Below, in pieces: positions 1 to 64,000 of a stretch of DNA of 64,000 nt (position 1 is the stretch's first letter; every line of letters starts with the position of its first letter). The position numbers and the translations under genes were made by a program. This stretch comes from Sulfobacillus acidophilus DSM 10332 (GTDB lineage Bacteria > Bacillota > Sulfobacillia > Sulfobacillales > Sulfobacillaceae), in contig CP003179.1 of NCBI GenBank assembly GCA_000237975.1, positions 1,674,001 to 1,738,000 on the forward strand, in the 5' to 3' direction. The notes under the pieces are model-generated. The model was not told where the DNA came from and ran no database searches. It saw nothing but the letters and a program-made list of their open reading frames with translations.

Positions 1-261
1 GCCGCGATCATTACCGGGCGGTCCCAAGGCGTCGGCGTCTGGGCGGCGACCCAGCGGCCCAAGGACGTGTCGAACCTCTTTTTCTCGGAAGCACATGCGA
101 TTCTCGTGTCCCCGCTTCTCGTCGGTTTTGATGTAGAAAAGGTCAAGGGCTTTGTGCCCGAAGATTATTTGTCACTACGAAACAAGGAGTTTCCACCGTT
201 TTCCTTTTATGCGGTACGACGAGGGGAGAAACACGGTCGGCTCATTCGCGCCGGCTCATAA
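1..261 (+). CDS. DNA-packaging ATPase (HerA/FtsK-type), C-terminal part only
   Basis: An open frame runs in from the left edge and gives 86 residues ending at a stop codon just before the next gene. The piece contains GRSQGVGVWAATQRPKDVS followed by a segment about a residue AHAILVSP. This W-A-A-T-Q-R-P block resembles the sensor strand after Walker B in HerA/FtsK-like ATPases, including genome-packaging ATPases of tailless membrane-containing viruses. Walker A and B would lie outside the window. Directly downstream come a one-helix protein and the probable major capsid protein, which supports a packaging role over a conjugation or chromosome-transfer ATPase. A VirB4/TraG-like conjugative ATPase is the main alternative. 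Confidence 0.6.
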   Translation, partial: AAIITGRSQGVGVWAATQRPKDVSNLFFSEAHAILVSPLLVGFDVEKVKGFVPEDYLSLRNKEFPPFSFYAVRRGEKHGRLIRAGS

Positions 262-274
262 GGAGGTATCCCTC

Positions 275-400
275 GTGAAACTCACCATCGGGGACATGGT
301 GAAGATCGGCCTCGTGGCCGCGGTGTTTATTTGGCTGCTCAAGCTAGTGTTCAAACTGGTCAACATTCCGGGCATTTCGCCGGCTGTAGAGAACCTGTAA
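275..400 (+). CDS. 41-aa one-helix membrane protein of the virus-like module
   Basis: GTG start at 275, chosen because AGGAGG at 261-266 sits 8 nt upstream. An ATG in the same frame further upstream would overlap the ATPase gene. The product is 41 aa with one hydrophobic helix (about residues 11-32, rich in Val, Leu and Ile) and a short polar tail. No family is recognised. It lies between the ATPase and capsid genes, the position where tecti- and PM2-like viruses often encode small membrane proteins of the internal lipid layer. That role is inference from position only. Confidence 0.6.
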   Translation: MKLTIGDMVKIGLVAAVFIWLLKLVFKLVNIPGISPAVENL

Positions 401-415
401 GGGGGGCCGCCGAAT

Positions 416-1369
416 ATGCGCCGAGTGATTCGTCAAATTGCCACCTTTCCCTATAACGGGGCCGGGCAAACGAACATCCTCATCCCGCGGACCGGCTACC
501 TCAGTCGGCTGTGGATCCGCTTTAACGGCACACTGGACAACACGGGGACCGCGGCCGGCACCGCAGGTTATCGGGCGCCGTGGAGCCTCATCCAAAATGC
601 CCGCCTGAACGTCAACGGAAACCTCTATCCGCTGGCAGCCGACGGCTATGGCTATGAAGGATTGGCCCGCGTCATGCGGCCGGGTTACCAAGATAACAGC
701 CAAATGGGCGTGGCGGTCGGGAACAACCCGGTGGAATTTACCACCCAAATGCCGGTGACGGTGACCGACGCCAACATGACGGGCATTTTATGGGTCGGGA
801 ACTCCGAGACCACGACATACTTGGAAATCACCACCCGGTCGGCGACGGATCCGGCGTTCTTTTCGGGGACCGCCACCTTGACTGGGACGTTTGAAGTCTG
901 GAGCGAGTCGTTCCTGTTCAATGCGAACGAACAAAAACCGGACCTGAGCACGCTGCATAACTTTACGGTGCTCCGGCAGCCCATCGTGGGGACCGGCCAG
1001 CAATACGTCAACCTCCCCACCCTCAACCAAGTGTATCTCCGCATCATGCACGTGATTGAGAACAACGGTGTGGCGCTCGGATATACGCCGGGGATGACGT
1101 TCCAGTTACAGATTGAGGACTACGAGTCGCCGGAAACCTGGACCGATGGCGAACTGAACGCCCGGCAGAACTATCTGTATCTCGGGAAGCTGCCCGTCTC
1201 CACCGGATTCCGCGTCTATGACGAGTACTGGACCCGGACGCTCCGGGACGTGATCAACTCGACCGGGCTCACGTTGCTCCAGTCCATCGTGACCATCCCG
1301 GATAGCGTCACCATCACCGCGCCGGCGAACCTGTATACCTATATCGAATCGCTGAGTCCGTTGGGCTAA
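416..1369 (+). CDS. Probable jelly-roll major capsid protein of a tailless icosahedral virus
   Basis: 317 aa. It has no signal peptide or membrane segment, and is rich in beta-forming residues and in Asn, Thr and Gly. The N-terminus reads ...FPYNGAGQTNILIPRTGY followed by LSRLWIRFNGTL, then a P-W-S-L-I-Q-N-A-R-L-x-V-N-G stretch near residues 60-75. This layout is common in double jelly-roll capsid proteins: an opening strand, a first-barrel 'I/L-x-F-x-G' strand, then 'L-I-x-x-x-x-L-x-x-N-G'. The length fits the family (about 270-400 aa). The gene follows an ATPase fragment and precedes many small virion-like genes. Identification rests on pattern and context, not a database match. Two stacked single jelly-rolls or an unrelated structural protein remain possible. 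Confidence 0.6.
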   Translation: MRRVIRQIATFPYNGAGQTNILIPRTGYLSRLWIRFNGTLDNTGTAAGTAGYRAPWSLIQNARLNVNGNLYPLAADGYGYEGLARVMRPGYQDNSQMGVAVGNNPVEFTTQMPVTVTDANMTGILWVGNSETTTYLEITTRSATDPAFFSGTATLTGTFEVWSESFLFNANEQKPDLSTLHNFTVLRQPIVGTGQQYVNLPTLNQVYLRIMHVIENNGVALGYTPGMTFQLQIEDYESPETWTDGELNARQNYLYLGKLPVSTGFRVYDEYWTRTLRDVINSTGLTLLQSIVTIPDSVTITAPANLYTYIESLSPLG

Positions 1370-1381
1370 GGAGGGATCGGC

Positions 1382-1609
1382 ATGAATCTGGAAGCGCTTT
1401 ATGGCGCCGGCGCCGCGGCAACGTTGTCGCGGGACGGGGCAACGGCGCTGAGTATGCTCTCCCTCCAGGCCTTGCCGAACGCCGTATCGCCGTTGGATAC
1501 GCAAAAGGCCATTCAGCAAGCGAAACAACAGGCGGCGGACGCCTGGGGGAACCCGTTGATGTTTGTCCTGGTCGCCGCCCTCATCCTGTGGGCGATGTGG
1601 AGGTGGTGA
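1382..1609 (+). CDS. 75-aa small protein with C-terminal membrane helix
   Basis: Starts 12 nt after the capsid stop, with GGAGG upstream. The N-terminal 50 residues are Ala/Gln-rich and probably helical. A hydrophobic helix follows (about residues 57-74, ending WAMWRW). No family is recognised. It looks like a minor membrane-anchored virion or lysis-linked protein of the same operon. Confidence 0.6.
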   Translation: MNLEALYGAGAAATLSRDGATALSMLSLQALPNAVSPLDTQKAIQQAKQQAADAWGNPLMFVLVAALILWAMWRW

Positions 1610-1614
1610 TCGTC

Positions 1615-2043
1615 ATGACACACTTTGGCAGCGCCTTTGGAGCGGAGATCAGCGCCAACGGCACCCTCTTTGTGGCGGTGTTGGCGCTGGCCGGACTCGA
1701 CTTGGTGTTAGGCGTGGGGCGGGCGCTGGCGGCCAAACGGTTTGCGTCCGGGATGCTCCGCTTAACGGCCGCAAAACTGATCCAAGAGCTGGGCTTACCG
1801 CTGCTGTTGGCGGTGCTGGGCGTGGCGGATCCGGCCTTTGCGTCTTTGGTGGGCGGCGCGTTATGGCTCGCCATTGTGGCCGAGGCGACCAGTATCGTCG
1901 AGCAGATGCGCGGCAAGCAGTCGAGCACGCTCATCCAAGAGGTCATCAAGCTCTTGGCCGGCCTGCATGAGTCCGTGCCGCCGGCGAACGCCTCGCAGAC
2001 AAACGCGGCGTCGCCACAGCAGCCACCGACAGGGGGAAATTGA
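1615..2043 (+). CDS. Holin-like membrane protein
   Basis: 142 aa from ATG 1615, chosen because GGAGGTGG lies 8-10 nt upstream; earlier in-frame starts have no such site. There are two or three hydrophobic segments (about residues 14-33, 56-76 and 79-95). The pattern 'LDLVLGVGRALAAKRFASG...KL' with a later 'AEATSIVEQM' resembles phage holin family 4 (toxin-secretion/lysis) proteins, which have a D-x-x-x-G motif and end their hydrophobic part at an E-x-x-S-I-x-E motif. Its role would be a membrane pore timing release of a lytic enzyme. No endolysin is seen, although a LysM protein lies two genes downstream. The C-terminal tail is a Pro/Ala/Gln-rich linker. Confidence 0.5.
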   Translation: MTHFGSAFGAEISANGTLFVAVLALAGLDLVLGVGRALAAKRFASGMLRLTAAKLIQELGLPLLLAVLGVADPAFASLVGGALWLAIVAEATSIVEQMRGKQSSTLIQEVIKLLAGLHESVPPANASQTNAASPQQPPTGGN

Positions 2044-2044
2044 T

Positions 2045-2608
2045 ATGTCTGATATCGTGGTCCTCCTCATCGCGGTGATTGTGCTCCTCTGGCTGCTCCA
2101 TTCGGTCTTTAGTGGGTCGGCGAGTACGGCGAGTCCGTACCAAGGGAGCAGCATTGGGACATCCGGCATTGTGGCAGCTGTCGATGCCGGAATCAAAGCG
2201 ATAGACCAAACAGCTAGCAGTGCCTCAAAAGAATTGGGGTCACTAGCCGTGAAAGTTGAACGCAACGCGATCACCGGGGCGGCAAAAGCCGCGTCGCATT
2301 CACCGGTCGCGGTCCCGAGCCAAAAAAGCTATAACGCGGCCGTTGGGGACCAACTCTATCCCGGCATCTCGCTCGGGTCCGCAGCGGCTGGCCTGGTGGG
2401 GGGAGTAACCGGGGGCGCAGTCGGGGCAATCATACCAACCACGATCGGCGGCACAATCCAGGGCGCCGTTTCGGGAGTGGAGTCGGTCGGGAAGTTACCG
2501 GGAGTCAAGACCGTCGGGAAGTTCCTTGGTACGCAGGCTAGAGACCTGTCCCATTGGGTCGGCAGCCAAGCACATGACTTCACGAATTGGGTCGGGCATC
2601 TGCTCTAG
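2045..2608 (+). CDS. 187-aa membrane-anchored Gly/Ala/Ser-rich protein
   Basis: ATG 2045 lies one base past the preceding stop, with GGGGGA upstream. An N-terminal hydrophobic helix (residues 3-20) is followed by a low-complexity Ser/Ala linker. A glycine-zipper-like stretch (about residues 110-145, many G-x-x-x-G spacings) may be membrane-active. The tail has a repeated 'SHWVGSQ / TNWVGHL' pattern. The family is not recognised. Glycine-zipper segments occur in virus membrane-remodelling and tube-forming proteins, so a role in genome delivery is possible but unproven. Confidence 0.55.
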   Translation: MSDIVVLLIAVIVLLWLLHSVFSGSASTASPYQGSSIGTSGIVAAVDAGIKAIDQTASSASKELGSLAVKVERNAITGAAKAASHSPVAVPSQKSYNAAVGDQLYPGISLGSAAAGLVGGVTGGAVGAIIPTTIGGTIQGAVSGVESVGKLPGVKTVGKFLGTQARDLSHWVGSQAHDFTNWVGHLL

Positions 2609-2620
2609 GAGGGGAAAACG

Positions 2621-3583
2621 ATGGCACAACACGATCAGAACCTCATCTATGGCGTGATTGCCCTGGCCGTCGGACTTGTCGGCTTTGAATTGTGGAAGAA
2701 CGGCACTTTGGCCCGCTGGTTTCACCTCGGATCGACCGCAGGGAGCGGCGCGGCAGCCGGGACACCTTCGTCTAGTGGAAGCGGGGCCGGCAGTAATAGT
2801 GGGTCCGGCGCCGGTTCTAGCAGTGGGGGGACACTCAGCATATCCGGCGCCGGGCACTATACGGTACAAAAGGGCGATACCTTGTCGGCTATCGCCGCGC
2901 GGTATGGCATAAGCCTTGCGGCCTTGGAAGCCGCGAATCCGCAAATCAAAGATCCTAACCTGATTTACCCGGGTGAAACCATCACGATCCCAGGCGGATC
3001 GAGCGCCGGCTCTAGCGGCTACGCAGGCGGCGGCACAGGGTCGAGCGTGCCGGTCTCGACGGGATCAAGCGGCACGCATCAGTTTAACGTGTCGCAGACC
3101 AAGATGAGCTATACGGTACGGAAGGGCGATACCCTGTCGGCTATCGCCCAGGCACACGGCGTTAGTCTTGCGGCCTTGGAGGCGGCCAATCCCCATATCA
3201 CGGACCCGAATCTCATCTATCCAGGCGAAACGGTCTATATCCCCACCAGCATCGCCACGAGTACCCAAACTGTGCAGACTTCGACCGGCTCGGTCGTATC
3301 GACGGTGACCCGACGGAACGGCCTAACCATTCCCAGTGTCCACGTGTACCGCGGCACAGCCTCCACGGTGACCAATCCGTCAACGGGTCAAGTTGCGCTC
3401 GACAAGCGCACCTACTCGCCCTGGCGGTCAAGCACATCAGGGAGTGCCGTCACCGTTCAGCGGGGGCAAAATCTGTGGAGCATCGCGCAGGCGCATGGGC
3501 TAAGTTTGTCGGCAATTGAGCGGATGAACCCGCAAATCAAGAATTTCAACCTCATCTACCCGGGTGAGGAGGTGCACGTCTAA
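2621..3583 (+). CDS. Membrane-anchored protein with three LysM domains
   Basis: 320 aa. An N-terminal hydrophobic helix (residues 9-22) acts as anchor and is followed by a Gly/Ser-rich linker. Three LysM domains follow, at about residues 81-125, 165-210 and 275-320. Each starts with 'YTV-x-K/R-G-D-T-L-S-A-I-A' or similar and ends with 'NLIYPGE'. LysM binds N-acetylglucosamine of peptidoglycan. No catalytic domain is present, so it probably tethers the particle or its delivery apparatus to the cell wall rather than cutting it. The first two repeats are nearly identical at DNA level, suggesting internal duplication. A host spore- or wall-associated LysM protein is the alternative, but the gene is embedded in the virus-like operon and overlaps the next gene. 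Confidence 0.75.
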   Translation: MAQHDQNLIYGVIALAVGLVGFELWKNGTLARWFHLGSTAGSGAAAGTPSSSGSGAGSNSGSGAGSSSGGTLSISGAGHYTVQKGDTLSAIAARYGISLAALEAANPQIKDPNLIYPGETITIPGGSSAGSSGYAGGGTGSSVPVSTGSSGTHQFNVSQTKMSYTVRKGDTLSAIAQAHGVSLAALEAANPHITDPNLIYPGETVYIPTSIATSTQTVQTSTGSVVSTVTRRNGLTIPSVHVYRGTASTVTNPSTGQVALDKRTYSPWRSSTSGSAVTVQRGQNLWSIAQAHGLSLSAIERMNPQIKNFNLIYPGEEVHV

Positions 3584-4038
3584 TGGGTCCGCTCATCCAG
3601 GAGCTTGTGCTCAAAGGGCAGGGACGCCTGTACGAGCAAGACTTTTTCTTGGCGGCGACGACAACGCAACCGCAGACGTTTGAGCCGGCGGCAAACTTTG
3701 TCTGGATCTTTTATGAGTTCGATCTGGAGCCGCATGACATCAACCTGAGCTTGCAATTGACCGGACCGAACATCGCGGGCAACGCGACGCTCCGAAGCTT
3801 GGGACGGCCGCTGGAAGGAGCCTACCTCGCGATTCCAGGCGGCCCGCTGAACGCGACCATGAACAACAACACCGATAGCGGCGCCGTGATCACATTCCGG
3901 TACGTCGAACTCACCGCATATTGGTACGCCAAACTGATGAATCCCGCGTATGCCGGCGAGACGGCCGCCTGGACGCATGTGCTCAATCAGGCCAACACGA
4001 TGCCGGGGGCGCCGGCCGCGAAGGGAGGCGGACGCTAG
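3583..4038 (+). CDS. Candidate virion protein, 151 aa
   Basis: The ATG at 3583 overlaps the stop of the LysM gene (TAATG), implying translational coupling. The protein is soluble, with alternating hydrophobic/polar stretches typical of beta sandwiches and aromatic residues around 'FVWIFYEF' and 'YWYAKLMN'. No family is recognised. Its size and composition suit a single jelly-roll or spike/vertex protein, but that is inference. Confidence 0.55.
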   Translation: MGPLIQELVLKGQGRLYEQDFFLAATTTQPQTFEPAANFVWIFYEFDLEPHDINLSLQLTGPNIAGNATLRSLGRPLEGAYLAIPGGPLNATMNNNTDSGAVITFRYVELTAYWYAKLMNPAYAGETAAWTHVLNQANTMPGAPAAKGGGR

Positions 4039-4364
4039 TGGGTGAGATCCTCAATAGCGGCATGATGTGGCGAGGGTACAACACGGCAGATCCCAACAAC
4101 TCCTACGCCACCACAACGGCCGGAACGGCCCTGACCCAGGGCTTTACGCAGTACGTGAACCGCGTGATCGTGTACAATCTCGGGCCGGTCCCGTTGTACG
4201 TAAAGTTTGGAGGGGTCGCCGCCTCGAACACCAGCTATGACATCGTGTTACCGCCGCGCACGGGGTTTGCGGGGGGCCTGAACACGAATGCCGTGTCGGT
4301 CTACTCCGCCGATGCGGTGACAGTGTATATAGGCGGGTTCCGGGAGGACAACACCAGCATTTAG
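4038..4364 (+). CDS. Candidate virion protein, 108 aa
   Basis: GTG 4038 overlaps the previous stop by one base; GGGAGG lies 9 nt upstream. The protein is beta-rich, with 'YVNRVIVYNLGPVPLYVKFGG' as the core, a pattern seen in small capsid-associated or receptor-binding domains. No family is recognised. Tight coupling to neighbours on both sides places it in the same operon. Confidence 0.55.
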   Translation: MGEILNSGMMWRGYNTADPNNSYATTTAGTALTQGFTQYVNRVIVYNLGPVPLYVKFGGVAASNTSYDIVLPPRTGFAGGLNTNAVSVYSADAVTVYIGGFREDNTSI

Positions 4365-4374
4365 GGGTGATAAC

Positions 4375-4833
4375 GTGAGCGAATTTACGATGTTTCCAAT
4401 CCCGGCCGTCGATGCCCAAACGGGCATTCCCCAAGTGGAATCCGTGCCGGTGGCCGGGGCGCCGGTGATCATCGGCACGTTTAGCTATACCAACTTTACG
4501 GCGTCGAGTACGTATAAGGCGATCATGTCCGGCGTGCTGCACCGCAACGCCGCCGCCCGGTCGTTCATCATTGCCAACACCTTGAATGAGGCGCTGACCA
4601 GTCTGGACTTCTATCTCTTTGACAGTACGTTGTCTACCTACTCCAACACCGGCGGCGGCCAAAACCTGTCCGATACGAACGGCGTGGCGTCGAACGGCTA
4701 CGCCCAATACACTTCAGAGGCCGCCGGCATCCTGGCGTTCCATGGCGATTCCGTAATCATCGAGATGGGCATGGGGGCCACGGCGCCGACCACCGGGGAG
4801 GTGCAGGTGTACGTCGTGGAGGTGTTTCGCTAA
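4375..4833 (+). CDS. Candidate virion protein, 152 aa
   Basis: GTG 4375, with GGGGTGATA upstream. Beta-rich, no membrane segment. It contains 'SFIIANTLNEALTSLDFYLFD' and a C-terminal 'GEVQVYVVEVF' strand. The opening strand and repeated F-x-Y-x-x-F patterns resemble, loosely, the two preceding candidate virion proteins, so these genes may be related structural subunits. No family is assigned. Confidence 0.5.
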   Translation: MSEFTMFPIPAVDAQTGIPQVESVPVAGAPVIIGTFSYTNFTASSTYKAIMSGVLHRNAAARSFIIANTLNEALTSLDFYLFDSTLSTYSNTGGGQNLSDTNGVASNGYAQYTSEAAGILAFHGDSVIIEMGMGATAPTTGEVQVYVVEVFR

Positions 4834-5021
4834 TGGCCTCCAAGCGATTCGTAAGGCTTGAACGCGCAGTGGAACGCGAGTACCGAAAGAAGGGATATGG
4901 CTTGAAACGGGCACGAAAGATAGGCCGGGCGGTAGCCGGCAAAGTGGCGCAAATGCGGCGCAAGGCGGCCCGTGCGGCCAAACGGGGCGCCCGTAAAGTG
5001 TGGCAGAGACATTTATTCTAG
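4833..5021 (+). CDS. Very basic 62-aa protein, possible nucleic-acid binder
   Basis: The ATG overlaps the preceding stop (TAATG). About 40 percent of residues are Lys or Arg and there is almost no acidic charge after residue 15. It is predicted to be one long helix. Such proteins condense DNA or bind RNA. In this context it could package or neutralise the viral genome. No family is recognised. Confidence 0.55.
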   Translation: MASKRFVRLERAVEREYRKKGYGLKRARKIGRAVAGKVAQMRRKAARAAKRGARKVWQRHLF

Positions 5022-5033
5022 GGGGGAACAGTA

Positions 5034-5156
5034 ATGGCGTTAGGACGGCATCATCGGCGGGAGTGTGACTGCGCGTTTTGCCGGCGGGCGGCGGAACTCC
5101 ACCGCCATCGGCATCATCATCGCCAGCATCGGCGGCATCGAAGGGAGCGGGCGTAA
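5034..5156 (+). CDS. 40-aa His/Arg-rich peptide with CDCAFC motif
   Basis: ATG 5034 has a strong GGGGGGAA site upstream, and the stop TAA (5154-5156) overlaps the next ATG (TAATG). The peptide has about 10 His and 12 Arg, plus C-D-C-A-F-C near residue 12. It could bind metal or nucleic acid. It is too short for family assignment, but the ribosome-binding site and coupling to both neighbours argue it is translated. Confidence 0.45.
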   Translation: MALGRHHRRECDCAFCRRAAELHRHRHHHRQHRRHRRERA

Positions 5157-5341
5157 TGAACGCGGATAAAGTGGGTTTCTGGGTGAGTGGAGGCATCATG
5201 GTGTTGGCCTTGCTCTGGGCCGTATGGAGACTCGGGAAGGAGGCCGGCGCGGTTCGAGCGCACCGAGAACGCGATTTTGCGGATTTGCGGAAAAAAGTCT
5301 TGGATCTCGAATGGCAGCGGACTGAAGGAAAGGAGTTGTAA
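5156..5341 (+). CDS. 61-aa small membrane protein with coiled-coil tail
   Basis: ATG 5156 overlaps the previous stop by one base. A helix at about residues 7-23 (GFWVSGGIMVLALLWAVW) is followed by a charged tail with heptad-like leucines (about residues 35-58). No family is recognised. It has the layout of a small spanin- or holin-accessory-like protein, but there is no direct evidence for that. Confidence 0.5.
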   Translation: MNADKVGFWVSGGIMVLALLWAVWRLGKEAGAVRAHRERDFADLRKKVLDLEWQRTEGKEL

Positions 5342-5346
5342 TCGTC

Positions 5347-5763
5347 ATGGCATTAAATGGTGGAAGCGGTATGGCAGCATCGGGGTGGGGAACCGGTTAC
5401 AATAACGGGAGTACCACTGCATATAAAGTGCCGGCTTACTTAGTCCAGTCCGGCGATACGGTAACGGCGATTATCGAGAACTTTTACAACGATACGTCAG
5501 TAAATCAATGTATCGTTAACGCACTGACAGCCTTTAACGCCGGGAATGGCACGGCACTCGATTGTAACGGTAATTTGTATGCCGGATACTGGATCCTACT
5601 CCCGACGAGTTTGTATGATGGGACAACGCAGTATGATTTTCAGTGTGGGTTGTGGGAACCAAATCCCGTGGCGACTGGACTCACAGGCGTTACGGGAAGT
5701 TGTGCGCTATCGTGCGCAGGATTTGCGACAGTAGGAGACACATGTGGAGCGGGGACAGTATAA
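5347..5763 (+). CDS. 138-aa protein with degenerate LysM-like domain
   Basis: Starts 5 nt after the preceding stop, with GGAGTTG upstream. Residues 27-80 read 'VPAYLVQSGDTVTAII...' and end 'LYAGYWILLP', the skeleton of a LysM domain (V-x-S-G-D-T ... L-x-x-G-x-x-I-x-L-P). The middle is altered and contains two Cys. Four more Cys lie in the C-terminal part, suggesting disulfides in an exported protein, although no signal peptide is visible. It is the last gene before a strong terminator. Confidence 0.55.
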   Translation: MALNGGSGMAASGWGTGYNNGSTTAYKVPAYLVQSGDTVTAIIENFYNDTSVNQCIVNALTAFNAGNGTALDCNGNLYAGYWILLPTSLYDGTTQYDFQCGLWEPNPVATGLTGVTGSCALSCAGFATVGDTCGAGTV

Positions 5764-5791
5764 CGGGGGCTGTTATAAGCAGCCCCCGTTA
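5761..5791. terminator. Strong bidirectional terminator hairpin at the end of the virus-like module
   Basis: A perfect 12-bp stem (5761-5772 with 5780-5791) encloses a 7-nt loop. The stop codon of the upstream + gene is the first base of the stem, and the - strand lipoprotein gene ends at 5773, inside it. It separates the + operon from the convergent - genes. No long T-run is seen on either side. Confidence 0.7.
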
Positions 5792-6165
5792 TAGTGTGGA
5801 GTAGCCGGGATGGGGCCATCATACCAGACAGGCCACGGCTGATAGGCCTGGGACAAAGCCTGCAAGTAAATTGCATCAGGAATGTCTGTCTTTGGATGAG
5901 CGGGCGGCTCAAAATAATAACTACCGCCGGCAAAATAGACTGGAGGACAGCCGTACTTGGTCCAAGTCTGCCGAATGATAGTGGGTTGCCGTTGCATTAG
6001 CCACAATTCGTCGGCATACGTGCGGTTAGTTTTGTGCATCGTTTGAGAAATGTGAACACGGGCAGTCCCGGCCGATGCGGACCCAGACGACGTTGTATGA
6101 AAGCCGCATGCAGTTATTAATATCGTTAAACCTAGGACTGTTACCAACATAGGTACTTTGTTCAT
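5773..6165 (-). CDS. Lipoprotein of unknown function, 130 aa
   Basis: It has an N-terminal signal with lipobox (VLGLTILITAC-G), so the mature protein starts at about Cys20 and is membrane-tethered outside. AGGAGG lies 8 nt upstream. The mature part is rich in Tyr, Pro and Trp. No family is recognised. Its ribosome-binding site overlaps the end of the next lipoprotein gene (6170-6847), so the two form one transcript. Confidence 0.65.
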   Translation of the reverse strand: MNKVPMLVTVLGLTILITACGFHTTSSGSASAGTARVHISQTMHKTNRTYADELWLMQRQPTIIRQTWTKYGCPPVYFAGGSYYFEPPAHPKTDIPDAIYLQALSQAYQPWPVWYDGPIPATPHYNGGCL

Positions 6166-6169
6166 CGTG

Positions 6170-6847
6170 TTATCCTCCTAAACCGATATCGGCATTGTAT
6201 AGATGTACATTCGCCAAGATATGGTCAATGATTTGGGTGTCGGGGCCGGAGCCAATGACCATGACGCCTCCGGAATAGTCTGGTTGCGTAAATACTGCTC
6301 CAATGGCGCCATTAGAGCAGCCAAAGACATACCAGTCTTGATTCACTTGTTGATTCATCGTACAACCATTCGGAACGGGCATATCCGGATTAAACGGATC
6401 GGACTGCACCAAGGAATTATGATTAAAGCCATAGGATGAACTGACCGTGAACTGGATTTGGTCGGCATTATTCGGTGAAGAGTACGTGATAGTACCGCCT
6501 CCATTGGCACCTGTCTGAACGGAAGGAGCACCCCACGTAGAAGGGAAAATACCATATCCGATAGGAGTCCCAACGGGGCCAGGGATCGTGACAGACACCC
6601 ACGATACGGCGGAAGATGGCGTACCACTAGGACTGGCAGACGGGGGAACGGCCGGAGCTGAAGACGGTGCATTCGAAGGACCGTTAGATGACGTGGACGC
6701 CGGCGAAGTGGAAGGCGTTGGAGACGATACGGTGGATGTCGGAGAAGGCTCAGACACCTTAGTTGAAACGGTCGCCGGGCCCCCGCAGCCGGCCAGCAGA
6801 CCCGCGACGGCCGCCAGACCGAAAAGCGCTATATGCAATTTGTGCAT
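6170..6847 (-). CDS. Lipoprotein of unknown function, 225 aa
   Basis: A signal peptide ends at the lipobox LAGC (Cys21). A 60-residue Ser/Thr/Pro linker follows, then a globular C-terminal half (about residues 85-225) with two Cys (NGCTM and FGCSNG). GAGGAGGT lies 10 nt upstream of ATG. This is the typical architecture of an exported sensor or ligand-binding lipoprotein with a wall-spanning spacer. No family is recognised. Confidence 0.65.
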   Translation of the reverse strand: MHKLHIALFGLAAVAGLLAGCGGPATVSTKVSEPSPTSTVSSPTPSTSPASTSSNGPSNAPSSAPAVPPSASPSGTPSSAVSWVSVTIPGPVGTPIGYGIFPSTWGAPSVQTGANGGGTITYSSPNNADQIQFTVSSSYGFNHNSLVQSDPFNPDMPVPNGCTMNQQVNQDWYVFGCSNGAIGAVFTQPDYSGGVMVIGSGPDTQIIDHILANVHLYNADIGLGG

Positions 6848-7171
6848 ACCCTAACTACCTCCTCATGCGAAAGTGGCATATCCGGTGCGTCGCGCAGATG
6901 ATCTATACTGGATTTACCAAAGAAACCCTTGACTGTCAACCAAAACAGATGCAGAATGGATGGCAAAGGGATCAGGAACGTCCGATAAGACACATTATGT
7001 TAACTAATGCAATAAGCAGAAGGGGAATCGCGGACTTTGGGCTACCGTTTCGGCTACTTTGGGCTACTCACATGTTTGCTAACTCCTTTTGCACGAGGTC
7101 GCCTTTGAGGTCGCCTTTAATGATGACACCGGTTCGATACCGTGGGAAAATGTCGGAAGCATTGACGAAGA
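6848..7171. other. Intergenic region with no secure gene
   Basis: 324 bp between two lipoprotein genes. It contains short direct repeats: a CGGCTAC/GGGCTAC motif three times at about 7023-7068, and GAGGTCGCCTTT twice at about 7098-7120. A 35-codon - strand frame near 7070-7177 includes 'VIIKGDLKGDLVQKELANM', which may be a scrap of a larger gene. I cannot assign it. Confidence 0.3.
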
Positions 7172-8047
7172 TCATCGGGACGCTTTATACGAGTCGGATG
7201 TATTGCCCTGTCGTCGTGTATAGTTTGGATTCGCTGCGGGCCGCCATTTCCCGGTGACCAGGTTCAGGCTTCCGGCCATATTGCGGCCCCGAAGGTTGAC
7301 AACGGTTCCGCTAGAGTCGATTCCCGTAATCGTTAGGTCTCCCGGGTTCCCAGGAATTTGGAACATTGTTTGGGGGTCGGAGAAGTTGTTCATCTTGCTT
7401 ACCATAACGATAACCTTTTTCCCTTGGGTCACAACAGATACGAATCGAGGCCCATACAGACCTGTTTTTAAATCATACCATTGTCCATCCGACCATGTAT
7501 CGGAGGGTAAATGCGCCGTTGCAGTGGTCAACAACAATTGAGGAGTGTCGTACGTTACCGTGCCTCGTGTCAGTTGAACACTGCCCGCCACCCCATGAAG
7601 CGTTAAAAAGTAAACGATTGACGGTGGAATTTTCTTTCCTAGTACATTGTACGCATTCCAAGATGTGATAATCGCGGCGCCCGTCCCATCTGAGAGCCGA
7701 TGAACCCATATCATGCCATGGTGAGTCACGATGATTGCAGCCCGGGCGGCATTTCCGGTACCCTCCGCGCCCGCTATCGAAATCCCATGGAAGCGAAATT
7801 GATCCGTAATGACCCAGCCAGACACTGTGGTGGAGATGGTTGTGACGCGCGGATTGGCCAGTACTCCCGTCGTAGGGGGACTGACAGGCGAAAGGCGATT
7901 CCAGACAATAACTGGTGCCGAGGACCCCGAGAATGTCGGCAAAGACGTATCGTTTCGCGCAAAACCCGTTCCGAACGGCCTCTGCACGCCACAACCCACT
8001 AAGGCGACCATGGCTATCCCTGTTATCACTCGGATCGCCGTTTGCAT
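7172..8047 (-). CDS. Lipoprotein of unknown function, about 291 aa
   Basis: The start is placed at ATG 8047 because GAGGGG is 8 nt upstream; ATG 8053 is too close to that site. The signal peptide ends at lipobox VALVGC. The rest is a predicted all-beta protein with repeated hydrophobic strands ('PVIVWNRLSP', 'AAIIVTHHGMIWVHRLSDG'), like a WD40- or propeller-type fold, but I do not recognise the family. It is transcribed away from the rpoN cluster. Confidence 0.6.
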   Translation of the reverse strand: MQTAIRVITGIAMVALVGCGVQRPFGTGFARNDTSLPTFSGSSAPVIVWNRLSPVSPPTTGVLANPRVTTISTTVSGWVITDQFRFHGISIAGAEGTGNAARAAIIVTHHGMIWVHRLSDGTGAAIITSWNAYNVLGKKIPPSIVYFLTLHGVAGSVQLTRGTVTYDTPQLLLTTATAHLPSDTWSDGQWYDLKTGLYGPRFVSVVTQGKKVIVMVSKMNNFSDPQTMFQIPGNPGDLTITGIDSSGTVVNLRGRNMAGSLNLVTGKWRPAANPNYTRRQGNTSDSYKASR

Positions 8048-8247
8048 TGTCATTGCCCCTCGTAAACTTCTGTCAGTGTTAAAACGTATATGGTTTAGGT
8101 CGGGTTACGGACGTCCGGTTCCTTATTTTATTTACTCTTGCTACCGAGGGCTCCCACCAGGTTCAAAGGGATTCAATGTAACAAGTTTGCATGGACTAAT
8201 AGTTGGAACGGTTCCACACCAATGGGAAACGCCGAGTGCAGTAACGG

Positions 8248-8895
8248 CTAATCTAAGGATTCGTGACCAGAGACAATTCCGTCGGATAGTTCCACGAATC
8301 CGACCACCTGCGCAGAATCTTGGACAATCACATGGCCTTCAAGTCTGCAATTTCCGGACACATAGGCATGGCCTTGAATTTGGGCATGACCGCCCACGTG
8401 AACGTACCCGCCAACTTTGGCCTCGCCGTCGATTACGGCATCGCCTTCAACGCGGGCGGTTCCTGTAACAACGGTCGCTCCCTGAACCTTGGCGGATCCG
8501 AAAACCCAGGCGTTGTCCATGATCGTGGCGGCTCCTCCAATGTGGGCATTGTCAAAGATCCGGGCGTTTCCGCCAATTTGGGCCGAATCAGAGACTTTGG
8601 CCCATCCTGAAATTTGGGCGGATCCGAAGATACGGGCATTTCCTGTAACGTACGCATCATCCGCTATGGTGGCCAACTCTTCTATAACGGCGTCGCCGCC
8701 CACCCGTGCCCGGCCGAGGATCCGCGCTATGCCGGTGACACGGGCCCGGCCAAAGACAACGGCATCGGGCTCGACAACGGCCGAGGATTCCACGAAGGCC
8801 GTGAGGGCTACGTAACCTGACCCGTTGACGTGACGCTGGACGGGCACTAATCCGGCCCCATCGCCGAAGTCCATAAATTCCATTTGTAACATCAT
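8248..8895 (-). CDS. Left-handed beta-helix (hexapeptide-repeat) protein, YdcK-like
   Basis: 215 aa made almost wholly of imperfect six-residue repeats, A-x-V/I-x-G/D-x (e.g. ARVTGIARILGRARVGGDAV, GNARIFGSAQISGWA), from about residue 28 to 205. This predicts a left-handed parallel beta-helix. The repeats resemble those of E. coli YdcK and similar proteins rather than a catalytic acyltransferase; no separate catalytic domain is visible. The start is either ATG 8895 or the in-frame ATG 8883; AAAGG lies just upstream. The gene begins 21 nt after rpoN, so it is probably the last gene of the prm-rpoN operon. Its role is unknown; scaffold or binding functions are possible. Confidence 0.8.
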   Translation of the reverse strand: MMLQMEFMDFGDGAGLVPVQRHVNGSGYVALTAFVESSAVVEPDAVVFGRARVTGIARILGRARVGGDAVIEELATIADDAYVTGNARIFGSAQISGWAKVSDSAQIGGNARIFDNAHIGGAATIMDNAWVFGSAKVQGATVVTGTARVEGDAVIDGEAKVGGYVHVGGHAQIQGHAYVSGNCRLEGHVIVQDSAQVVGFVELSDGIVSGHESLD

Positions 8896-8916
8896 CCTTT
8901 CACCTGGTATGCACCG

Positions 8917-10257
8917 TCATTCCGCCATCGGTTGGCGCCGCTGAGCAGTAGCGGCAAAGCCGAGTTCTTGACGGTATTTCGCCACGGTTCGTCTCGCCAT
9001 GGGGATTCCGAGCGCCGTCATTCGTTTGGCGATTTCGGCATCGGACAGCGGTGTATGCGGGTTTTCTTCAAGAATGAGATTGCGAATCAACGATTTTATC
9101 ATGTCAATGGAGGTGGTCTCCGCGACGCTCAAGGATTCGCATAACAATGACGAAATAGGGATTAATCCCCGCGGACATTGCAATATTTTTCCGGAAATAG
9201 CCCGTCGAACCGTGGATTCGTGTAATGCCGTCACGTGGGCTACGTCTTTAATGCTAAGCGGCTCTAGCGCATCGCGCTCAAAACAGTAACCCGCCTGGCG
9301 TTTGACAATGTAGGAGGTTACCGTCATCACGGTTTTCTGTCGTTGGCGCAGCGCTTGTTCGATCCATCGGGCTTCCGTAACGGCGCGCGACAAAAACTGC
9401 CTGGCTTGAGAATCCCGGACCGTCTTGGTCATCTGAAGATATTCCGTCACGTATTGTAGACGGGGATAAGCGTCCTGAGCCCAATCCAACGTAATGGTCC
9501 CGTGGGCGTCTTTTTGGGCGATGAGGTCGGGATAAAGATAGTGTGCCGGAGTCCGGGCGATCCTCCCGGATGCAGGAACAGGGTTTAATTTCCGTATGGC
9601 CTGAAGCAGACTATTTGCTTCGGCCGGGGATATTTTGAGCGTACGGGAAATCCGTGACAATGAGGGATGGCGTAAGACATCCCAGTGCTTCTGCAACAGT
9701 TCGGTTACCGGATGACGGAGACCGTACCGACGCGTCGCTTGTAACAACAAGCATTCCTGCAGGGACCGGGCGCCGACCCCTGCAGGATCACATGCTTGAA
9801 CCACCGCCAATGCCTGTTGCATTTCTTCGATAGACGCGCCGACGGTTTCGGCCAGTTCGGGCAAAGGGATTCTCAAGTATCCGTCGGGCTCCAGGTTTCC
9901 GACCAGATATAGCGCACTCTGCCGAAGCGATCCGGGGGGTGTACTCCAAAAGAGTTGTTCGGCTACTTCGTTATAGAGGTCGTGGCCACTGGGATCCGGA
10001 ATGTCCCAAGTCGACGCATCCTCTTCCCCGCCGTCTCCCCGGTGATAAGGGATACCGGAACGCCATTCGGGCGCTTGAACATCGGAATGGGCCAGTTCGA
10101 CGACGGGATTGGCCAGCACCAGCTCCTGCAGGTAGGAGCCGAGTTCCAGCACCGGCAGCTCTAGAATTTTGAGGGCGATTTTCATTGCCGGGGTCAACAC
10201 TAGCGCCTGCGATTGCGTCAACTGTTGTTCGAGCTTTTGTCCCACCCGGATCCCCAC
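8917..10257 (-). CDS. rpoN: RNA polymerase sigma-54 factor
   Basis: 446 aa, normal length. The N-terminal Gln/Leu-rich activator-interacting region starts QKLEQQLTQSQALVLTPAM. A core-binding domain follows at about residues 100-290. The C-terminus carries the RpoN box near residue 426 (ARRTVAKYRQEL; consensus ARRTVAKYRE), which reads the -24 element. The start is GTG 10257 or GTG 10245; the purine-rich AGAGGTGG overlaps the first and suits the second. It lies 36 nt after prmD on the same strand, which indicates cotranscription with the monooxygenase genes. Sigma-54 needs an AAA+ activator; one is encoded at 20172-22163, and -24/-12 promoters lie between the two operons. A sigma-54 gene inside its own target operon would give positive feedback. 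Confidence 0.95.
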   Translation of the reverse strand: MGIRVGQKLEQQLTQSQALVLTPAMKIALKILELPVLELGSYLQELVLANPVVELAHSDVQAPEWRSGIPYHRGDGGEEDASTWDIPDPSGHDLYNEVAEQLFWSTPPGSLRQSALYLVGNLEPDGYLRIPLPELAETVGASIEEMQQALAVVQACDPAGVGARSLQECLLLQATRRYGLRHPVTELLQKHWDVLRHPSLSRISRTLKISPAEANSLLQAIRKLNPVPASGRIARTPAHYLYPDLIAQKDAHGTITLDWAQDAYPRLQYVTEYLQMTKTVRDSQARQFLSRAVTEARWIEQALRQRQKTVMTVTSYIVKRQAGYCFERDALEPLSIKDVAHVTALHESTVRRAISGKILQCPRGLIPISSLLCESLSVAETTSIDMIKSLIRNLILEENPHTPLSDAEIAKRMTALGIPMARRTVAKYRQELGFAATAQRRQPMAE

Positions 10258-10293
10258 CTCTAGAAGACGTGCCTATAGCCCGATTCGCCTCGC

Positions 10294-10623
10294 CTACTCC
10301 TCTTCGTATTGTAGAGCCTCTTCGAGATTTCCGAAAAGAACGACTTTATCGTCGAAGCGCACCATACGTCCGTAATGCGTCGATGTTTCCACTTCAAAGA
10401 GGGCTGGGGTCAACTGATAACCGAGCGCCTCGCTCAGTTCTTTCATATCGAACTCAAGCCGTCCTTCGCCATCAATCCGGATCATCGCAGGATAATACGT
10501 GACCGTGACATGGGGCTTTTTTGCCATCACTTCGGCAATTACCCGGCTTTCCACGCTGTCATTCAGCGTGACGCCGCATTTGTTGGAGATTTCCTGAGAC
10601 AGTTTGTCGGGCATCTTACTCAT
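10294..10623 (-). CDS. prmD: Monooxygenase coupling/regulatory protein (MmoB/DmpM family)
   Basis: 109 aa, the usual length. It belongs to the small cofactor-free effector family that binds the diiron hydroxylase and gates substrate and electron access. Recognisable segments are 'SVESRVIAEVMAKKP' and 'PAMIRIDGEGRLEFD', the family's helix-strand core. GGAGG lies 10 nt upstream. It follows prmC by 3 nt and precedes rpoN by 36 nt. Gene order A (large), B (reductase), C (small), D (coupling) is that of actinobacterial propane monooxygenases. Confidence 0.9.
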   Translation of the reverse strand: MSKMPDKLSQEISNKCGVTLNDSVESRVIAEVMAKKPHVTVTYYPAMIRIDGEGRLEFDMKELSEALGYQLTPALFEVETSTHYGRMVRFDDKVVLFGNLEEALQYEEE

Positions 10624-10626
10624 CAG

Positions 10627-11694
10627 TTACCGTCCTCCTTCGTCCTGAATCCCGATTTGTTCCAACAACGTGTCAACATGCTTCTGGGCCCGAGCGAAGG
10701 CGTCGGGAAAACCGTGCACCTTAACGCGCGGTAATGACCAAATCGGTTGGAGATTTTGCGCGGCCCGCGTCGCCATTGGCAAGTACCGGTGAGTCCATTC
10801 CAACAGCACACGTCGGTTGGTTTCCCCGTATGTGGGGTCGTCGGCCAACATCTGCATTAACGCCACCGTGTTGGCCATGTTACGTGCATAATCGGCTTCG
10901 GCTGCCGAGACGACCGTGGGCGTCAGAAAATCGCCGTGCCGGGCGGATACTTGCATCACGAAGCCGCTTCGGAACAATTCGAGGACCAGGGGCTCAATGA
11001 TGATGTTAATCGCAAAGTACTGCTCTAAATGATCCGTACTGGCCATGACCGTTTCGACCAATTCCCGGGTGGGTTGCCAAATGGGATCTTCAAGCCAATG
11101 CGTCTTGCCGGCGGATTCATCGAAGGGTTTTGTGAAGTCTGGCGCAATGTCGGCCAGATAGAGCGTAATATCCTGAGCGCACCGTAATTTGTACGACGCG
11201 TTGGTCAGGATCGAATTATTGATCATTTGGGTCATGCCGTCCCGCTGCCCACTCATTAAGGCGACACCGATTCCATATTCCGCGTGTTTGGAAGCACTGA
11301 CGTGGTCTTGAAGGATCTTGACCCAATCCGGATCAAACAGTGAGACCGCGTTTTGCGCTCGGGCATACGCAATGGCCTGTTCAATCATTTTGACAATGGC
11401 CGATTGGCGTTGATAATGCGGTCGTTCCCATTCTTCATCGGTGGCCCGGTACTGGTGCCAGTCGGATGATTGAAGGCGGGTACGGGTCGGCGAATAGGCG
11501 GGTGTGCCGTCGGCAAATGAAATAATCCAGCCTTGTAGCAGGTACCGGTTGGGGTCGGGTTGCACATCGACCGTGACATCCTCGTACAGGGTGGCCTTAC
11601 GCCCTTTCGGTTGGTAATAACGGTAGCGCCGGGAATCCCAGTCGACAAATTTCTTTGCCCCGGCTTCGGCCGAGCGTTCGACTATGCTCTCCAT
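10627..11694 (-). CDS. prmC: Alkane (propane-type) monooxygenase hydroxylase, small (beta) subunit
   Basis: 355 aa, full length. It has the ferritin-like fold of the beta subunits of soluble diiron monooxygenases. The family segment 'RRYRYYQPKGRKATLYEDVTVD' is near the start, and 'WERPHYQRQSAIVKMIEQAI' and 'DHVSASKHAEYGIGVALM' come further on. It lacks the diiron ligands, as expected for the subunit that holds the alpha subunit. The start ATG 11694 has AAGGAG 9 nt upstream. The first 36 nt of the gene and its ribosome-binding site are duplicated 532 bp upstream, so a second prmC start exists at 12226 but soon hits a stop. Confidence 0.92.
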   Translation of the reverse strand: MESIVERSAEAGAKKFVDWDSRRYRYYQPKGRKATLYEDVTVDVQPDPNRYLLQGWIISFADGTPAYSPTRTRLQSSDWHQYRATDEEWERPHYQRQSAIVKMIEQAIAYARAQNAVSLFDPDWVKILQDHVSASKHAEYGIGVALMSGQRDGMTQMINNSILTNASYKLRCAQDITLYLADIAPDFTKPFDESAGKTHWLEDPIWQPTRELVETVMASTDHLEQYFAINIIIEPLVLELFRSGFVMQVSARHGDFLTPTVVSAAEADYARNMANTVALMQMLADDPTYGETNRRVLLEWTHRYLPMATRAAQNLQPIWSLPRVKVHGFPDAFARAQKHVDTLLEQIGIQDEGGR

Positions 11695-12722
11695 GAGATC
11701 TCACTCCTTGGTTTTGGTTGGGGTTTCGATAGGTGCGGCCGCGTAAAATTTGTCGAAGTAGATGCGTTCCACGTCAACTCCCTTCATGCGAAGAACCGGG
11801 ATGACCGCATCAATGAGCGGGGGCGGACCACACACATGCGCATCGGCATTGGTTGCCCAGACAGGATCCAGACGCCTTTGGACGACTTCATGGATAAATC
11901 CGGGTTCGCCGGTCCAGTTGTGAGGCTCGTGGAGATGGGACAGTCCCGGAATCCACTCGAAATCCGTCAGCCGGCGACCGAGTTCTTGAATTTCGTCAAC
12001 GTAAAACAGGTCATTCGCCGTTCGACCTCCGTAAAAGAATCGAACCGGCCGGTCCTCTTGATGTTCAACCAGGTCTCGTAAGATGGAAAGCAACGGTGCC
12101 ATCCCTGATCCGCCTCCCACTAATACGAGCGGGCCGTCATTGGTTCGACGGCAGCAAATCCCGTAAGGACCGGTAACCCGTACCGGATCGCCCGGCTTCG
12201 GCCGAGCGTTCGACTATGCTCTCCATGAGATCTCACTCCTTGGTTTTGGTTGGGGTTTCGATAGGTGCGGCCGCGTAAAATTTGTCGAAGTAGATGCGTT
12301 CCACGTCAACTCCCTTCATGCGAAGAACCGGGATGACCGCATCAATGAGCGGGGGCGGACCACACACATGCGCATCGGCATTGGTTGCCCAGACAGGATC
12401 CAGACGCCTTTGGACGACTTCATGGATAAATCCGGGTTCGCCGGTCCAGTTGTGAGGCTCGTGGAGATGGGACAGTCCCGGAATCCACTCGAAATCCGTC
12501 AGCCGGCGACCGAGTTCTTGAATTTCGTCAACGTAAAACAGGTCATTCGCCGTTCGACCTCCGTAAAAGAATCGAACCGGCCGGTCCTCTTGATGTTCAA
12601 CCAGGTCTCGTAAGATGGAAAGCAACGGTGCCATCCCTGATCCGCCTCCCACTAATACGAGCGGGCCGTCATTGGTTCGACGGCAGCAAATCCCGTAAGG
12701 ACCGGTAACCCGTACCGGATCG
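11659..12722. repeat. Two tandem 532-bp direct repeats inside the prm operon
   Basis: Copies at 11659-12190 and 12191-12722. Each carries the first 36 nt of prmC, the prmC ribosome-binding site, and the last 490 nt of prmB. The 9-mer CCCGGCTTC occurs at the start of copy 1 (in prmC), at the junction, and just past copy 2 (in prmB). This fits a duplication by recombination or replication slippage at 9-bp microhomology. The copies appear identical by eye, so the event is recent or the repeat is being homogenised. Confidence 0.9.
11701..12190 (-). pseudogene. Truncated second copy of the reductase gene 3' end (prmB')
   Basis: This piece duplicates the last 163 codons of prmB (12233-12722), with the same protein sequence and no visible difference. 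It contains the NAD-binding half of the FNR domain (LVLVGGGSGMAPLLSIL) and the normal C-terminus, but lacks the ferredoxin and most of the FAD domain. It has no proper start: the ATG at 12226, copied from prmC, is in another frame and stops after 29 codons (12137). An internal ATG at 12120 could give 139 aa, but no good ribosome-binding site is seen. It is a by-product of a tandem duplication. Confidence 0.9.
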
Positions 12723-13288
12723 CCCGGCTTCAGCGCGGTGTCCAATAGCGACGAAAAAGCTCCGTCCGGGTAGACCTTAATGATGAATTCCAATTCCCGC
12801 GGTGAACTGGGCGTGCTGGCCATAGAATAAGAGCGGGTAATGCCATATTGCGTTAGGGACAAGTCGACATACTGGCCCGCGAAAAACTTCAATCCGGGCT
12901 CTTCGGCAAGATGAACACACAACCTTCGGATGTCATGCGTCAACGGCTCGATTTGGCTGACGGTTCCCGCGAAGTCTTTGACGGGAATAGCCAATTTCAG
13001 AATGTCCTCGTCATAATTTAACAGTTCTACGGTCAGGTCGCTGTAGGCCACAGTTCGGCACAAGAGGATATAGTCTTGGTCACGTTCATACTCTGGTAGC
13101 GCAAAGGTCGAGTAGCGCAACAAGTCGATGTCGCCGTCCAGCAAAATCGATTTACAGCTTGCGCACTGCCCTTCTTTACATCCGTGCATGAGCATGATGC
13201 CTTGCCGAAACGCGGCCTGAAGTAGTGTTTCGCCGTCTTCGACCTCCATTTCGATGCCGATCGGTTCTAAGCGCACGGTATATGACAT
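12233..13288 (-). CDS. prmB: Alkane monooxygenase NADH reductase (2Fe-2S/FAD)
   Basis: 351 aa, full length. The N-terminal plant-type ferredoxin domain (about residues 1-90) has the cluster Cys in 'GCKEGQCASCKS' and the fourth in 'YILLCRT'. The FAD-binding domain (about 100-200) contains 'RSYSMAS' (R-x-Y-S). The NAD domain (about 210-340) has 'VGGGSGMAP' and a C-terminal 'CGPPPLIDA' motif. It passes electrons from NADH to the diiron hydroxylase. GGGAGGAG lies upstream of the ATG. The spacing to prmA (54 nt) contains a hairpin. Confidence 0.93.
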   Translation of the reverse strand: MSYTVRLEPIGIEMEVEDGETLLQAAFRQGIMLMHGCKEGQCASCKSILLDGDIDLLRYSTFALPEYERDQDYILLCRTVAYSDLTVELLNYDEDILKLAIPVKDFAGTVSQIEPLTHDIRRLCVHLAEEPGLKFFAGQYVDLSLTQYGITRSYSMASTPSSPRELEFIIKVYPDGAFSSLLDTALKPGDPVRVTGPYGICCRRTNDGPLVLVGGGSGMAPLLSILRDLVEHQEDRPVRFFYGGRTANDLFYVDEIQELGRRLTDFEWIPGLSHLHEPHNWTGEPGFIHEVVQRRLDPVWATNADAHVCGPPPLIDAVIPVLRMKGVDVERIYFDKFYAAAPIETPTKTKE

Positions 13289-13312
13289 AGTGGGCTCCTC
13301 CCTGCCGAAAAC

Positions 13313-13336
13313 GGCCCTGGGGCAAAGCCCCAGGCC
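13313..13336 (-). promoter_or_regulatory. Intercistronic hairpin between prmA and prmB
   Basis: CCTGGGGC (13316-13323) pairs with GCCCCAGG (13327-13334) around an AAA loop; the flanking bases pair further with one mismatch. There is no T-run on the - strand, so it is not a standard terminator. It may protect the 3' end of a prmA message or set the prmA/prmB expression ratio. This is inference. Confidence 0.5.
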
Positions 13337-13342
13337 GCCGTA

Positions 13343-14998
13343 TCAAATCTTGTGAACCGTGAACCCTTTGCGGTAGGCCGCCAGATGTTGGTCCCGCTCG
13401 GAGGGCGTCATGCTGCGCAAATCAAGTAACGGGCTACGCAGCTCGTACCCTTTCACATCGTCGAGTGTCCACATTTTAGCGTCGTCAAACTCCAGATGGG
13501 GTTGAGGAATGAGGGTTTTGCCGTCGGTTCGGACAAACCCGAGATCCTTAATCACGTCGGCCAAATCCCATCCGTGATAGACCTCTTCCCACTGCCGTCG
13601 ACCACTGAACCGCCCCATGGCAGGGGTCGGTCGACCCTCATATTCATTGGCAAACGCGACCTTATGGGTCCATCGGCACTGTTCCGAACAATAGGTGTAG
13701 AGCTGCCCGTCGACTTCATCCACCACCATGTCCTCGCGGATGAGGCAAGGGACTAGACAGCTCCAGCACCGGTGGGGATAGACGTAGCCGGTATCGGCAA
13801 ACACGATCGGGGTATTGCCGGGAGTGGATAATTTCCGGTAATTTTCCCACCAGGCCCCAAACTTGTTGTACCATCCGGGATACTTGTATTCGAACCATTC
13901 GAAGTCCCGTTCATCTAAGGGGTCGATCCGCCAGAAGTTCACTGGCCAGCCGGCCGAGAAAAATTGGGCGACATAATGGACGTAATCCTTTTTGATAATG
14001 CGATCCCAGGCCGCTTGGACGTCGTCATGATGAATTTTTAGCCCGTACTTCTCCAACGGCAAGAGATAGCTCCGGTAATAATCGTCAAAGATCCACCGTT
14101 GCCAAAGTTCCGCGTACGATTCTTTGTCTTTGCGCCGGTCTTTGGTGCCGTATTCAATAATGGTCCCGATGGCGGCATCGACGATAGCGTGGTTTTGCCA
14201 AAAGGCATAGCGGATATCGCGTTCCAGCAATAAATGATTGTCCGGATCATTAAGAACCGCCATTAACGTCGAATGGCCATTTCCGATATGCCGGGATTCG
14301 TCGGACTGTACGGACAAAAACACCGTGGGTAGCGCGTAGTCGCCGTTTCGTGCGGCTTCCGACGGCATGGCGACGAATAAGGTGTTGGTAAACGCCGTTT
14401 CCGCGACGACCTGCAAATAGATGTTGGTGGCGGTGATGGCGTCGCCGGTAATAAACCCTTCACCAAATTGGCGGCCAATCGTCGTGGCATAACACTTGCC
14501 GAACGCGGCTTCGGTAATGTCGAAGCCGGCGGGGTCAATGTAGTTCTCCATGTACCACTTTTTCAGGTTCATTTGGATCGTCGAATGTCGCATCTCATCG
14601 ATCATTTGCAGCGTATAACCGGTTCGCAAGTCGTGCCCGGGGACCACATTGGCTTCGATGGCCATCGACCGGGCGGCCGAAATTTCCGGAAACGGAATGA
14701 TCGCCAAAAAGAGTTTCATCCATTCAATCCAACGCGGTTCGACGTTACGAAACATGTTGCCGCGAAGGCCGGCATCCAAAGCTCCATAGACCCGGTTGTC
14801 TTTTTCTTCCTGCATGGGAAAGTAGGATCGCAGCACCTGCTTCATGGGATCCTTGGGGGCCTTAACGAATTTATAGTCGGTCGGATACTTTAACGAATCT
14901 TGGGCATAACTTGGCAGCCACCCTAAATCGGCGATTCGCCTTGTGGCTTCAGCCAAGGATATACCACGTTGAGCCGTAATTTTCGGTAACGTTGCCAT
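13343..14998 (-). CDS. prmA: Alkane (propane-type) monooxygenase hydroxylase, large (alpha) subunit, diiron
   Basis: 551 aa from ATG 14998, chosen because AAAGGAGG lies 7 nt upstream; an ATG 33 nt earlier has no such site. It is the catalytic subunit of a soluble diiron monooxygenase. All six ligands are visible with the right spacing: Glu105 (FPEIS), Glu135 and His138 (DEMRH), Glu200 (VAETAF), Glu234 and His237 (DESRH). The 30- and 34-residue gaps match methane monooxygenase. A C-terminal Cys cluster (HRCWSCLVPC ... YCSEQC) is the YHS-like metal site of this subgroup. Gene order prmABCD plus a GroEL, ADH, amidohydrolase and DUF59 partner set points to the propane/MimA-like group. The substrate is probably a short alkane or a ketone/phenol; sequence alone cannot settle it. 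It is the first gene of the operon, about 60 nt after the predicted sigma-54 start site. Confidence 0.92.
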   Translation of the reverse strand: MATLPKITAQRGISLAEATRRIADLGWLPSYAQDSLKYPTDYKFVKAPKDPMKQVLRSYFPMQEEKDNRVYGALDAGLRGNMFRNVEPRWIEWMKLFLAIIPFPEISAARSMAIEANVVPGHDLRTGYTLQMIDEMRHSTIQMNLKKWYMENYIDPAGFDITEAAFGKCYATTIGRQFGEGFITGDAITATNIYLQVVAETAFTNTLFVAMPSEAARNGDYALPTVFLSVQSDESRHIGNGHSTLMAVLNDPDNHLLLERDIRYAFWQNHAIVDAAIGTIIEYGTKDRRKDKESYAELWQRWIFDDYYRSYLLPLEKYGLKIHHDDVQAAWDRIIKKDYVHYVAQFFSAGWPVNFWRIDPLDERDFEWFEYKYPGWYNKFGAWWENYRKLSTPGNTPIVFADTGYVYPHRCWSCLVPCLIREDMVVDEVDGQLYTYCSEQCRWTHKVAFANEYEGRPTPAMGRFSGRRQWEEVYHGWDLADVIKDLGFVRTDGKTLIPQPHLEFDDAKMWTLDDVKGYELRSPLLDLRSMTPSERDQHLAAYRKGFTVHKI

Positions 14999-15070
14999 TG
15001 TGTTGCCTCCTTTGCGCTTTTTCGGGACCAACGGTCGTTATGGGAGAATTCGGTATCCACCCCACAGATG

Positions 15071-15088
15071 AAGCGTGTTTCATGCCAA
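15071..15088 (-). promoter_or_regulatory. Sigma-54 (-24/-12) promoter of the prmABCD-rpoN operon
   Basis: On the - strand the site reads TTGGCATGAAACACGCTT, with GG and GC separated by exactly 10 nt, as in the consensus TGGCACG-N4-TTGC. Predicted transcription starts about 12 nt past the GC, giving a leader of about 60 nt to prmA. The match to the -24 element is very good; the -12 element keeps the key GC but not the preceding TT. It differs from the facing promoter by one base in 18. Confidence 0.8.
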
Positions 15089-15192
15089 GTGGTGAGAAGC
15101 CAGGCAAACGCCAAAGATCATAGGTAACCCTTAGCTTTTGGGTTAGACGAAAAAATCTTGAAGCGGCGCCGGTGTAGCAGATCGCCAAAGGC

Positions 15193-15209
15193 TTTTGCAA
15201 GATGCAACA
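15193..15209. promoter_or_regulatory. Candidate activator-binding dyad 1 (UAS)
   Basis: TTTTGCA-AGA-TGCAACA, an inverted repeat of the form TGTTGCA-N3-TGCAACA with one mismatch. It lies about 105-135 bp upstream of the - strand sigma-54 promoter, a normal distance for an enhancer. A second copy lies at 15342-15358. Confidence 0.55.
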
Positions 15210-15341
15210 CACAGGATTTTCCCCGTTATTCGTCCGTTTCCGCATGTTTTTTGGGAGTCTGTTTTAGACTGCCAATTGCGATAAATGTGATTTTAAATAA
15301 TAATAAGGAATTACTACCAGATTTAGGCTCGTTTCTGAGCT

Positions 15342-15358
15342 TGTCGCACAATGCAACA
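15342..15358. promoter_or_regulatory. Candidate activator-binding dyad 2 (UAS)
   Basis: TGTCGCA-CAA-TGCAACA, the same dyad as at 15193-15209 with one mismatch in the left arm. It lies about 95-110 bp upstream of the + strand sigma-54 promoter. The two copies are 149 bp apart in the same orientation. A perfect 12-bp palindrome CGGTTGCAACCG at 15368-15379 shares the TTGCAA core and may be a third half-strength site. Confidence 0.55.
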
Positions 15359-15451
15359 GGTCAATCCCGGTTGCAACCGATTGTCGGGTGTATCGTCTGA
15401 ATTTCTTCGTATAAAACGGTAAACAAGATGAAAAACGGTAGTTTTAACGAG

Positions 15452-15469
15452 TTGGCATGAAACGCGCTT
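15452..15469 (+). promoter_or_regulatory. Sigma-54 (-24/-12) promoter of the amidohydrolase-ADH-groEL operon
   Basis: Reads TTGGCATGAAACGCGCTT, with GG (15454-15455) and GC (15466-15467) 10 nt apart. Predicted start is near 15479, about 70 nt before the first ATG. It has 17 of 18 bases in common with the facing - strand promoter. Confidence 0.8.
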
Positions 15470-15550
15470 TTAGTAATTCGATGAGAAGGTCGAGTCTTCT
15501 TCTCCACGGTGGTCCGTAAACAATCACAATGTCCAGGGGGGATTAATCCG

Positions 15551-16582
15551 ATGTACAAGACGAAAGATGGCGACGAAGTATTTATCGTTGACGGACATGT
15601 TGCTTTGTGGGATGGCAGTCCCGCCAATCAAAAGAATCGGCATGGGGGCGAATTTATCGATTGTTTCTACGATTACCATCGTAACCTCAGTCCTCAGGAA
15701 TACTTGTGGCCGCATGAGAAGTTCGTCAAATACGACGAGGAAACGTTTGTGCGGGATGTTTTCGAGCAAGGATACGTGGACGTGGCCATTTTTCAACCGG
15801 TGGGATTGATCGATTTTTACCGTGAACCCTTTGGCAACGTTGCCAAAAATTATGCCTTTGCGGAAAAATATCCGGGTCGTTTCGTTGGTAACGGGTATTT
15901 CGATCCGCGGGACGGCGAGGAGGGGCTAGAACGTTTGGAAGAATGGGCCAAGAAATATCATCTGCAAGGGGTCAAACTCTATACGGCCGAATGGAACGGC
16001 AGTTCGCGAGGTTATCAGTTAACCGATCCGTGGGCCCAACGCTATCTCGCCAAGTGTCTTCAATTAGGCATTCGTAATATTCACGTGCACAAAGGCCCCA
16101 CCATTAAACCCTTAAATATGGATGCGTTTGATGTGGGCGATATTGACGATGCGGCTAGCGCTTTTCCGGAATTAAACTTCATTGTGGAACATGTCGGGCT
16201 GCCTCGGTTGGAGAAGTTTTGCTGGATTGCCACCCAAGAGCCCAATGTTTATGCTGGACTGGCCGTCGCCAACGCCTTTATTTATACCCGACCGCGCTAT
16301 TTCGCCCAGATTCTTAGTGAGTTGCTCTATTGGCTGAACGAAGACCGGATCCTCTTCGGTAGCGACTATGCGTTGTGGCATCCCAAGTGGCTCATCGATA
16401 TGTTTATGGCGTTCGAATTCCCTGAAGATATCGTGAAGGAAACGGGCATTCAGTTAACGCTGGACATCAAGAAAAAGATCCTCGGACTCAACGCGGCACG
16501 GTTGTATAACATTGACGTCACCGCGCGGAGCGAACAACTCAAAAAAGACGTCATCAGTCAACGGTTAAGTCAGGTCAGTTAA
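15551..16582 (+). CDS. Amidohydrolase-2 family metal-dependent hydrolase
   Basis: 343 aa from ATG 15551, with AGGGGGG upstream; an earlier in-frame ATG at 15509 has no such site. It has the TIM-barrel amidohydrolase-2 signature: a His near the start ('VDGHVALWDG'), 'GVKLYT' Lys region, 'IHVHKG' His, 'FIVEHVG' His and 'ILFGSDY' Asp. Members act as hydrolases or decarboxylases. Genes of this type sit in propane monooxygenase clusters of mycobacteria and Gordonia, and there the exact role is unsettled; metal loading or a hydrolytic step has been considered. First gene of the + operon, followed 13 nt later by the DUF59 gene. Confidence 0.85.
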   Translation: MYKTKDGDEVFIVDGHVALWDGSPANQKNRHGGEFIDCFYDYHRNLSPQEYLWPHEKFVKYDEETFVRDVFEQGYVDVAIFQPVGLIDFYREPFGNVAKNYAFAEKYPGRFVGNGYFDPRDGEEGLERLEEWAKKYHLQGVKLYTAEWNGSSRGYQLTDPWAQRYLAKCLQLGIRNIHVHKGPTIKPLNMDAFDVGDIDDAASAFPELNFIVEHVGLPRLEKFCWIATQEPNVYAGLAVANAFIYTRPRYFAQILSELLYWLNEDRILFGSDYALWHPKWLIDMFMAFEFPEDIVKETGIQLTLDIKKKILGLNAARLYNIDVTARSEQLKKDVISQRLSQVS

Positions 16583-16595
16583 GGGGTCCTGTTCG

Positions 16596-17327
16596 ATGAA
16601 AACGACTGAACAACGGATAGCCGACGTATGGGCAAAGCTGGACCAGGTCATGGATCCCGAACTGGATCAGTCGGTCCGTGAACTCGGATTTATCTCGGAC
16701 GTTACGGTGCTTGACGGGCAGGTGTCGATTGCCCTTCGCTTGCCCACGTATTGGTGTTCGCCCAATTTCTCGTACATGATGATGGAAGATATGCGCCAAG
16801 CGGTACGGTCGTTGCCGTGGGTCGAGTCTATACGGCTACGCTTGCTGGATCATGAGAGTGCCGACGCCCTGAACGAAGGAATCGAACAGGAAAAGACGTT
16901 TCAACAGATTTTTCCTGATGCGACCGGCGACTTGGGTGCCTTACGACGGCAGTTCAAGGAGAAGGCGTTTTACGGGCGGCAAAAACGGCTGTTGGATCGT
17001 TTATCGCTTCAGGGTGTAGAGCTGGCCCGCTGGGTTCCTGGAAAATGGCAAGATGTCCGCTTTCTGGTCCAGGTTTCTTTGGAGGATCGTGTGGCACTGG
17101 AACGCTACGAGGACATCGTGAGCTATTGGGGTCTTCCCCAAAGTGATTCCGACCCGGTCGTGATCCGGCATGACGGCACACCCGTGACCGAATCCGGCTG
17201 GACGCGACATTGGCATCAATTACGGTTGGTCTCTCTTAATATGGAAGCCAATACGCATATTTGTCGGGGGCTATTGCAGGTTCGGTATGCGCCCGACGAG
17301 GTTGGTTCAATCCGTCTTCCCCAGTGA
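16596..17327 (+). CDS. DUF59/MIP18-family N-terminal domain protein of the monooxygenase cluster
   Basis: 243 aa. Residues 1-85 are a DUF59-type domain ('VWAKLDQVMDPELDQSVRELGFISDV'; P-E-L-D-x-S-x-x-E-L-G). This family (SufT, PaaD, MIP18) helps insert Fe-S clusters or other metals into target enzymes. The C-terminal two thirds are not recognised, but they contain His/Cys clusters ('TRHWHQLRLVSLNMEANTHICRG'). In propane monooxygenase clusters a similar gene accompanies prmABCD, so iron delivery to the diiron site or to the reductase cluster is a fair inference. Confidence 0.75.
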   Translation: MKTTEQRIADVWAKLDQVMDPELDQSVRELGFISDVTVLDGQVSIALRLPTYWCSPNFSYMMMEDMRQAVRSLPWVESIRLRLLDHESADALNEGIEQEKTFQQIFPDATGDLGALRRQFKEKAFYGRQKRLLDRLSLQGVELARWVPGKWQDVRFLVQVSLEDRVALERYEDIVSYWGLPQSDSDPVVIRHDGTPVTESGWTRHWHQLRLVSLNMEANTHICRGLLQVRYAPDEVGSIRLPQ

Positions 17328-17335
17328 TAACTGAA

Positions 17336-17365
17336 GGCAAACGGGGCTGTTCTTCCCCGTTTGCC
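17336..17365 (+). promoter_or_regulatory. Intercistronic hairpin before the alcohol dehydrogenase gene
   Basis: A perfect 11-bp stem: GGCAAACGGGG (17336-17346) with CCCCGTTTGCC (17355-17365) and an 8-nt loop. A T-tract does not follow, so partial termination or mRNA processing is more likely than full termination. It lies between the DUF59 gene and the ADH ribosome-binding site. Confidence 0.55.
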
Positions 17366-17393
17366 CCCATTTAAATTGAAGGAGTGTGGCGTG

Positions 17394-18425
17394 ATGAAAG
17401 CCGGACGTATTCATGCATATCACGAACCGATTCACATCGACGACATTAATGAGCCGCGGATCGAAAAAGACACTGACGTGATTGTGAAAATCGGCGGCGC
17501 AGGGGTATGCCGGACCGATTTGCATATCATCGAAGGGATCTGGAAGGACGCGCTCGGGAACCCTCCCCTTCCCTACACCATCGGTCACGAAAATGCCGGA
17601 TGGATCGAAGCGGTCGGATCCGGGATAACCCATTTGAAAAAAGGCGATCCCGTTATTTTGCATCCCTTAATGTCTTGCGGCCTTTGTCCTGCGTGTCGGG
17701 CGGGACGCGACATGTACTGCACCCAAGGGCATTTTCCGGGATTGGACGGGACCGACGGCGGTTATGCCGAATACCTCAAGACGTCGGTGCGCTCGGTAAT
17801 CCCTTTAGCGCCCGGCACCGATCCGGTCCCGTTGGCCCCCTTTGCCGACGCCGGCATTACGGCCTATCATGCGGTCAAAAAATTGGTGCCTTTAACCGCT
17901 CCGGGTACTACCGTGGCTGTCATCGGCATTGGCGGATTGGGGCATTTCGCCGTACAGATTTTACGGGCATTGACCCCCGCCACGGTGATCGCAATCGATA
18001 CCCAATCGCAGCGACTGGACTTTGCTACGGAAATCGGTGCGCACCATGCGGTCTTGGCAGGATCGGACGGCGGGGTCGGCGGGGTTAAACGGATCGCTCC
18101 GAACGGCGTAGACATCGTCATTGATTTTGTGGGGGAACATCAAACCCCGGCCGCCGGAGTCAACATGTTGGCCAAGGGGGGTACCTATTCTGTCGTCGGC
18201 TACGGCGGTGAAGTCCAAGTGCCGACATTGGAGTTTGTCAACCGGGAAATCAATATCGTGGGTAATTTGGTCGGGACCTACAATGAGCTGGCAGAACTGA
18301 TGGAACTCAACCGTCAAGGAAAGGTAGTGATATCGGCCCAACAATTTCCTTTGGCCGATGCCCCACAGGTGATGGAGATGCTGGATCGCGGAGAAATCAA
18401 AGGGCGGGCTATCCTGATCCCATAA
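17394..18425 (+). CDS. Zinc-dependent NAD(P) alcohol dehydrogenase
   Basis: 343 aa from ATG 17394; AAGGAG lies upstream. Medium-chain dehydrogenase family: catalytic zinc ligands Cys/His in 'GVCRTDLHI' and 'GHENAGW', and structural zinc Cys in 'SCGLCPACRAGRDMYC'. The Rossmann motif is 'VIGIGGLGHFAVQIL' near residue 180. It would oxidise the alcohol formed by the monooxygenase (1- or 2-propanol). ADH genes in the same position are known in actinobacterial prm/mim clusters. Confidence 0.9.
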   Translation: MKAGRIHAYHEPIHIDDINEPRIEKDTDVIVKIGGAGVCRTDLHIIEGIWKDALGNPPLPYTIGHENAGWIEAVGSGITHLKKGDPVILHPLMSCGLCPACRAGRDMYCTQGHFPGLDGTDGGYAEYLKTSVRSVIPLAPGTDPVPLAPFADAGITAYHAVKKLVPLTAPGTTVAVIGIGGLGHFAVQILRALTPATVIAIDTQSQRLDFATEIGAHHAVLAGSDGGVGGVKRIAPNGVDIVIDFVGEHQTPAAGVNMLAKGGTYSVVGYGGEVQVPTLEFVNREINIVGNLVGTYNELAELMELNRQGKVVISAQQFPLADAPQVMEMLDRGEIKGRAILIP

Positions 18426-20108
<1,683 letters not shown>

Positions 20109-20171
20109 ACGGGACGAATCACGGGCATGGGGATTTGCTTGAAGGCTTTAACAGGAAGGAGGATGCCGGGA

Positions 20172-22163
20172 ATGCGGAGTGACCTGATGGTGCGACCGGT
20201 TCACGAGGGGATTCATCAGGCCGTTAACGAAACCGAACTGGCGTGGCGCCAGTTTGTTGTAGCGGGTGAACGGCGTCATGTACCGGGACGGCCGTTTGTG
20301 CTGGAGTCCTGGATCCGATGCGCGCAAAAAGGCATAGAACCGGGAGTCAGTGCTGCGCAGAAGATTCTTTCCGAATCAACCGTGAACGAGTTATGGGCCA
20401 GTCATATGCTGCACGAGAACATCGATCCCTATATTCAGTCGTTAACCGACACGATGATGCCGTCCCGGCATCTGGTGGTTTTTACCGATGCCCAAGGGTT
20501 TATCTTAAAAATCTCGGGCGAATCCTCCGTCCGGCAATTGGCGGAAAACATGAATTTTGTCCCCGGTTCCAATTGGTTTGAAGATCAAGCCGGGACCAAC
20601 GCGATCGGCACCTGTCTGGCTTTGGGCGCTCCGGTGCAAATTTTTGCCGCCGAACACTATTGCGCCCCGGTTCATCCTTGGACGTGCAGCGCCGCGCCGA
20701 TTCGGGATCCGGCCACCCACGAAATCTTGGGGGTTATTGATCTGACCGGTCTTCGCGAATATCATCATCCCCATTCGCTGGCCGTGGTACAGTCCATTGC
20801 GCGGGCTATCGAAGATCGGTTGCGCGATACGTTGGAAATCGAACGCTTCACCATTTTCGGCGATTATTTGGAGCTTGCTACCCGTTATCCGGAAACCTTA
20901 CTCATTGCGCTTGACCGGGGCCATCAAGTCATTCGCTGTTCCTCGGCGGTCTGGGAGCACGGCTGGGTCGATTCGAACAATCAACTGTTGCATTTACCGC
21001 CGGAGTTCTCCCGGCTGGCCGACGGCAGCAGCTGGGAAGTCGACGGCAGTCACCAGCGGTGGAAGTGGATTTTGCATCACTGTTATCGTCAACATCAACG
21101 GGTCGGGGCAATTATTCAGGCGGTGCCGACCGGAGTTCAGGGACGCAACCGGTCGTTACCGGCCGGGAAAGGAAGAGGTGTCGGGAAGGATGACAATCCC
21201 GTGGCGACCATAAGCTTTAACAACTTGGTGGGCAATTCGCCCAAATTTCTCGACGCCGTCAACCAGGCGCGGGCGGTTGCCCGATCGGATGCGCCGGTAT
21301 TGATTTTAGGGGAAACCGGCACCGGCAAGGAACTGATGGCCCAAGCCATTCATTCGGCCAGTCGTTATGCGGCGGGCCCGTTTGTCGCCGTCAATTGTGG
21401 CGCGATTCCGCACGAATTGATTGGCAGCGAGCTATTTGGTTTTGAAGGCGGCTCGTTTACCGGAGCCGCCAAAGAGGGTCGACCGGGCAAATTTGAACTG
21501 GCCGACGGCGGAACCATTTTCTTAGACGAAATTGGCGAATTGCCGTTGGCGTTACAACCTTATTTGCTTCGCGTGCTGGATCTGGGGGAAGTGACCCGAA
21601 TTGGGGGTCAATCCCCTTTCCGGTTGAACGTGCGGGTCATCGCGGCAACCAACCAAGATCTCGAAACCATGGTGGAAAACGGAACATTCCGGCGAGATCT
21701 GTACTATCGGTTAAACGTGATCGCAATTGTCTTACCGCCCATTCGGGAGCGTCCGGGTGACGCCATTCGGCTGTTGGAACATTTCGTGACCCGAATTGCA
21801 CAAAAAACCGGGCGTCCGGTCCCGCCGATATCCCCCGCCCTGTCGGTCGCGTTGGATCGGTACCCGTGGCGAGGAAATGTTCGGGAAATCCGGAATCTCG
21901 CCGAACGGATCATGGCCGCATTGCCGGTCGACGGCACCGTGACGATAAAGGCGTTGCCTGACGCTTTTCGTCAAGCGGACCCCGAGATGAACCTGCTCAC
22001 CCCGGATTCAGGATTGCGTCAACAAGAGATCGATTGGATTCGACACGTGCTTGAGGAGTGTCATGGGAACATTTCGCTGGCGGCTAAGCGATTGGGCATT
22101 CACCGGAGTACGTTGTACCGTAAACTTTCAACAGCCGATCGGCGGCAAAACCCGTCGCGTTGA
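20172..22163 (+). CDS. Sigma-54-dependent activator, AcoR/MimR type (GAF - AAA+ - Fis HTH)
   Basis: 663 aa from ATG 20172, placed by AGGAGG 9 nt upstream. The N-terminal part has an AcoR-like region ('LESWIRCAQKGIEPG') and a GAF domain (about 70-210, with 'GSNWFEDQAGTNAIGTCLA'). The AAA+ domain (about 355-590) has Walker A 'GETGTGKEL', Walker B 'GGTIFLDEIGEL', and a loop reading GSFTGA rather than the usual GAFTGA. The Fis-type HTH is at the end ('NISLAAKRLGIHRSTLYRKL'). It should bind the dyads in the 15-kb spacer and drive both sigma-54 promoters when a substrate or product binds the GAF domain. It is a member of the operon it is expected to control. Confidence 0.9.
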   Translation: MRSDLMVRPVHEGIHQAVNETELAWRQFVVAGERRHVPGRPFVLESWIRCAQKGIEPGVSAAQKILSESTVNELWASHMLHENIDPYIQSLTDTMMPSRHLVVFTDAQGFILKISGESSVRQLAENMNFVPGSNWFEDQAGTNAIGTCLALGAPVQIFAAEHYCAPVHPWTCSAAPIRDPATHEILGVIDLTGLREYHHPHSLAVVQSIARAIEDRLRDTLEIERFTIFGDYLELATRYPETLLIALDRGHQVIRCSSAVWEHGWVDSNNQLLHLPPEFSRLADGSSWEVDGSHQRWKWILHHCYRQHQRVGAIIQAVPTGVQGRNRSLPAGKGRGVGKDDNPVATISFNNLVGNSPKFLDAVNQARAVARSDAPVLILGETGTGKELMAQAIHSASRYAAGPFVAVNCGAIPHELIGSELFGFEGGSFTGAAKEGRPGKFELADGGTIFLDEIGELPLALQPYLLRVLDLGEVTRIGGQSPFRLNVRVIAATNQDLETMVENGTFRRDLYYRLNVIAIVLPPIRERPGDAIRLLEHFVTRIAQKTGRPVPPISPALSVALDRYPWRGNVREIRNLAERIMAALPVDGTVTIKALPDAFRQADPEMNLLTPDSGLRQQEIDWIRHVLEECHGNISLAAKRLGIHRSTLYRKLSTADRRQNPSR

Positions 22164-22206
22164 ATCCCTTTTGGCTGACCATGAACCCCGATGAGGTGGT
22201 GAGGCT

Positions 22207-23541
22207 ATGTCTTCGAGCCGTTCGATGGTGCCTGACTCGGTAGAGCACCAAAAGCGGGCCCGGGATCGATATCAGGTCTATGATGCGCGCCGCCGTCACC
22301 GCCGGTTCCGTCTTTTGTGGCTCCTGATCGGACCGGGCGTTTTGGTGATGTTGGGAGAGAACGATGCCCCCAGCATGGTATCTTATGCGGCCACCGGTTC
22401 CCAATTTGGACCGAAGTTCTTTTTGGGGTTTATTTTGCTCACGTTTGCGATGGCGTATATCGTCCAGGAAATCACGGTGCGCATCGGCGTCAGCAGTCAA
22501 TCCGGGCATGCCGAACTGATTTACCGCCGGTTTGGGCGGTTTTGGGGCCACCTGGCCATGATTGATTTGCTGGTGACCAATTTTTTGACGTTAATCGCCG
22601 AGTTCGTCGGCATTGTGACGGGGGCCGCCTACTTTCATCTGCCCCCAACAATAGCCGCCGCCTTCGGTGTTATGGGAGTTTCGGTGGCGGTGCTGGTTCG
22701 TCGGTATCGTACGTGGGAAGTGATTATCTTAGCGCTGGCGTTGCTAAATCTGGTGTTCGTACCGATTGCCCTGACCGACCATCCCCCGTGGGGAACGATG
22801 GCGCAGTCACTTATTACCTGGCGCCCGTACGGCGGTTGGAATGCCTCGACGCTTCTCTTGGTGGTGTCGGACATTGGCGCGACCGTTACACCGTGGATGT
22901 TGTTCTTCCAACAGAGTGCCGTCAGTGATAAAGGGCTCGGTACGGTTGACATTCCTTACGGACGGGCCGATACGATGATTGGTGCGGGATTGGCAGCGCT
23001 TGCGGCGTTAGCTTGTGTTGTCGCCACCTATCCCCTCTTTGTGCATCCCATGAATCCCGTGATTTATCGTCAGGCCGGGTTTGCCTTGGCGCTTAAGCCT
23101 TATGTCGGGCGGTGGATGGCCAGCCTGTTTGCCTTAGGGATATTTGAATCCGGTCTGGTGGCGGCCACGACGATTTCGTTGTCGTCCGCATATGCATTCG
23201 GAGAGATTCTCGGAAAATCCCATAGTCTCAATCGGCCTTGGCATGAGGCGCCGGGATTTTACCTGGTGCTTGTCGGCGAGGCGCTTTTGGCCGGCATCAT
23301 TGTGGTGATTCCGGGGTTTCCGGCAACCATGGTGGTGTTATTGGTTAATGTCCTTGCCGTGCTGACCATGCCTCCGGCCCTCGGGTTTTTACTGCTTCTG
23401 GCTAATGATAGCGAAGTGATGGGGCCTCATCGCAATAGCCGGTTCTTTAACGTCTTGGGCTTTACCGTCGCCGGCTTGATTTTTTCCAGTGGTGTTTTAT
23501 TTGCGGTTTCCGTGCTGTTTCCGCAGCTCTTTTCTCCGTAG
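22207..23541 (+). CDS. Atypical NRAMP-family metal transporter
   Basis: 444 aa with about 11 membrane helices. The fold is recognisable ('GPGVLVMLGENDAPSM', 'GATVTPWMLFFQQSAV', 'GLVAATTISLSSAYAFGE'). The helix-1 metal motif is changed: E-N-D-A-P-S replaces D-P-G-N, and the helix-6 M-P-H is T-P-W. So it belongs to a divergent branch whose metal or solute is unknown. It follows the activator gene by 43 nt and may share its transcript. Supplying iron or another ion to the diiron system is an attractive but unproven idea. Confidence 0.8.
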   Translation: MSSSRSMVPDSVEHQKRARDRYQVYDARRRHRRFRLLWLLIGPGVLVMLGENDAPSMVSYAATGSQFGPKFFLGFILLTFAMAYIVQEITVRIGVSSQSGHAELIYRRFGRFWGHLAMIDLLVTNFLTLIAEFVGIVTGAAYFHLPPTIAAAFGVMGVSVAVLVRRYRTWEVIILALALLNLVFVPIALTDHPPWGTMAQSLITWRPYGGWNASTLLLVVSDIGATVTPWMLFFQQSAVSDKGLGTVDIPYGRADTMIGAGLAALAALACVVATYPLFVHPMNPVIYRQAGFALALKPYVGRWMASLFALGIFESGLVAATTISLSSAYAFGEILGKSHSLNRPWHEAPGFYLVLVGEALLAGIIVVIPGFPATMVVLLVNVLAVLTMPPALGFLLLLANDSEVMGPHRNSRFFNVLGFTVAGLIFSSGVLFAVSVLFPQLFSP

Positions 23542-23567
23542 GGATTGGAACCGGGAGGGTGTAAAGC

Positions 23568-23768
23568 ATGGACCGAAAACGCAATATGACCGAGCCGCCG
23601 CCGATAACCGTCTTATTAGACGAACAAATATTGACTCGCCAACGGATCGAACGTTTAGGCCAAAGCCGATTATCGCCGGAAATGCGTGTTCTGCTCTGGA
23701 TCCTTCGGGGGTATGTGTTCTTCATGTTTGGCGTAGTCGGCTGGGAACTTTGGAAAACTTTTCATTAA
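23568..23768 (+). CDS. 66-aa one-helix membrane protein
   Basis: Starts 26 nt after the NRAMP-like gene, with GGGAGG upstream. The charged N-terminal part (about residues 1-42) is followed by one hydrophobic helix (43-62). No family is recognised. Probably the last gene of the + operon. Confidence 0.55.
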   Translation: MDRKRNMTEPPPITVLLDEQILTRQRIERLGQSRLSPEMRVLLWILRGYVFFMFGVVGWELWKTFH

Positions 23769-24149
23769 AACCACCGTCCATAGGCCAGGGACCGGTCCCC
23801 CACGATTACCCCGGAAGCTAACCGGCGCTAGTACTTCAGGGCAATTCCCTTCTTCTTCGATCCGTTCGATCCGTCGGTATGTGACATCGCTTGGGAATTT
23901 CTTTGTTTCCTATCGTCCGTTCCGGTGAGTAAGCTCACGAAATCATAAGAAAAACCCACGCCTAAATGGGTTTGTGTAGTAACGGAACGAAAAATGCAGT
24001 ATACGAAAGTTCTCTTGGTGCTGATGTTGACCAACGTCGTGTACTATATATAGTAATCAGCCAATCGTTAATGCTAACGGGCGGAATCATCCTTGGATTT
24101 TTAGGTATTTCCATAATCCTGATACCCCGACCAGTTTGCGTAATCTTTA
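23769..24149. other. AT-richer spacer, decayed sequence before the G1 peptidase remnant
   Basis: 381 bp without a convincing gene. A short frame from ATG 23994 (MQYTKVLLVLMLTN, then a stop at about 24051) looks like a signal peptide that could have belonged to the peptidase. Hydrophobic frames follow but are broken by stops. It is most simply the decayed 5' end of the peptidase gene. Confidence 0.35.
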
Positions 24150-24304
24150 GTGCTTGCTGTAGAACCCATTGTCGTTCAATGGGTAGTGCCTAGTTTCACA
24201 TCAAATACCGACCAGAATGCGTACTCCAGCATATGGCCAGGACTCGGACAGGGGTATAGCAATTCAGCCCAGCTCTTTCAAGCGGGCAGATCAAGTCCTA
24301 ATTT

Positions 24305-25659
24305 GTGTGTAAAAGTTCCCTTGGTTCGGAATGCGTTACGCGACCGATGTGGCTTCCGATTGCGAGGGTTCCTCTGCTGCCCCGGCCGACCGTTTCGCCT
24401 GCCAGTAGGATTCGAGGTTCAGGTACCGCGGGCCCGTGGTCCACGCCTCGTGCTGCTCCAGTAACAGCGCCCCTAAGAGGCGGATGGCGGAATCCCGGTT
24501 CGGAAAGATCCGAATTACCCGTTCCCGGCGCCGAATTTCCGCATTGAGCCGTTCAACGCCATTCGTGGTGCGCAATCGGATCCGTAACGGTTCCGGTAAT
24601 TGTAAGACGGCCAGGGCGTCCTCCAGCCCCTCCTCCAACCGCGTCAACGCCCGTCCGGCCCGCTCTTCAAAGTCCTGCACGATCTTCTTCCATAACGTGT
24701 CGACGGTGGCCCGGTCCGGGGCTTCGAAGAGGGACCGAAGGCGCCCGTGCAGTTCCTTTTGCACCGATTTCGGGGCCGCGTCCAGCACATTCCGCGTGAG
24801 GTGGGTTTGGCACCGCTGCCAACGGGCGCCTTGAAAGTGTTGGTCGATCGCCTTGCGCAGCCCGCGATGGTCATCGGAGACCACCAGATCGACGCCGGTT
24901 AACCCCCGATCTTTCAGGTCGGTAAACACGGTGGACCATGTCTGCTGAGATTCGCTGTCCCCGATCCAGAACCCCAGAATTTCCCGATACCCTGCGGCAT
25001 TAATGCCGGTCACCACACACCCGCTCCGGGGCCGCACGGCCCCGTGTTCGCGGATTTTCAGCACCAAGGCGTCGACGATGAGGAACGGGTAGGGGGTCTC
25101 GGCCAGGGACCGCGTCCGCCATTGCTTTACGGCCGCGTCGAGACCTTTCGCCAACTCGGATACGGTGGACTTAGAAAATTCCGTGCCACAGAGCTCTTCG
25201 GTGACCCGTCGGATTTTGCGGGTGGACACCCCATTCACCACCATTTCCATCAACGTTAACACGAGGGCTTTTTCGTGACGCTGATAGCGATCAAAGAGCG
25301 CGGGACTGAACTCGCCGTCCCGCGTGCGCGGGACGTCCAGCGTCAACGTGCCGACGCGCGTCGTCAACTGCCGGCTGCGGTAGCCATTCCGATATCCTTG
25401 CCGCCCTTCGGTCCGCTCATACCGGTCGGCTTGGAGGTATTCGGCCACTTCGGCATCTAACACCTGATTTAAGACCTGTTGCAATAACTGAGCCAGCGCC
25501 TGATCTTTTTGCTCGACAAGGGCTTGGATTGTTTGAGCATCCAGCGTAATCTGATAGTGAGCCATTGCGTCATCCTCCGGGAGATTTGTGGGTTTTGTCG
25601 CTTTCAAATCTACCAAGGGAACCCAATGGCTCCTAAATCTTTAAGCCCTTTTTACACAC
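24305..25659 (-). mobile_element. IS256-family insertion sequence A
   Basis: About 1355 bp. Ends were placed at GTGTGTAAAA (24305-24314) and its inverted copy ending ACACAC (25659). Beyond 10 bp the two ends differ. I found no target-site duplication: the flanks are CCTAATTT on the left and TATACTGG on the right. It encodes one - strand transposase and sits inside the G1 peptidase pseudogene. Confidence 0.65.
24336..25565 (-). CDS. IS256-family transposase (element A)
   Basis: 409 aa from ATG 25565 (GGAGG upstream; an in-frame ATG 51 nt earlier is less well placed). Mutator-type DDE transposase: N-terminal 'YLQADRYERTEGRQGYRNGYRSRQL', catalytic Asp in 'FLIVDALVLKIRE' and 'LVVSDDHRGL', and Glu in 'TTNGVERLNAEIRRR'. 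It is intact and of normal length, so the element may still move. Confidence 0.9.
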   Translation of the reverse strand: MAHYQITLDAQTIQALVEQKDQALAQLLQQVLNQVLDAEVAEYLQADRYERTEGRQGYRNGYRSRQLTTRVGTLTLDVPRTRDGEFSPALFDRYQRHEKALVLTLMEMVVNGVSTRKIRRVTEELCGTEFSKSTVSELAKGLDAAVKQWRTRSLAETPYPFLIVDALVLKIREHGAVRPRSGCVVTGINAAGYREILGFWIGDSESQQTWSTVFTDLKDRGLTGVDLVVSDDHRGLRKAIDQHFQGARWQRCQTHLTRNVLDAAPKSVQKELHGRLRSLFEAPDRATVDTLWKKIVQDFEERAGRALTRLEEGLEDALAVLQLPEPLRIRLRTTNGVERLNAEIRRRERVIRIFPNRDSAIRLLGALLLEQHEAWTTGPRYLNLESYWQAKRSAGAAEEPSQSEATSVA

Positions 25660-26173
25660 TATACTGGACCCTACTAGCGGGCAGCCAGCAAGACAGTACA
25701 TGGCAATACGTATTGCACTATGGCTACAAGCAGTATCTTAGCTACACCTTGTGGTGGGAAATTACCGCCGTGGGTGGTGGCGTGTATCCGTACCAACAGG
25801 GTTCTAGGGTGGGCGTAGCGCCAGGCCAACCCGTGTTTGTTAATGTGTCCTATGACACCGGTACAGGTACGGCGCGCTATGACATTAAGAAGGATTCGAC
25901 CGGGTCGGTGCAATCATTCGATGTAAGTGCGTCAGGGACGTTCGGGGGGCAACATGCGGAATAGATTTTCGAGAGAACCTCAATCAACAACACATTGCCG
26001 CTTCTCGCACAACCGACTAGCGCGATTAATATTACCGATGCGAATGTAGAGGTAGGGAGTAGCTGGGCGGGAGTCGGCGATTGGTCTAGAACAACCGTCA
26101 ATGTGTATGATCTCGGCGTCGACGATACCGAGAGCCTGGATGCGCAGCCGGACGCCATTAACTCAGCTGGTAA

Positions 26174-26182
26174 CGCATTTGG
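26174..26182. repeat. 9-bp target-site duplication, left copy
   Basis: CGCATTTGG directly before IS element B; the same nine bases follow it at 27597-27605. It marks a clean insertion into the peptidase gene and restores its frame when removed. Confidence 0.85.
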
Positions 26183-27596
26183 GAGGATGCCCCATTTTTC
26201 GTGGAAATTGAAACTAGCGATCCCGATGGCTCTCTGGTTTACTTGAGAGGTCTGATCCATCATAAAGGAGGAATCGCTAGTGACTTCCAGTATAACGAAA
26301 AAGCCCCGCCCGGAACAGACGCTGACCGTGCCATGGGTCGATATCCTGCGCGATGCGCAGGATGGGTTGTTGGCCCTGTCCGTGCGCATCGGATTGCAGG
26401 TTTTGCAGGAAATGATGGCCACCGAAGTGGAGCGGTTGGCGGGCCCCAAAGGGCGGCATGATGTGCACCGTCAAGCCGTGCGGCATGGAACCGAAGCCGG
26501 CAGCGTTTATCTGGGCGATCGCAAGATCGCCATCACCCATCCCCGGGTGCGGGCCACCGATGGCTCGGGAGAGATGCCCTTAGAGACCTATCATCAGTTT
26601 CAGGACCCGACGCTGGCGACCCAAGCCGTACTGGAACGGATGCTGTATGGCTTAGCGAGCCGCCAGCAGCGCCATGCCGATGCCGCCTTGGAATCCGCGG
26701 TGGAGCAGCCGGGCCCCAGCAAAAGCACGGTCAGCCGCCGGTTTATTCAGGCCACCCAACAAGCGCTCGACCGCTTTCTGAACCGTCGGTTAGACGACCG
26801 GACGTGGGTCGTGGTGATGATTGATGGGCTGCGCGTGGCCGACCACATGGTGGTCGGGGCTTTGGGCATTGATGCGGAAGGCCACAAACGCGTACTGGGA
26901 TTGGTGGAAGGAGCCACCGAAAATCATACCGTGGTCACGGCCTTATTACAGGATCTGATCACCCGCGGCCTGACGGCCGCGCAGGGGTTGCTCGTGGTCA
27001 TCGATGGCGCCAAGGCCTTAGCCAAAGCGGTGCGCGAGGTCTGGGGGGATCGCGTCCTCATCCAACGCGGCCAAATTCACAAGCAACGGAATGTGCTGGA
27101 CCACCTGCCGAAATCGGCCGAAAATCGTGTCCGCCAGCGCTTACGGAAAGCGTATCAAGAACCGGATGCGGACCAGGCCGCCCAGGCCTTAGAAGCGCTC
27201 GCGAAAGAGCTTGAACGGGACCATCCCGGCGCCGCCGGGAGCATCCGAGAAGGGTTGGAAGAGACCCTCACCGTGCAGCGTTTGGGTCTTCCAGGCCTCT
27301 TGCGCCAAACGTTGGCCAACACCAATGCCATGGAATCCCTCAACAGTCAATTTCGGACCCATGCGCAGAACGTCAAACATTGGACCAATGGGCAACAAGT
27401 CTTACGGTGGTTGGCGTCGGCGAGCTTTTTCATCGAAGACACGTTGACGCGGATCCCGGGCTATCGCGAGATTCCCGTGTTGCAAACGGCCTTAAAAGCC
27501 GCTGTATCTCCACAAAGTGACCAAAAAACCGAGGAAATCGGTTAAATGACGCGAACGGATGCGCTAGCGAAATTCTACGAAATCTGGGACAACCTC
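26183..27596 (+). mobile_element. IS256-family insertion sequence B
   Basis: 1414 bp, flanked by the 9-bp direct repeat CGCATTTGG. The left terminal repeat starts GAGGATGCCCCATTTTTCGT (26183-) and the right, read on the - strand, starts GAGGTTGTCCCAGATTTCGT. They match at most positions over about 27 bp, and CTAGCG follows in both. One + transposase gene lies inside. Its transposase is only distantly like that of element A, so two separate insertions hit the same gene. Confidence 0.88.
26280..27545 (+). CDS. IS256-family (mutator-type) transposase (element B)
   Basis: 421 aa, GTG 26280 with AAAGGAGG upstream. Catalytic Asp lie in 'WVVVMIDGLRVADH' and 'LLVVIDGAKAL', and Glu in 'NTNAMESLNSQFR'. 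Intact. Frequent in this lineage as a subgroup with a His-rich N-terminal region ('GRHDVHRQAVRHG'). Confidence 0.88.
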   Translation: MTSSITKKPRPEQTLTVPWVDILRDAQDGLLALSVRIGLQVLQEMMATEVERLAGPKGRHDVHRQAVRHGTEAGSVYLGDRKIAITHPRVRATDGSGEMPLETYHQFQDPTLATQAVLERMLYGLASRQQRHADAALESAVEQPGPSKSTVSRRFIQATQQALDRFLNRRLDDRTWVVVMIDGLRVADHMVVGALGIDAEGHKRVLGLVEGATENHTVVTALLQDLITRGLTAAQGLLVVIDGAKALAKAVREVWGDRVLIQRGQIHKQRNVLDHLPKSAENRVRQRLRKAYQEPDADQAAQALEALAKELERDHPGAAGSIREGLEETLTVQRLGLPGLLRQTLANTNAMESLNSQFRTHAQNVKHWTNGQQVLRWLASASFFIEDTLTRIPGYREIPVLQTALKAAVSPQSDQKTEEIG

Positions 27597-27605
27597 CGCA
27601 TTTGG
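27597..27605. repeat. 9-bp target-site duplication, right copy
   Basis: CGCATTTGG, identical to 26174-26182. It is followed by the last codons of the G1 peptidase pseudogene. Confidence 0.85.
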
Positions 27606-27701
27606 AGTCGCATGGAAAAGTTATGGCGACGTGGAGTAGCTCCTACCGGTTTAGGAAAGCCATTGCATCGGTGTGAGGAGTATAGTACTGGAGGGACGCG
27701 C

Positions 27702-28079
27702 ATGAGACACCGTTGGATACCTGTCGCTATCCTAGCCCTCGGCACAACGGCCTGTGGATCCAACCTTGGAACGGCGATTCCGCAACCGCTATGGCCATCG
27801 ACCCAACAATGGGTCGATGAGCATGCTCATCCAGCGGCGAAAGTCGTTTTTATCGGCACGTCCAATCATCCATCTGCTCCCGGATTCTACGGCACATCGG
27901 TCTTTAATACCGACACTGCGGTCGAGTTCAGCGTGAATAGTACGCACGTGCGGGTACCACGTTATGCGATGGTCGACGTGACGGTCAGCGTCAAACCGCC
28001 CCACGGGGTTGTTGCGGTTTCCTATGAATTGCTACACAGTCACGTATGGCAGACCATCTTCCGCAAAAAGGTAACCTAG
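27702..28079 (+). CDS. Lipoprotein of unknown function, 125 aa
   Basis: ATG 27702 with GGAGGG 6-7 nt upstream. The signal peptide ends at lipobox 'LALGTTAC' (Cys18). The mature part is beta-rich with several His. No family is recognised. Located just after the broken peptidase gene; no link to it is evident. Confidence 0.6.
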   Translation: MRHRWIPVAILALGTTACGSNLGTAIPQPLWPSTQQWVDEHAHPAAKVVFIGTSNHPSAPGFYGTSVFNTDTAVEFSVNSTHVRVPRYAMVDVTVSVKPPHGVVAVSYELLHSHVWQTIFRKKVT

Positions 28080-28082
28080 GAT

Positions 28083-28260
28083 TTAGTCCACCAATCGCCA
28101 ATCGGACGTCATGATCTTGCTGAGGTCACCGGCATCACGAATGCGGCGAATGGTTTGGCGGTCGTGCCCCGTCTCCCGATGAATCTGGGACACGGATTGT
28201 CACGCATGCAATGCCTCAGAAATGGCCAAGCGGAATCCTCAGATAGGGGTTTGGGGGCTT
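28083..28260 (-). pseudogene. Remnant of an HTH-type transposase N-terminus
   Basis: On the - strand the frame reads 'RLAISEALHA', stop, 'QSVSQIHRETGHDRQTIRRIRDAGDL'. 'IHRETGHDRQTIRR' is the helix-turn-helix recognition pattern of IstA-type transposases. It is too short and broken to function; the rest of the gene is missing. Confidence 0.45.
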
Positions 28261-28503
28261 CGGGCATCATGTTGAGGAACCAGTCCGTGACCGGACGCCG
28301 AATTTAGGGCCAGGCCATATCAGAACCTGTTCCCAGGGGGCGATTCGGTTTCTACTAATAATTTCACCAATATCTCCATTAATCGTGCATAAATCCGTTT
28401 TTGTACATCAGAGTTCGTGCGAATGGCCGAGGAATTGGGGACCAGTGTGATTGAGGAAAAGGGAACCATGGATACTGTAACACACTCTGCATGGCTCTTG
28501 TCT

Positions 28504-29270
28504 TCAGGTTTGGTTCGGGCGTGACTTCCGGGCTTTCGCTTCGCGAAAGCGATAGCTGTCTCCCGTCAAGGACAAGATGTGGGCATGATGCGTCAGGCGG
28601 TCCAACAACGCCGTCGTCATCGTCGGATCGCCGAAGACCTCGCCCCAGCGACTAAACTCCAAATTGCTCGTGACCAACACGGAGCCACGTTCATAACGCT
28701 CCGCGAAGAATTGGAACAGGATCTGGGCTTGTTCTCGCGCCAACGGTAGATATCCGAGCTCATCGATAATGACCAACGGGTAGCGCTGCCAAAACTTGAA
28801 CCGTGCGAGCAGGCGATGTTCTGCCTGGGCGGCGAGCAACTCCTGGCTGAGCGCCATTGCGGTGGTAAATCGAACACGGTAACCGGCCTCCACGGCGGTA
28901 CGCCCCAAAGTCAATCCGAGATGGGTTTTTCCCGTGCCGCGGTTTCCCAGCACAAGACAATTCTCATGCTCGGCGATCCCGTCGCCGCTCGCCATCGGCA
29001 ATACGCTCATGCGCGATACCGTGGTCGCAAGGCGAAGTCAAACTGATCCAACGTTTTGCTCAGCGGGAAGTGGGCATCACGTAAGTGATGCGCCGTCCGA
29101 TGCTGCCGCCGACTGTCGAGTTCTTGGGCCAACAGCGCCTCAAGAAACGCCGCATAGCTGGAGTTTTGAGCCTCCGCTTCGCGCAGGCAACTCGCATACC
29201 CTGGTAACGCACCGGGCATACGCAAGGCGGCCAGCGCGGCTTCCACGCTTTGGTGATGATAATCGATCAT
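28504..29270 (-). pseudogene. istB: IstB-like ATPase of the IS21 element, frame-split
   Basis: The N-terminal part (29007-29270, 87 aa, ends 'LDQFDFALRPRYRA') and the C-terminal part (28504-29010, 168 aa) together span a normal IstB. The AAA+ part has Walker A 'GNRGTGKTH' and Walker B 'LVIIDELG'. The two frames meet at an ATGA overlap, so either a frameshift broke the gene or the halves are made as two coupled proteins. A frameshift is simpler, because istA is also shifted. Confidence 0.75.
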
Positions 29271-30747
29271 CGGGACACCTCCCGCAGCAACTCGTCATAT
29301 AAGGCCGGAGCCGGTTGGACAACCGTCGGCCCGGGCGTGGGAAGCTCGGATTCGCGGGTCGCCGGCCTGCATGGCGTCAGATACGCCGTCAACGCCTCCA
29401 CGGTAAAACACCGGTCCGCTTGGGCCGCCGGGAGGATCGCCAGAATGTGTTCGGCCGGAAATCGTCGAAACAGGAAGAGAATCTCAACAAAGGCGCCATA
29501 AGCGTTCGGGTTTGTCTGAAAGAAGGCGTCTTGGTAGGCGCGTAAGAGCGGGCCTAGATCACGGACCACGCGGGCGTTGCGGACGGCTCCCGGCTTTACA
29601 CGCAGGACATCGAGGTAATGATCCCGTTGTCGTTGCGGTTGGCCAGCGACGCCGAGGGGATGGGTGGCGACACACGTCTGCGTATCCAGATCTCGACATG
29701 ATCCCAATAGGCGGCCAGTCGCAGCGTTTGACCAACCCGGGAGGCGGGCACAGAGTATGGAACCCGGCGATGGCGAACCATGGCCTGGGACGTGGCCCGC
29801 ACGGGCCACCAGGTCACCGGCCGGGATGCACCGGTCGTGCGCTCATGGTCCCACAACTCACCAATCGTGGTGTGGTGACGGCGGGGCAATGTCCGAACAC
29901 GTTCGGCGAGGCAATCGGTTTTCAAGGCCGCATTCAGCGTGTCCCAATCCGGACCCGATGGCAACGGCACACAATCGGTTCGACGGACATAGCCCACTAA
30001 TCCTTCGACGAGCCCTTTTTCCCAACCAGCCGCGGGGGTAACGAACACGGCATCGTAGATATAGTGCGCGGTCAACTCCTGAAACCGGGGGTTCAGCTCG
30101 CGCTCGCGACCATGCAGAACGTGCTGGACAACCGTGGTGAGATTGTCATCGATGATGCGCTGCGGAACAAATCCGAAGAATTCGAAGGCCGCCACATGAG
30201 CCGCCAGGAAAGTCTCCAGGCGTTGGTGCGGGAACAGTTGGACATAGCACGCGCCGCTGTAGGCCAGTCGCATACAAAACATCTGGGCGGTCACGGATTG
30301 GCCATCCTGGATGACCTGCACTTCGCCCCAATCGACTTGGGCGGCTTCAGCCGGATCGAACACCAGGTCTAAAAAGACGGGCTGGGCCGCCGGTTGCAGT
30401 TCACGCCGCATCCGCGCCACAGAGTGGCGCACCGTGGACTCCGCCGCTGTGGCCCCATATTCCTCGCGCAATCGTTGCCCAATGCGACGACTGGTATGCC
30501 GTTGTTTTCGAGGCATCTCGGCATCTTGGCGAAGCCAGCTCGCGATCACGGCCCGAGGGGGATCCATTTGGGGGGCCGGGCTCGGGTTCCGACGGACATA
30601 CTGCGGCGTCTCGGTCGTTTCGGTTCGCTGAAGATATTTAGTGACGGTCTTCCGAGAGAAATGAAACTCCCGGGCGATGCGACGAAGGGACCACCCTTCT
30701 CGTTCGCGTAGTGGACGGATAAACTGAATATCGGGCACCGTAATCAC
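29267..30747 (-). pseudogene. istA: IstA-like DDE transposase of the IS21 element, frameshifted
   Basis: The first frame (30747 to about 29690) holds the HTH ('LRRIAREFHFSRKTVTKYLQ') and the DDE core: Asp in 'AAQVDWGEVQV', Asp in 'RIIDDNLTTV', Glu in 'EKGLVEGLVGYVRR'. After 'DHVEIW' near 29690 the expected continuation ('DTQTCVATHPLG... LRVKPGAVRNARVV') is in another frame, ending at 29267. Restoring one base gives a full protein of about 490 aa. Its stop overlaps the istB start (ATGA), as in intact IS21 elements. Confidence 0.8.
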
Positions 30748-30904
30748 TCCTATTACCTCCGCTCCATAAAGTTGGCGTGCTGGCCAAATTTCATGGTACC
30801 GGATGGGATGATGGCGGTTCCCTTTTAGTTAGCCACAGCCGTACGGCTGTGGTCCCCATTTACTCGGCTACTTGGCCGAAAGTGGCACCCTTTTCCTCGG
30901 CCAT

Positions 30905-31184
30905 TTACAAGTGCGTATAACCAACCCGCGATAGGACTAAAGCCTGGGTGCCTGTAATGAGCTTTTCCGGGCGTACGTACGAGTCATGAGGCAGCATGCT
31001 CTCAGAAAAGTCGCTTTGCCTTAATGGAATAGCCTCGAGCCAGAGCCGACTAGTAATTGGACAATAATATAATCCCCGTCCGATAACGTCGCTAAAAGAT
31101 AAGAGCCGGGCGCCGTTTGGCGCGATCCAACGTGGTGAAAGGAAACGGCACGACCACGACATCCCCGGCTATAAGTTTTTCCAT
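30905..31184 (-). pseudogene. MazF/PemK-like toxin gene, frameshifted and cut by IS21
   Basis: ATG 31184 begins 'GDVVVVPFPFTTLDRAKRRPAL', the classic MazF N-terminus. The reading frame then shifts ('LATLSDGDYIIVQ') and shifts again ('ITSRLWLEAIPLRQSDF' and 'DSYVRPEKLITGTQALVLSRVG'). The inverted end of the IS21 element falls within the last codons and supplies the stop. The start codon overlaps the end of the antitoxin gene, as in active pairs. Confidence 0.75.
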
Positions 31185-31367
31185 GCCTCATCCTCTTCCG
31201 GAGTTAACCAGCCTTTAGCAAGCGATGATTCAGACCGGCTCGCCGTGTCAGGAATTGCACGCCGTAATCGAAGAAATTGTACAAAATCGGCTGACTTCGT
31301 CCATGAGCTCGTCCGGGAGCTCTTGTAGGAGCGTCCATATAATTTGCCGGGTCGTTGACGAGGCCAT
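31169..31367 (-). pseudogene. Antitoxin of the MazF-like pair, frameshifted
   Basis: From ATG 31367 (GGAGG upstream) the frame reads 'WTLLQELPDELMDEVSRF', a DUF2281-like start. It then needs a shift to reach 'ADFVQFLRLRRA' and the C-terminal 'LAKGWLTPEEDEAWKNL'. The latter part overlaps the toxin start by 16 nt. The pair is dead. Confidence 0.6.
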
Positions 31368-31702
31368 CTTGGTGCCTCCTTAATGTTATACCCCGTGGTG
31401 GGATTGATAGGTTCCATGGGGTGTAGGGTGAAAAGATATCCAATAGATGACGGCGAACGGTTGGTTCCTCTTCGACGGCAATTATTTTAGCACCACGTTG
31501 CGAGGGAAGACAATTTGGTCCGATTGGGCCAACGGGTTTATATCCCCTGGAGTGAACGGCGAGGCTCTACGCCCGATTCTCGCTTATTAACGTGCTGAGG
31601 GTTAATCGAATAGAGGTAAACGAGTTGTGATTTCCTCGTGATCGGTGAAGGCGCTCCTAGCCGTCCATTTGGTCGACTCCTCCCGGGCAAATCAAGGGGA
31701 CG
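31368..31702. other. Intergenic region, nothing recognised
   Basis: 335 bp of AT-richer sequence with short frames only, between the antitoxin remnant and the DMT transporter gene. No repeat, RNA or promoter was identified with confidence. Confidence 0.3.
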
Positions 31703-32692
31703 CTAAGCCGAGTCCTGGTTCCGGGACGAAGCTAGCCGCGGTTTCTTATGTGAACTCAGGCTATGCCACATGAGCCCAATCACAATGCATCCAATACCGA
31801 TCAGTGCCATAACGGACGGCCAGGGTTGACCTAATATGAGAACCGCTCCGATAGCCGCAAAAACCACTTCGGCCGATTGGGTCGCTTCTACGGCGGCTAA
31901 TTGGTCCGGCCTCGCATACGCTTTTTCGGTGGCCCAATAAAATAAGAGGGTTGCTATGACACCCGAACTGAGGGCTACCAGTATCGACTGAACCAATTGG
32001 CCGGTCGTTGGCCAACCGGCTCGGAGATAGCCCCAAACGGCTACCGCGAGCCAAAACGGCAGGCTTCCCAACGTCATTCCGTATGTGCGGGCTACCGTGC
32101 CGAGAGACGAAGCGCGATGAGCTAACATCCAACGGTTGCCGACCGGGTAGGCAGTCGCCGCGATCAACAGAGGGATAACCAAGGGCAAAACACGGGCCCA
32201 GTTACTTGTCTTGGAGACATGAGACCATTGTAGCAGGCCGATCCCCAAGAGAATCACGGAGGACACGCGTAACGTGTGCCAGGGAATAGCCGTTTGGTGG
32301 TCGGGGTTCTTTCGTAACCAAGGCTCCAATAATCCTCCGATAAGGATCGTCAGCTGCCAGGTACCGGCAACCAGCCAGGCTGGACCATACGCAGCGGCGA
32401 AAGTTAACGGGGCATAAAAAAAACCAAACCCTACCGTGCCGCCAATAATCCAAGGAGTGGGATTTTTGCCGACGACCCGTGTTATTCGCGTCAGCTCGCC
32501 TTTTCCGGTAACCCGCAATAGGGCTCCTAATAAGGGGACCATGAAAAAATAGCGTAATGCGGCCGTCCATTGCCAGCTCGCATTGGCGAGGCTGAGAGAC
32601 TGGTTAATGATAAAGGTCAAGGAAAAAAACGCCGACGCCAGGATTCCGGCGGCGATCAAGAGATAAAATGACGGTCGCCCACCTTCCCGCAT
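31703..32692 (-). CDS. DMT-superfamily transporter (EmrE-like multidrug/metabolite exporter)
   Basis: 329 aa with about ten hydrophobic helices in two five-helix halves, the EamA/DMT layout. The N-terminal 'ASAFFSLTFIINQSLSLANASWQWTAALRYFFMVP' resembles the multidrug-resistance efflux subgroup. The substrate cannot be told. Monocistronic on the - strand. Confidence 0.75.
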   Translation of the reverse strand: MREGGRPSFYLLIAAGILASAFFSLTFIINQSLSLANASWQWTAALRYFFMVPLLGALLRVTGKGELTRITRVVGKNPTPWIIGGTVGFGFFYAPLTFAAAYGPAWLVAGTWQLTILIGGLLEPWLRKNPDHQTAIPWHTLRVSSVILLGIGLLQWSHVSKTSNWARVLPLVIPLLIAATAYPVGNRWMLAHRASSLGTVARTYGMTLGSLPFWLAVAVWGYLRAGWPTTGQLVQSILVALSSGVIATLLFYWATEKAYARPDQLAAVEATQSAEVVFAAIGAVLILGQPWPSVMALIGIGCIVIGLMWHSLSSHKKPRLASSRNQDSA

Positions 32693-32897
32693 CTGTTTTT
32701 CGTCTCCCGTTTTTTAACGGATAGTAGCCCACCAAGGATTGGACTGTCAACTAAAGGGGCGAGGTCAGTTTTGTCGAGCCGTCAGTTGTCGGTGTCATCA
32801 AAATGATGCACAAGAAACCGATTAGATACCCCGCCGCTATCCAAACAAACAGGCCAGCCTCCCCCACCGCCTATATACACAGGGCGGTCCGCCCCTG

Positions 32898-33395
32898 TTA
32901 TGATGTGCTGGGACGCGGCTTCATGCTGTCTGGAGCGAGGACGGCCACGACTTCCCCGCGAACCACGATGTCACCATTGACCCAAACGTCACTCTCCACC
33001 CGGACTTTTCGGGTGCCCATTTCTAAAATTCGCCCGCGAACGGCTAAGGGAGCCCCTAATGGGGTCGGTTTTAAGAATTCGACTTTCAGCGAAGCGGTAA
33101 CACACCGCGGAACCGGGGCATCGTCGCCCGGTTCGTGTCCGTCACGCCGGTACAGCGCCAACGCCGCTGAACCCGTACTGTGACAATCAATTAATGATGC
33201 TAAAAGGCCCCCGTAAACGTATCCGGGAATGGCGATGTGGTCCGGTTCGGGTTGAAATTCCGTTAACGTCTCATCCCCGTCCCAGCGGGTACGGAAATGA
33301 TGACCATGATCGTTTAAACGACCACAGCCAAAGCACCAGGCAAAATCGTCGGCATAATAATCTTGGATGGCACGGAATTCTATCGGCGTGGGCAT
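32898..33395 (-). CDS. PaaI-type hot-dog thioesterase
   Basis: 165 aa. The hot-dog fold is recognised by 'CFGCGRLNDHGHHFRTRW' followed by 'GYVYGGLLASLIDCHSTGSA', the helix with the catalytic Asp/Glu position, and the C-terminal strand pair. These proteins hydrolyse acyl-CoA thioesters. It is divergent from a second thioesterase-like gene at 33540. Confidence 0.8.
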   Translation of the reverse strand: MPTPIEFRAIQDYYADDFAWCFGCGRLNDHGHHFRTRWDGDETLTEFQPEPDHIAIPGYVYGGLLASLIDCHSTGSAALALYRRDGHEPGDDAPVPRCVTASLKVEFLKPTPLGAPLAVRGRILEMGTRKVRVESDVWVNGDIVVRGEVVAVLAPDSMKPRPSTS

Positions 33396-33539
33396 CTTGA
33401 ATACAAAACCTCCGTATCATGGCAGTCTTTCATCCCATGGTACGGTATCGGTGTATCGAGAACAAGAGTCACCGGATTGTGGGCCCGCTCCCAGCACGCT
33501 ACAATAACCCTACATCGTTGGAATGAGGAGACGTAGAAG

Positions 33540-33956
33540 ATGACACAAGAATTTTTACCGCACGTCGGTATGGAGGGCCAATGGAGTTGGGTCGTCGGTC
33601 ATGAACATTCAGCGGATGCCTTGGGCAATGCCGGCGTCATGGTTCTCGCCACGCCCATGGTGCTGGACCTTATGGAAATTGCTTCGGTTCAGGCGATTTT
33701 ACCGGCCTTGCCGGATGACTGGATTAGCCTCGGGATTCATGCCGACCTCCGCCATCTCCAGGCCACTCCCTTAGGATCCCGGGTTCATGCCACCTCCCGA
33801 GTTGTTCAGGTGGACGGGCAAAAAGTGACGTTCCAGGTGGCGGTGTTTGATGAATGGGAAAAAGTGGCCGAAGGGACTCATACACGGTATTGTCTACCGC
33901 GTCTCGAATTTGACCGCCGAGTAGCAGCGAAAAAAGTTCGGCCCAAGCCTATTTAA
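33540..33956 (+). CDS. Hot-dog fold thioesterase, fluoroacetyl-CoA-thioesterase-like
   Basis: 138 aa with GAGGAG 9 nt upstream. 'GVMVLATPMVLDLMEIASVQAI' and 'GIHADLRHLQATPLGSRVHATS' match the small thioesterase subgroup that includes FlK-like proteins. The substrate is unknown. Its 3' end overlaps the convergent gene at 33949 by 8 nt. Confidence 0.75.
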   Translation: MTQEFLPHVGMEGQWSWVVGHEHSADALGNAGVMVLATPMVLDLMEIASVQAILPALPDDWISLGIHADLRHLQATPLGSRVHATSRVVQVDGQKVTFQVAVFDEWEKVAEGTHTRYCLPRLEFDRRVAAKKVRPKPI

Positions 33957-34218
33957 TCGCCCGAATCATAGGCGGACGATGACTTTTGATCGGCTTCCGC
34001 CGTTTCGGGGATCGGCTTCCCTGGCCGTTTTTCTGGCGAATCCATCGTTGACGGGCGCGTTTAGACGGTAAAGGGATGATAGGGCCTTCGTGAGGAGGAA
34101 TCGGTACCTTGTCGCTGGCTTCCTGACCGCCAAACGAAATGATGGCGAATATCGCGACGAAACCAACCGCCATCGCTGCAATCCATGCAATGGCCACCCA
34201 TGCAGTCGAGAACAACAT
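33949..34218 (-). CDS. Small membrane protein with basic tail, 89 aa
   Basis: AAGGGG upstream of ATG 34218. An N-terminal hydrophobic helix (about residues 5-30) is followed by a Pro-rich linker and a strongly basic C-terminus. No family is recognised. Convergent with and overlapping the thioesterase gene. Confidence 0.5.
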   Translation of the reverse strand: MLFSTAWVAIAWIAAMAVGFVAIFAIISFGGQEASDKVPIPPHEGPIIPLPSKRARQRWIRQKNGQGSRSPKRRKPIKSHRPPMIRAIK

Positions 34219-34389
34219 GGTTTGGTATCCCCTTTCCCTACGATTTGTCGGAACCCGCTTGATGGATTCGTCAAAATCACAATTTACTAATAATCGAGTT
34301 GCCTAATAGTATAGATCACCTCATTCCAAAGTACTAGTCCTTTTGAAACCTTTTCTCTGGTATTTTTTAGCCAGACGCAACGGATCAAT

Positions 34390-34417
34390 AAAGGCGCCAC
34401 CAGTCCGTGGCGCCTTT
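34390..34417. terminator. Hairpin terminator after the DUF47 gene
   Basis: AAAGGCGCCAC (34390-34400) pairs perfectly with GTGGCGCCTTT (34407-34417) around CAGTCC. On the - strand TTTATT follows. It probably ends the pit-DUF47 transcript. Confidence 0.7.
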
Positions 34418-34438
34418 CGTCAGGTTAGGTCTAATACC

Positions 34439-35068
34439 CTAAAGATTTTGTTTGACCACAATCGAGTTAATCACGTTAGCGGCCAAATCGACTCGGTCGG
34501 CGGCGTTCGATAAGTGGCGGTAGACTTCGCGCATTTTAATTAAATAATGCACCTCGGTAGTTTCCGAAAAATGGGCAATCGCTTTTCGATATAGCCCTTC
34601 CATTTTGTTTTCTAACGACTTGGCCCGCAAAGCCGCCTGATTGCTTACCCCGGGCTGTTGGCCAAGGGCCAATACCGCTTCTTGTAACGCTTCAACGGCT
34701 TCCAAGAGGGTTTGCACCATATCGTGAATGAAAGAGTCCGGCTCCACTCGATAGAGCTGAATTTCCTTAATCGTGTTTTCCGCATAATCGGCAATGTCGT
34801 CAATCGCTCGGGAGAGTTCGTTAATATCTTCCCGATCGAAGGGGGTGACAAACGTTTGGCTCAGTCGGGCAGCTAACTCTTGCCGCACCGCATCGGCTCG
34901 GTGCTCGACTTCGCCGGCTTCTTGGGCTAACCGGGCGCGTTCCTCGGCATCCGGGGATTCGATATAAGCCAGCACGAGTCTTACCATGGTTTCGGTTTCC
35001 GCCAGCTGCCGGTTTAGGAGTTGGTGAAACCCGTCATCGGTTCCTGTCAATAAATCACGCCAACGCAT
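34439..35068 (-). CDS. DUF47 family PhoU-like protein
   Basis: 209 aa, all helical, with 'DREDINELSRAIDDIADYAENT' and 'YRHLSNAADRVDLAANVI', the two PhoU-like metal-binding E/D-x-x-x-D motifs. DUF47 proteins pair with Pit phosphate transporters and modulate uptake. Here it follows pit by 60 nt in the same operon. Confidence 0.88.
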   Translation of the reverse strand: MRWRDLLTGTDDGFHQLLNRQLAETETMVRLVLAYIESPDAEERARLAQEAGEVEHRADAVRQELAARLSQTFVTPFDREDINELSRAIDDIADYAENTIKEIQLYRVEPDSFIHDMVQTLLEAVEALQEAVLALGQQPGVSNQAALRAKSLENKMEGLYRKAIAHFSETTEVHYLIKMREVYRHLSNAADRVDLAANVINSIVVKQNL

Positions 35069-35128
35069 CGGTTATCCCTCCCTCTGGATATTATGTCGTG
35101 GTCACAGGCAAAACGTGCCGTTTGGGGC

Positions 35129-36133
35129 TTAGACTGCCCCAATGAGTCGTTGAATTGCATCAATCCCCCACATCAAAACGACCCCTCCCGCAAACGATAC
35201 CGGCAAGGTCCATGACCAGACCTTAAAAAATTTTGCCACGGTTCCCCATCGGACATGATACGGTTTCAGGGCCGCTCCGGTACCGAATAGTGCGCCGTCG
35301 GTAGTTTGGGTGGTGGATACGGGAAATCCGCCGATGGCCGCCAAAGCGACGGTAACCGCGGCTGCGGTTTGGGTGGTGACCGCATCGGCGCTGCGGAGGC
35401 GAAATACGTGTCCGCTGACCGTTTTCGCGATGCGAAGCCCTCCGAACCATAGTCCGACGAGCCAAAGGCCCCAGGGTATGACCAACGCCGGCCAATCGAC
35501 GTGATAATGGTGGCTTCCGGAAATCAGCATAAACCAGAGCGCCGTTAATCCAATCGCCTTCTCCTGAGCGTTGGCGCCATAGGCCACGCCTTGAAACACG
35601 ATGGTGACATATTGGAGCTGCCCTAACATAAAGCCTAAGGGAGGAAATTCCCGTAAAAGACGCCAGACGCCCAAGGTCAACCCAAATGCCATAAGAAAGC
35701 CTATCGCGACCGATCCGACCAATCCGAGCCCAATTTTCAAAATCCCCGACCAATGAATCCATTCGGCTTGACCGCCGGCCAAGGCGGCCCCCAGCATCCC
35801 GCCGGCTAATGCCAAAGTCGTGCTCGTGGGCACTTTCAATTTCCAGGTGACGACCAATGTGGTCAATGCCGCCGCCAGTGCGACAGCTAACACACGGGCC
35901 GGTACTTTTTGAAAATCGACTACCTCGACCGCGATGGTATGGGACACCGCCGTACCGAACAGCACGGGCCCGAGTAAAATACTGCCGGCCAGTAAGGGGA
36001 GCACCCAATGAGGGCGGGTTGCGGGGGTCGATAAGTAGGTCCCGATTAAGTTGCCGCCATCATTAATACCGGAAAAGATTGTAAAACCCGCAATAAGGGC
36101 CCCCAATATCCCCGCTAAAACCCCCAGAAGCAC
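35129..36133 (-). CDS. pit: PiT-family inorganic phosphate transporter
   Basis: 334 aa with about ten helices. The first repeat has 'FSGINDGGNLIGT' and the second 'YGANAQEKAIGL'. PiT usually has G-A-N-D-x-x-N in both; the second site is altered here, as in the shorter bacterial branch. It imports metal-phosphate driven by protons or sodium. The first gene of a pit-DUF47 pair. Confidence 0.88.
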   Translation of the reverse strand: MLLGVLAGILGALIAGFTIFSGINDGGNLIGTYLSTPATRPHWVLPLLAGSILLGPVLFGTAVSHTIAVEVVDFQKVPARVLAVALAAALTTLVVTWKLKVPTSTTLALAGGMLGAALAGGQAEWIHWSGILKIGLGLVGSVAIGFLMAFGLTLGVWRLLREFPPLGFMLGQLQYVTIVFQGVAYGANAQEKAIGLTALWFMLISGSHHYHVDWPALVIPWGLWLVGLWFGGLRIAKTVSGHVFRLRSADAVTTQTAAAVTVALAAIGGFPVSTTQTTDGALFGTGAALKPYHVRWGTVAKFFKVWSWTLPVSFAGGVVLMWGIDAIQRLIGAV

Positions 36134-36221
36134 ACCCCCTAAATTGTTACGATAATCTTAACCAAAAGTTAACCTAATCTTAACATACCTAGGGCCTATC
36201 ACAAAGGGTTTCATAAAAAAA

Positions 36222-36241
36222 GGTCCCCTTAAACGGGGACC
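36222..36241 (-). terminator. Intrinsic terminator of the rpsA-like gene
   Basis: GGTCCCC (36222-36228) pairs with GGGGACC (36235-36241). On the - strand it is followed by an uninterrupted T-run (36214-36221). A standard Rho-independent terminator 23 nt past the gene. Confidence 0.88.
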
Positions 36242-36263
36242 TGGCCCATCACGTGGTTTGGGA

Positions 36264-37514
36264 TTAGGCTTCCGGGGTGTCTTGGAAATCCTCATCGTCC
36301 CAGTCGCCTGCATGATAAGCGGTCATCCGCGTGGGCGCCTCGGGTTCCGGGGGCTCCGGCGCGGTCTCGGGGCCCGGGGCAACCGCTGCGCTTAAACCGC
36401 CTTCCGCATCCGCTTCCCGTTTGGATAAGGAAATGCGTTTCCGCTCAGGGTCGACATACAACACTTTGACGGCAATCTCGTCGCCCACTTGGACAACTTC
36501 CGACGGTTCCCCGACCCGATAATCGGCGAGTTGAGAGATATGGACCAATCCGTCCACGCCGGGCTCCAGTTGGACAAAAACCCCAAAACTGGCCAGCCGT
36601 ACGACTGTGCCCCGATAAATCCGGCCTTCCAGGTAACGTTCGGCTACCGTATCCCAGGGATTCCCTTCGACCTGCCGGAGGCCCAAAGAAATTTTGCCTT
36701 TTTCCGGATTTAACCGAAGGACTTTAACCCGCACTTTTTGTCCGACTTCCAGAATCTCCGAAGGATGATTGATACGATGCCAAGACATTTCACTAATATG
36801 CAAAAGGCCGTCTACCCCGCCGAGATCAATAAACGCCCCAAATTCGGTGAGGCTTTTGACGGTGCCTTCCCAAATTTGCCCTTCGGCAATTTTAGACCAA
36901 ATTTCTTCCTGCTTGGCTTTACTCTCCTGCTCAACCACGTCTTTACGCGATAAAATGGCCCGTCGTTTGTTACGATCCAGTTCTACCACTTTGACGCGCA
37001 AGGTTTGGCCTAAAAAGGGCGTCAAGTCGCTGATAAAACCGGGGGCCACCAAGGAGGCCGGAACAAAACCACGCAGGCCGACATCGACGACCAGCCCGCC
37101 CTTGACGACTTCCACGACCGGCGCTTCCAGAATTTCTCCGTTTCGTTGCGCCTCTTCCAACCGTTCCCACGCTACACGCTCATCGGCCTTTTTCTTGGAA
37201 AGCTTCAGGGTGCCCTCTTCCCCTTCGTAGCCCACCACATAGACCGAGATTACATCACCCAAGTGCACTACCTCTTCCGGACGTTCCACCCGACGGTAGC
37301 TGAGATCGCGCAAGTGGATGATCCCTTCTGATTTAGCTCCCACGTCCACTAAGACCCCGTCATTAGAGATGTGCACCACCTTACCCTGTAGGATATCGCC
37401 CGGGCGCGCATCTTCCACCGGACCATAGGCCAGGGACTGCTCCATATCTAATGTGTCTTCGGGTTCTCCTGATTCGGTTTTATGGACGTGACGTGTTTCG
37501 TTTTGCTCATCCAT
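36264..37514 (-). CDS. rpsA: 30S ribosomal protein S1 homologue (four S1 domains)
   Basis: 416 aa. S1 RNA-binding domains lie at about residues 38-108, 125-193, 210-280 and 295-367, each with 'G-x-V/I-x-x-x-x-x-x-G-x-x-V-D'-like strands (e.g. 'EFGAFIDLGGVDGLLHISEMSW', 'SFGVFVQLEPGVDGLVHISQL'). Firmicute S1 is shorter than the six-domain proteobacterial form, so this length is normal. The acidic tail may contact the ribosome or partners. It follows aroH-cmk-plsC; ispH, often found here, is absent. Confidence 0.9.
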   Translation of the reverse strand: MDEQNETRHVHKTESGEPEDTLDMEQSLAYGPVEDARPGDILQGKVVHISNDGVLVDVGAKSEGIIHLRDLSYRRVERPEEVVHLGDVISVYVVGYEGEEGTLKLSKKKADERVAWERLEEAQRNGEILEAPVVEVVKGGLVVDVGLRGFVPASLVAPGFISDLTPFLGQTLRVKVVELDRNKRRAILSRKDVVEQESKAKQEEIWSKIAEGQIWEGTVKSLTEFGAFIDLGGVDGLLHISEMSWHRINHPSEILEVGQKVRVKVLRLNPEKGKISLGLRQVEGNPWDTVAERYLEGRIYRGTVVRLASFGVFVQLEPGVDGLVHISQLADYRVGEPSEVVQVGDEIAVKVLYVDPERKRISLSKREADAEGGLSAAVAPGPETAPEPPEPEAPTRMTAYHAGDWDDEDFQDTPEA

Positions 37515-37635
37515 CTATGCCGACCTCCCAAAATCCGTTCCCATATTCAGAGAAAGGCTATTCTCCCTCATATTACAACGGAATGCTGGAATATCCAACA
37601 ATTTCATCGACCCCGGGACGAGGCCGGATTCCTCG

Positions 37636-38220
37636 TTAGCCTGTCCGAATTGAGGGATCCTGTTGCACCAATTCACGAATTTTATCCATCACCAAAACTT
37701 GGGCCTCCCGCTTGTTCATCTCGGGAGGGATATGGAACGGCTGGCCGATTTTGGCATAGATCCGGCGGCGAAACCCGTATTGACCGCTAATACCGACCGG
37801 AACCAGGGGAGCGCCGGTTTTTTGGGCCAAATAGATCACTCCGGCTCGCGCTTCCTGTAAATCACCGGTTTCGGTACGATGCCCTTCGGGAAACATCAAA
37901 ATGGCGTCGCCGCCGTTAATGACCTCCAAGGAGTGACGAATGGCGCGCCGATCGGGATGGCCCCGGTGCACCGGATAAGCTTGCACGTGACGAAAAATCC
38001 AGGGCAAAACCGGATAATTAAATAATTCCGCTTTCGTCATGAAGTGTACCGATCGGGGCAATAAGGCGCCCACCAGCGGGGGGTCGAACGCACTCCGATG
38101 ATTGGCAATCACGATAAGGGGGCCGGTTCGCGGAATATGTTCAACGCCCTCGACCCGGATATTCAGGTAAAGGGACAGGGATATCCTGACCAGCCAATAG
38201 AGCGTCCAATAAATACGCAT
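37636..38220 (-). CDS. plsC: 1-acyl-glycerol-3-phosphate acyltransferase
   Basis: 194 aa, usual for this short form. The H-x4-D motif is 'NHRSAFDP' and the second motif is 'FPEGHRTE'. It makes phosphatidic acid from lysophosphatidic acid at the membrane. The start overlaps the cmk stop by one base. It follows aroH-cmk in one transcript. Confidence 0.93.
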   Translation of the reverse strand: MRIYWTLYWLVRISLSLYLNIRVEGVEHIPRTGPLIVIANHRSAFDPPLVGALLPRSVHFMTKAELFNYPVLPWIFRHVQAYPVHRGHPDRRAIRHSLEVINGGDAILMFPEGHRTETGDLQEARAGVIYLAQKTGAPLVPVGISGQYGFRRRIYAKIGQPFHIPPEMNKREAQVLVMDKIRELVQQDPSIRTG

Positions 38221-38906
38221 TAGTTAAGTCGTTGGTCACACATGGCCAACATGCGTTCCACGACTTCCTCAACCTCCATCTTCGTGGTGTCCAGCAAAAT
38301 GGCGTCGGCCGCTTGCGACAAGGGAGCATAAGGACGGCTCGAGTCCAGTAAATCCCGATGTTGGATCTCTTCTCGGATCCGGTCCAAGGAGACGTCAAAA
38401 CCGGCTTGCCGCAACTCGTGATACCGTCGCTCCGCGCGGGCCTCTAGGGACGCGGTGAGAAAAAATTTGATATCGGCATCAGGCAACACAAACGTGCCGA
38501 TATCCCGGCCATCCATCACTACGCCCCCGTGACGTGCCAGTTCGCGTTGCCGCAACACCATTTCCCGGCGCACCAGCGGAAAGCCGGCCACAACGGCCAC
38601 GCTGGCGTTGACTTCGGGCGTGCGCAAATGGCCGGTGACATCCTGTCCATCCATCATGACCGTCACTTGGCCGTGGCCTTTGGGGTACAGTTCAATGGTG
38701 GTTTGGTTGAGCAATTCGGCAAGTTCGGCTTCATCCCGTAAATCAATGCCCTCCGAGAGGGCTTTATACGCGAGTGCACGGTACATCGCGCCGGTATCCA
38801 GATAGAGGTAGCCGAGCCGGTCTGCCAACAGGCGGGCAACCGTACTTTTGCCGGCGCCGGCGGGCCCGTCAACCGCAATCACGGCCGATTTTCGGGCCTT
38901 AGCCAC
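38220..38906 (-). CDS. cmk: Cytidylate kinase
   Basis: 228 aa. The P-loop is 'GPAGAGKSTVAR' at residues 14-25, and the NMP-binding parts 'YLDTGAMYRALA' and 'MDGRDIGTFVLPDA' are typical. It phosphorylates CMP and dCMP. It overlaps aroH by 8 nt at its start and plsC at its end. Confidence 0.95.
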   Translation of the reverse strand: MAKARKSAVIAVDGPAGAGKSTVARLLADRLGYLYLDTGAMYRALAYKALSEGIDLRDEAELAELLNQTTIELYPKGHGQVTVMMDGQDVTGHLRTPEVNASVAVVAGFPLVRREMVLRQRELARHGGVVMDGRDIGTFVLPDADIKFFLTASLEARAERRYHELRQAGFDVSLDRIREEIQHRDLLDSSRPYAPLSQAADAILLDTTKMEVEEVVERMLAMCDQRLN

Positions 38907-39276
38907 GCTGGGGCTCCTCTGCTACCAGATCTTCGCGCAAGACGACGGCGCCTTCTAAATAGACGTGGCGAATTTCTCTCGGTGACCGATTACTTTCGGC
39001 GTGCATCAGGACTCGGACGGTTTTCGGCAATCCATGGGGCACATCAAGCTCTCGAGCACAAATCACCGGCACATACTTCCAACCGATTTTCCGCGCCGCC
39101 TCGGCCGGAAAAGTGGCTCGCAGATCCGGTGAGAGAGTAAATAAAATACTGGCGATATCGTCTGGTTGTACCGCATTTTGCTCTGCCATTTGGAGCAAGA
39201 GTTCGGCGGTACGACTTAAAATTTCATCGGCATCATCTTGGGTAACCGTCGTGGCCCCTCGTATTCCTCGGATCAC
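38899..39276 (-). CDS. aroH: Chorismate mutase, AroH type
   Basis: 125 aa, normal AroH length. The N-terminus 'MIRGIRGATTV' supplies the active-site Arg7, and 'RVLMHAESNRSPREIRHVYLEGA' is the C-terminal family block. It converts chorismate to prephenate for Phe/Tyr. The first full gene of the aroH-cmk-plsC-rpsA set, except for a small zinc-ribbon gene upstream. Confidence 0.93.
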   Translation of the reverse strand: MIRGIRGATTVTQDDADEILSRTAELLLQMAEQNAVQPDDIASILFTLSPDLRATFPAEAARKIGWKYVPVICARELDVPHGLPKTVRVLMHAESNRSPREIRHVYLEGAVVLREDLVAEEPQRG

Positions 39277-39292
39277 CGCGATTGAATCCTCC

Positions 39293-39448
39293 TCAACGCT
39301 GAGTTTCTCGATTGGCCTCTCGGCGAATTTTTTCTTGGCAGCTAGGACAAATATAAGGGGTATCGGGATGACTCTTCAACCGCTCATATTCCTCGGTCCA
39401 TTCGGCAATCGTAACTTTCTGTCCGCATATTTGGCACGTCAGCTCCAC
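39293..39448 (-). CDS. YlaI-like zinc-ribbon protein (DUF2197), 51 aa
   Basis: GTG 39448 with GGAGGAG 5-6 nt upstream; the stop is TGA at 39293-39295. The sequence has two Cys pairs, 'CQIC' and 'CPSC', separated by 'TIAEWTEEYERL...HPDTPYI', the layout of Bacillus YlaI. The function is unknown. It is easily missed because of its length and GTG start. Confidence 0.75.
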   Translation of the reverse strand: MELTCQICGQKVTIAEWTEEYERLKSHPDTPYICPSCQEKIRREANRETQR

Positions 39449-39580
39449 CGGGGTCTCCTCCTTTGGCTTGAACCTCTGAGGCTATCTTCCCCATTGTGCC
39501 GACTGCCACGCTGTCTTTCAACCCCTCGCTTTGATAAGATGCTGCCCAAGAGGCGATTTTTCGGCAAAGGTGGGCGTTAT

Positions 39581-40666
39581 ATGGCGGCGGAGAGCACTCC
39601 GATGGAACAGCTGTTAAAAGAATGGCCCTTAGAACGGATTACCCGAGGACGGGAATATTGGGTTGCCGACCGGGTCCGGCGACGGGTGCGGGCCCCAGGC
39701 CTCTATTTGGCCGAAGTGGAAGGCTATCGGGACATCTATCACGCCGGGGTTTGGGACGGGCGGCCCAGGTGTTCTTGTCAAACGTTTAAGGGTTATTGTG
39801 CGCATGTGGCGGCGGTTTTACTGGCGTTACATGAGGAACCGGATGCGTTTCGGCCGTGGCCCCTAGCCTTTCTGCGCCATGCGATATCGCCGACGAATTG
39901 GGCCTGGGACGAGCCGTTTCCCTGGCAACAGGTGCCGGAGGCACCGTCGCGTTGGCAATTACCGGCCTCTTCGGAGGCGGTCGATGCCCTGGTCGGTCAG
40001 GCTTCCGGATGGCCCCTCGATGCCCCGGAAAGTTTAGCCCGATTTGCCGAGGCGCATCCGACGTGGTGGGAATATGACCAATGGCAGACGCTCTTTCGGC
40101 ACTGGGCCGACAACAGCCGACGCTTGCCGCCGGACGAATGGTTGGTGGCCGCCTGGTACAACCCCGACTTACCGATCTGGTCGGTCTGGCTGCGATATCG
40201 TACCTGGCTTAACCAACATGTCGCGACCCTCTTGACATGGCTTTTTTTCCGCCATCCCTGGTGGCCGGCTACCCCGATCCGCCAGCGTTATGTCCTGACC
40301 CTGCTGACGCTCGCCCAGGGAGCGGAATCCCATGGGATGTGGGACATCTTGCGTCCGGTCGATCCTTATCATTTGGCCGAAGCCGACGCGCTCTATTTAG
40401 CCGGTGATCCTCTCCTGGCCAGTCAGTTGTTGGAGCAGTATTTGCCGGAGGACTCGGCGGCCCGTCACCAGGCACGTGAACGCATTCAACGCTGGAATCC
40501 CGATAAATATTGGGAGCATCGGTTAGCGGACATTTTAGAGACCGGCGCCGTTGACGAATTGAACACGCTCCGCCAACGGCTGCCGGACGAGCAATGGGAG
40601 ATGCTGACTAAAGCGATTGAGGCACGCCGTTTTTCAGGCGCACAACCAGCCCGGGAGTCGGAGTGA
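39581..40666 (+). CDS. SWIM zinc-finger protein
   Basis: 361 aa from ATG 39581 (AAAGGTGGG upstream). The SWIM motif is 'CSCQTFKGYCAHVAAVLLAL' (C-x-C-xn-C-x-H) at about residues 63-82. The rest is helical, rich in Trp. SWIM proteins bind nucleic acid or protein and often accompany SNF2-like helicases; none is adjacent here, though one lies at 46444. The 3' end overlaps the convergent NAPRTase gene by 59 nt. Confidence 0.8.
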   Translation: MAAESTPMEQLLKEWPLERITRGREYWVADRVRRRVRAPGLYLAEVEGYRDIYHAGVWDGRPRCSCQTFKGYCAHVAAVLLALHEEPDAFRPWPLAFLRHAISPTNWAWDEPFPWQQVPEAPSRWQLPASSEAVDALVGQASGWPLDAPESLARFAEAHPTWWEYDQWQTLFRHWADNSRRLPPDEWLVAAWYNPDLPIWSVWLRYRTWLNQHVATLLTWLFFRHPWWPATPIRQRYVLTLLTLAQGAESHGMWDILRPVDPYHLAEADALYLAGDPLLASQLLEQYLPEDSAARHQARERIQRWNPDKYWEHRLADILETGAVDELNTLRQRLPDEQWEMLTKAIEARRFSGAQPARESE

Positions 40667-41687
40667 TGCCGGGAATGCGGCCGCGTTTGGCAACCGGGCG
40701 GTTGCCCACTTCTTTCAAATCCATGGTCATATCCAGCGGCGGGGCTCCGGCGATATAGCTGCCGACCCCGAATCCGCTGACTCCGGCGTCTCTCAATTCG
40801 GCGACGCGCTCCGGGGTTAAGCCGCCCGAAACAAAAATCTCTACCTGCGGGTAGCCGGCCAGCGCCAAGCGCGCCTTAATTTCACGGACTAAGGCAGGCG
40901 TGACGCCGCCTCGTTCACGAGGCGTATCAAGCCGAATCGCATGTAATCGGGAGCCGAGAGCGGCCGCGACCCGAATCGCTTCTTCCGCTTCGTCCTTAAA
41001 GGTGTCCACCAACACCGTCCGGGGTGCATCCGGGGGCATGACGCGATCATAGGCCTCGGCGGCGGTTACGGTATCCCCCACCATTAATAACAAGGCATGG
41101 GGCATGGTACCGGCGGGCATCTGGCCGGCTTGCCGGGCCCCAAGAATACTGCTGGCTCCCTGTGCTCCGCCGACCAGCGCGGCTCGATCCATCACGGAAG
41201 CGACCGCCGGATGGACGTGGCGAGCCCCGAAAGAAATGACCGGCACCGGACTGGCGGCTTCAACCATGGTGCGCGCGGCGGTGGCCCATCCCGAGGATGA
41301 GGCCAAAATGCCTAAGAGCGCCGTTTCATACACGCCAAAATCTTTATAAGGACCGCGAATGCGCATCACCACTTGCTTGGTTTCGACCCGAGTGCCTTCC
41401 GGTAATGCCTCGACGGTAATCGGCAACCCTTCCAATAGCGTCAGCGCTTCTTCGACGCCAGCCAGCAGCCCGGGGTGATTGGCGAAAATTTCGGCGGTGA
41501 CGTCTGTTTGGTTGAGATGCAATTCCTCCAATATTTGTTGGGTGCCTACAAAATAGACATCAGCGGTGAGACCGGCTTGAATTTCCTCCGGGGTGGCGGA
41601 CCGAATGCCCCGCGGTTCGGGCTGAAAGTGTTTCACGGCCTCGATATCGCGTACGATGTGATGGATTTTGGCGTCCGGGTGATTCAC
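40608..41687 (-). CDS. Nicotinate phosphoribosyltransferase
   Basis: 359 aa from GTG 41687, set by AAAGGAG 8 nt upstream. The short NAPRTase form, with 'VISFGARHVHPAVASVMDRAALVGGAQGASS' and a C-terminal TIM-barrel phosphate-binding 'IFVSGGLTPERVAEL'. It makes nicotinate mononucleotide in NAD salvage. The gene starts inside the rluB coding region (128-nt overlap). Confidence 0.88.
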   Translation of the reverse strand: MNHPDAKIHHIVRDIEAVKHFQPEPRGIRSATPEEIQAGLTADVYFVGTQQILEELHLNQTDVTAEIFANHPGLLAGVEEALTLLEGLPITVEALPEGTRVETKQVVMRIRGPYKDFGVYETALLGILASSSGWATAARTMVEAASPVPVISFGARHVHPAVASVMDRAALVGGAQGASSILGARQAGQMPAGTMPHALLLMVGDTVTAAEAYDRVMPPDAPRTVLVDTFKDEAEEAIRVAAALGSRLHAIRLDTPRERGGVTPALVREIKARLALAGYPQVEIFVSGGLTPERVAELRDAGVSGFGVGSYIAGAPPLDMTMDLKEVGNRPVAKRGRIPGITPTPGLVVRLKNGVPQSL

Positions 41688-42426
41688 CTGTCATGCTCCT
41701 TTCTTGGCCCTTTTGCACCAGCTGTTTCAGTTCCTTAATTTCATGGTGCGTCAGGGGACGGATGCTCCCTTCGGTTAATCCCTCGAGCAGGATATTGCCG
41801 AATTGAATCCGCTTCAACTCCAGTACCGGATGGCCAATCGTTTCGAAAATCCGTCGGACTTCCCGTTTTTTGCCTTCACGCAAAGTGAGGCGAATGAGGG
41901 TACGATCCGGTTCTTTGCGGAGAATGCGAATGTCTTCCGGATAGGCGGGTCCGTCAGCCAGCCGAATCCCACGGCGTAACCGTTCTAAATGCGACTCGCG
42001 GGGTTTCCCTTTCACCCAAGCTTCATAGACCTTGGGTATCCGGTACGCCGGGTGTAGCAATTGAAATGCGAGAGCACCGTCGTTTGTCAATAGGATAAGT
42101 CCCGACGTATCACGATCCAAGCGGCCCACGGGGAACACCCGACCATATTTGGCGGGAATCAATTCGCTAATTAAGTGTTCCGCGTGGCGGTCGGCCAGGG
42201 ACGTGGTATAACCGGCCGGCTTATGTAAGGCTAAATAAATCCAACGGGGCTGCAACCGAATCGGCTGACCGTCGACCAGAATGGTGTCATGATCAGGATC
42301 GGCCGTTTCGCCTAAGCTTGCCACATGTCCGTTGACGGTAACCCGCCCGGCCTGAATCCATTCTTCGGCTTGGCGGCGGGACGCCAGTCCGGCTTGTTGA
42401 ATGATCCGCTGAATGCGTAGAGTCAT
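41560..42426 (-). CDS. rluB: 23S/16S rRNA pseudouridine synthase, RluB/RsuA family
   Basis: 288 aa. An N-terminal S4 domain (residues 3-50) is followed by the catalytic domain with 'GRLDRDTSGLILLTNDG' (catalytic Asp). Typical length is about 240 aa; the last 42 residues are read from within the NAPRTase gene and are Arg/Ser-rich, so they may be a neutral tail. It modifies uridine in ribosomal RNA. Confidence 0.9.
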   Translation of the reverse strand: MTLRIQRIIQQAGLASRRQAEEWIQAGRVTVNGHVASLGETADPDHDTILVDGQPIRLQPRWIYLALHKPAGYTTSLADRHAEHLISELIPAKYGRVFPVGRLDRDTSGLILLTNDGALAFQLLHPAYRIPKVYEAWVKGKPRESHLERLRRGIRLADGPAYPEDIRILRKEPDRTLIRLTLREGKKREVRRIFETIGHPVLELKRIQFGNILLEGLTEGSIRPLTHHEIKELKQLVQKGQERSMTGESPGRQNPSHRTRYRGRETLSARTAGHSVRHPGGNSSRSHR

Positions 42427-42428
42427 CG

Positions 42429-42890
42429 TCAGTCGCCGATCTCAAAAATGCATTCCACTTCGACCGCCGCGTTGAGGGGAAGCGCATTCGTGCCGACGGC
42501 GGAACGGGCATGACGGCCAGCCTCGCCGAACACCGATTCAAATAATTCGGACGCCCCATTGATGACCTGAGGCTGCCCATGAAAATCGTCTGTGCTTTGA
42601 ACAAACCCTACCACTTTGACCACTCGTTTCAGTCGATCGACGCCCCCGGCCGCCTGCGCCGCGACGCTCAAGGCGTTCAATGCCGCTTGGCGAGCCGCCT
42701 GATACGCGTCTTCGGGCGTGACCTCGCCTCCGACCCGGCCTTCGGCCAGCAACCGGCCGTCGGCAAACGGTAATTGGCCGGATGTAAAGCATAGACGGCC
42801 GCTGACCACGGCAGGCACATAAGCGGCTACCGCTTTAGGCGGTGGCGGCAACGTAATCCCGAGTTCTTGTAATCGAACGGTAATACTCAT
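42429..42890 (-). CDS. RidA/YjgF-family enamine/imine deaminase
   Basis: 153 aa. Family signature 'PLNAAVEVECIFEI' at the C-terminus. This is the longer YjgF subgroup ('AYVPAVVSGRLCFTSGQLPF'). The catalytic Arg of true RidA is not evident at its usual site ('ARSAVGTNALPLNAAVEVE'), so the enzyme role is uncertain. Followed by rluB. Confidence 0.85.
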   Translation of the reverse strand: MSITVRLQELGITLPPPPKAVAAYVPAVVSGRLCFTSGQLPFADGRLLAEGRVGGEVTPEDAYQAARQAALNALSVAAQAAGGVDRLKRVVKVVGFVQSTDDFHGQPQVINGASELFESVFGEAGRHARSAVGTNALPLNAAVEVECIFEIGD

Positions 42891-43036
42891 ACGGACCTCC
42901 CCTACCCCGTCTCTCAGACATGACCGTCAATCCTGCATCATAAGCTAAGACAGGCAATCTTGACAAGTAGCATGACTTTCATGCGGGTTCAGTATACCAG
43001 GACCCAATCACGTCGAGTAGCGTAGGAGCGTTTCTC

Positions 43037-43570
43037 ATGAATCATGTGATTGATGCGGTGTCGGTTTGGGCGATTCCGGTCATGATCGGTCTCATTCCGT
43101 TGGTGGGGTGGCTACGAGGCGTCAATATCTACGAAGTGTTTGCCGAGGGCGCCAGTGAAGGATTTCACATGGCCATCCGCATGATTCCGTTTCTGGTGGG
43201 TATATTGGTTGCGCTCAATGTGTTTCAGGCGTCGGGGGCTTTGGCGGCGGTGATTGGCTTTTTGAAGGGGCCGTTGGCCCGGGTCGGCGTGCCCGCCGAA
43301 GTGATTCCTCTGATGTTGGTGCGCCCGCTGTCGGGGGGAGCCGCCTTGGGGATTACGACCGGTATCCTGCAGCATTATGGTCCCGACTCGTTTGTCGGCC
43401 GGCTGGCTTCCACCCTTCAAGGCAGTACCGACACGACTTTTTATGTGATTACGCTCTATTTTGGATCGATTGCGGTCAAGCGGACCCGCTATGCCTTGAC
43501 TGTCGCTTTGTTGGGCGATCTGGCGGGATTTATCGCGTCGGTGGCGGTCTGCCATTGGTTATTTGGTTAA
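43037..43570 (+). CDS. spmB: Spore maturation protein B
   Basis: 177 aa nucleoside-transporter-gate domain protein with five or six helices ('GASEGFHMAIRMIPFLVGILVAL', 'RPLSGGAALGITTGIL', 'STLQGSTDTTFYVITLYFG'). SpmB with SpmA controls spore core dehydration. Unlike Bacillus, it is convergent with spmA (4-nt overlap), not in one operon. Confidence 0.92.
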   Translation: MNHVIDAVSVWAIPVMIGLIPLVGWLRGVNIYEVFAEGASEGFHMAIRMIPFLVGILVALNVFQASGALAAVIGFLKGPLARVGVPAEVIPLMLVRPLSGGAALGITTGILQHYGPDSFVGRLASTLQGSTDTTFYVITLYFGSIAVKRTRYALTVALLGDLAGFIASVAVCHWLFG

Positions 43571-44157
43571 TCCTCGTCGTCCCGGGACAAATGGCGAAAA
43601 ATCCGATCCACGGTGATGGCGACGACGGTGGCGACGGCGGTGGCAAAAATGGTGGGGCCCACGATGGCGGTGGGATTTCGGGAGCCGGCGGCTACCCGCA
43701 AAGCGATGACGGTGGCCGGCACCAAATTAATCGATGCGGTGTTAATGGCCAAAAACGTAATCATATTTTTTGTGGCGACGTCTTTAACCGGGTTTAACTG
43801 TTGCAGGTCCTGCATCGCCTTAAGGCCGAACGGGGTGGCGGCACTGCCCATCCCCAGCATGTTCGCCACCATGTTCATGAGCATATTGCCCATGGCCGGA
43901 TGATCCGGACTGATGCCGGGAAACAAGCGAGAGACCAAGGGGGCCAAGAGTTTGGCGAATCCTCGCATGAGACCGGATTCTTCGGCGATGCGGGCGAGTC
44001 CAAGCCAAAGGGCCATAATCCCGATGAATCCGAACGCCACTTCTACCGCCTTATCGGTTCCCGCCACCACCGCTTCGGTGACAATCATCATGTGATGATG
44101 CCAGGCACTCACCAGAATGCCTCCGACAATTAAGACGATCCAGACTAGATTGACCAA
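43567..44157 (-). CDS. spmA: Spore maturation protein A
   Basis: 196 aa from TTG 44157, chosen because AAAGGAGG lies 7-8 nt upstream; a longer frame to 44379 has a poor N-terminal extension. Membrane protein with the SpmA gate domain ('LWLGLARIAEESGLM', 'MGNMLMNMVANMLGMGSAATPFGLKAM'). The partner of spmB, but on the opposite strand. Confidence 0.9.
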   Translation of the reverse strand: MVNLVWIVLIVGGILVSAWHHHMMIVTEAVVAGTDKAVEVAFGFIGIMALWLGLARIAEESGLMRGFAKLLAPLVSRLFPGISPDHPAMGNMLMNMVANMLGMGSAATPFGLKAMQDLQQLNPVKDVATKNMITFLAINTASINLVPATVIALRVAAGSRNPTAIVGPTIFATAVATVVAITVDRIFRHLSRDDED

Positions 44158-44418
44158 GGGGCCCCCTCCTTTGTGTTCAAAGGAGTATATGCGGCTTGGC
44201 CAAGGAGTTGAACCCAGCATTAAGAAGGCCGGGGCGGCCATGACGGCGCGCCCCGGCTGGACTCTTTCGCCACCTAACCCGGCTAATGATTTGAGGCGCG
44301 GATCCCAGGAGTTTCGGGCTCGGCGTCCGGTGTCCCTGTCTTCCGGCGTCTTCTGAGGTGTCGGTTCGGACTGTTTCAACCCCGGCGGTTGACCTGATCG
44401 GCCGGAAGCCCGGCCCCT

Positions 44419-45264
44419 TTAGCCAAGTCCAATATTGTCGATGAGGCGGGCTCCGCCGACACGGGCGGCGGTGGCCATGCGGGCCGGACGATCCAGCGGC
44501 GTAGGCATCGGCTCGAGCGTCACCGGGTCGACGATTTCGAGATATTCCGGGTCAATCCCCGCCTCTTCCATGATTCCCCGGGCGGCTTGGATAAGGGCCT
44601 CGACCTGACGCTCTCCGGCTTGATAAAGCGATTGGGCCTGTTGGAGACCGCGATAGAGGGCCGGTGCCCGTAATCGGTCTTCCGGCGAAAGGTATTGATT
44701 GCGGGACGATTTGGCCAGACCGTCGGCTTCGCGCACCGTCGGCACCCCGATAATGGTCACGGGGAAGTTCAAATCGGCCACCATCCGCCGAATGATGGAC
44801 AGCTGCTGCCAATCTTTTTCTCCAAAAACGGCAAAGTCCGGTTGTACGAGGTTGAAAAGTTTCGATACCACCGTCGTCACGCCCGCAAAATGGGTTGGAC
44901 GGGTGCGCCCACAAAGGACCGTAGACATGGTCGTGACTTCGACGCGCGTCCAACTATTACCGAGGGGGTACATGTCCTCGACCGTCGGGGCAAAGACCGT
45001 ATCGACCCCTAAATCGGCCAGGAGCTGGACATCGTGTGCGAGATCCCGAGGATAGCGGGCGAAATCTTCTTGGGGACCAAATTGCAACGGATTGACGAAA
45101 ATACTGACAACCACCCGATCGGCCACATCCCGGGCGCGGCGCACTAACGCCAAATGCCCCTCGTGGAGGGCGCCCATGGTCGGGACCAACGCCAGGGTTT
45201 CTCCCGCCAGTTTTTGTGATTTGAGTCGGGTCCGAAGAGGTTCAATTTTTTGGATCACGTTCAT
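44419..45264 (-). CDS. panC: Pantothenate synthetase
   Basis: 281 aa. The HIGH-like motif is 'PTMGALHEGHLALV' and the 'VFGEKDWQQL' block is typical. It joins pantoate and beta-alanine. No panB or panD is nearby. It overlaps the upstream gene by 23 nt. Confidence 0.95.
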   Translation of the reverse strand: MNVIQKIEPLRTRLKSQKLAGETLALVPTMGALHEGHLALVRRARDVADRVVVSIFVNPLQFGPQEDFARYPRDLAHDVQLLADLGVDTVFAPTVEDMYPLGNSWTRVEVTTMSTVLCGRTRPTHFAGVTTVVSKLFNLVQPDFAVFGEKDWQQLSIIRRMVADLNFPVTIIGVPTVREADGLAKSSRNQYLSPEDRLRAPALYRGLQQAQSLYQAGERQVEALIQAARGIMEEAGIDPEYLEIVDPVTLEPMPTPLDRPARMATAARVGGARLIDNIGLG

Positions 45265-46009
45265 CGCTTTGGGTCTCCTCTGATTCTAAAATCGTTGATC
45301 GGGTGCGGTGGGCGGCGGGGCCGTCGAATGGGACGGCGTGGGGCCCGAAGCGGATTACACGGGCCATTTTGTCTAGCGGCCATATTCCGTAAAAGTCCGT
45401 TAACGGGTGGCCGTCTCGTTGAATCCTGGTATAAGGCACCCACTCTAACCCCGGTAACCGTTCGCTTTCCGGAACCTGTGTCCAATCAATGGATGATACA
45501 TGAATGCGCACCGGGTTGGCCAGAGCCAATTGCTGCGCATAGCGCACGGCCCGCGGACTATGGGCGCAGGTTGGTGCGACCCAAACCTGAATATGGATAT
45601 CGTGTGAACAGTTTCGGACCATATTCAGAATCGGCCGGCGGATTTTGGGGCCGTTGCCGCCCAAGTCTAACAGCAATTGGACTAATACCCCAAATTGATA
45701 GCCGTTAGGAATACCCACCATCCATATCGGTATCGGTTCCCCGCCATCGGCCAAAAACCCGATGGCCGGCGCGGACGGGGCCCCCAAAGCCCTCAACATC
45801 GCCTGATCGCGGGTAGGGGTCAAGGTCGACACCTGAATCCAATGGGGGGCGATCTCTTGGAGGGCCGACAGGATGACGCGTAACGGGTGAAGGGGTTCCT
45901 CCTCCGAGGAGGCGTGATGCAATACCGCGATCAGGGTTACGGGACGTTTGAGGGCCTTGAACATTGATTCCAACGCCCATCGATCCCGTTCGGAGAGCAC
46001 AGGATTCAT
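45242..46009 (-). CDS. Thioredoxin-fold protein, protein-disulfide-oxidoreductase-like
   Basis: 255 aa from ATG 46009, overlapping the rhodanese stop by one base (TGATG). Two thioredoxin-like halves; the second has 'IQVWVAPTCAHSPRAVRYAQQLAL', the position of a C-x-x-C site. Here only one Cys remains (CAHS), and the first half has no Cys pair. A redox role is therefore doubtful, or it relies on one Cys. It resembles the PDO family of archaea and thermophilic bacteria. Confidence 0.6.
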   Translation of the reverse strand: MNPVLSERDRWALESMFKALKRPVTLIAVLHHASSEEEPLHPLRVILSALQEIAPHWIQVSTLTPTRDQAMLRALGAPSAPAIGFLADGGEPIPIWMVGIPNGYQFGVLVQLLLDLGGNGPKIRRPILNMVRNCSHDIHIQVWVAPTCAHSPRAVRYAQQLALANPVRIHVSSIDWTQVPESERLPGLEWVPYTRIQRDGHPLTDFYGIWPLDKMARVIRFGPHAVPFDGPAAHRTRSTILESEETQSDERDPKN

Positions 46010-46407
46010 CACCGGCGATAGGACCTCCGGGATTCTAGGCGGCGAAAACGGTACCACTTTAAAAGGCCTCCGGTGAGGACGCGGTGGTTATCAAACCCGT
46101 TTCGGCCGAGTTGGTGAAACACCCTTCGGGATTGCCGACCGGCATAGTCGACGAGCAATATCGGTCGGTCACGGGGGATATCGGCCAGCCTCTCGAACAA
46201 CGTCGGTTCCGGGACATTGATGGCCGTGTCCAGGTGGGCCGTCTCAAAAGCCTCTGTCGAGCGAAGATCAATGACTGTGTAGTTCCTATGATTTATCAGG
46301 GCCCATTCGGTCGGAGCGATGGTACGGACTCCCCATCGGCGGGATATCCCGTGCCAAACCCCATAAAGCGCAAATAATCCCAGTATTAGGTTGGTCGCCA
46401 GCATCAC
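46009..46407 (-). CDS. Membrane-anchored rhodanese-like domain, catalytic Cys missing
   Basis: 132 aa. An N-terminal helix (residues 4-20) is followed by a rhodanese fold ('YTVIDLRSTEAFETAHLDTAINVP'). The active-site loop reads 'LLVDYAGRQSRRV', where the usual Cys is Asp. It is thus probably a binding or regulatory domain, not a sulfurtransferase. Coupled to the thioredoxin-fold gene. Confidence 0.75.
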   Translation of the reverse strand: MMLATNLILGLFALYGVWHGISRRWGVRTIAPTEWALINHRNYTVIDLRSTEAFETAHLDTAINVPEPTLFERLADIPRDRPILLVDYAGRQSRRVFHQLGRNGFDNHRVLTGGLLKWYRFRRLESRRSYRR

Positions 46408-46443
46408 GTCGAACTCCCGTCCTTGGTTCTCGTGCTTATTTTA

Positions 46444-48042
46444 TCACGTTAGCTGTTCTTGGCTATCCGGGGCGGGATCCGGGTCGGAAGTCGTCGGCCA
46501 GCTGAGTCGGCGGCGAGCGGCCAAGAATTCATTACCCAAGGCATCCAACCGTTGCCAGACATGGTCCCGATCGTCTTCCCAAAAAAAGATGTCAATCAAC
46601 CGTTTTTCTAGACTGCCTCGTCGTTCAAGATGGCGCAAGATGACGTCAAGTTCCCCGATGACATGGCGAAATAAATCGATCTTCTCGTGTAACAGTTTGA
46701 GAATATATTCATCCACCGTATCTTTAGCGTAGAGATTATAGATTTCGACCGGATTGACTTGACCGATCCGGTGAATCCGTCCGATACGCTGTTCAATCCG
46801 CATGGGGTTCCAGGGTAAATCAAAATTAATCAGCCGGTGGCAAAATTGTAAATTAATCCCTTGGCCGCCGGCTTCCGTCGACACCAAAACCCGGGGACCG
46901 CCTTTAAACCATTCCACCAGTTGATCGCGTTCGCGAGCCTTCAGGCCACCGTGAAAGGCGGCGGCCTCCAACCCGGCTTCCTGCAGCAGATGAACCAATG
47001 CCTCCTGAGTCGCCCGATATTCGGTAAAAATCAACCATTGGTCGGGCTGGCTGGTAGTTAACTCCAAAACGGCCTGCATTTTGGCCGTAGGCCCCATCTG
47101 TTCGGCGAGTTCGATGAGTCGGGGTTGTCGGTCCCCCAACCAGTCGGCCGATCGTAAGGTCGGCAAAAGCGCCTGCGGGGACGAACAGAGTTCGCGTTGT
47201 AATGTCAATAAAGGCAAGACGGTTTGATCCATATGTACCCGGTGGCGATATTCCGTGCGCAATTCGCCCGACAGCTCATCGTACAACTGCCGTTCATCTC
47301 CGGTTAGCTCGAGCGGGCGTAAGGATACGTAGCGCGGCACAAATTCGAGGCCGACGGCTTGCCGTTGATTGCGCACCATGACCTGGGCCAACAGTTGCCG
47401 CAATTCTTGGGCGTTTTTAGGGGTTCGCTTATCCAAAATAAACTGTCGATAAAATCGTAGGTAGGGACCGAAAAGGCCGGGTTTGACCAAATTGACCAAC
47501 GTATAGAGTTCGGTTAGTTGATTTTCCATGGGAGTGGCCGTGAGCAGCAGCAAAAACTGTGCTTTAAGGCCTTCGACCAATTGGTAATTGAGGGTGTCCT
47601 GGTGTTTTAAATGATGGGCCTCATCCACGATCACCAAGTCCCAAGGCACAAATTGCAGTTGATGGACTAAAGGCGGCCGTTTAGCGCTATCCATCGAGAT
47701 GATCCAAAGCCAGCCGCGATCTTTGGCCGTCTTGTGAGCCGTCCAACCGAACTTGTCCTGCATTTCCCGCACCCATTGGGAAACCAAGCCCGCCGGTACG
47801 ATAATCAAAACGTTTTGCGCCAATCCGCGGGCCCGTAACTCGGCGATAATCATACCGGCTTCAATAGTCTTGCCCAACCCGACTTCATCGGCCAAAATCG
47901 CCCGGCCATCCAATTGGTTGACCACCCGGAGCACACTGTCAATTTGATATTCGTGAAATAAGAGTCCATGAGCCAGCCGGGGTGCCAAGGCAGGCCAAGC
48001 CGTCAGTTGCCGGGCTTTTTCCAGCGCCATCGGTTCTATCAT
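46444..48042 (-). CDS. SNF2-family helicase-like ATPase
   Basis: 532 aa. SF2 motifs: I 'LADEVGLGKTIEAGM', II 'DEAHH', III 'LLLTATPMEN', V/VI 'STEAGGQGINLQF' and 'QRIGRIHRIGQ'. This is the bacterial RapA/HepA-like SNF2 group without an extra N-terminal domain. It starts 8 nt after the LigD polymerase gene, so it seems part of the end-joining transcript. Confidence 0.9.
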   Translation of the reverse strand: MIEPMALEKARQLTAWPALAPRLAHGLLFHEYQIDSVLRVVNQLDGRAILADEVGLGKTIEAGMIIAELRARGLAQNVLIIVPAGLVSQWVREMQDKFGWTAHKTAKDRGWLWIISMDSAKRPPLVHQLQFVPWDLVIVDEAHHLKHQDTLNYQLVEGLKAQFLLLLTATPMENQLTELYTLVNLVKPGLFGPYLRFYRQFILDKRTPKNAQELRQLLAQVMVRNQRQAVGLEFVPRYVSLRPLELTGDERQLYDELSGELRTEYRHRVHMDQTVLPLLTLQRELCSSPQALLPTLRSADWLGDRQPRLIELAEQMGPTAKMQAVLELTTSQPDQWLIFTEYRATQEALVHLLQEAGLEAAAFHGGLKARERDQLVEWFKGGPRVLVSTEAGGQGINLQFCHRLINFDLPWNPMRIEQRIGRIHRIGQVNPVEIYNLYAKDTVDEYILKLLHEKIDLFRHVIGELDVILRHLERRGSLEKRLIDIFFWEDDRDHVWQRLDALGNEFLAARRRLSWPTTSDPDPAPDSQEQLT

Positions 48043-48050
48043 GGTTCACC

Positions 48051-48908
48051 TCACCACTTCCAAGCTGCTGTAGACGTCTCCGCCCGGATACCGAACCGTC
48101 TGACGGTGTCTTGAAGAGCGGCCGGCGGAAGGACGCTCCCGTCAAACGGCGGCCATGATGTGGGCGGCTGGTCGAGGACCCAACCGACCGTCCAGCGGGC
48201 CGGTCCCAGACTCAATTGATCGGGCATCAACGGCCACGAAATCCGGGCGTCCGGGGTGGCGCGGACGGAATAGGCCATGACCATGGTCCGGTGAGCACCG
48301 TTTTGTAGATAATCGACATAGACCCTGCCCTGCCGTTTGGATTTCAGGCGTTCCACCGTGACCAAATCGGGGGCCGCGGCAGCCATGAGCTCGGCGAAGT
48401 ATTTCATGACCGCCGTGACCACAGGGGGTTCCGCGGGTTCAATGGGACAAAAAATGTGCAATCCGTCTTGGCCTGACGTTTTCATGACATAAGACCAACC
48501 CACTTCCCGCAAAAGGGTGGTGACCATCGTCGCCACCGCGACGACATCGTGCCAACTCGCCTGCGGTTCCGGATCGAGATCCAGCACCGCCCACTCATGT
48601 TGCCGATAGGTCGACCCCAATGGCGCATGCCATTCAATCACCCCTTGCCCTACCCAGCGCAAGAGTTCGTGCACCGTGTGCACCCGAATGGGACCTCCCT
48701 CGGGTTGATGTTTTTGGTAAAACGTCGGCCCTAAAATCCCATGAGGCCATCGCCGCACAGTCAAGGGCTTATTCCCGGCTTCGGTCAATAGCGGCGGAGC
48801 CATCCGGCGGTAGTATTCCACCAGATCTCGGCGGGTTAGTCCGATCTGGGGAAACAAGATGCGTTCCGGATGGGGAATCCGTAAATCTCCATTGACGAAG
48901 TTTGGCAT
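48051..48908 (-). CDS. LigD polymerase/primase-like domain (separate protein)
   Basis: 285 aa from ATG 48908; the frame upstream of it is Arg-rich noise. LigD PolDom features: 'PNFVNGDLRIPHPERILFP', 'HEWAVLDLDPEP' (catalytic Asp pair), 'MKTSGQDGLHIF' and 'RVYVDYLQNG'. It fills gaps at DNA ends during non-homologous end joining. Its first 140 nt overlap the 3' end of the ligase gene in another frame. Confidence 0.9.
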   Translation of the reverse strand: MPNFVNGDLRIPHPERILFPQIGLTRRDLVEYYRRMAPPLLTEAGNKPLTVRRWPHGILGPTFYQKHQPEGGPIRVHTVHELLRWVGQGVIEWHAPLGSTYRQHEWAVLDLDPEPQASWHDVVAVATMVTTLLREVGWSYVMKTSGQDGLHIFCPIEPAEPPVVTAVMKYFAELMAAAAPDLVTVERLKSKRQGRVYVDYLQNGAHRTMVMAYSVRATPDARISWPLMPDQLSLGPARWTVGWVLDQPPTSWPPFDGSVLPPAALQDTVRRFGIRAETSTAAWKW

Positions 48909-49680
48909 GGCGTAATCGTCCTTCCCGCGTACGCTCGCGGAATAAGAGTTCGACCGCAATCGGTGGCGATAACAGCGTAACGGCGGGGTCGACCGGGATT
49001 CCGGCCGGCACCGGTACGCCGGTGACAACGTGCCACTGTCCCCGATTGGTGCGTTCGGCCACTTTCCAGTACCATCGGCCATCTTCCACCCGCTTTTGAC
49101 TAATGGCCCAAAACCATCCGGTTTGCCAAGCAATAAACTTCCGCCAATATTCGGTTCGGCGTCCGGGTCGGTAGGGACTATTCAGTCGTTTGGCCAAAAC
49201 CCCCTCTAATCCTTCGGTTTTCACGGCCGAAAAATACGCTTCGCCGGCTCCCGCTACCCCGTCGGTGATCATCATCAGACCGCCGGGGGTTATCGCCTCC
49301 CGAAGGCGTTGTTGGCGTTCGGCCAAGGGTTTTTCCAGATGCCAACGGCCATGGCTATAGAGACAGTCAAACACCATCAACATCAAAGGGGTGTGGGGAT
49401 CCTGGCTCATGAGGCCGGAAAATGACGGCCCCTCCGGTGTCCAGGCCACTAATTCCGCGTCGAGGACCACCGGGTCCGGCAATTGCGCCTCCAGCGTTTT
49501 TAAAACCGGGTAATGCCCCAGTAACTCCTGGCCATGCCGGGAATAGATATGGAGTTCCGAACCCCGGCTAATGATCGCACGAAACCCGTCCCATTTAATT
49601 TCGTACCACCAATCATCGTCACTAAAGGGCACGGGTGCGGTTTGGGCCAGCATGGGCGGGATAAACTCTCCCGGTTTCAC
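48769..49680 (-). CDS. ATP-dependent DNA ligase (LigD ligase domain, separate protein)
   Basis: 303 aa from GTG 49680, one base after ku. Motif I 'YEIKWDGFRA' holds the nucleotidyl Lys; 'VLDAELVAW' (motif III) and 'EGVLAKRLNSPYRPGRRTEYWRKF' (motifs IV-V) follow. The last about 47 residues are read within the polymerase gene. Together with Ku and PolDom it forms the bacterial NHEJ machine, useful in spores. In many bacteria these domains are fused in LigD; here they are split. Confidence 0.9.
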   Translation of the reverse strand: MKPGEFIPPMLAQTAPVPFSDDDWWYEIKWDGFRAIISRGSELHIYSRHGQELLGHYPVLKTLEAQLPDPVVLDAELVAWTPEGPSFSGLMSQDPHTPLMLMVFDCLYSHGRWHLEKPLAERQQRLREAITPGGLMMITDGVAGAGEAYFSAVKTEGLEGVLAKRLNSPYRPGRRTEYWRKFIAWQTGWFWAISQKRVEDGRWYWKVAERTNRGQWHVVTGVPVPAGIPVDPAVTLLSPPIAVELLFRERTREGRLRHAKLRQWRFTDSPSGTHLVSPDRTNPPRSGGILPPDGSAAIDRSRE

Positions 49681-49681
49681 C

Positions 49682-50467
49682 CTATTGAACCTCCCGCTCG
49701 GCTTGAATTTGGCTGACCGATGCTTTGAGGCGTTCCATCAAATCAATGACGTCCTGGTTATTGGCTACCACTCCGCTCGGCTTCACCGCCGCCGGGGTTA
49801 AGGATTCAATGAGCGCAAGTTTTCGAGCCCGCTCCTCATTTGGATAGCGTTCCGGACGAAAGGGTTCCGCCATGACTTGGATTAACGTACGAGCCAATTG
49901 CCGTTCTTTCTCCGACAGCTCCACGGCGGTCGGCCCAAACTCTTGTCCTTCCGCCCGGAGGTGTTCCGGATAATACATCCGGTGGAGCATTAAGGTTCGC
50001 TCATTATAAGCTCGCACCACCGCCAGGGATCGCCGGGCTCGGAGCCGCATCTCCGCCAGAGCCACCCGTTCTTCTTGCCGTAACGCCTCGACCAAGAGTG
50101 CATAAGGTTTGGTGCCCCCCGGGGCGGGTTTTAACCAATAGGCGGTTTCATAGTAGACGGGATCGACATCAGCCAGGCGGGGAAAGGCCAAAATCGTAAT
50201 GCTCCGTTCATCCGCTTCCGGTTCCGGGTTTTCGTCCGGTGGTAGCACCACTGTTCGGCCGTCCGGTAGTTCCACCCCTTTGACCAAATCATCCGGTTCC
50301 ACCACGACGTCGCACACCGGGCAATATTTCTGATAGCGAATCCGGTTATGGCATACGCGATGGAGCCAATGGATGTCGATATGGTCGGATTCCATCGCCT
50401 TATAAACTTGGATGGGTATCGCGACCAGTCCAAACCCGATCACACCTCGGAAGATACTGCGCATCAT
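49682..50467 (-). CDS. ku: Non-homologous end-joining protein Ku
   Basis: 261 aa, normal size. 'GVIGFGLVAIPIQVYKAME' at the N-terminus and 'RIRYQKYCPVC' are Ku signatures. It encircles DNA ends and recruits LigD. The start codon shares one base with the gerW stop. Confidence 0.95.
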   Translation of the reverse strand: MMRSIFRGVIGFGLVAIPIQVYKAMESDHIDIHWLHRVCHNRIRYQKYCPVCDVVVEPDDLVKGVELPDGRTVVLPPDENPEPEADERSITILAFPRLADVDPVYYETAYWLKPAPGGTKPYALLVEALRQEERVALAEMRLRARRSLAVVRAYNERTLMLHRMYYPEHLRAEGQEFGPTAVELSEKERQLARTLIQVMAEPFRPERYPNEERARKLALIESLTPAAVKPSGVVANNQDVIDLMERLKASVSQIQAEREVQ

Positions 50468-50922
50468 TAGCTGGCTGTGGTGGGATCAATAATGGTGGAT
50501 CGGTGGTTATGATCTTTGGACTGACTTTGATCTTTCCAAAGCGACTGCACTTGGTCGATGAGTTGAGGCGCATTATTGGCTAACGATTCCCAAATGTCCC
50601 CACGGTCAACCGACAATAACCGCACGGTGTCTTTGTGTACGACCAAAAACCCTACGGGATGAACCGTGACGCCAGCACCGCTACCACCGCCAAAGGGATG
50701 CCCGTCTCCGTCCCCGGTTCGACTCCAGTATTCTCCACCGCCGGCGGCGAACCCTAAGGAGACACGCGAGACCGGGATAATGGTGGCGCCGTCGGCGGTT
50801 TCCACCGGCTGACCGACCACCGTGTTGACGTCTATCATGCCTTTAATCGATTCCATCGCGGTTTTCATCAAGCCCTCGATGGGGTGGGTGGTGGGTGTGG
50901 GCTGGCTGGGTAGATGTTCCAT
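50467..50922 (-). CDS. gerW: Sporulation protein GerW (YtfJ)
   Basis: 151 aa. The YtfJ domain: 'VVGQPVETADGATIIPVSRVSLGFAAGGGEY' and 'GAGVTVHPVGFLVV'. A germination-related forespore protein. It follows the DUF2953 gene, an order common in Firmicutes. Confidence 0.92.
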   Translation of the reverse strand: MEHLPSQPTPTTHPIEGLMKTAMESIKGMIDVNTVVGQPVETADGATIIPVSRVSLGFAAGGGEYWSRTGDGDGHPFGGGSGAGVTVHPVGFLVVHKDTVRLLSVDRGDIWESLANNAPQLIDQVQSLWKDQSQSKDHNHRSTIIDPTTAS

Positions 50923-50947
50923 GGCTGTTCCCTCCGATTATCCATGA

Positions 50948-51559
50948 TCACGGCGGAGGTGGAGAAACCGGAGGCCGACGAGCGCCCGACTGCCGATGTC
51001 CCCAAAAGCTCCACCAAATTGCATGCATAATATCGGACGGCGTGAGGTGAATTATACTGGAAAATTTACCGGTAATCCCGGCGGATCCCCAGTTCGGGCG
51101 AATCACCAGCTGTGGCGGTCGTTCGGCCCTCGGGATTATCCGCATGGCATACCATCCGGAAAGAAAGGCCCAGAGCCCGCCCAATAGTTCGGCGGTCCGA
51201 CCGGCATCCCCCGCACTGATCTCCACCTGCAGTTCGAACGCGTCAATCGTGACTCGTTCCCATAACGCTTTTTGCAATCGATTGAGTCGCTGAAAGGCCC
51301 AACGGATGAGTCGCCAAACCCGTTCCGGATTAAATCGGGGCATCGGCAAAATATGGGCCGGACGACGGGCTAAAGGATGTGGACTCGGCCAAATCCAGAA
51401 TTCCGACCAGGTCACCCGCCCCCATCGCACAGTAAACGTTAAGCGGCCTTGGCGATGTGTACCGGCGGCATCGACGACAATCTTGATGGGGAGGCGAAAC
51501 CCCCACCACACGCTGATTAAGAGCACGACAACGCCGAATGCTGCCAGGAGCCAACCCAT
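50948..51559 (-). CDS. DUF2953 (YtfI-like) membrane protein
   Basis: 203 aa. An N-terminal helix (1-18) is followed by a soluble domain with 'VEISAGDAGRTAELLGGLWAFL' and 'PNWGSAGITGKFSSIIHLTPSDIM', matching the DUF2953 family next to ytfJ. The function is unknown but linked to sporulation by context. Confidence 0.75.
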   Translation of the reverse strand: MGWLLAAFGVVVLLISVWWGFRLPIKIVVDAAGTHRQGRLTFTVRWGRVTWSEFWIWPSPHPLARRPAHILPMPRFNPERVWRLIRWAFQRLNRLQKALWERVTIDAFELQVEISAGDAGRTAELLGGLWAFLSGWYAMRIIPRAERPPQLVIRPNWGSAGITGKFSSIIHLTPSDIMHAIWWSFWGHRQSGARRPPVSPPPP

Positions 51560-51611
51560 ACTGTGCCTCCCCTTGCCTATTCGTGGATTAGCATGGCAAA
51601 AGGCCGGGCAA

Positions 51612-52121
51612 TTATGCGGGCGTGTCGGTTAGCGGCGGAAGTTGGTCTACGGAGGTTAACCCGAATTCGGTCAGAAACCGGGCCGTGGTGCCGTAAAGGA
51701 TGGGACGGCCCGGGGTGTCTTTGCGGCCCACTTCCTCAATGAGCTGCCGGGCTATCAAGGTCTCTAAGGCCCGCTCGGAACCGGTCTGGCGGATGGCTTC
51801 AATTTCCAGCCGCGTGATGGGTTGCCTATAGGCGATGATGGCGAGGACTTCCCAACTGGCATGGGAGAGCGGCTCGGGTTTCTTGTCGTCCAAACGCGCG
51901 ACTATTGCGTCGGCCCACCCGGGATGGGTGGTTAAACGAATTTGGGGGCCTGCCCGATCCACCGACAGCGCGCTGTCGCAGGTCCGATATTGTTGTTCCA
52001 GACGGTCTAACAGCTCTCGCAGACGACCGTCCTCGACTTGAAGCCAATGCCCCAGTTGTTCCGCAGAGACACCCTCCGGATGTAAGAATAAAATGGCTTC
52101 CAAGAGACCTACGAGATTCAT
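51612..52121 (-). CDS. scpB: Segregation and condensation protein B
   Basis: 169 aa from ATG 52121, which overlaps the scpA stop (ATGA). Winged-helix protein: 'LLEAILFLHPEGVSAEQL', 'EVLAIIAYRQPITRLEIEAIRQ' and 'GRKDTPGRPILYGTT', all typical. With ScpA and Smc it condenses chromosomes. Confidence 0.93.
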   Translation of the reverse strand: MNLVGLLEAILFLHPEGVSAEQLGHWLQVEDGRLRELLDRLEQQYRTCDSALSVDRAGPQIRLTTHPGWADAIVARLDDKKPEPLSHASWEVLAIIAYRQPITRLEIEAIRQTGSERALETLIARQLIEEVGRKDTPGRPILYGTTARFLTEFGLTSVDQLPPLTDTPA

Positions 52122-52807
52122 GACGGATCGTGACGCTCCTCGGGGACGATAATCCATAACGGCTCAAACGGAGCCTCTTGTTGCAGCTCGACCTCTTGGT
52201 GGTGCCAGAGATGCAAGGCGGCCAAAAATCCGAGAATTTGGTCCGCACGCGACTGGCCGTCAACCGTATCTTGCCATAACCACCTGGGCCGTTCTTTTAA
52301 TCGTTGCCGCAACCACTGGATGCGCTGGGCCAAGGTTTCGGGGTCGCGGTAGACAAGACGGGGACGGGGCTCGACGACGGGCCGAACTTTCGGATAAGAC
52401 CAGGCTAATTTCCAAATGGTAGCGTCTTTGACGGGGGGCGGCACAGACGGAAGCCGCACATCTCCCGGGGGGCGTTCAAAGCGTATGCCCGCCTGTTCCC
52501 CTAGCGCTTTTAAATGGCCGACGGCCTGGTCAATCCAGACGGGCCGAACGTCGGCGGATTCGGTCGGGTCGAGATTCTCTTCGACCGGAGGCGCTACAAG
52601 TCCTTCGGCTTTCTTTCGCACCACCCAGGCCGCCCATGGGACTTCCTCGCTCACCGCCAAAAAATCGGCTGATTGCCGCCAACGGTTCATGGCGCGCTGA
52701 ATCACCACCGTGACCGGTAGTTCGAGGACGGTTTTTGGGTGCTTTCGGATAACGACCACGACATCCGGCAAATCCCAGGTCTCTTGCTGGACGAGTGGGG
52801 CGGTCAT
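52118..52807 (-). CDS. scpA: Segregation and condensation protein A
   Basis: 229 aa. A shorter, diverged kleisin; the first residues and 'DLPDVVVVIRKHPKTVLELPVTVVIQRAMNRW' replace the usual pattern, but the position before scpB and the C-terminal winged-helix-like 'ADQILGFLAALHLWHHQEVELQQEAPFEPLWI' block ('FLALLEL...v.l.Q...f..i.l') fit ScpA. It overlaps trpS by 4 nt at its start. Confidence 0.85.
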   Translation of the reverse strand: MTAPLVQQETWDLPDVVVVIRKHPKTVLELPVTVVIQRAMNRWRQSADFLAVSEEVPWAAWVVRKKAEGLVAPPVEENLDPTESADVRPVWIDQAVGHLKALGEQAGIRFERPPGDVRLPSVPPPVKDATIWKLAWSYPKVRPVVEPRPRLVYRDPETLAQRIQWLRQRLKERPRWLWQDTVDGQSRADQILGFLAALHLWHHQEVELQQEAPFEPLWIIVPEERHDPS

Positions 52808-53805
52808 TCCCGCCCCACCGTCAGGTGCATCGACTGACGGACATCATGCATGGTCGCCTCCGCAATTTGCTGGGCGCGGACCGCTCCGGCAACCAATAGG
52901 TCGTCGACGGTTTCGGGATGGGATTCCCACGCCTGACGCCGTTCGCGAATCGGTTCCAACTGCGTATTAATCGCCTCGGCCAATTTCCGTTTACAATCGA
53001 CACAGCCGATGCCGGCGGCTCGGCATTCCCGGTCGACCTCGGCGACGGTGGCCGACGAGGAAAAGACTTGGTGCAAGTGATAGACAGGGCAGACGTCCGG
53101 GTTTCCGGGATCGCTTTTACGCACCCGGGCGGGATCGGTCAACATGGTTCGGACTTTCTGCGTAACCTCCTCGGCCGTCGCCGACAGGGCAATGGTATTG
53201 TCATAGCTCTTGCTCATCTTACGGCCGTCCAGTCCCGGCAGGACTTTCGCTTCCGTCAATAACGCCTCGGGTTCGACCAATACATCGCCATAGAGTCCGT
53301 TAAATCGACGCACGATTTCGCGTGTGAGCTCAACATGGGGCACTTGGTCTTGTCCGACCGGGACGTACCCGGCACGATATAATACAATATCGGCCGTCAT
53401 TAACACCGGGTACCCTAAAAACCCGTAGGTGTGAATGTCGCGTTGGGCCAATTCGCGGAGCTTGTCCTTATAGCTAGGCACCCGTTCCAACCATCCTAAC
53501 GGCGTTATCATGCCTAAAAGGAGCGCCAACTCGGCGTGTTGCGGCACAGCAGACTGCACAAAGACGACCGATTGTTCGGGATCAATCCCGGCTGCCAGCC
53601 AGTCTAAGACCATCGCCCGCGTCAGTTCCGGGATGGCCGATGTTTGATGGTAACCGCTGGTCAACGCATGCCAGTCCGCCACCATAAACAAGGAATCGTA
53701 ATGGGTTTGCAGCCGTACCCAATTTTCCAGCGCGCCTTTCCAATTCCCCAAGTGCAACCGGCCGGACGGTTGCATGCCGGAGAGCACCCGGACTTTGGTT
53801 GTCAC
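52804..53805 (-). CDS. trpS: Tryptophanyl-tRNA synthetase
   Basis: 333 aa from GTG 53805, because GGAGG lies 9 nt upstream; the ATG at 53814 touches that site. Class I motifs: 'PSGRLHLGNWKGAL' (HIGH) and 'GRKMSKSYDN' (KMSKS). No T-box was seen in the 24-nt gap after lysA. Confidence 0.95.
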   Translation of the reverse strand: MTTKVRVLSGMQPSGRLHLGNWKGALENWVRLQTHYDSLFMVADWHALTSGYHQTSAIPELTRAMVLDWLAAGIDPEQSVVFVQSAVPQHAELALLLGMITPLGWLERVPSYKDKLRELAQRDIHTYGFLGYPVLMTADIVLYRAGYVPVGQDQVPHVELTREIVRRFNGLYGDVLVEPEALLTEAKVLPGLDGRKMSKSYDNTIALSATAEEVTQKVRTMLTDPARVRKSDPGNPDVCPVYHLHQVFSSSATVAEVDRECRAAGIGCVDCKRKLAEAINTQLEPIRERRQAWESHPETVDDLLVAGAVRAQQIAEATMHDVRQSMHLTVGRE

Positions 53806-53838
53806 CAACCCCATCCTCCTTCTGCTACCAGGTTGTGT

Positions 53839-55131
53839 TTACGGGTTGTCCAATGTGATGAGGTCCTGCCAGGTTTCTCGTCGTACCCAGACCGTCGGCT
53901 GGCCTTCGCGGACCACCACTACCGCCGGCCGCGGCACGCGGTTATAGGTGGAGGCCATCGCGTAGTTATACGCGCCCGTCCCGAACACGACCACCCGATC
54001 ACCCACATCCGCGGCGGGAAGATGCGCTTGCGGTATCAAAACATCCCCGCTTTCACAATACCGGCCGACCAAAGATACCGGGATTCGACGATCGGAATGA
54101 ACTTTCCCGTCGATTTCCGCTTGATAGACGGCTTGATAGAGGGCGGGCCGAATATTATCCCCCATCCCCCCATCGACCGCGACGTACCCATGGCCTCCCG
54201 GTGTGGTCTTACGGGCGCGCACGGTATAAATGGTTACGCCGGCTTCGGCCACGACCGATCGCCCGGGTTCCACAATCAGGCGGGGCGGCCGCTGAGTCGC
54301 CGGTGTCCATTCCGCCAATAAGGATTGGACCGTTTGGATAATGGCGGCGGGATTGGGGGGATCGTCGTCCGGTTGATAGCGAACGCCAAAGCCTCCGCCA
54401 ATATCCAGCACCTCAGGCCACCAGCCCTTCTGATCGTACCAGGACCGACTGTAACGCAAGAGTGCTTCGGCATTGGCCAAGAAGGGCTCGGTTTCCAGAA
54501 TTTGAGATCCGATATGGGCGTGAAATCCGGCGAGCCGCAAATGTCGGGCGTTCAACACGCGTTCAACCGCCCGGTCGCTAATCCCTTCGGCCATGGCGAA
54601 GCCAAATTTCGAGTCAAAATGTCCGGTGCGAATAAACGCGTGCGTGTGGGCGTCGATTCCCGGGGTCAGGCGCAACACCACGGCGGCTTCCTGGTGGCGT
54701 TCACCGGCGGCTTGATCCAATTGATCCAATTCGTCCAACGAATCGACCACCCAATAACCGACCCCCCGGTCTAACCCCCAAGCGATCTCCTCAGGCGTTT
54801 TCACATTACCGTGAAACATAATCCGCTGCGGATCGATGCCCGCGGCTAATGCGGTAAAGAGCTCACCGCCGGAGACGACATCGAGCCCGAGACCGAGCGA
54901 TTGAATCAATCGCCCCATCGGGACGGTGAAAAAGGCTTTCGCCGCATAAGCCACCATCCCGGGAACCGCACTTTGGCTTACCGCGCTTTGAAACATCGTC
55001 AGGCGGTTTACCAAGGTTTGATAATCGAATACATATAACGGCGTTCCAAATTTGGCGGCTAAGTCTTCGATTCGCATGCCGCCGATCGTGATATGACCGC
55101 CGGCATCCACTTGATATGTCTCGGGAACCAT
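53839..55131 (-). CDS. lysA: Diaminopimelate decarboxylase
   Basis: 430 aa from ATG 55131, with GGAGG 5 nt upstream. PLP Lys in 'VAYAAKAFF', 'GGGFGVRY' glycine loop, and catalytic Cys in 'GRYCESGDVL'. It makes lysine from meso-DAP. No lysine riboswitch was seen in the about 100-nt leader. Confidence 0.95.
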   Translation of the reverse strand: MVPETYQVDAGGHITIGGMRIEDLAAKFGTPLYVFDYQTLVNRLTMFQSAVSQSAVPGMVAYAAKAFFTVPMGRLIQSLGLGLDVVSGGELFTALAAGIDPQRIMFHGNVKTPEEIAWGLDRGVGYWVVDSLDELDQLDQAAGERHQEAAVVLRLTPGIDAHTHAFIRTGHFDSKFGFAMAEGISDRAVERVLNARHLRLAGFHAHIGSQILETEPFLANAEALLRYSRSWYDQKGWWPEVLDIGGGFGVRYQPDDDPPNPAAIIQTVQSLLAEWTPATQRPPRLIVEPGRSVVAEAGVTIYTVRARKTTPGGHGYVAVDGGMGDNIRPALYQAVYQAEIDGKVHSDRRIPVSLVGRYCESGDVLIPQAHLPAADVGDRVVVFGTGAYNYAMASTYNRVPRPAVVVVREGQPTVWVRRETWQDLITLDNP

Positions 55132-55233
55132 GGTGTCCTCCTTGCCTTTCGCACACATGACGCGCGCTTCCTTTCAGCCTAGCATGCGATTTATGACAAG
55201 GTCAACCACAACCGCCGGGAAAGTGTTGGGGCT

Positions 55234-56418
55234 TTAAGCGTGCGTAGAGGCCGAAATCGGCGGCGCGCCGGCGTCAAGCGTCACGTCCCGACTGGCACCG
55301 AGACCCGCCCAGGTCATGAGCACGGTCACGCCGATGAGAAAGCCCCCGGCCAGTGTCCAGTGCCCGCTGGCATGATAAAGGTAACCTACGATGAGGGGAC
55401 CGCTAGCTGCCACCCAATAGCCGACGGATTGGGCTATGCCGGACAATTGGCCCGCTTCCTCCGAGGTACGGGTGCGTAGGGTAAAAAAGGCCAACGCCAG
55501 GCTAATGCTGGATCCGGCACCCATTCCGACTAGGATTACCGATCCGGCCATGGCAAGCGGGTTCGATAGCCATAAGAGTCCCCCAAATCCGGCCAGAAAA
55601 AATCCGGCCACGGTCAGGACGAGAAGATAGGGGGTTTTCAGCCGATGGGCCCATAACGGCATCATCAGCGTGGCCGGTAAGCTGACCAATTGCATCAAAG
55701 AGACTAACCAACCGGCATCGGCCAACCTCATACCACGGGTATGAAGCCAAATAGGTAACCACGCGACACTGGCGTAAAACAATAAAGATTGTAACCCCAT
55801 AAAGAAGGTCACCTGCCAGGTCAGGGGAGATCGCCAGAGGCCTTGGGAGCGTCTGTTCGGTGAGGCCGGGGGCGTCTGACGAGAAGCGAGCGGCAACCAG
55901 ACCAACAAGCCGACAAGGGCCGGTCCGGCCCAGATGGCCAAGGCGGGCCGCCAGCCGAACGACTGGGCTAGCGGTACGCTTAAACCGGAACCGAGGGCCG
56001 CAAAAATGTTCATGACGGTTACGTAGAGGCCGGTGAAGAGTCCGCTTCGGGTCGGAAAATCCCGTTTAATCCAACTGGGTAACAACACATTACCGATTGC
56101 CGCGCCCAAACCAATGAACGCCATGCCGCTTAAGAGGGCCGCCGAGGATCCCAGGGTGCGGACGAGTGTGCCGACCACAATCAATCCGAGGCCTCCGGTG
56201 AGCGTCTTTTCCATCCCCCACCGACGCGCGAGCCCAGGAGCCCAAGGCGATACCAGGCCAAACGTGATGAGCGGGATGGTGGTGATGATTCCGGCTATGG
56301 CATGGGGCAGGTGTGTCGCGTTGACCAACGTCGTCATTAATGGACCGACCCCGGTAATGGCCGGCCGTAAATTGGCCGCTACGATTAAAAGGGCGATAAC
56401 CGTCATCGGGCGTAACAC
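55234..56418 (-). CDS. MFS transporter of the CynX/NimT (cyanate-type) family
   Basis: 394 aa from GTG 56418 (AGGGGAG upstream). Twelve helices; 'VAANLRPAITGVGPLM' at the start and 'GLGAAIGNVLLPSWIKRDFP' are the CynX group signatures. The substrate is unknown. No cyanase gene is near. Confidence 0.85.
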   Translation of the reverse strand: MLRPMTVIALLIVAANLRPAITGVGPLMTTLVNATHLPHAIAGIITTIPLITFGLVSPWAPGLARRWGMEKTLTGGLGLIVVGTLVRTLGSSAALLSGMAFIGLGAAIGNVLLPSWIKRDFPTRSGLFTGLYVTVMNIFAALGSGLSVPLAQSFGWRPALAIWAGPALVGLLVWLPLASRQTPPASPNRRSQGLWRSPLTWQVTFFMGLQSLLFYASVAWLPIWLHTRGMRLADAGWLVSLMQLVSLPATLMMPLWAHRLKTPYLLVLTVAGFFLAGFGGLLWLSNPLAMAGSVILVGMGAGSSISLALAFFTLRTRTSEEAGQLSGIAQSVGYWVAASGPLIVGYLYHASGHWTLAGGFLIGVTVLMTWAGLGASRDVTLDAGAPPISASTHA

Positions 56419-56651
56419 GAAATCTCCCCTTGCTGTGAGGTTAAAATGGGTGACCGTGGTTCCCCCTGAAGCCCGTGGCTTCGGATCCAAGAACCGCTGG
56501 GTTCTCGGGAGCGCCCGGTCTTAAAGCGACCGGTTCCTCGTTCCCTATCGTACTCGGATTTGGCGATCAAACAAATCGGGAATTAGGTTTTTGTGATAGA
56601 TGGTAGACTTTTATTCTTCCGTTCCGGCGTCGGTGGCCCCGCTCAGGATCC

Positions 56652-56795
56652 GTGAGCCGTTTCATCGGAGTCCTCGATCAAGGAAACTTGGAGGCCACCC
56701 TGGCGCGTCCTCTTACTGTGGTATTCCACTATGAGCCTTTTCCGACGCCGGCTTTGAAAGAATTGAGGCCCCGGCAACCGGAGCCTCGGAGTTAG
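56652..56795 (+). CDS. Possible 47-aa protein in the gap before gerA
   Basis: GTG frame 56652-56795, overlapping the gerA stop on the opposite strand. No strong ribosome-binding site (CAGGA only). Content 'FIGVLDQGNLEATLARPLTVVFHYEP' is not low complexity. This 373-bp gap (56419-56791) holds nothing else that I recognise. Low confidence. Confidence 0.25.
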   Translation: MSRFIGVLDQGNLEATLARPLTVVFHYEPFPTPALKELRPRQPEPRS

Positions 56796-58321
56796 TCACG
56801 GGTGGGCGGGCGCCGATGGGTTTTGTCTTTCGGTAACGTTAAGGATGGACGTAAGATTTTTTTGTTGAGGGGTTTTCGGCCCAATTCCGCCAACAACGAC
56901 GGGCCGTCAAAGGGGTAAAGCGGCCATCCGTAGCGCACCCCAAACGAATTGGACGTAAATAAAATGGCCAATGGGGTCGCGATGCCCAGACCGAAACCGA
57001 GCCACGGATCATGAATAAGGGTGAAAAGCCCCGTCATGACCAAGAGAAAGGCGCGTAAGAGGCGAATGGCCAAGCCAAAATCAAAATCGGGCGCACTAAA
57101 CGTGCCTACTGCCGCAATGGCCACAAAAACCATGGCCTCGGCGTCCACGAGGCCCGCTTTCACGGCAATATCACCCAATAAAATCGCGCCGAAAAACCCC
57201 ATGGCTTGTGTCAGCGGATCGGGACTAAACATGAGGGCTAGACGTAGCAGGTCCACCCCCACCTCTAAACCGACCAATTGCCAAAAGATCGGGATATCCG
57301 TCACTTTGGGCGTCAACAGGACTTGCAGGTGGCCCGGTAACCGGGTATGACTGGCGATGAGCGCGTACCAAAGGGGCGGTAACACCCAGGACAAGAGAAC
57401 TCCAAAGTAGCGCACCCACTTTAAATAGGTGCCGACCATAATGTCCTCGTGATATTCTTCGATCGATTGTAAATAAGAAAAGATGGACACCGGTAGAATC
57501 AGGGCATTGGGCGAGGTGTCGATCATGACGAGAACATGCCCTTCCATGAGGTGTTCTGCCGCCACGTCCGGCCGTTCGGTGAAGCGGCCGTTCGGAAACG
57601 GGTTCCACCACGGTTTTTTGACGATCCACTCCTGTAATGCTTTCTCCGACATGGTCAGGGCATCGACCTGAATCGCCTGGATGCGCTGGCGGATCTGGCG
57701 AACAAAAAAATCGTTGGCCACATCTTTGACATAGATGAGGCCCACATCGGCGCGAGAACGCCGGCCCACCTCGAGAATCTCGATGCGTAAGTTGGGATCG
57801 CGTAAACGCCGGCGAATGAGAATCGTGTTGAAGATGAGGGTTTCCACAAACCCGTCTTGCGGACCCCGTAACACCCGCTCAATACTGGGCTCCTCCGGTT
57901 GGCGGTCGGGATATTTCCGCACATCCATCACAATCGCATGGTCCACCCCGTCCACCAAAAAGGCCGCCGGACCTGCTAAGATTTGCTCGGCGGTTTTGGA
58001 CAATTCGCTTTCAGGTGTCACTTCCACAAAAGGAACCGACCGGTTCAACAGTTCGCGTAACGAGGGATGCCGCAAGTCGTCCGGGGTTAGCCGCTGCATC
58101 TGCTCCATAATCAGTGTCAGCACCGTCTGATCCACAAAGGAGTCAATGTACATCAAGGCACACGCCCGCCCGGCAATTTCAAACTCGCGCACGATAATAT
58201 CAAACGATTCCTTATAGCCCAGGTATCGTTTCAACCAGTGTAAGTTTTCTTGCAAGTCCGGGGAGATCTCTTGCTGTTTCACATCGGCTTTCCCCCGGAC
58301 ATGGTATTTCACTTCTGCCAT
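56792..58321 (-). CDS. Spore germination receptor subunit, GerA/SpoVAF family
   Basis: 509 aa. A soluble N-terminal half (about 1-290) is followed by about five helices. 'DSFVDQTVLTLIMEQM' and 'EGHVLVMIDTSPNALILPVSIFSYLQS' are GerA-type. The place directly upstream of spoVAEa and the spoVA genes suggests the SpoVAF subgroup rather than a gerABC operon, since no gerB/gerC follow. A forespore membrane protein. Confidence 0.85.
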   Translation of the reverse strand: MAEVKYHVRGKADVKQQEISPDLQENLHWLKRYLGYKESFDIIVREFEIAGRACALMYIDSFVDQTVLTLIMEQMQRLTPDDLRHPSLRELLNRSVPFVEVTPESELSKTAEQILAGPAAFLVDGVDHAIVMDVRKYPDRQPEEPSIERVLRGPQDGFVETLIFNTILIRRRLRDPNLRIEILEVGRRSRADVGLIYVKDVANDFFVRQIRQRIQAIQVDALTMSEKALQEWIVKKPWWNPFPNGRFTERPDVAAEHLMEGHVLVMIDTSPNALILPVSIFSYLQSIEEYHEDIMVGTYLKWVRYFGVLLSWVLPPLWYALIASHTRLPGHLQVLLTPKVTDIPIFWQLVGLEVGVDLLRLALMFSPDPLTQAMGFFGAILLGDIAVKAGLVDAEAMVFVAIAAVGTFSAPDFDFGLAIRLLRAFLLVMTGLFTLIHDPWLGFGLGIATPLAILFTSNSFGVRYGWPLYPFDGPSLLAELGRKPLNKKILRPSLTLPKDKTHRRPPTRD

Positions 58322-58339
58322 GTCCCCTCCTCCTCGTCG

Positions 58340-58915
58340 CTAAGACATTTGATGTAACGCGTGTTGCAGGACTTCTTTTAACGCTTCTTTGGTGACGGGA
58401 ACGCCATGACCAATCGCGTCATGACCTTCCATTTTGCCGGGGTCGCCCAACCCGATAATGGGACCCGAATACTCGTCGAGGACGTCCACCGTATCACCTT
58501 TCAGGCGATCATCCGAAGTGGGGTGTCCTTGTTTGTCAACCGCCGTCTCCACCACTTCGGCGTCTTGCGTAACCGACGCGTCGACCCGTACGCCATGGAC
58601 CGGGCGGGTATTGGCGGCGACCGCAATCACGCCCAGAACGTTGATCCGTGCGTCATGGAGCAAGGTTTCCACCGCCCTTTCGCCGGCTCCTTTTCCGGTC
58701 TTACCCCGGTCGTCGGCCATGACTACGACCGGTTCCGCGGGCGCGTTTAACACCGCTTCAATCAATTCGCTGCCACCGAGCGGCGTAGGATTACCACGAC
58801 TTTGGGACAAGACATAAAGACCCAACTCGTCACCGGCTTCTTTCAGCGCACGGTATGCGGTCTGGTCGCCGTCCGTAAAAATAATCACGGATTTGGTTTC
58901 GGTTGTTCGCGTCAA
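58340..58915 (-). CDS. spoVAEa: Stage V sporulation protein AEa
   Basis: 191 aa. 'VIIFTDGDQTAYRALKEAGDELG' and 'GNPTPLGGSELIEAVLNAP', with 'KGDTVDVLDEY', are SpoVAEa-type. A cytosolic spore protein of the SpoVA dipicolinate channel system. Between the spoVAE and gerA-like genes. Confidence 0.88.
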   Translation of the reverse strand: MTRTTETKSVIIFTDGDQTAYRALKEAGDELGLYVLSQSRGNPTPLGGSELIEAVLNAPAEPVVVMADDRGKTGKGAGERAVETLLHDARINVLGVIAVAANTRPVHGVRVDASVTQDAEVVETAVDKQGHPTSDDRLKGDTVDVLDEYSGPIIGLGDPGKMEGHDAIGHGVPVTKEALKEVLQHALHQMS

Positions 58916-58953
58916 TGTGGAGGACTCCCTTCTGGTTTATCCCGTACCGTTGG

Positions 58954-59304
58954 TTAGGCTTTGGGTCGAAAAATCAGTGCCGCGGTCAATCCGAATAACA
59001 CCGCGGATTTAATGCCGCCGGCCGCTGCGGTGAGGCCGCCGGTTAGAAGACCGAGAACACCCTTATGCTGGACCGCTTGGTTAATCCCTTCGACCATGGT
59101 GTACCCGAAACCGGGCAGTGGGACGGTGGCTCCGGCTCCGGCGAATTGGACCAATTTGCCGTAAAGGCCGATTCCGCCGAAAAATGCGCCCAACACTACG
59201 AATAGCACCAATACTTGCCCTGGGGCCCAGGAGAGACCGTCCATAACCAGTTGCGCCAGAGCGCAGAGCAAGCCGCCCACGACAAACGCCCAGACAAACG
59301 TCAT
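58954..59304 (-). CDS. spoVAE: Stage V sporulation protein AE (SpoVAEb)
   Basis: 116 aa from ATG 59304, AGGAGG upstream; the longer frame is an artefact. Four helices of the SpoVAC/AE domain ('WAFVVGGLLCALAQLVMD', 'PGFGYTMVEGINQAVQ'). Part of the Ca-dipicolinate channel. It overlaps spoVAD by 4 nt. Confidence 0.92.
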   Translation of the reverse strand: MTFVWAFVVGGLLCALAQLVMDGLSWAPGQVLVLFVVLGAFFGGIGLYGKLVQFAGAGATVPLPGFGYTMVEGINQAVQHKGVLGLLTGGLTAAAGGIKSAVLFGLTAALIFRPKA

Positions 59305-60329
59305 CCCGATGGCACCTCCTCCCGTCGAAATTCCACCGCATGGGCGATACACGGGATACTTTCGCCCTGCTGATAGGTGGTGGGCGAGAATAAGGCTCCG
59401 GTGGACACGAGTAATAAGTTTTGCCATTCGCCCCGGCGCAGCCGACCCGCTAAGGGACCGGCGAAGACGCTAGCCGAACAGCCCGGTCCCGAGCCGCCGT
59501 TATGAACATCTTGCGTCTCCAAGTCGTATAACGAGCGTCCACAGTCGTTCAACTCGGGGCCAAAGGTCATGCCCTGCTGCTGGCCATATTCGCGCAGCAA
59601 GGTCAGCCCAAAGTCGCCCAGATCGCCTGTAAAGATCGCGTCGAAATCGTCCGGCTGTTGACCGGTCGCCGTCAGGTGGTGCCGAATCGTGTCGAGTGCG
59701 GCCGGGGTCATCGCACTGGCCATGTCGTTGGGATCTTTGCCGCCGTAGTCCACTACCCGGCCAAAGGTGACCCGATGAACTTTTATGGGAGCCGGGCGGT
59801 CGGTAATGAGGGCCGCTCCGGCGGCCGTCGAGGTCCAGGCGGCGGTCGGCGTCCGTTGATAGCCGAGTTCGACCGGGTAGCGAAACTGGCGCTCGGCGGC
59901 AAAATGATGACTGACCGCGGAGACCAGTGTGCGCCGGGGACCGGACCCGGCCACCAACAAGGCGGCCAGTCCAATCCCTTCCGTAAAGACCGCACATGCC
60001 GCAAATAGACCCAGTAAAGGCCGTTGATGGGTACGGCCGGCAAAGTCGGTACTAATCAACTGATCCAAGAGGTCGCCGCCAACTACCAGGTCGATGTCCG
60101 ACCACGCCAGGTGGCTTTTCTCGAGAATGATTTGGTAGGCATTTTCTAAGAGCGCCCGCTCCGCCTGTTCAAAATTGGACTGACCGTTCATTTCGTCTTC
60201 CCATACGCGGTCAAACTGTCCGTGAAACGGCCCGGCGCCTTCCTTGGGACCGACAACGGCCGCGGTGGCGTTTACGTAGACGTGATCCACCTCATACGTC
60301 GAGTCGCCTAAACGGGTGATCGGGCTCAT
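59301..60329 (-). CDS. spoVAD: Stage V sporulation protein AD
   Basis: 342 aa. Thiolase-like fold; 'YVNATAAVVGPKEGAGP' start and 'HNGGSGPGCSASVFAGPL' block. It binds dipicolinic acid on the inner spore membrane surface. Order spoVAC-spoVAD-spoVAEb-spoVAEa matches Bacillus. Confidence 0.95.
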   Translation of the reverse strand: MSPITRLGDSTYEVDHVYVNATAAVVGPKEGAGPFHGQFDRVWEDEMNGQSNFEQAERALLENAYQIILEKSHLAWSDIDLVVGGDLLDQLISTDFAGRTHQRPLLGLFAACAVFTEGIGLAALLVAGSGPRRTLVSAVSHHFAAERQFRYPVELGYQRTPTAAWTSTAAGAALITDRPAPIKVHRVTFGRVVDYGGKDPNDMASAMTPAALDTIRHHLTATGQQPDDFDAIFTGDLGDFGLTLLREYGQQQGMTFGPELNDCGRSLYDLETQDVHNGGSGPGCSASVFAGPLAGRLRRGEWQNLLLVSTGALFSPTTYQQGESIPCIAHAVEFRREEVPSG

Positions 60330-60776
60330 TTACGCGACCCCCGTCAAGAGATAGCGAACCAACGACACCAAGAAGGCCGCCAAAAGGCCATACGCCAGTA
60401 CGGGCCCGGCAATCGTAAAGAGACGGGAGCCAACCCCCATAATGGCCCCTTCGGTGCGAAATTCCATTGCCGGCGCCACCATCGCATTAGCAAATCCGGT
60501 AATGGGCAAGGAACCGCCCATTCCTCCCCGCTTGACGACGCGGTCATACCAGCCGAGACCCGTCAACAAAGAGCCTAATGCGATCATGACGACCGACGTC
60601 GGTGAGGCCGCTTCTTTCGCGGTCATGCCATGGTGCATGAAAAACGTTTGCACGGCTTGGCCGAGGGTACAAATGATACCGCCGACGATAAAAGCCCATA
60701 GGAGATTCGACCAGAGCGGCCGCTTAGGTTTCAACCGTGTCACCAGTTGTTGGTAATTTTCGTGAGTGGATGCCAT
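60330..60776 (-). CDS. spoVAC: Stage V sporulation protein AC
   Basis: 148 aa from ATG 60776, GGGAGG upstream. Four helices ('LLWAFIVGGIICTLGQAVQTFF', 'PITGFANAMVAPAMEF'). A mechanosensitive channel component. First gene of the spoVA set; a sigma-F/G-like site lies just upstream. Confidence 0.93.
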   Translation of the reverse strand: MASTHENYQQLVTRLKPKRPLWSNLLWAFIVGGIICTLGQAVQTFFMHHGMTAKEAASPTSVVMIALGSLLTGLGWYDRVVKRGGMGGSLPITGFANAMVAPAMEFRTEGAIMGVGSRLFTIAGPVLAYGLLAAFLVSLVRYLLTGVA

Positions 60777-60799
60777 TGCGATTCCTCCCAAACAAAAGA

Positions 60800-60821
60800 C
60801 TCCTGAACGAGTGTTCAGGAG
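60800..60821 (-). terminator. Terminator after sigF
   Basis: CTCCTGAAC (60800-60808) pairs with GTTCAGGAG (60813-60821). On the - strand TCTTTTGTTT follows. It separates sigF from spoVAC and also lies in the possible spoVAC leader. Confidence 0.75.
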
Positions 60822-60822
60822 G

Positions 60823-60853
60823 TAGTATGGGTTATCGCCGTCGCGGCTACTCT
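60823..60853 (-). promoter_or_regulatory. Candidate sigma-F/sigma-G promoter of the spoVA genes
   Basis: The - strand has CATACTA (-10, 60829-60823), an exact match to the forespore -10 pattern, and AGAGTA 18 nt upstream as a weak -35. The spoVA operon is forespore-expressed in Bacillus. The site overlaps the sigF stop. Confidence 0.4.
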
Positions 60854-61617
60854 TAACGGGCTTGGTTTTCGTCTTCCGCTAATGCCAGTTTCAGGCGCTC
60901 TAAGGCTTTTCGTTCCAAGCGGGAGACTTGGACTTGAGACACGTGCAGTTGACGGGCCACTTCCATCTGAGTCCGCCCTTCGACGAAGCGCGTGCGTAAA
61001 ATATATCGTTCACGTTCATCTAATAGCGCAAACGCCTGACTGAGGGCGAGTTGGTCAATCCAGTCGCTCTCCTGACGTCCGTCGGCAATATTGTCCCCTA
61101 ACGGGGTTTCCGAACCGTTGGGGGTTTCCAAGGGTTGATTGAGCGACGTCAAAGGGCGGACCGCTTCTAATGCTTCGGTAATTGCGGCGACATCCAGTTG
61201 CAGTTTGTCGGCAATTTCCTGCGCGGTGGGATCTCGTCCGAGTTGTTGGGCCAGCTGATTACGGGTTTGTTCGACTTTGAGTCCGAGTTCCCGCAGGGAG
61301 CGTGCAACCCGCACCGGTTGGTCGTCTCGTAGATGTCGACGAATCTCCCCCATAATGAGAGGCACGGCGTACGTAGAAAATTTCAACCCGCGGTCCACAT
61401 CAAACCGCTCAATGGCTTTTAAGAGGCCGATGGCTCCGACTTGAAAGAGATCCTCCGGGTCATAGCCTCGACCGCTAAACCGGTGGACAATATGCCATAT
61501 CAGGTTCCAATGTTTTTCCACCAATGCTTGTCGCGCGTCAGCGTCCCCCGCCTGGGCTTGACGGTATAGCGCTCGATCGTCCAAGGGCTCCGGGGAACCT
61601 CCGAAGTCATTGGACAT
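60853..61617 (-). CDS. sigF: Forespore sigma factor SigF
   Basis: 254 aa from ATG 61617, overlapping spoIIAB by 11 nt. Regions 2 ('DLFQVGAIGLLKAIERFDVDRGLKFSTYA') and 4 ('ALLDERERYILRTRFVEGRTQMEVARQLHVSQVQVSRLE') are typical. Directly after the anti-sigma gene, the classic spoIIA order. Confidence 0.95.
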   Translation of the reverse strand: MSNDFGGSPEPLDDRALYRQAQAGDADARQALVEKHWNLIWHIVHRFSGRGYDPEDLFQVGAIGLLKAIERFDVDRGLKFSTYAVPLIMGEIRRHLRDDQPVRVARSLRELGLKVEQTRNQLAQQLGRDPTAQEIADKLQLDVAAITEALEAVRPLTSLNQPLETPNGSETPLGDNIADGRQESDWIDQLALSQAFALLDERERYILRTRFVEGRTQMEVARQLHVSQVQVSRLERKALERLKLALAEDENQAR

Positions 61618-62053
61618 CACGCGACAATTCTCCCGACAACGTAATGAGCCGTTGCATTCGCACGCGGGTGCCCTGGCCCGGTGTCGAGTCGACCTCCAAT
61701 CCGTGCATAAACGTTTCCATAAAGACAAAGCCCAGCCCCATGCGTTCGGGATCCTGGGAATAGGCCGGTTGACGGGCTTTATCGATATCTTCGATGCCGA
61801 CTCCCCAATCTTCGACCGTAATCGTCAGACGGTTCTCGTCCAATTCGGCCGATACCTCAACCCAGCCGTCGGTGCGCCCACGGTATCCGTGAATCACCGC
61901 GTTGGACACGGCCTCGGAGACGGCCACTTTGATTTCCTCCAACTCCGTAATGGAAAAGTGTGCTTGGGCAGCTAATGCGGCAATCGCTACACGGGCCAGT
62001 CCCACATTGTCCGGGAGTGATAAAAAGCGTATGTGCACTCGATTGGTCACCAT
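61607..62053 (-). CDS. spoIIAB: Anti-sigma-F factor / kinase SpoIIAB
   Basis: 148 aa. GHKL ATPase with N-box 'EAVSNAVIHGY' and G1 box 'DWGVGIEDI'. It binds SigF and phosphorylates SpoIIAA. Confidence 0.95.
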   Translation of the reverse strand: MVTNRVHIRFLSLPDNVGLARVAIAALAAQAHFSITELEEIKVAVSEAVSNAVIHGYRGRTDGWVEVSAELDENRLTITVEDWGVGIEDIDKARQPAYSQDPERMGLGFVFMETFMHGLEVDSTPGQGTRVRMQRLITLSGELSRDVQ

Positions 62054-62079
62054 GGGCCCCTCCTTCTTTTGTCGGTGGT

Positions 62080-62421
62080 TTAGGGGGTAATTGATTCCGA
62101 ACGTCCCTTCGGCGCATCCGTGATGGGGATAATCGCGTCGAGTCCCGCCAGTTCCAAGACGGAGCGCACGGCCGGACGGACCCCCGTGAGACTGAGGTGA
62201 CGTCCCGTCGGTTTGAGCCGCCGGTAACGGCCTAACAGGACGCCTAGCCCGGAACTGTCAATAAACTCGACGTCCGTCAGGTCGATGGTTAAATGCTTGT
62301 CCGAGTAACGGTCGACTAATGCATCGAGTGCCTCGCGTAACGGATCGGCGGTTTTGAGGTCCAGTTCTCCCCGCAGAGCGACCAAAATGGTTTTACCCTG
62401 AACGGCATGTACAATCGTCAT
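62080..62421 (-). CDS. spoIIAA: Anti-anti-sigma factor SpoIIAA
   Basis: 113 aa STAS-domain protein; the phosphorylated Ser lies in 'DVEFIDSSGLGVL'. It releases SigF by binding SpoIIAB. First gene of spoIIA. Confidence 0.95.
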   Translation of the reverse strand: MTIVHAVQGKTILVALRGELDLKTADPLREALDALVDRYSDKHLTIDLTDVEFIDSSGLGVLLGRYRRLKPTGRHLSLTGVRPAVRSVLELAGLDAIIPITDAPKGRSESITP

Positions 62422-62472
62422 AGCGTCCCCCGCTTTCCAACATCTTCCTTTCCATGATACTGGACCGCGGGT

Positions 62473-62501
62473 AAAAAAAAAGGCGACTGGTGGCCGCCTT
62501 T
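62473..62501 (-). terminator. Intrinsic terminator after the TraR/DksA-like gene
   Basis: AAAGGCG (62479-62485) pairs with CGCCTTT (62495-62501), with a run of eight T on the - strand. The stop codon lies in the stem. It separates this gene from spoIIAA. Confidence 0.88.
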
Positions 62502-63171
62502 AGGAAGGAGTTTCGTCAGATTCTGCGCTGGTACTTTCGGCCATCCGATGTGGTCGCGTGCGCCAAGCGTCCCATAAGACCTCACCGTTTTCGTCGACCA
62601 AACCCTCGACGACCTCGACAACCCCCGGTTCTTGAGAAAATTCGGGAAAGGTTTGGTCGTAGTCGATAGCGGGCGGAGTATCTTGAGGAGTATCGGAATT
62701 ACCCCAAGCGGCGACCGCCGACCAAAAATGCTCGCCTTCGGCTTCGACACTGTCGACGGCTCCTGGCGCCGGCGTGCCGTAAGGCGGATGAATCACCTGA
62801 GATTCGACCGGCGGATGCCCGACGGGCTCCTGGGCCGCTTGGCACGTTAGGCAATAGATGGCTTCCGGCATGGCCGTCAGACGATCCGCCGGAATCATCC
62901 GGCCGCAATGGTCGCAGACACCGTAGGTCCCTTCACGGATTTTTTCCATCGCCCGGGTGATTTGGGCAATATGCTGGTTGATGTCCCAAGCCAGGCCCAG
63001 GTCCATTTCGCGACTGACGGTGTCTGTTCCTAAATCGGCCGGATGATTATCGTAAGAACTTAAGGCGCCGACACTGTCGGTTTCACTTTGGCCTAATTGG
63101 TGTAATAACCGGTCGCGTAGCAGAGACAGTTCTTGCAGCCGAGCGGCCAATCCACCGGGAATCGCATCCAC
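62500..63171 (-). CDS. TraR/DksA-type zinc-finger protein (YteA-like)
   Basis: 223 aa from GTG 63171 (GAGAGGAG 9 nt upstream). An N-terminal coiled region is followed by a C4 zinc finger 'CDHCGRMIPADRL...YCLTCQ'. 'YDNHPADLGTDTVSREMD' is the YteA group signature. A sporulation-associated regulator by context. The C-terminal 100 residues are acidic and not recognised. Confidence 0.8.
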   Translation of the reverse strand: MDAIPGGLAARLQELSLLRDRLLHQLGQSETDSVGALSSYDNHPADLGTDTVSREMDLGLAWDINQHIAQITRAMEKIREGTYGVCDHCGRMIPADRLTAMPEAIYCLTCQAAQEPVGHPPVESQVIHPPYGTPAPGAVDSVEAEGEHFWSAVAAWGNSDTPQDTPPAIDYDQTFPEFSQEPGVVEVVEGLVDENGEVLWDAWRTRPHRMAESTSAESDETPS

Positions 63172-63191
63172 GCTATTCAGCTCTCCTCTCG

Positions 63192-64000
63192 TTATCCGGT
63201 GATACGCCAAAACCAGCGCCAGACCCCTTGACCCCATCCTAAGGCCGGCACCGACGCCGTGGGATAGAGCGAGACCGTCATGAGGACCTGAGACCCCTGC
63301 TTGACCACGATTTTCCCTATCGGTCGGGTGGTGGTTACCGGTGCCCCGACTTCTGGCGGGATGACCACGGTCCGGGTTAACGCGGTTTGGTCTTTAGGTA
63401 CGGTTACATAGGCGTCAGATGTGGCCTGCACCCCGACCATCCGCTGAGTCCCCCGCCGAATGCGCACCGTTCCGAAGAGTTGTCCCTTGCGCGCGATCGC
63501 GACGGTTTCATAGTGCATAAATCCCCACGTCATTAATTCCGCGGCATCGTGAAAGCGGTTTTTGGAGCTGGGGGCGCCCAATATCACGGAGACCATGCGG
63601 GTGTCGCCCCGTTTGGCGGTGGCCACCAGACAAAAGCCCGCCTGCGAGGTATATCCGGTTTTCAGTCCATCGGTCCCCGGGTAGGTGCGAAGCAGCCGAT
63701 TACTGTTGACCAACCACAACGTGCCGCCTTTACCGTTACGGATGGTTCGGTCTTCTCGCATTCGGGTATAGTCGAGAAGGCCCGGGGTGTGAAGCGCATG
63801 GAGCGCTAAAATGCCTAAGTCGTGGGCGGTCGTGTAATGATTGGGATCATGAAGCCCGTGAGGGTTGGCAAAATGAGTCGACACCATCCCCCATTGGCGC
63901 GCCGTTCGATTCATTTCGGCGACAAAGGCGTCAGGGGAGCCGGCCAAGTATTCTCCCAGGGCATAGGCGGCGTCATTGGCGGACCCGACCGCCACGGCCC
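63192..64000 (-). CDS. dacF: D-alanyl-D-alanine carboxypeptidase, DacF-like, N-terminus outside
   Basis: About 267 residues are visible; the frame runs past the right edge. The second active-site motif is 'SANDAAYALGEYL' (S-x-N), and the KTG motif is 'DGLKTGYTSQAGFCLVATA'. The beta-rich C-terminal domain ends in a short amphipathic helix with several Trp, a membrane anchor. It trims peptidoglycan pentapeptides. In Bacillus dacF precedes spoIIAA, as here. Confidence 0.93.
   Translation of the reverse strand, partial: AVAVGSANDAAYALGEYLAGSPDAFVAEMNRTARQWGMVSTHFANPHGLHDPNHYTTAHDLGILALHALHTPGLLDYTRMREDRTIRNGKGGTLWLVNSNRLLRTYPGTDGLKTGYTSQAGFCLVATAKRGDTRMVSVILGAPSSKNRFHDAAELMTWGFMHYETVAIARKGQLFGTVRIRRGTQRMVGVQATSDAYVTVPKDQTALTRTVVIPPEVGAPVTTTRPIGKIVVKQGSQVLMTVSLYPTASVPALGWGQGVWRWFWRITG

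Follow-up and report, generated by a model that had tools for sequence, protein, structure and literature searches.

A divergent pair of predicted sigma-54 promoters as the control region of a probable self-amplifying propane/acetone module in Sulfobacillus acidophilus

Results

The window analysed here (the whole stretch of 64,000 nucleotides) contains two divergent operons. On the minus strand, Pfam matches and synteny identify a cluster in A-B-C-D order that encodes the large hydroxylase subunit of a di-iron monooxygenase (prmA, 13343-14995; Phenol_Hydrox, 2.8e-57), the monooxygenase reductase (prmB, 12233-13288; Fer2, FAD_binding_6 and NAD_binding_1), the small hydroxylase subunit (prmC, 10627-11694; Phenol_Hydrox, 4.3e-73) and the coupling protein (prmD, 10294-10623; MmoB_DmpM, 6e-27). 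PrmA is 91-94% identical to its counterparts in Sulfobacillus-type relatives, and prmABCD is best taken as a propane monooxygenase cluster, the substrate being putative. The last gene of this left operon, which starts 36 bp past prmD in the same orientation, is rpoN (8917-10257, minus strand); its product scores 326 bits with TIGR02395, above the cut-off, and has an intact RpoN box (ARRTVAKYR). The right operon, on the plus strand, begins with an amidohydrolase gene (15551-16582; Amidohydro_2, start chosen by homology), followed by genes for a DUF59/FeS_assembly_P protein (16596-17327; PF01883), a zinc-type alcohol dehydrogenase (17394-18425; NCBIfam alcohol dehydrogenase families) and a GroEL-like chaperonin (18474-20108; Cpn60_TCP1, and PRK12849 with 528 bits). 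Its last gene (20127-22163) encodes an AcoR-type sigma-54 activator with a GAF domain, an AAA+ domain carrying GSFTGA and a Fis HTH (Pfam Sigma54_activat, 7.6e-68, GAF and HTH_8). The original prediction had proposed joint sigma-54 control of both operons, which stands, but it overlooked rpoN and the activator gene as their distal genes.

Some other features of this DNA were also recorded. A perfectly identical direct repeat of 541 bp (11659-12199 and 12191-12731, offset 532 bp) doubles the 3' part of prmB; as a result, prmB and prmC are separated by an orphan reductase C-terminus of 139 codons (11701-12120). Relatives lack this insert, and the repeat may reflect either an assembly artefact or a tandem duplication that happened recently in this genome. 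An ORF at 24336-25616, past the end of the right operon, was recognised by eye, from its translation only, as a mutator-type (IS256-like) transposase. Elsewhere in the same genome there are two further distant PrmA relatives (28-29% identity; G000:C1:2963310-2969006), suggesting that other di-iron monooxygenases exist outside the prm cluster.

The spacer between prmA and the amidohydrolase gene carries two predicted -24/-12 promoter sequences, TTGGCATGAAACACGCTT at 15071-15088 on the minus strand, ahead of prmABCD-rpoN, and TTGGCATGAAACGCGCTT at 15452-15469 on the plus strand, ahead of the amidohydrolase-to-activator operon. As predicted, these 18-mers differ in one base (17/18 identity, with coordinates and strands correctly assigned), both have the GG-N10-GC arrangement, and they face outward, the left one toward prmA and the right one toward the amidohydrolase gene. 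The ATG of prmA (14995, minus strand) lies about 80 bp past the -12 GC of the left promoter, and that of the amidohydrolase gene (15551, plus strand) about 83 bp past the -12 GC of the right one. Both sites show a TGGCAYG-N4-YTGCW-like frame, with GG and GC ten bases apart, and each matches the sigma-54 consensus YTGGCACG-N4-TTGCW in 10/13 positions. When the 555-bp spacer was shuffled under a dinucleotide model, an opposite-strand GG-N10-GC pair with 17/18 identity was obtained in none of 3000 shuffles (the maximum was 15), and matches of at least 10/13 on both strands appeared in 0.2% of them. A matrix built from relatives only gave the two sites the highest scores of the 64-kb window, 25.6 and 25.4 bits, against 14.6 for the next site. 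The genome scan for the 18-mer that had been proposed as a check covered 3,557,831 bp in 2 contigs, and in this 3.56 Mb genome the sole matches with 0-2 mismatches were the two sites at the prm spacer; at 3 mismatches there were four matches elsewhere, the same level as the three of a reversed-pattern control. A chance origin of the pair is ruled out by the shuffles and the whole-genome searches. A looser TGGCAYGNNNNNYGCTT pattern with one mismatch allowed gave 54 matches versus 75 in its control and was uninformative.

An enhancer-like palindrome, TGTYGCA-N3-TGCRACA, was found upstream of the promoters, at 106-128 bp in the family loci. In the window, the palindrome of the prm promoter (TTTTGCA-AGA-TGCAACA, 15194-15210, no strand) is centred 128 bp from the prm -12 element, and that of the right promoter (TGTCGCA-CAA-TGCAACA, 15343-15359, no strand) 116 bp from the right -12 element. 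The exact sequence TGTYGCANNNTGCRACA occurs in this genome at 15343-15359 alone, 15194-15210 being one mismatch off. Across the family, the right-side palindrome lies 114-128 bp from the -12 element in all loci and the left-side one 106-128 bp from it in those where it was recognised; for the left palindrome of G006 no site rose above the cut-off. These candidate activator sites fall within the range of about 80-200 bp upstream that is expected for sigma-54 promoters, and their owner could be a different regulator.

Eight prm loci of the family were compared, namely those of the window, G006, G007, G020, G021, G026 (two) and G033; the Sulfobacillus-type loci found via PrmA (L035-L039) are identical in DNA to five of them. 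In all complete loci AcoR-GroEL-ADH-DUF59-Amid diverges from PrmA-B-C-D-RpoN in this order, with rpoN and the activator gene near their own operons and co-oriented with them. Exactly one family-type promoter was present on each spacer strand in 8/8 loci, with a start-to-start spacing of 375-396 bp in seven of them and of 339 bp in G021. G026 has two full prm loci (L130 and L131), each with its own rpoN, activator gene and promoter pair, and one of these copies has the promoters and the protein identities of the G020 locus, which suggests transfer. Since the G020 locus and that copy share promoters and spacer length, the eight loci contain seven distinct promoter pairs. This conservation, the paired enhancer-like sites and the linked rpoN and activator genes strongly support the prediction that the twins are sigma-54 promoters that would fire divergently and control both operons together.

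The likeness of the twins had been attributed either to duplication or to strong selection on the whole element. The promoters of the family share an extended consensus, HTGGCAYBAARNNYGCTK, and among the 14 promoters of the seven distinct loci TTGGCA (first T in 10/14), a spacer AAA and GCT are common, with variation at positions 7-8, 12-14 and 18. Selection is therefore borne out for TTGGCA, AAA and GCT, near invariant in the family, but not for the whole element, as positions 12-14 and 18 drift. With regard to duplication, a recent local inverted copy or a gene conversion event would account for the near identity, and several observations point that way: 17/18 twins occur in two loci, those of the window and G006, with sequences that differ between these genomes; the within-locus identity averages 14.86/18, and that of permuted pairs 14.12 (p = 0.054), so that twins of one locus match each other slightly better at best; and the flanks downstream of the 18-mers are mildly raised in identity (23/60 versus 14.9 expected, sd 3.3). 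However, the upstream flanks are no more alike than unrelated sequences (21/80 identical versus 19.8 expected), the twins of the other loci match in only 13-15/18 positions, and both promoters are present at every related locus, which indicates that the pair is old. Moreover, prm-side and amidohydrolase-side promoters of different species are as alike as orthologues. We thus abandoned the proposal of a recent duplication of the promoter region and regard such an origin as highly improbable, with a small residual chance for gene conversion. Because the within-locus excess is weak and the flanks are largely unrelated, the near identity is read mostly as the family-wide extended consensus, with both sites held to the preference that one local RpoN would have, rather than as the trace of a recent copy.

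The genome of the window has a single rpoN and a single full-length match to the Sigma54_activat domain, four other matches to this domain being weak and partial (35-56 bits). Among 34 family genomes, prmA (>90% identity) was present in seven and rpoN in the same seven, with none in the 27 others; were the genomes independent, which they are not, only 1 in 5.4 million arrangements would give this co-occurrence, a probability of about 2e-7. In these counts, the rpoN of G021 is cut off at a contig end, and the prm contig of G033 ends within prmA, the rpoN counted for G033 being a different one, from a second set. Full-strength activator domains number one per prm locus, two in G026 like its rpoN genes, with a second one in G033; in G001 such a domain lies on a 3.2-kb contig, prmA being absent from the assembly. 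Of the ten proteins encoded in the cluster, RpoN has diverged most, with a mean identity of 41% as compared with 93% for PrmA, 56% for the GroEL-like protein and 44.5% for DUF59 (in this comparison the AcoR mean is distorted by a 7-residue G020 fragment). Despite this divergence, the cluster RpoNs keep the RpoN box and the HTH, and the prm-linked RpoNs form one clade (support 95/92). The cluster activators keep GSFTGA, as in the window, or GAFTGA.

One sigma-54 serves several activators in most bacteria (PMC12316311), and this RpoN might likewise serve the species as a general housekeeping sigma factor that has further targets and happens to be encoded beside prm; six extra single matches to the family consensus in prm-bearing relatives would fit such a role. 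Those matches were nevertheless rejected as promoters, as they have no nearby palindrome and lie mostly within long open frames, a test that discriminates poorly given that true promoters also lie in long frames. Against a housekeeping role, too, the genome of the window has no such extra match: the family consensus matches the two prm-spacer sites only, and a wider regulon in this genome was discarded. Each carrier has one full-length activator-domain match per prm locus (the second set of G033 excepted), and the family members without prm are also without rpoN. All this makes a general role improbable and favours a dedicated sigma factor.

Sigma-54 genes beside other catabolic genes were seen at two loci. 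In G033 (L133, G033:C444, 4820-10586), a second, highly divergent sigma-54 gene, in whose product no activator-interacting domain was recognised, adjoins genes for an AcoR-type activator, an acetone carboxylase gamma subunit and an AMP-binding (acetyl-CoA-synthetase-like) enzyme, and this is possibly another private sigma-54 module, for acetone. In another family of the order (L134, G041:C46, 4469-12387), rpoN lies between genes for a luciferase-like monooxygenase and an alcohol dehydrogenase, with a divergent gene for an AcoR-type activator; with it, three kinds of catabolic cluster would have a sigma-54 of their own.

Discussion

From the observed sites and their geometry, conservation, gene order, genome-wide uniqueness and the co-distribution of rpoN with prmA, we believe that the spacer very probably controls a dedicated, self-contained and self-amplifying module in which sigma-54 governs propane/acetone metabolism. 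Both outward promoters would be occupied by RNA polymerase carrying the RpoN that the cluster itself encodes. A pathway metabolite, the presumed inducer, would probably be sensed by the GAF domain of the AcoR-type activator, which would bind the palindromes lying about 105-130 bp ahead of the two promoters and drive open-complex formation at both. Both promoters would then be active and RpoN-dependent, and read-through would reach the distal genes, rpoN at the left and the activator gene at the right. As sigma factor and activator would thus be made from the very operons that they switch on, induction is expected to raise the level of both, and the module is probably autocatalytic.

A simpler circuit is also conceivable, in which the twin promoters are genuine, yet most expression of rpoN and the activator gene comes from separate constitutive promoters, making the locus an activator-controlled divergon with no feedback loop. 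The first cells to meet the substrate would need basal RpoN and activator, and this purpose is served in Rhodobacter capsulatus by a weak constitutive promoter before rpoN (PMC6925177); the gap between prmD and the rpoN match, about 60-140 bp in relatives, would leave room for one. In the window, however, this gap is only 36 bp, and a consensus scan for sigma-A-like promoters before rpoN or the activator gene, with a consensus not calibrated to this host, gave chance-level sites only. The co-orientation of rpoN and the activator gene with their operons, and their closeness to them in all complete loci, also speak for read-through. We therefore hold the constitutive circuit to be possible but the less probable one, and prefer the self-amplifying module, in which a basal promoter before rpoN may exist as well, by analogy with R. 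capsulatus.

The nearest parallel is the autoactivated nifU2-rpoN superoperon of R. capsulatus (Cullen et al. 1994, as set out in PMC6925177), in which an activator-dependent promoter is complemented by a weak constitutive one ahead of rpoN. There too a pathway-linked rpoN lies downstream in an operon dependent on sigma-54 and its activator. That case nevertheless concerns an alphaproteobacterium and its nitrogen fixation; the constitutive second promoter is known there, and the nifA genes lie elsewhere under NtrC control, whereas the window holds a hydrocarbon pathway of Bacillota, with the activator in the mirror operon and a second promoter not evident. Lactobacillus plantarum uses sigma-54 with a single activator for its mannose PTS (cited in PMC3162934); it resembles the present case in being Gram-positive and in pairing its only sigma-54 with one activator for a very small regulon, but differs in serving sugar transport and in the class of activator.

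Closer in gene content are prm/mim clusters found in both Proteobacteria and Bacillota, which share with the window the monooxygenase genes, the GroEL-like chaperonin and the AcoR-type activator. In 69/80 loci, a -24/-12 match of at least 10/13 was found within 600 bp upstream of prmA, a match on either strand being expected by chance in about 9% of shuffles of the window's spacer, and sigma-54 control of prmA thus appears to be widespread. Strong matches on both strands upstream of prmA were also noted in several Azospirillum loci (L072, L075, L078-L080, L083 and L084). Two Bacillus-type loci (L070 and L073) are like the window in their divergent amidohydrolase gene and prmA and in having a -24/-12 site on each strand, but their promoter sequences are of the TTGGCACATTAATTGCAT type; rpoN was not detected in the examined stretches of either, that of L070 ending soon after prmD. 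Presence of rpoN within the cluster was observed only for Sulfobacillus-type loci (it was not detected in the other 75 prm loci examined, some of which end early), and most other prm/mim loci differ in gene order. Our literature search found no description of a Sulfobacillus propane monooxygenase or sigma-54, nor of a twin-operon sigma-54 arrangement. Two features are new as far as that search shows: sigma factor and activator each stand at the far end of one of two mirror operons, and rpoN is restricted, throughout the family, to such clusters.

Sigma-54 is usually regarded as a shared, slowly evolving global factor. In the module described here, the sigma factor is joined with its activator, promoters and pathway in what looks like a single transferable unit, in which RpoN diverges fastest of the cluster. 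Sigma factor and promoters may co-evolve fast, perhaps because nothing else would depend on them, and the joint evolution of a sigma factor and a regulon of two promoters can be tested directly. The module would also explain how a sigma-54-dependent pathway can run in a family otherwise without rpoN, and it could serve as a compact inducible cassette for gene expression in moderate thermophiles or acidophiles. Taking into account the genome with two modules (G026) and the one that combines a propane module with a different sigma-54/activator pair by an acetone carboxylase gene (G033), we lean, by a modest margin of confidence, toward a broader proposal for the Sulfobacillus family: sigma-54 would exist there solely as cargo carried by catabolic clusters, each a private, mobile and self-amplifying module with its own sigma-54, activator and twin promoters.
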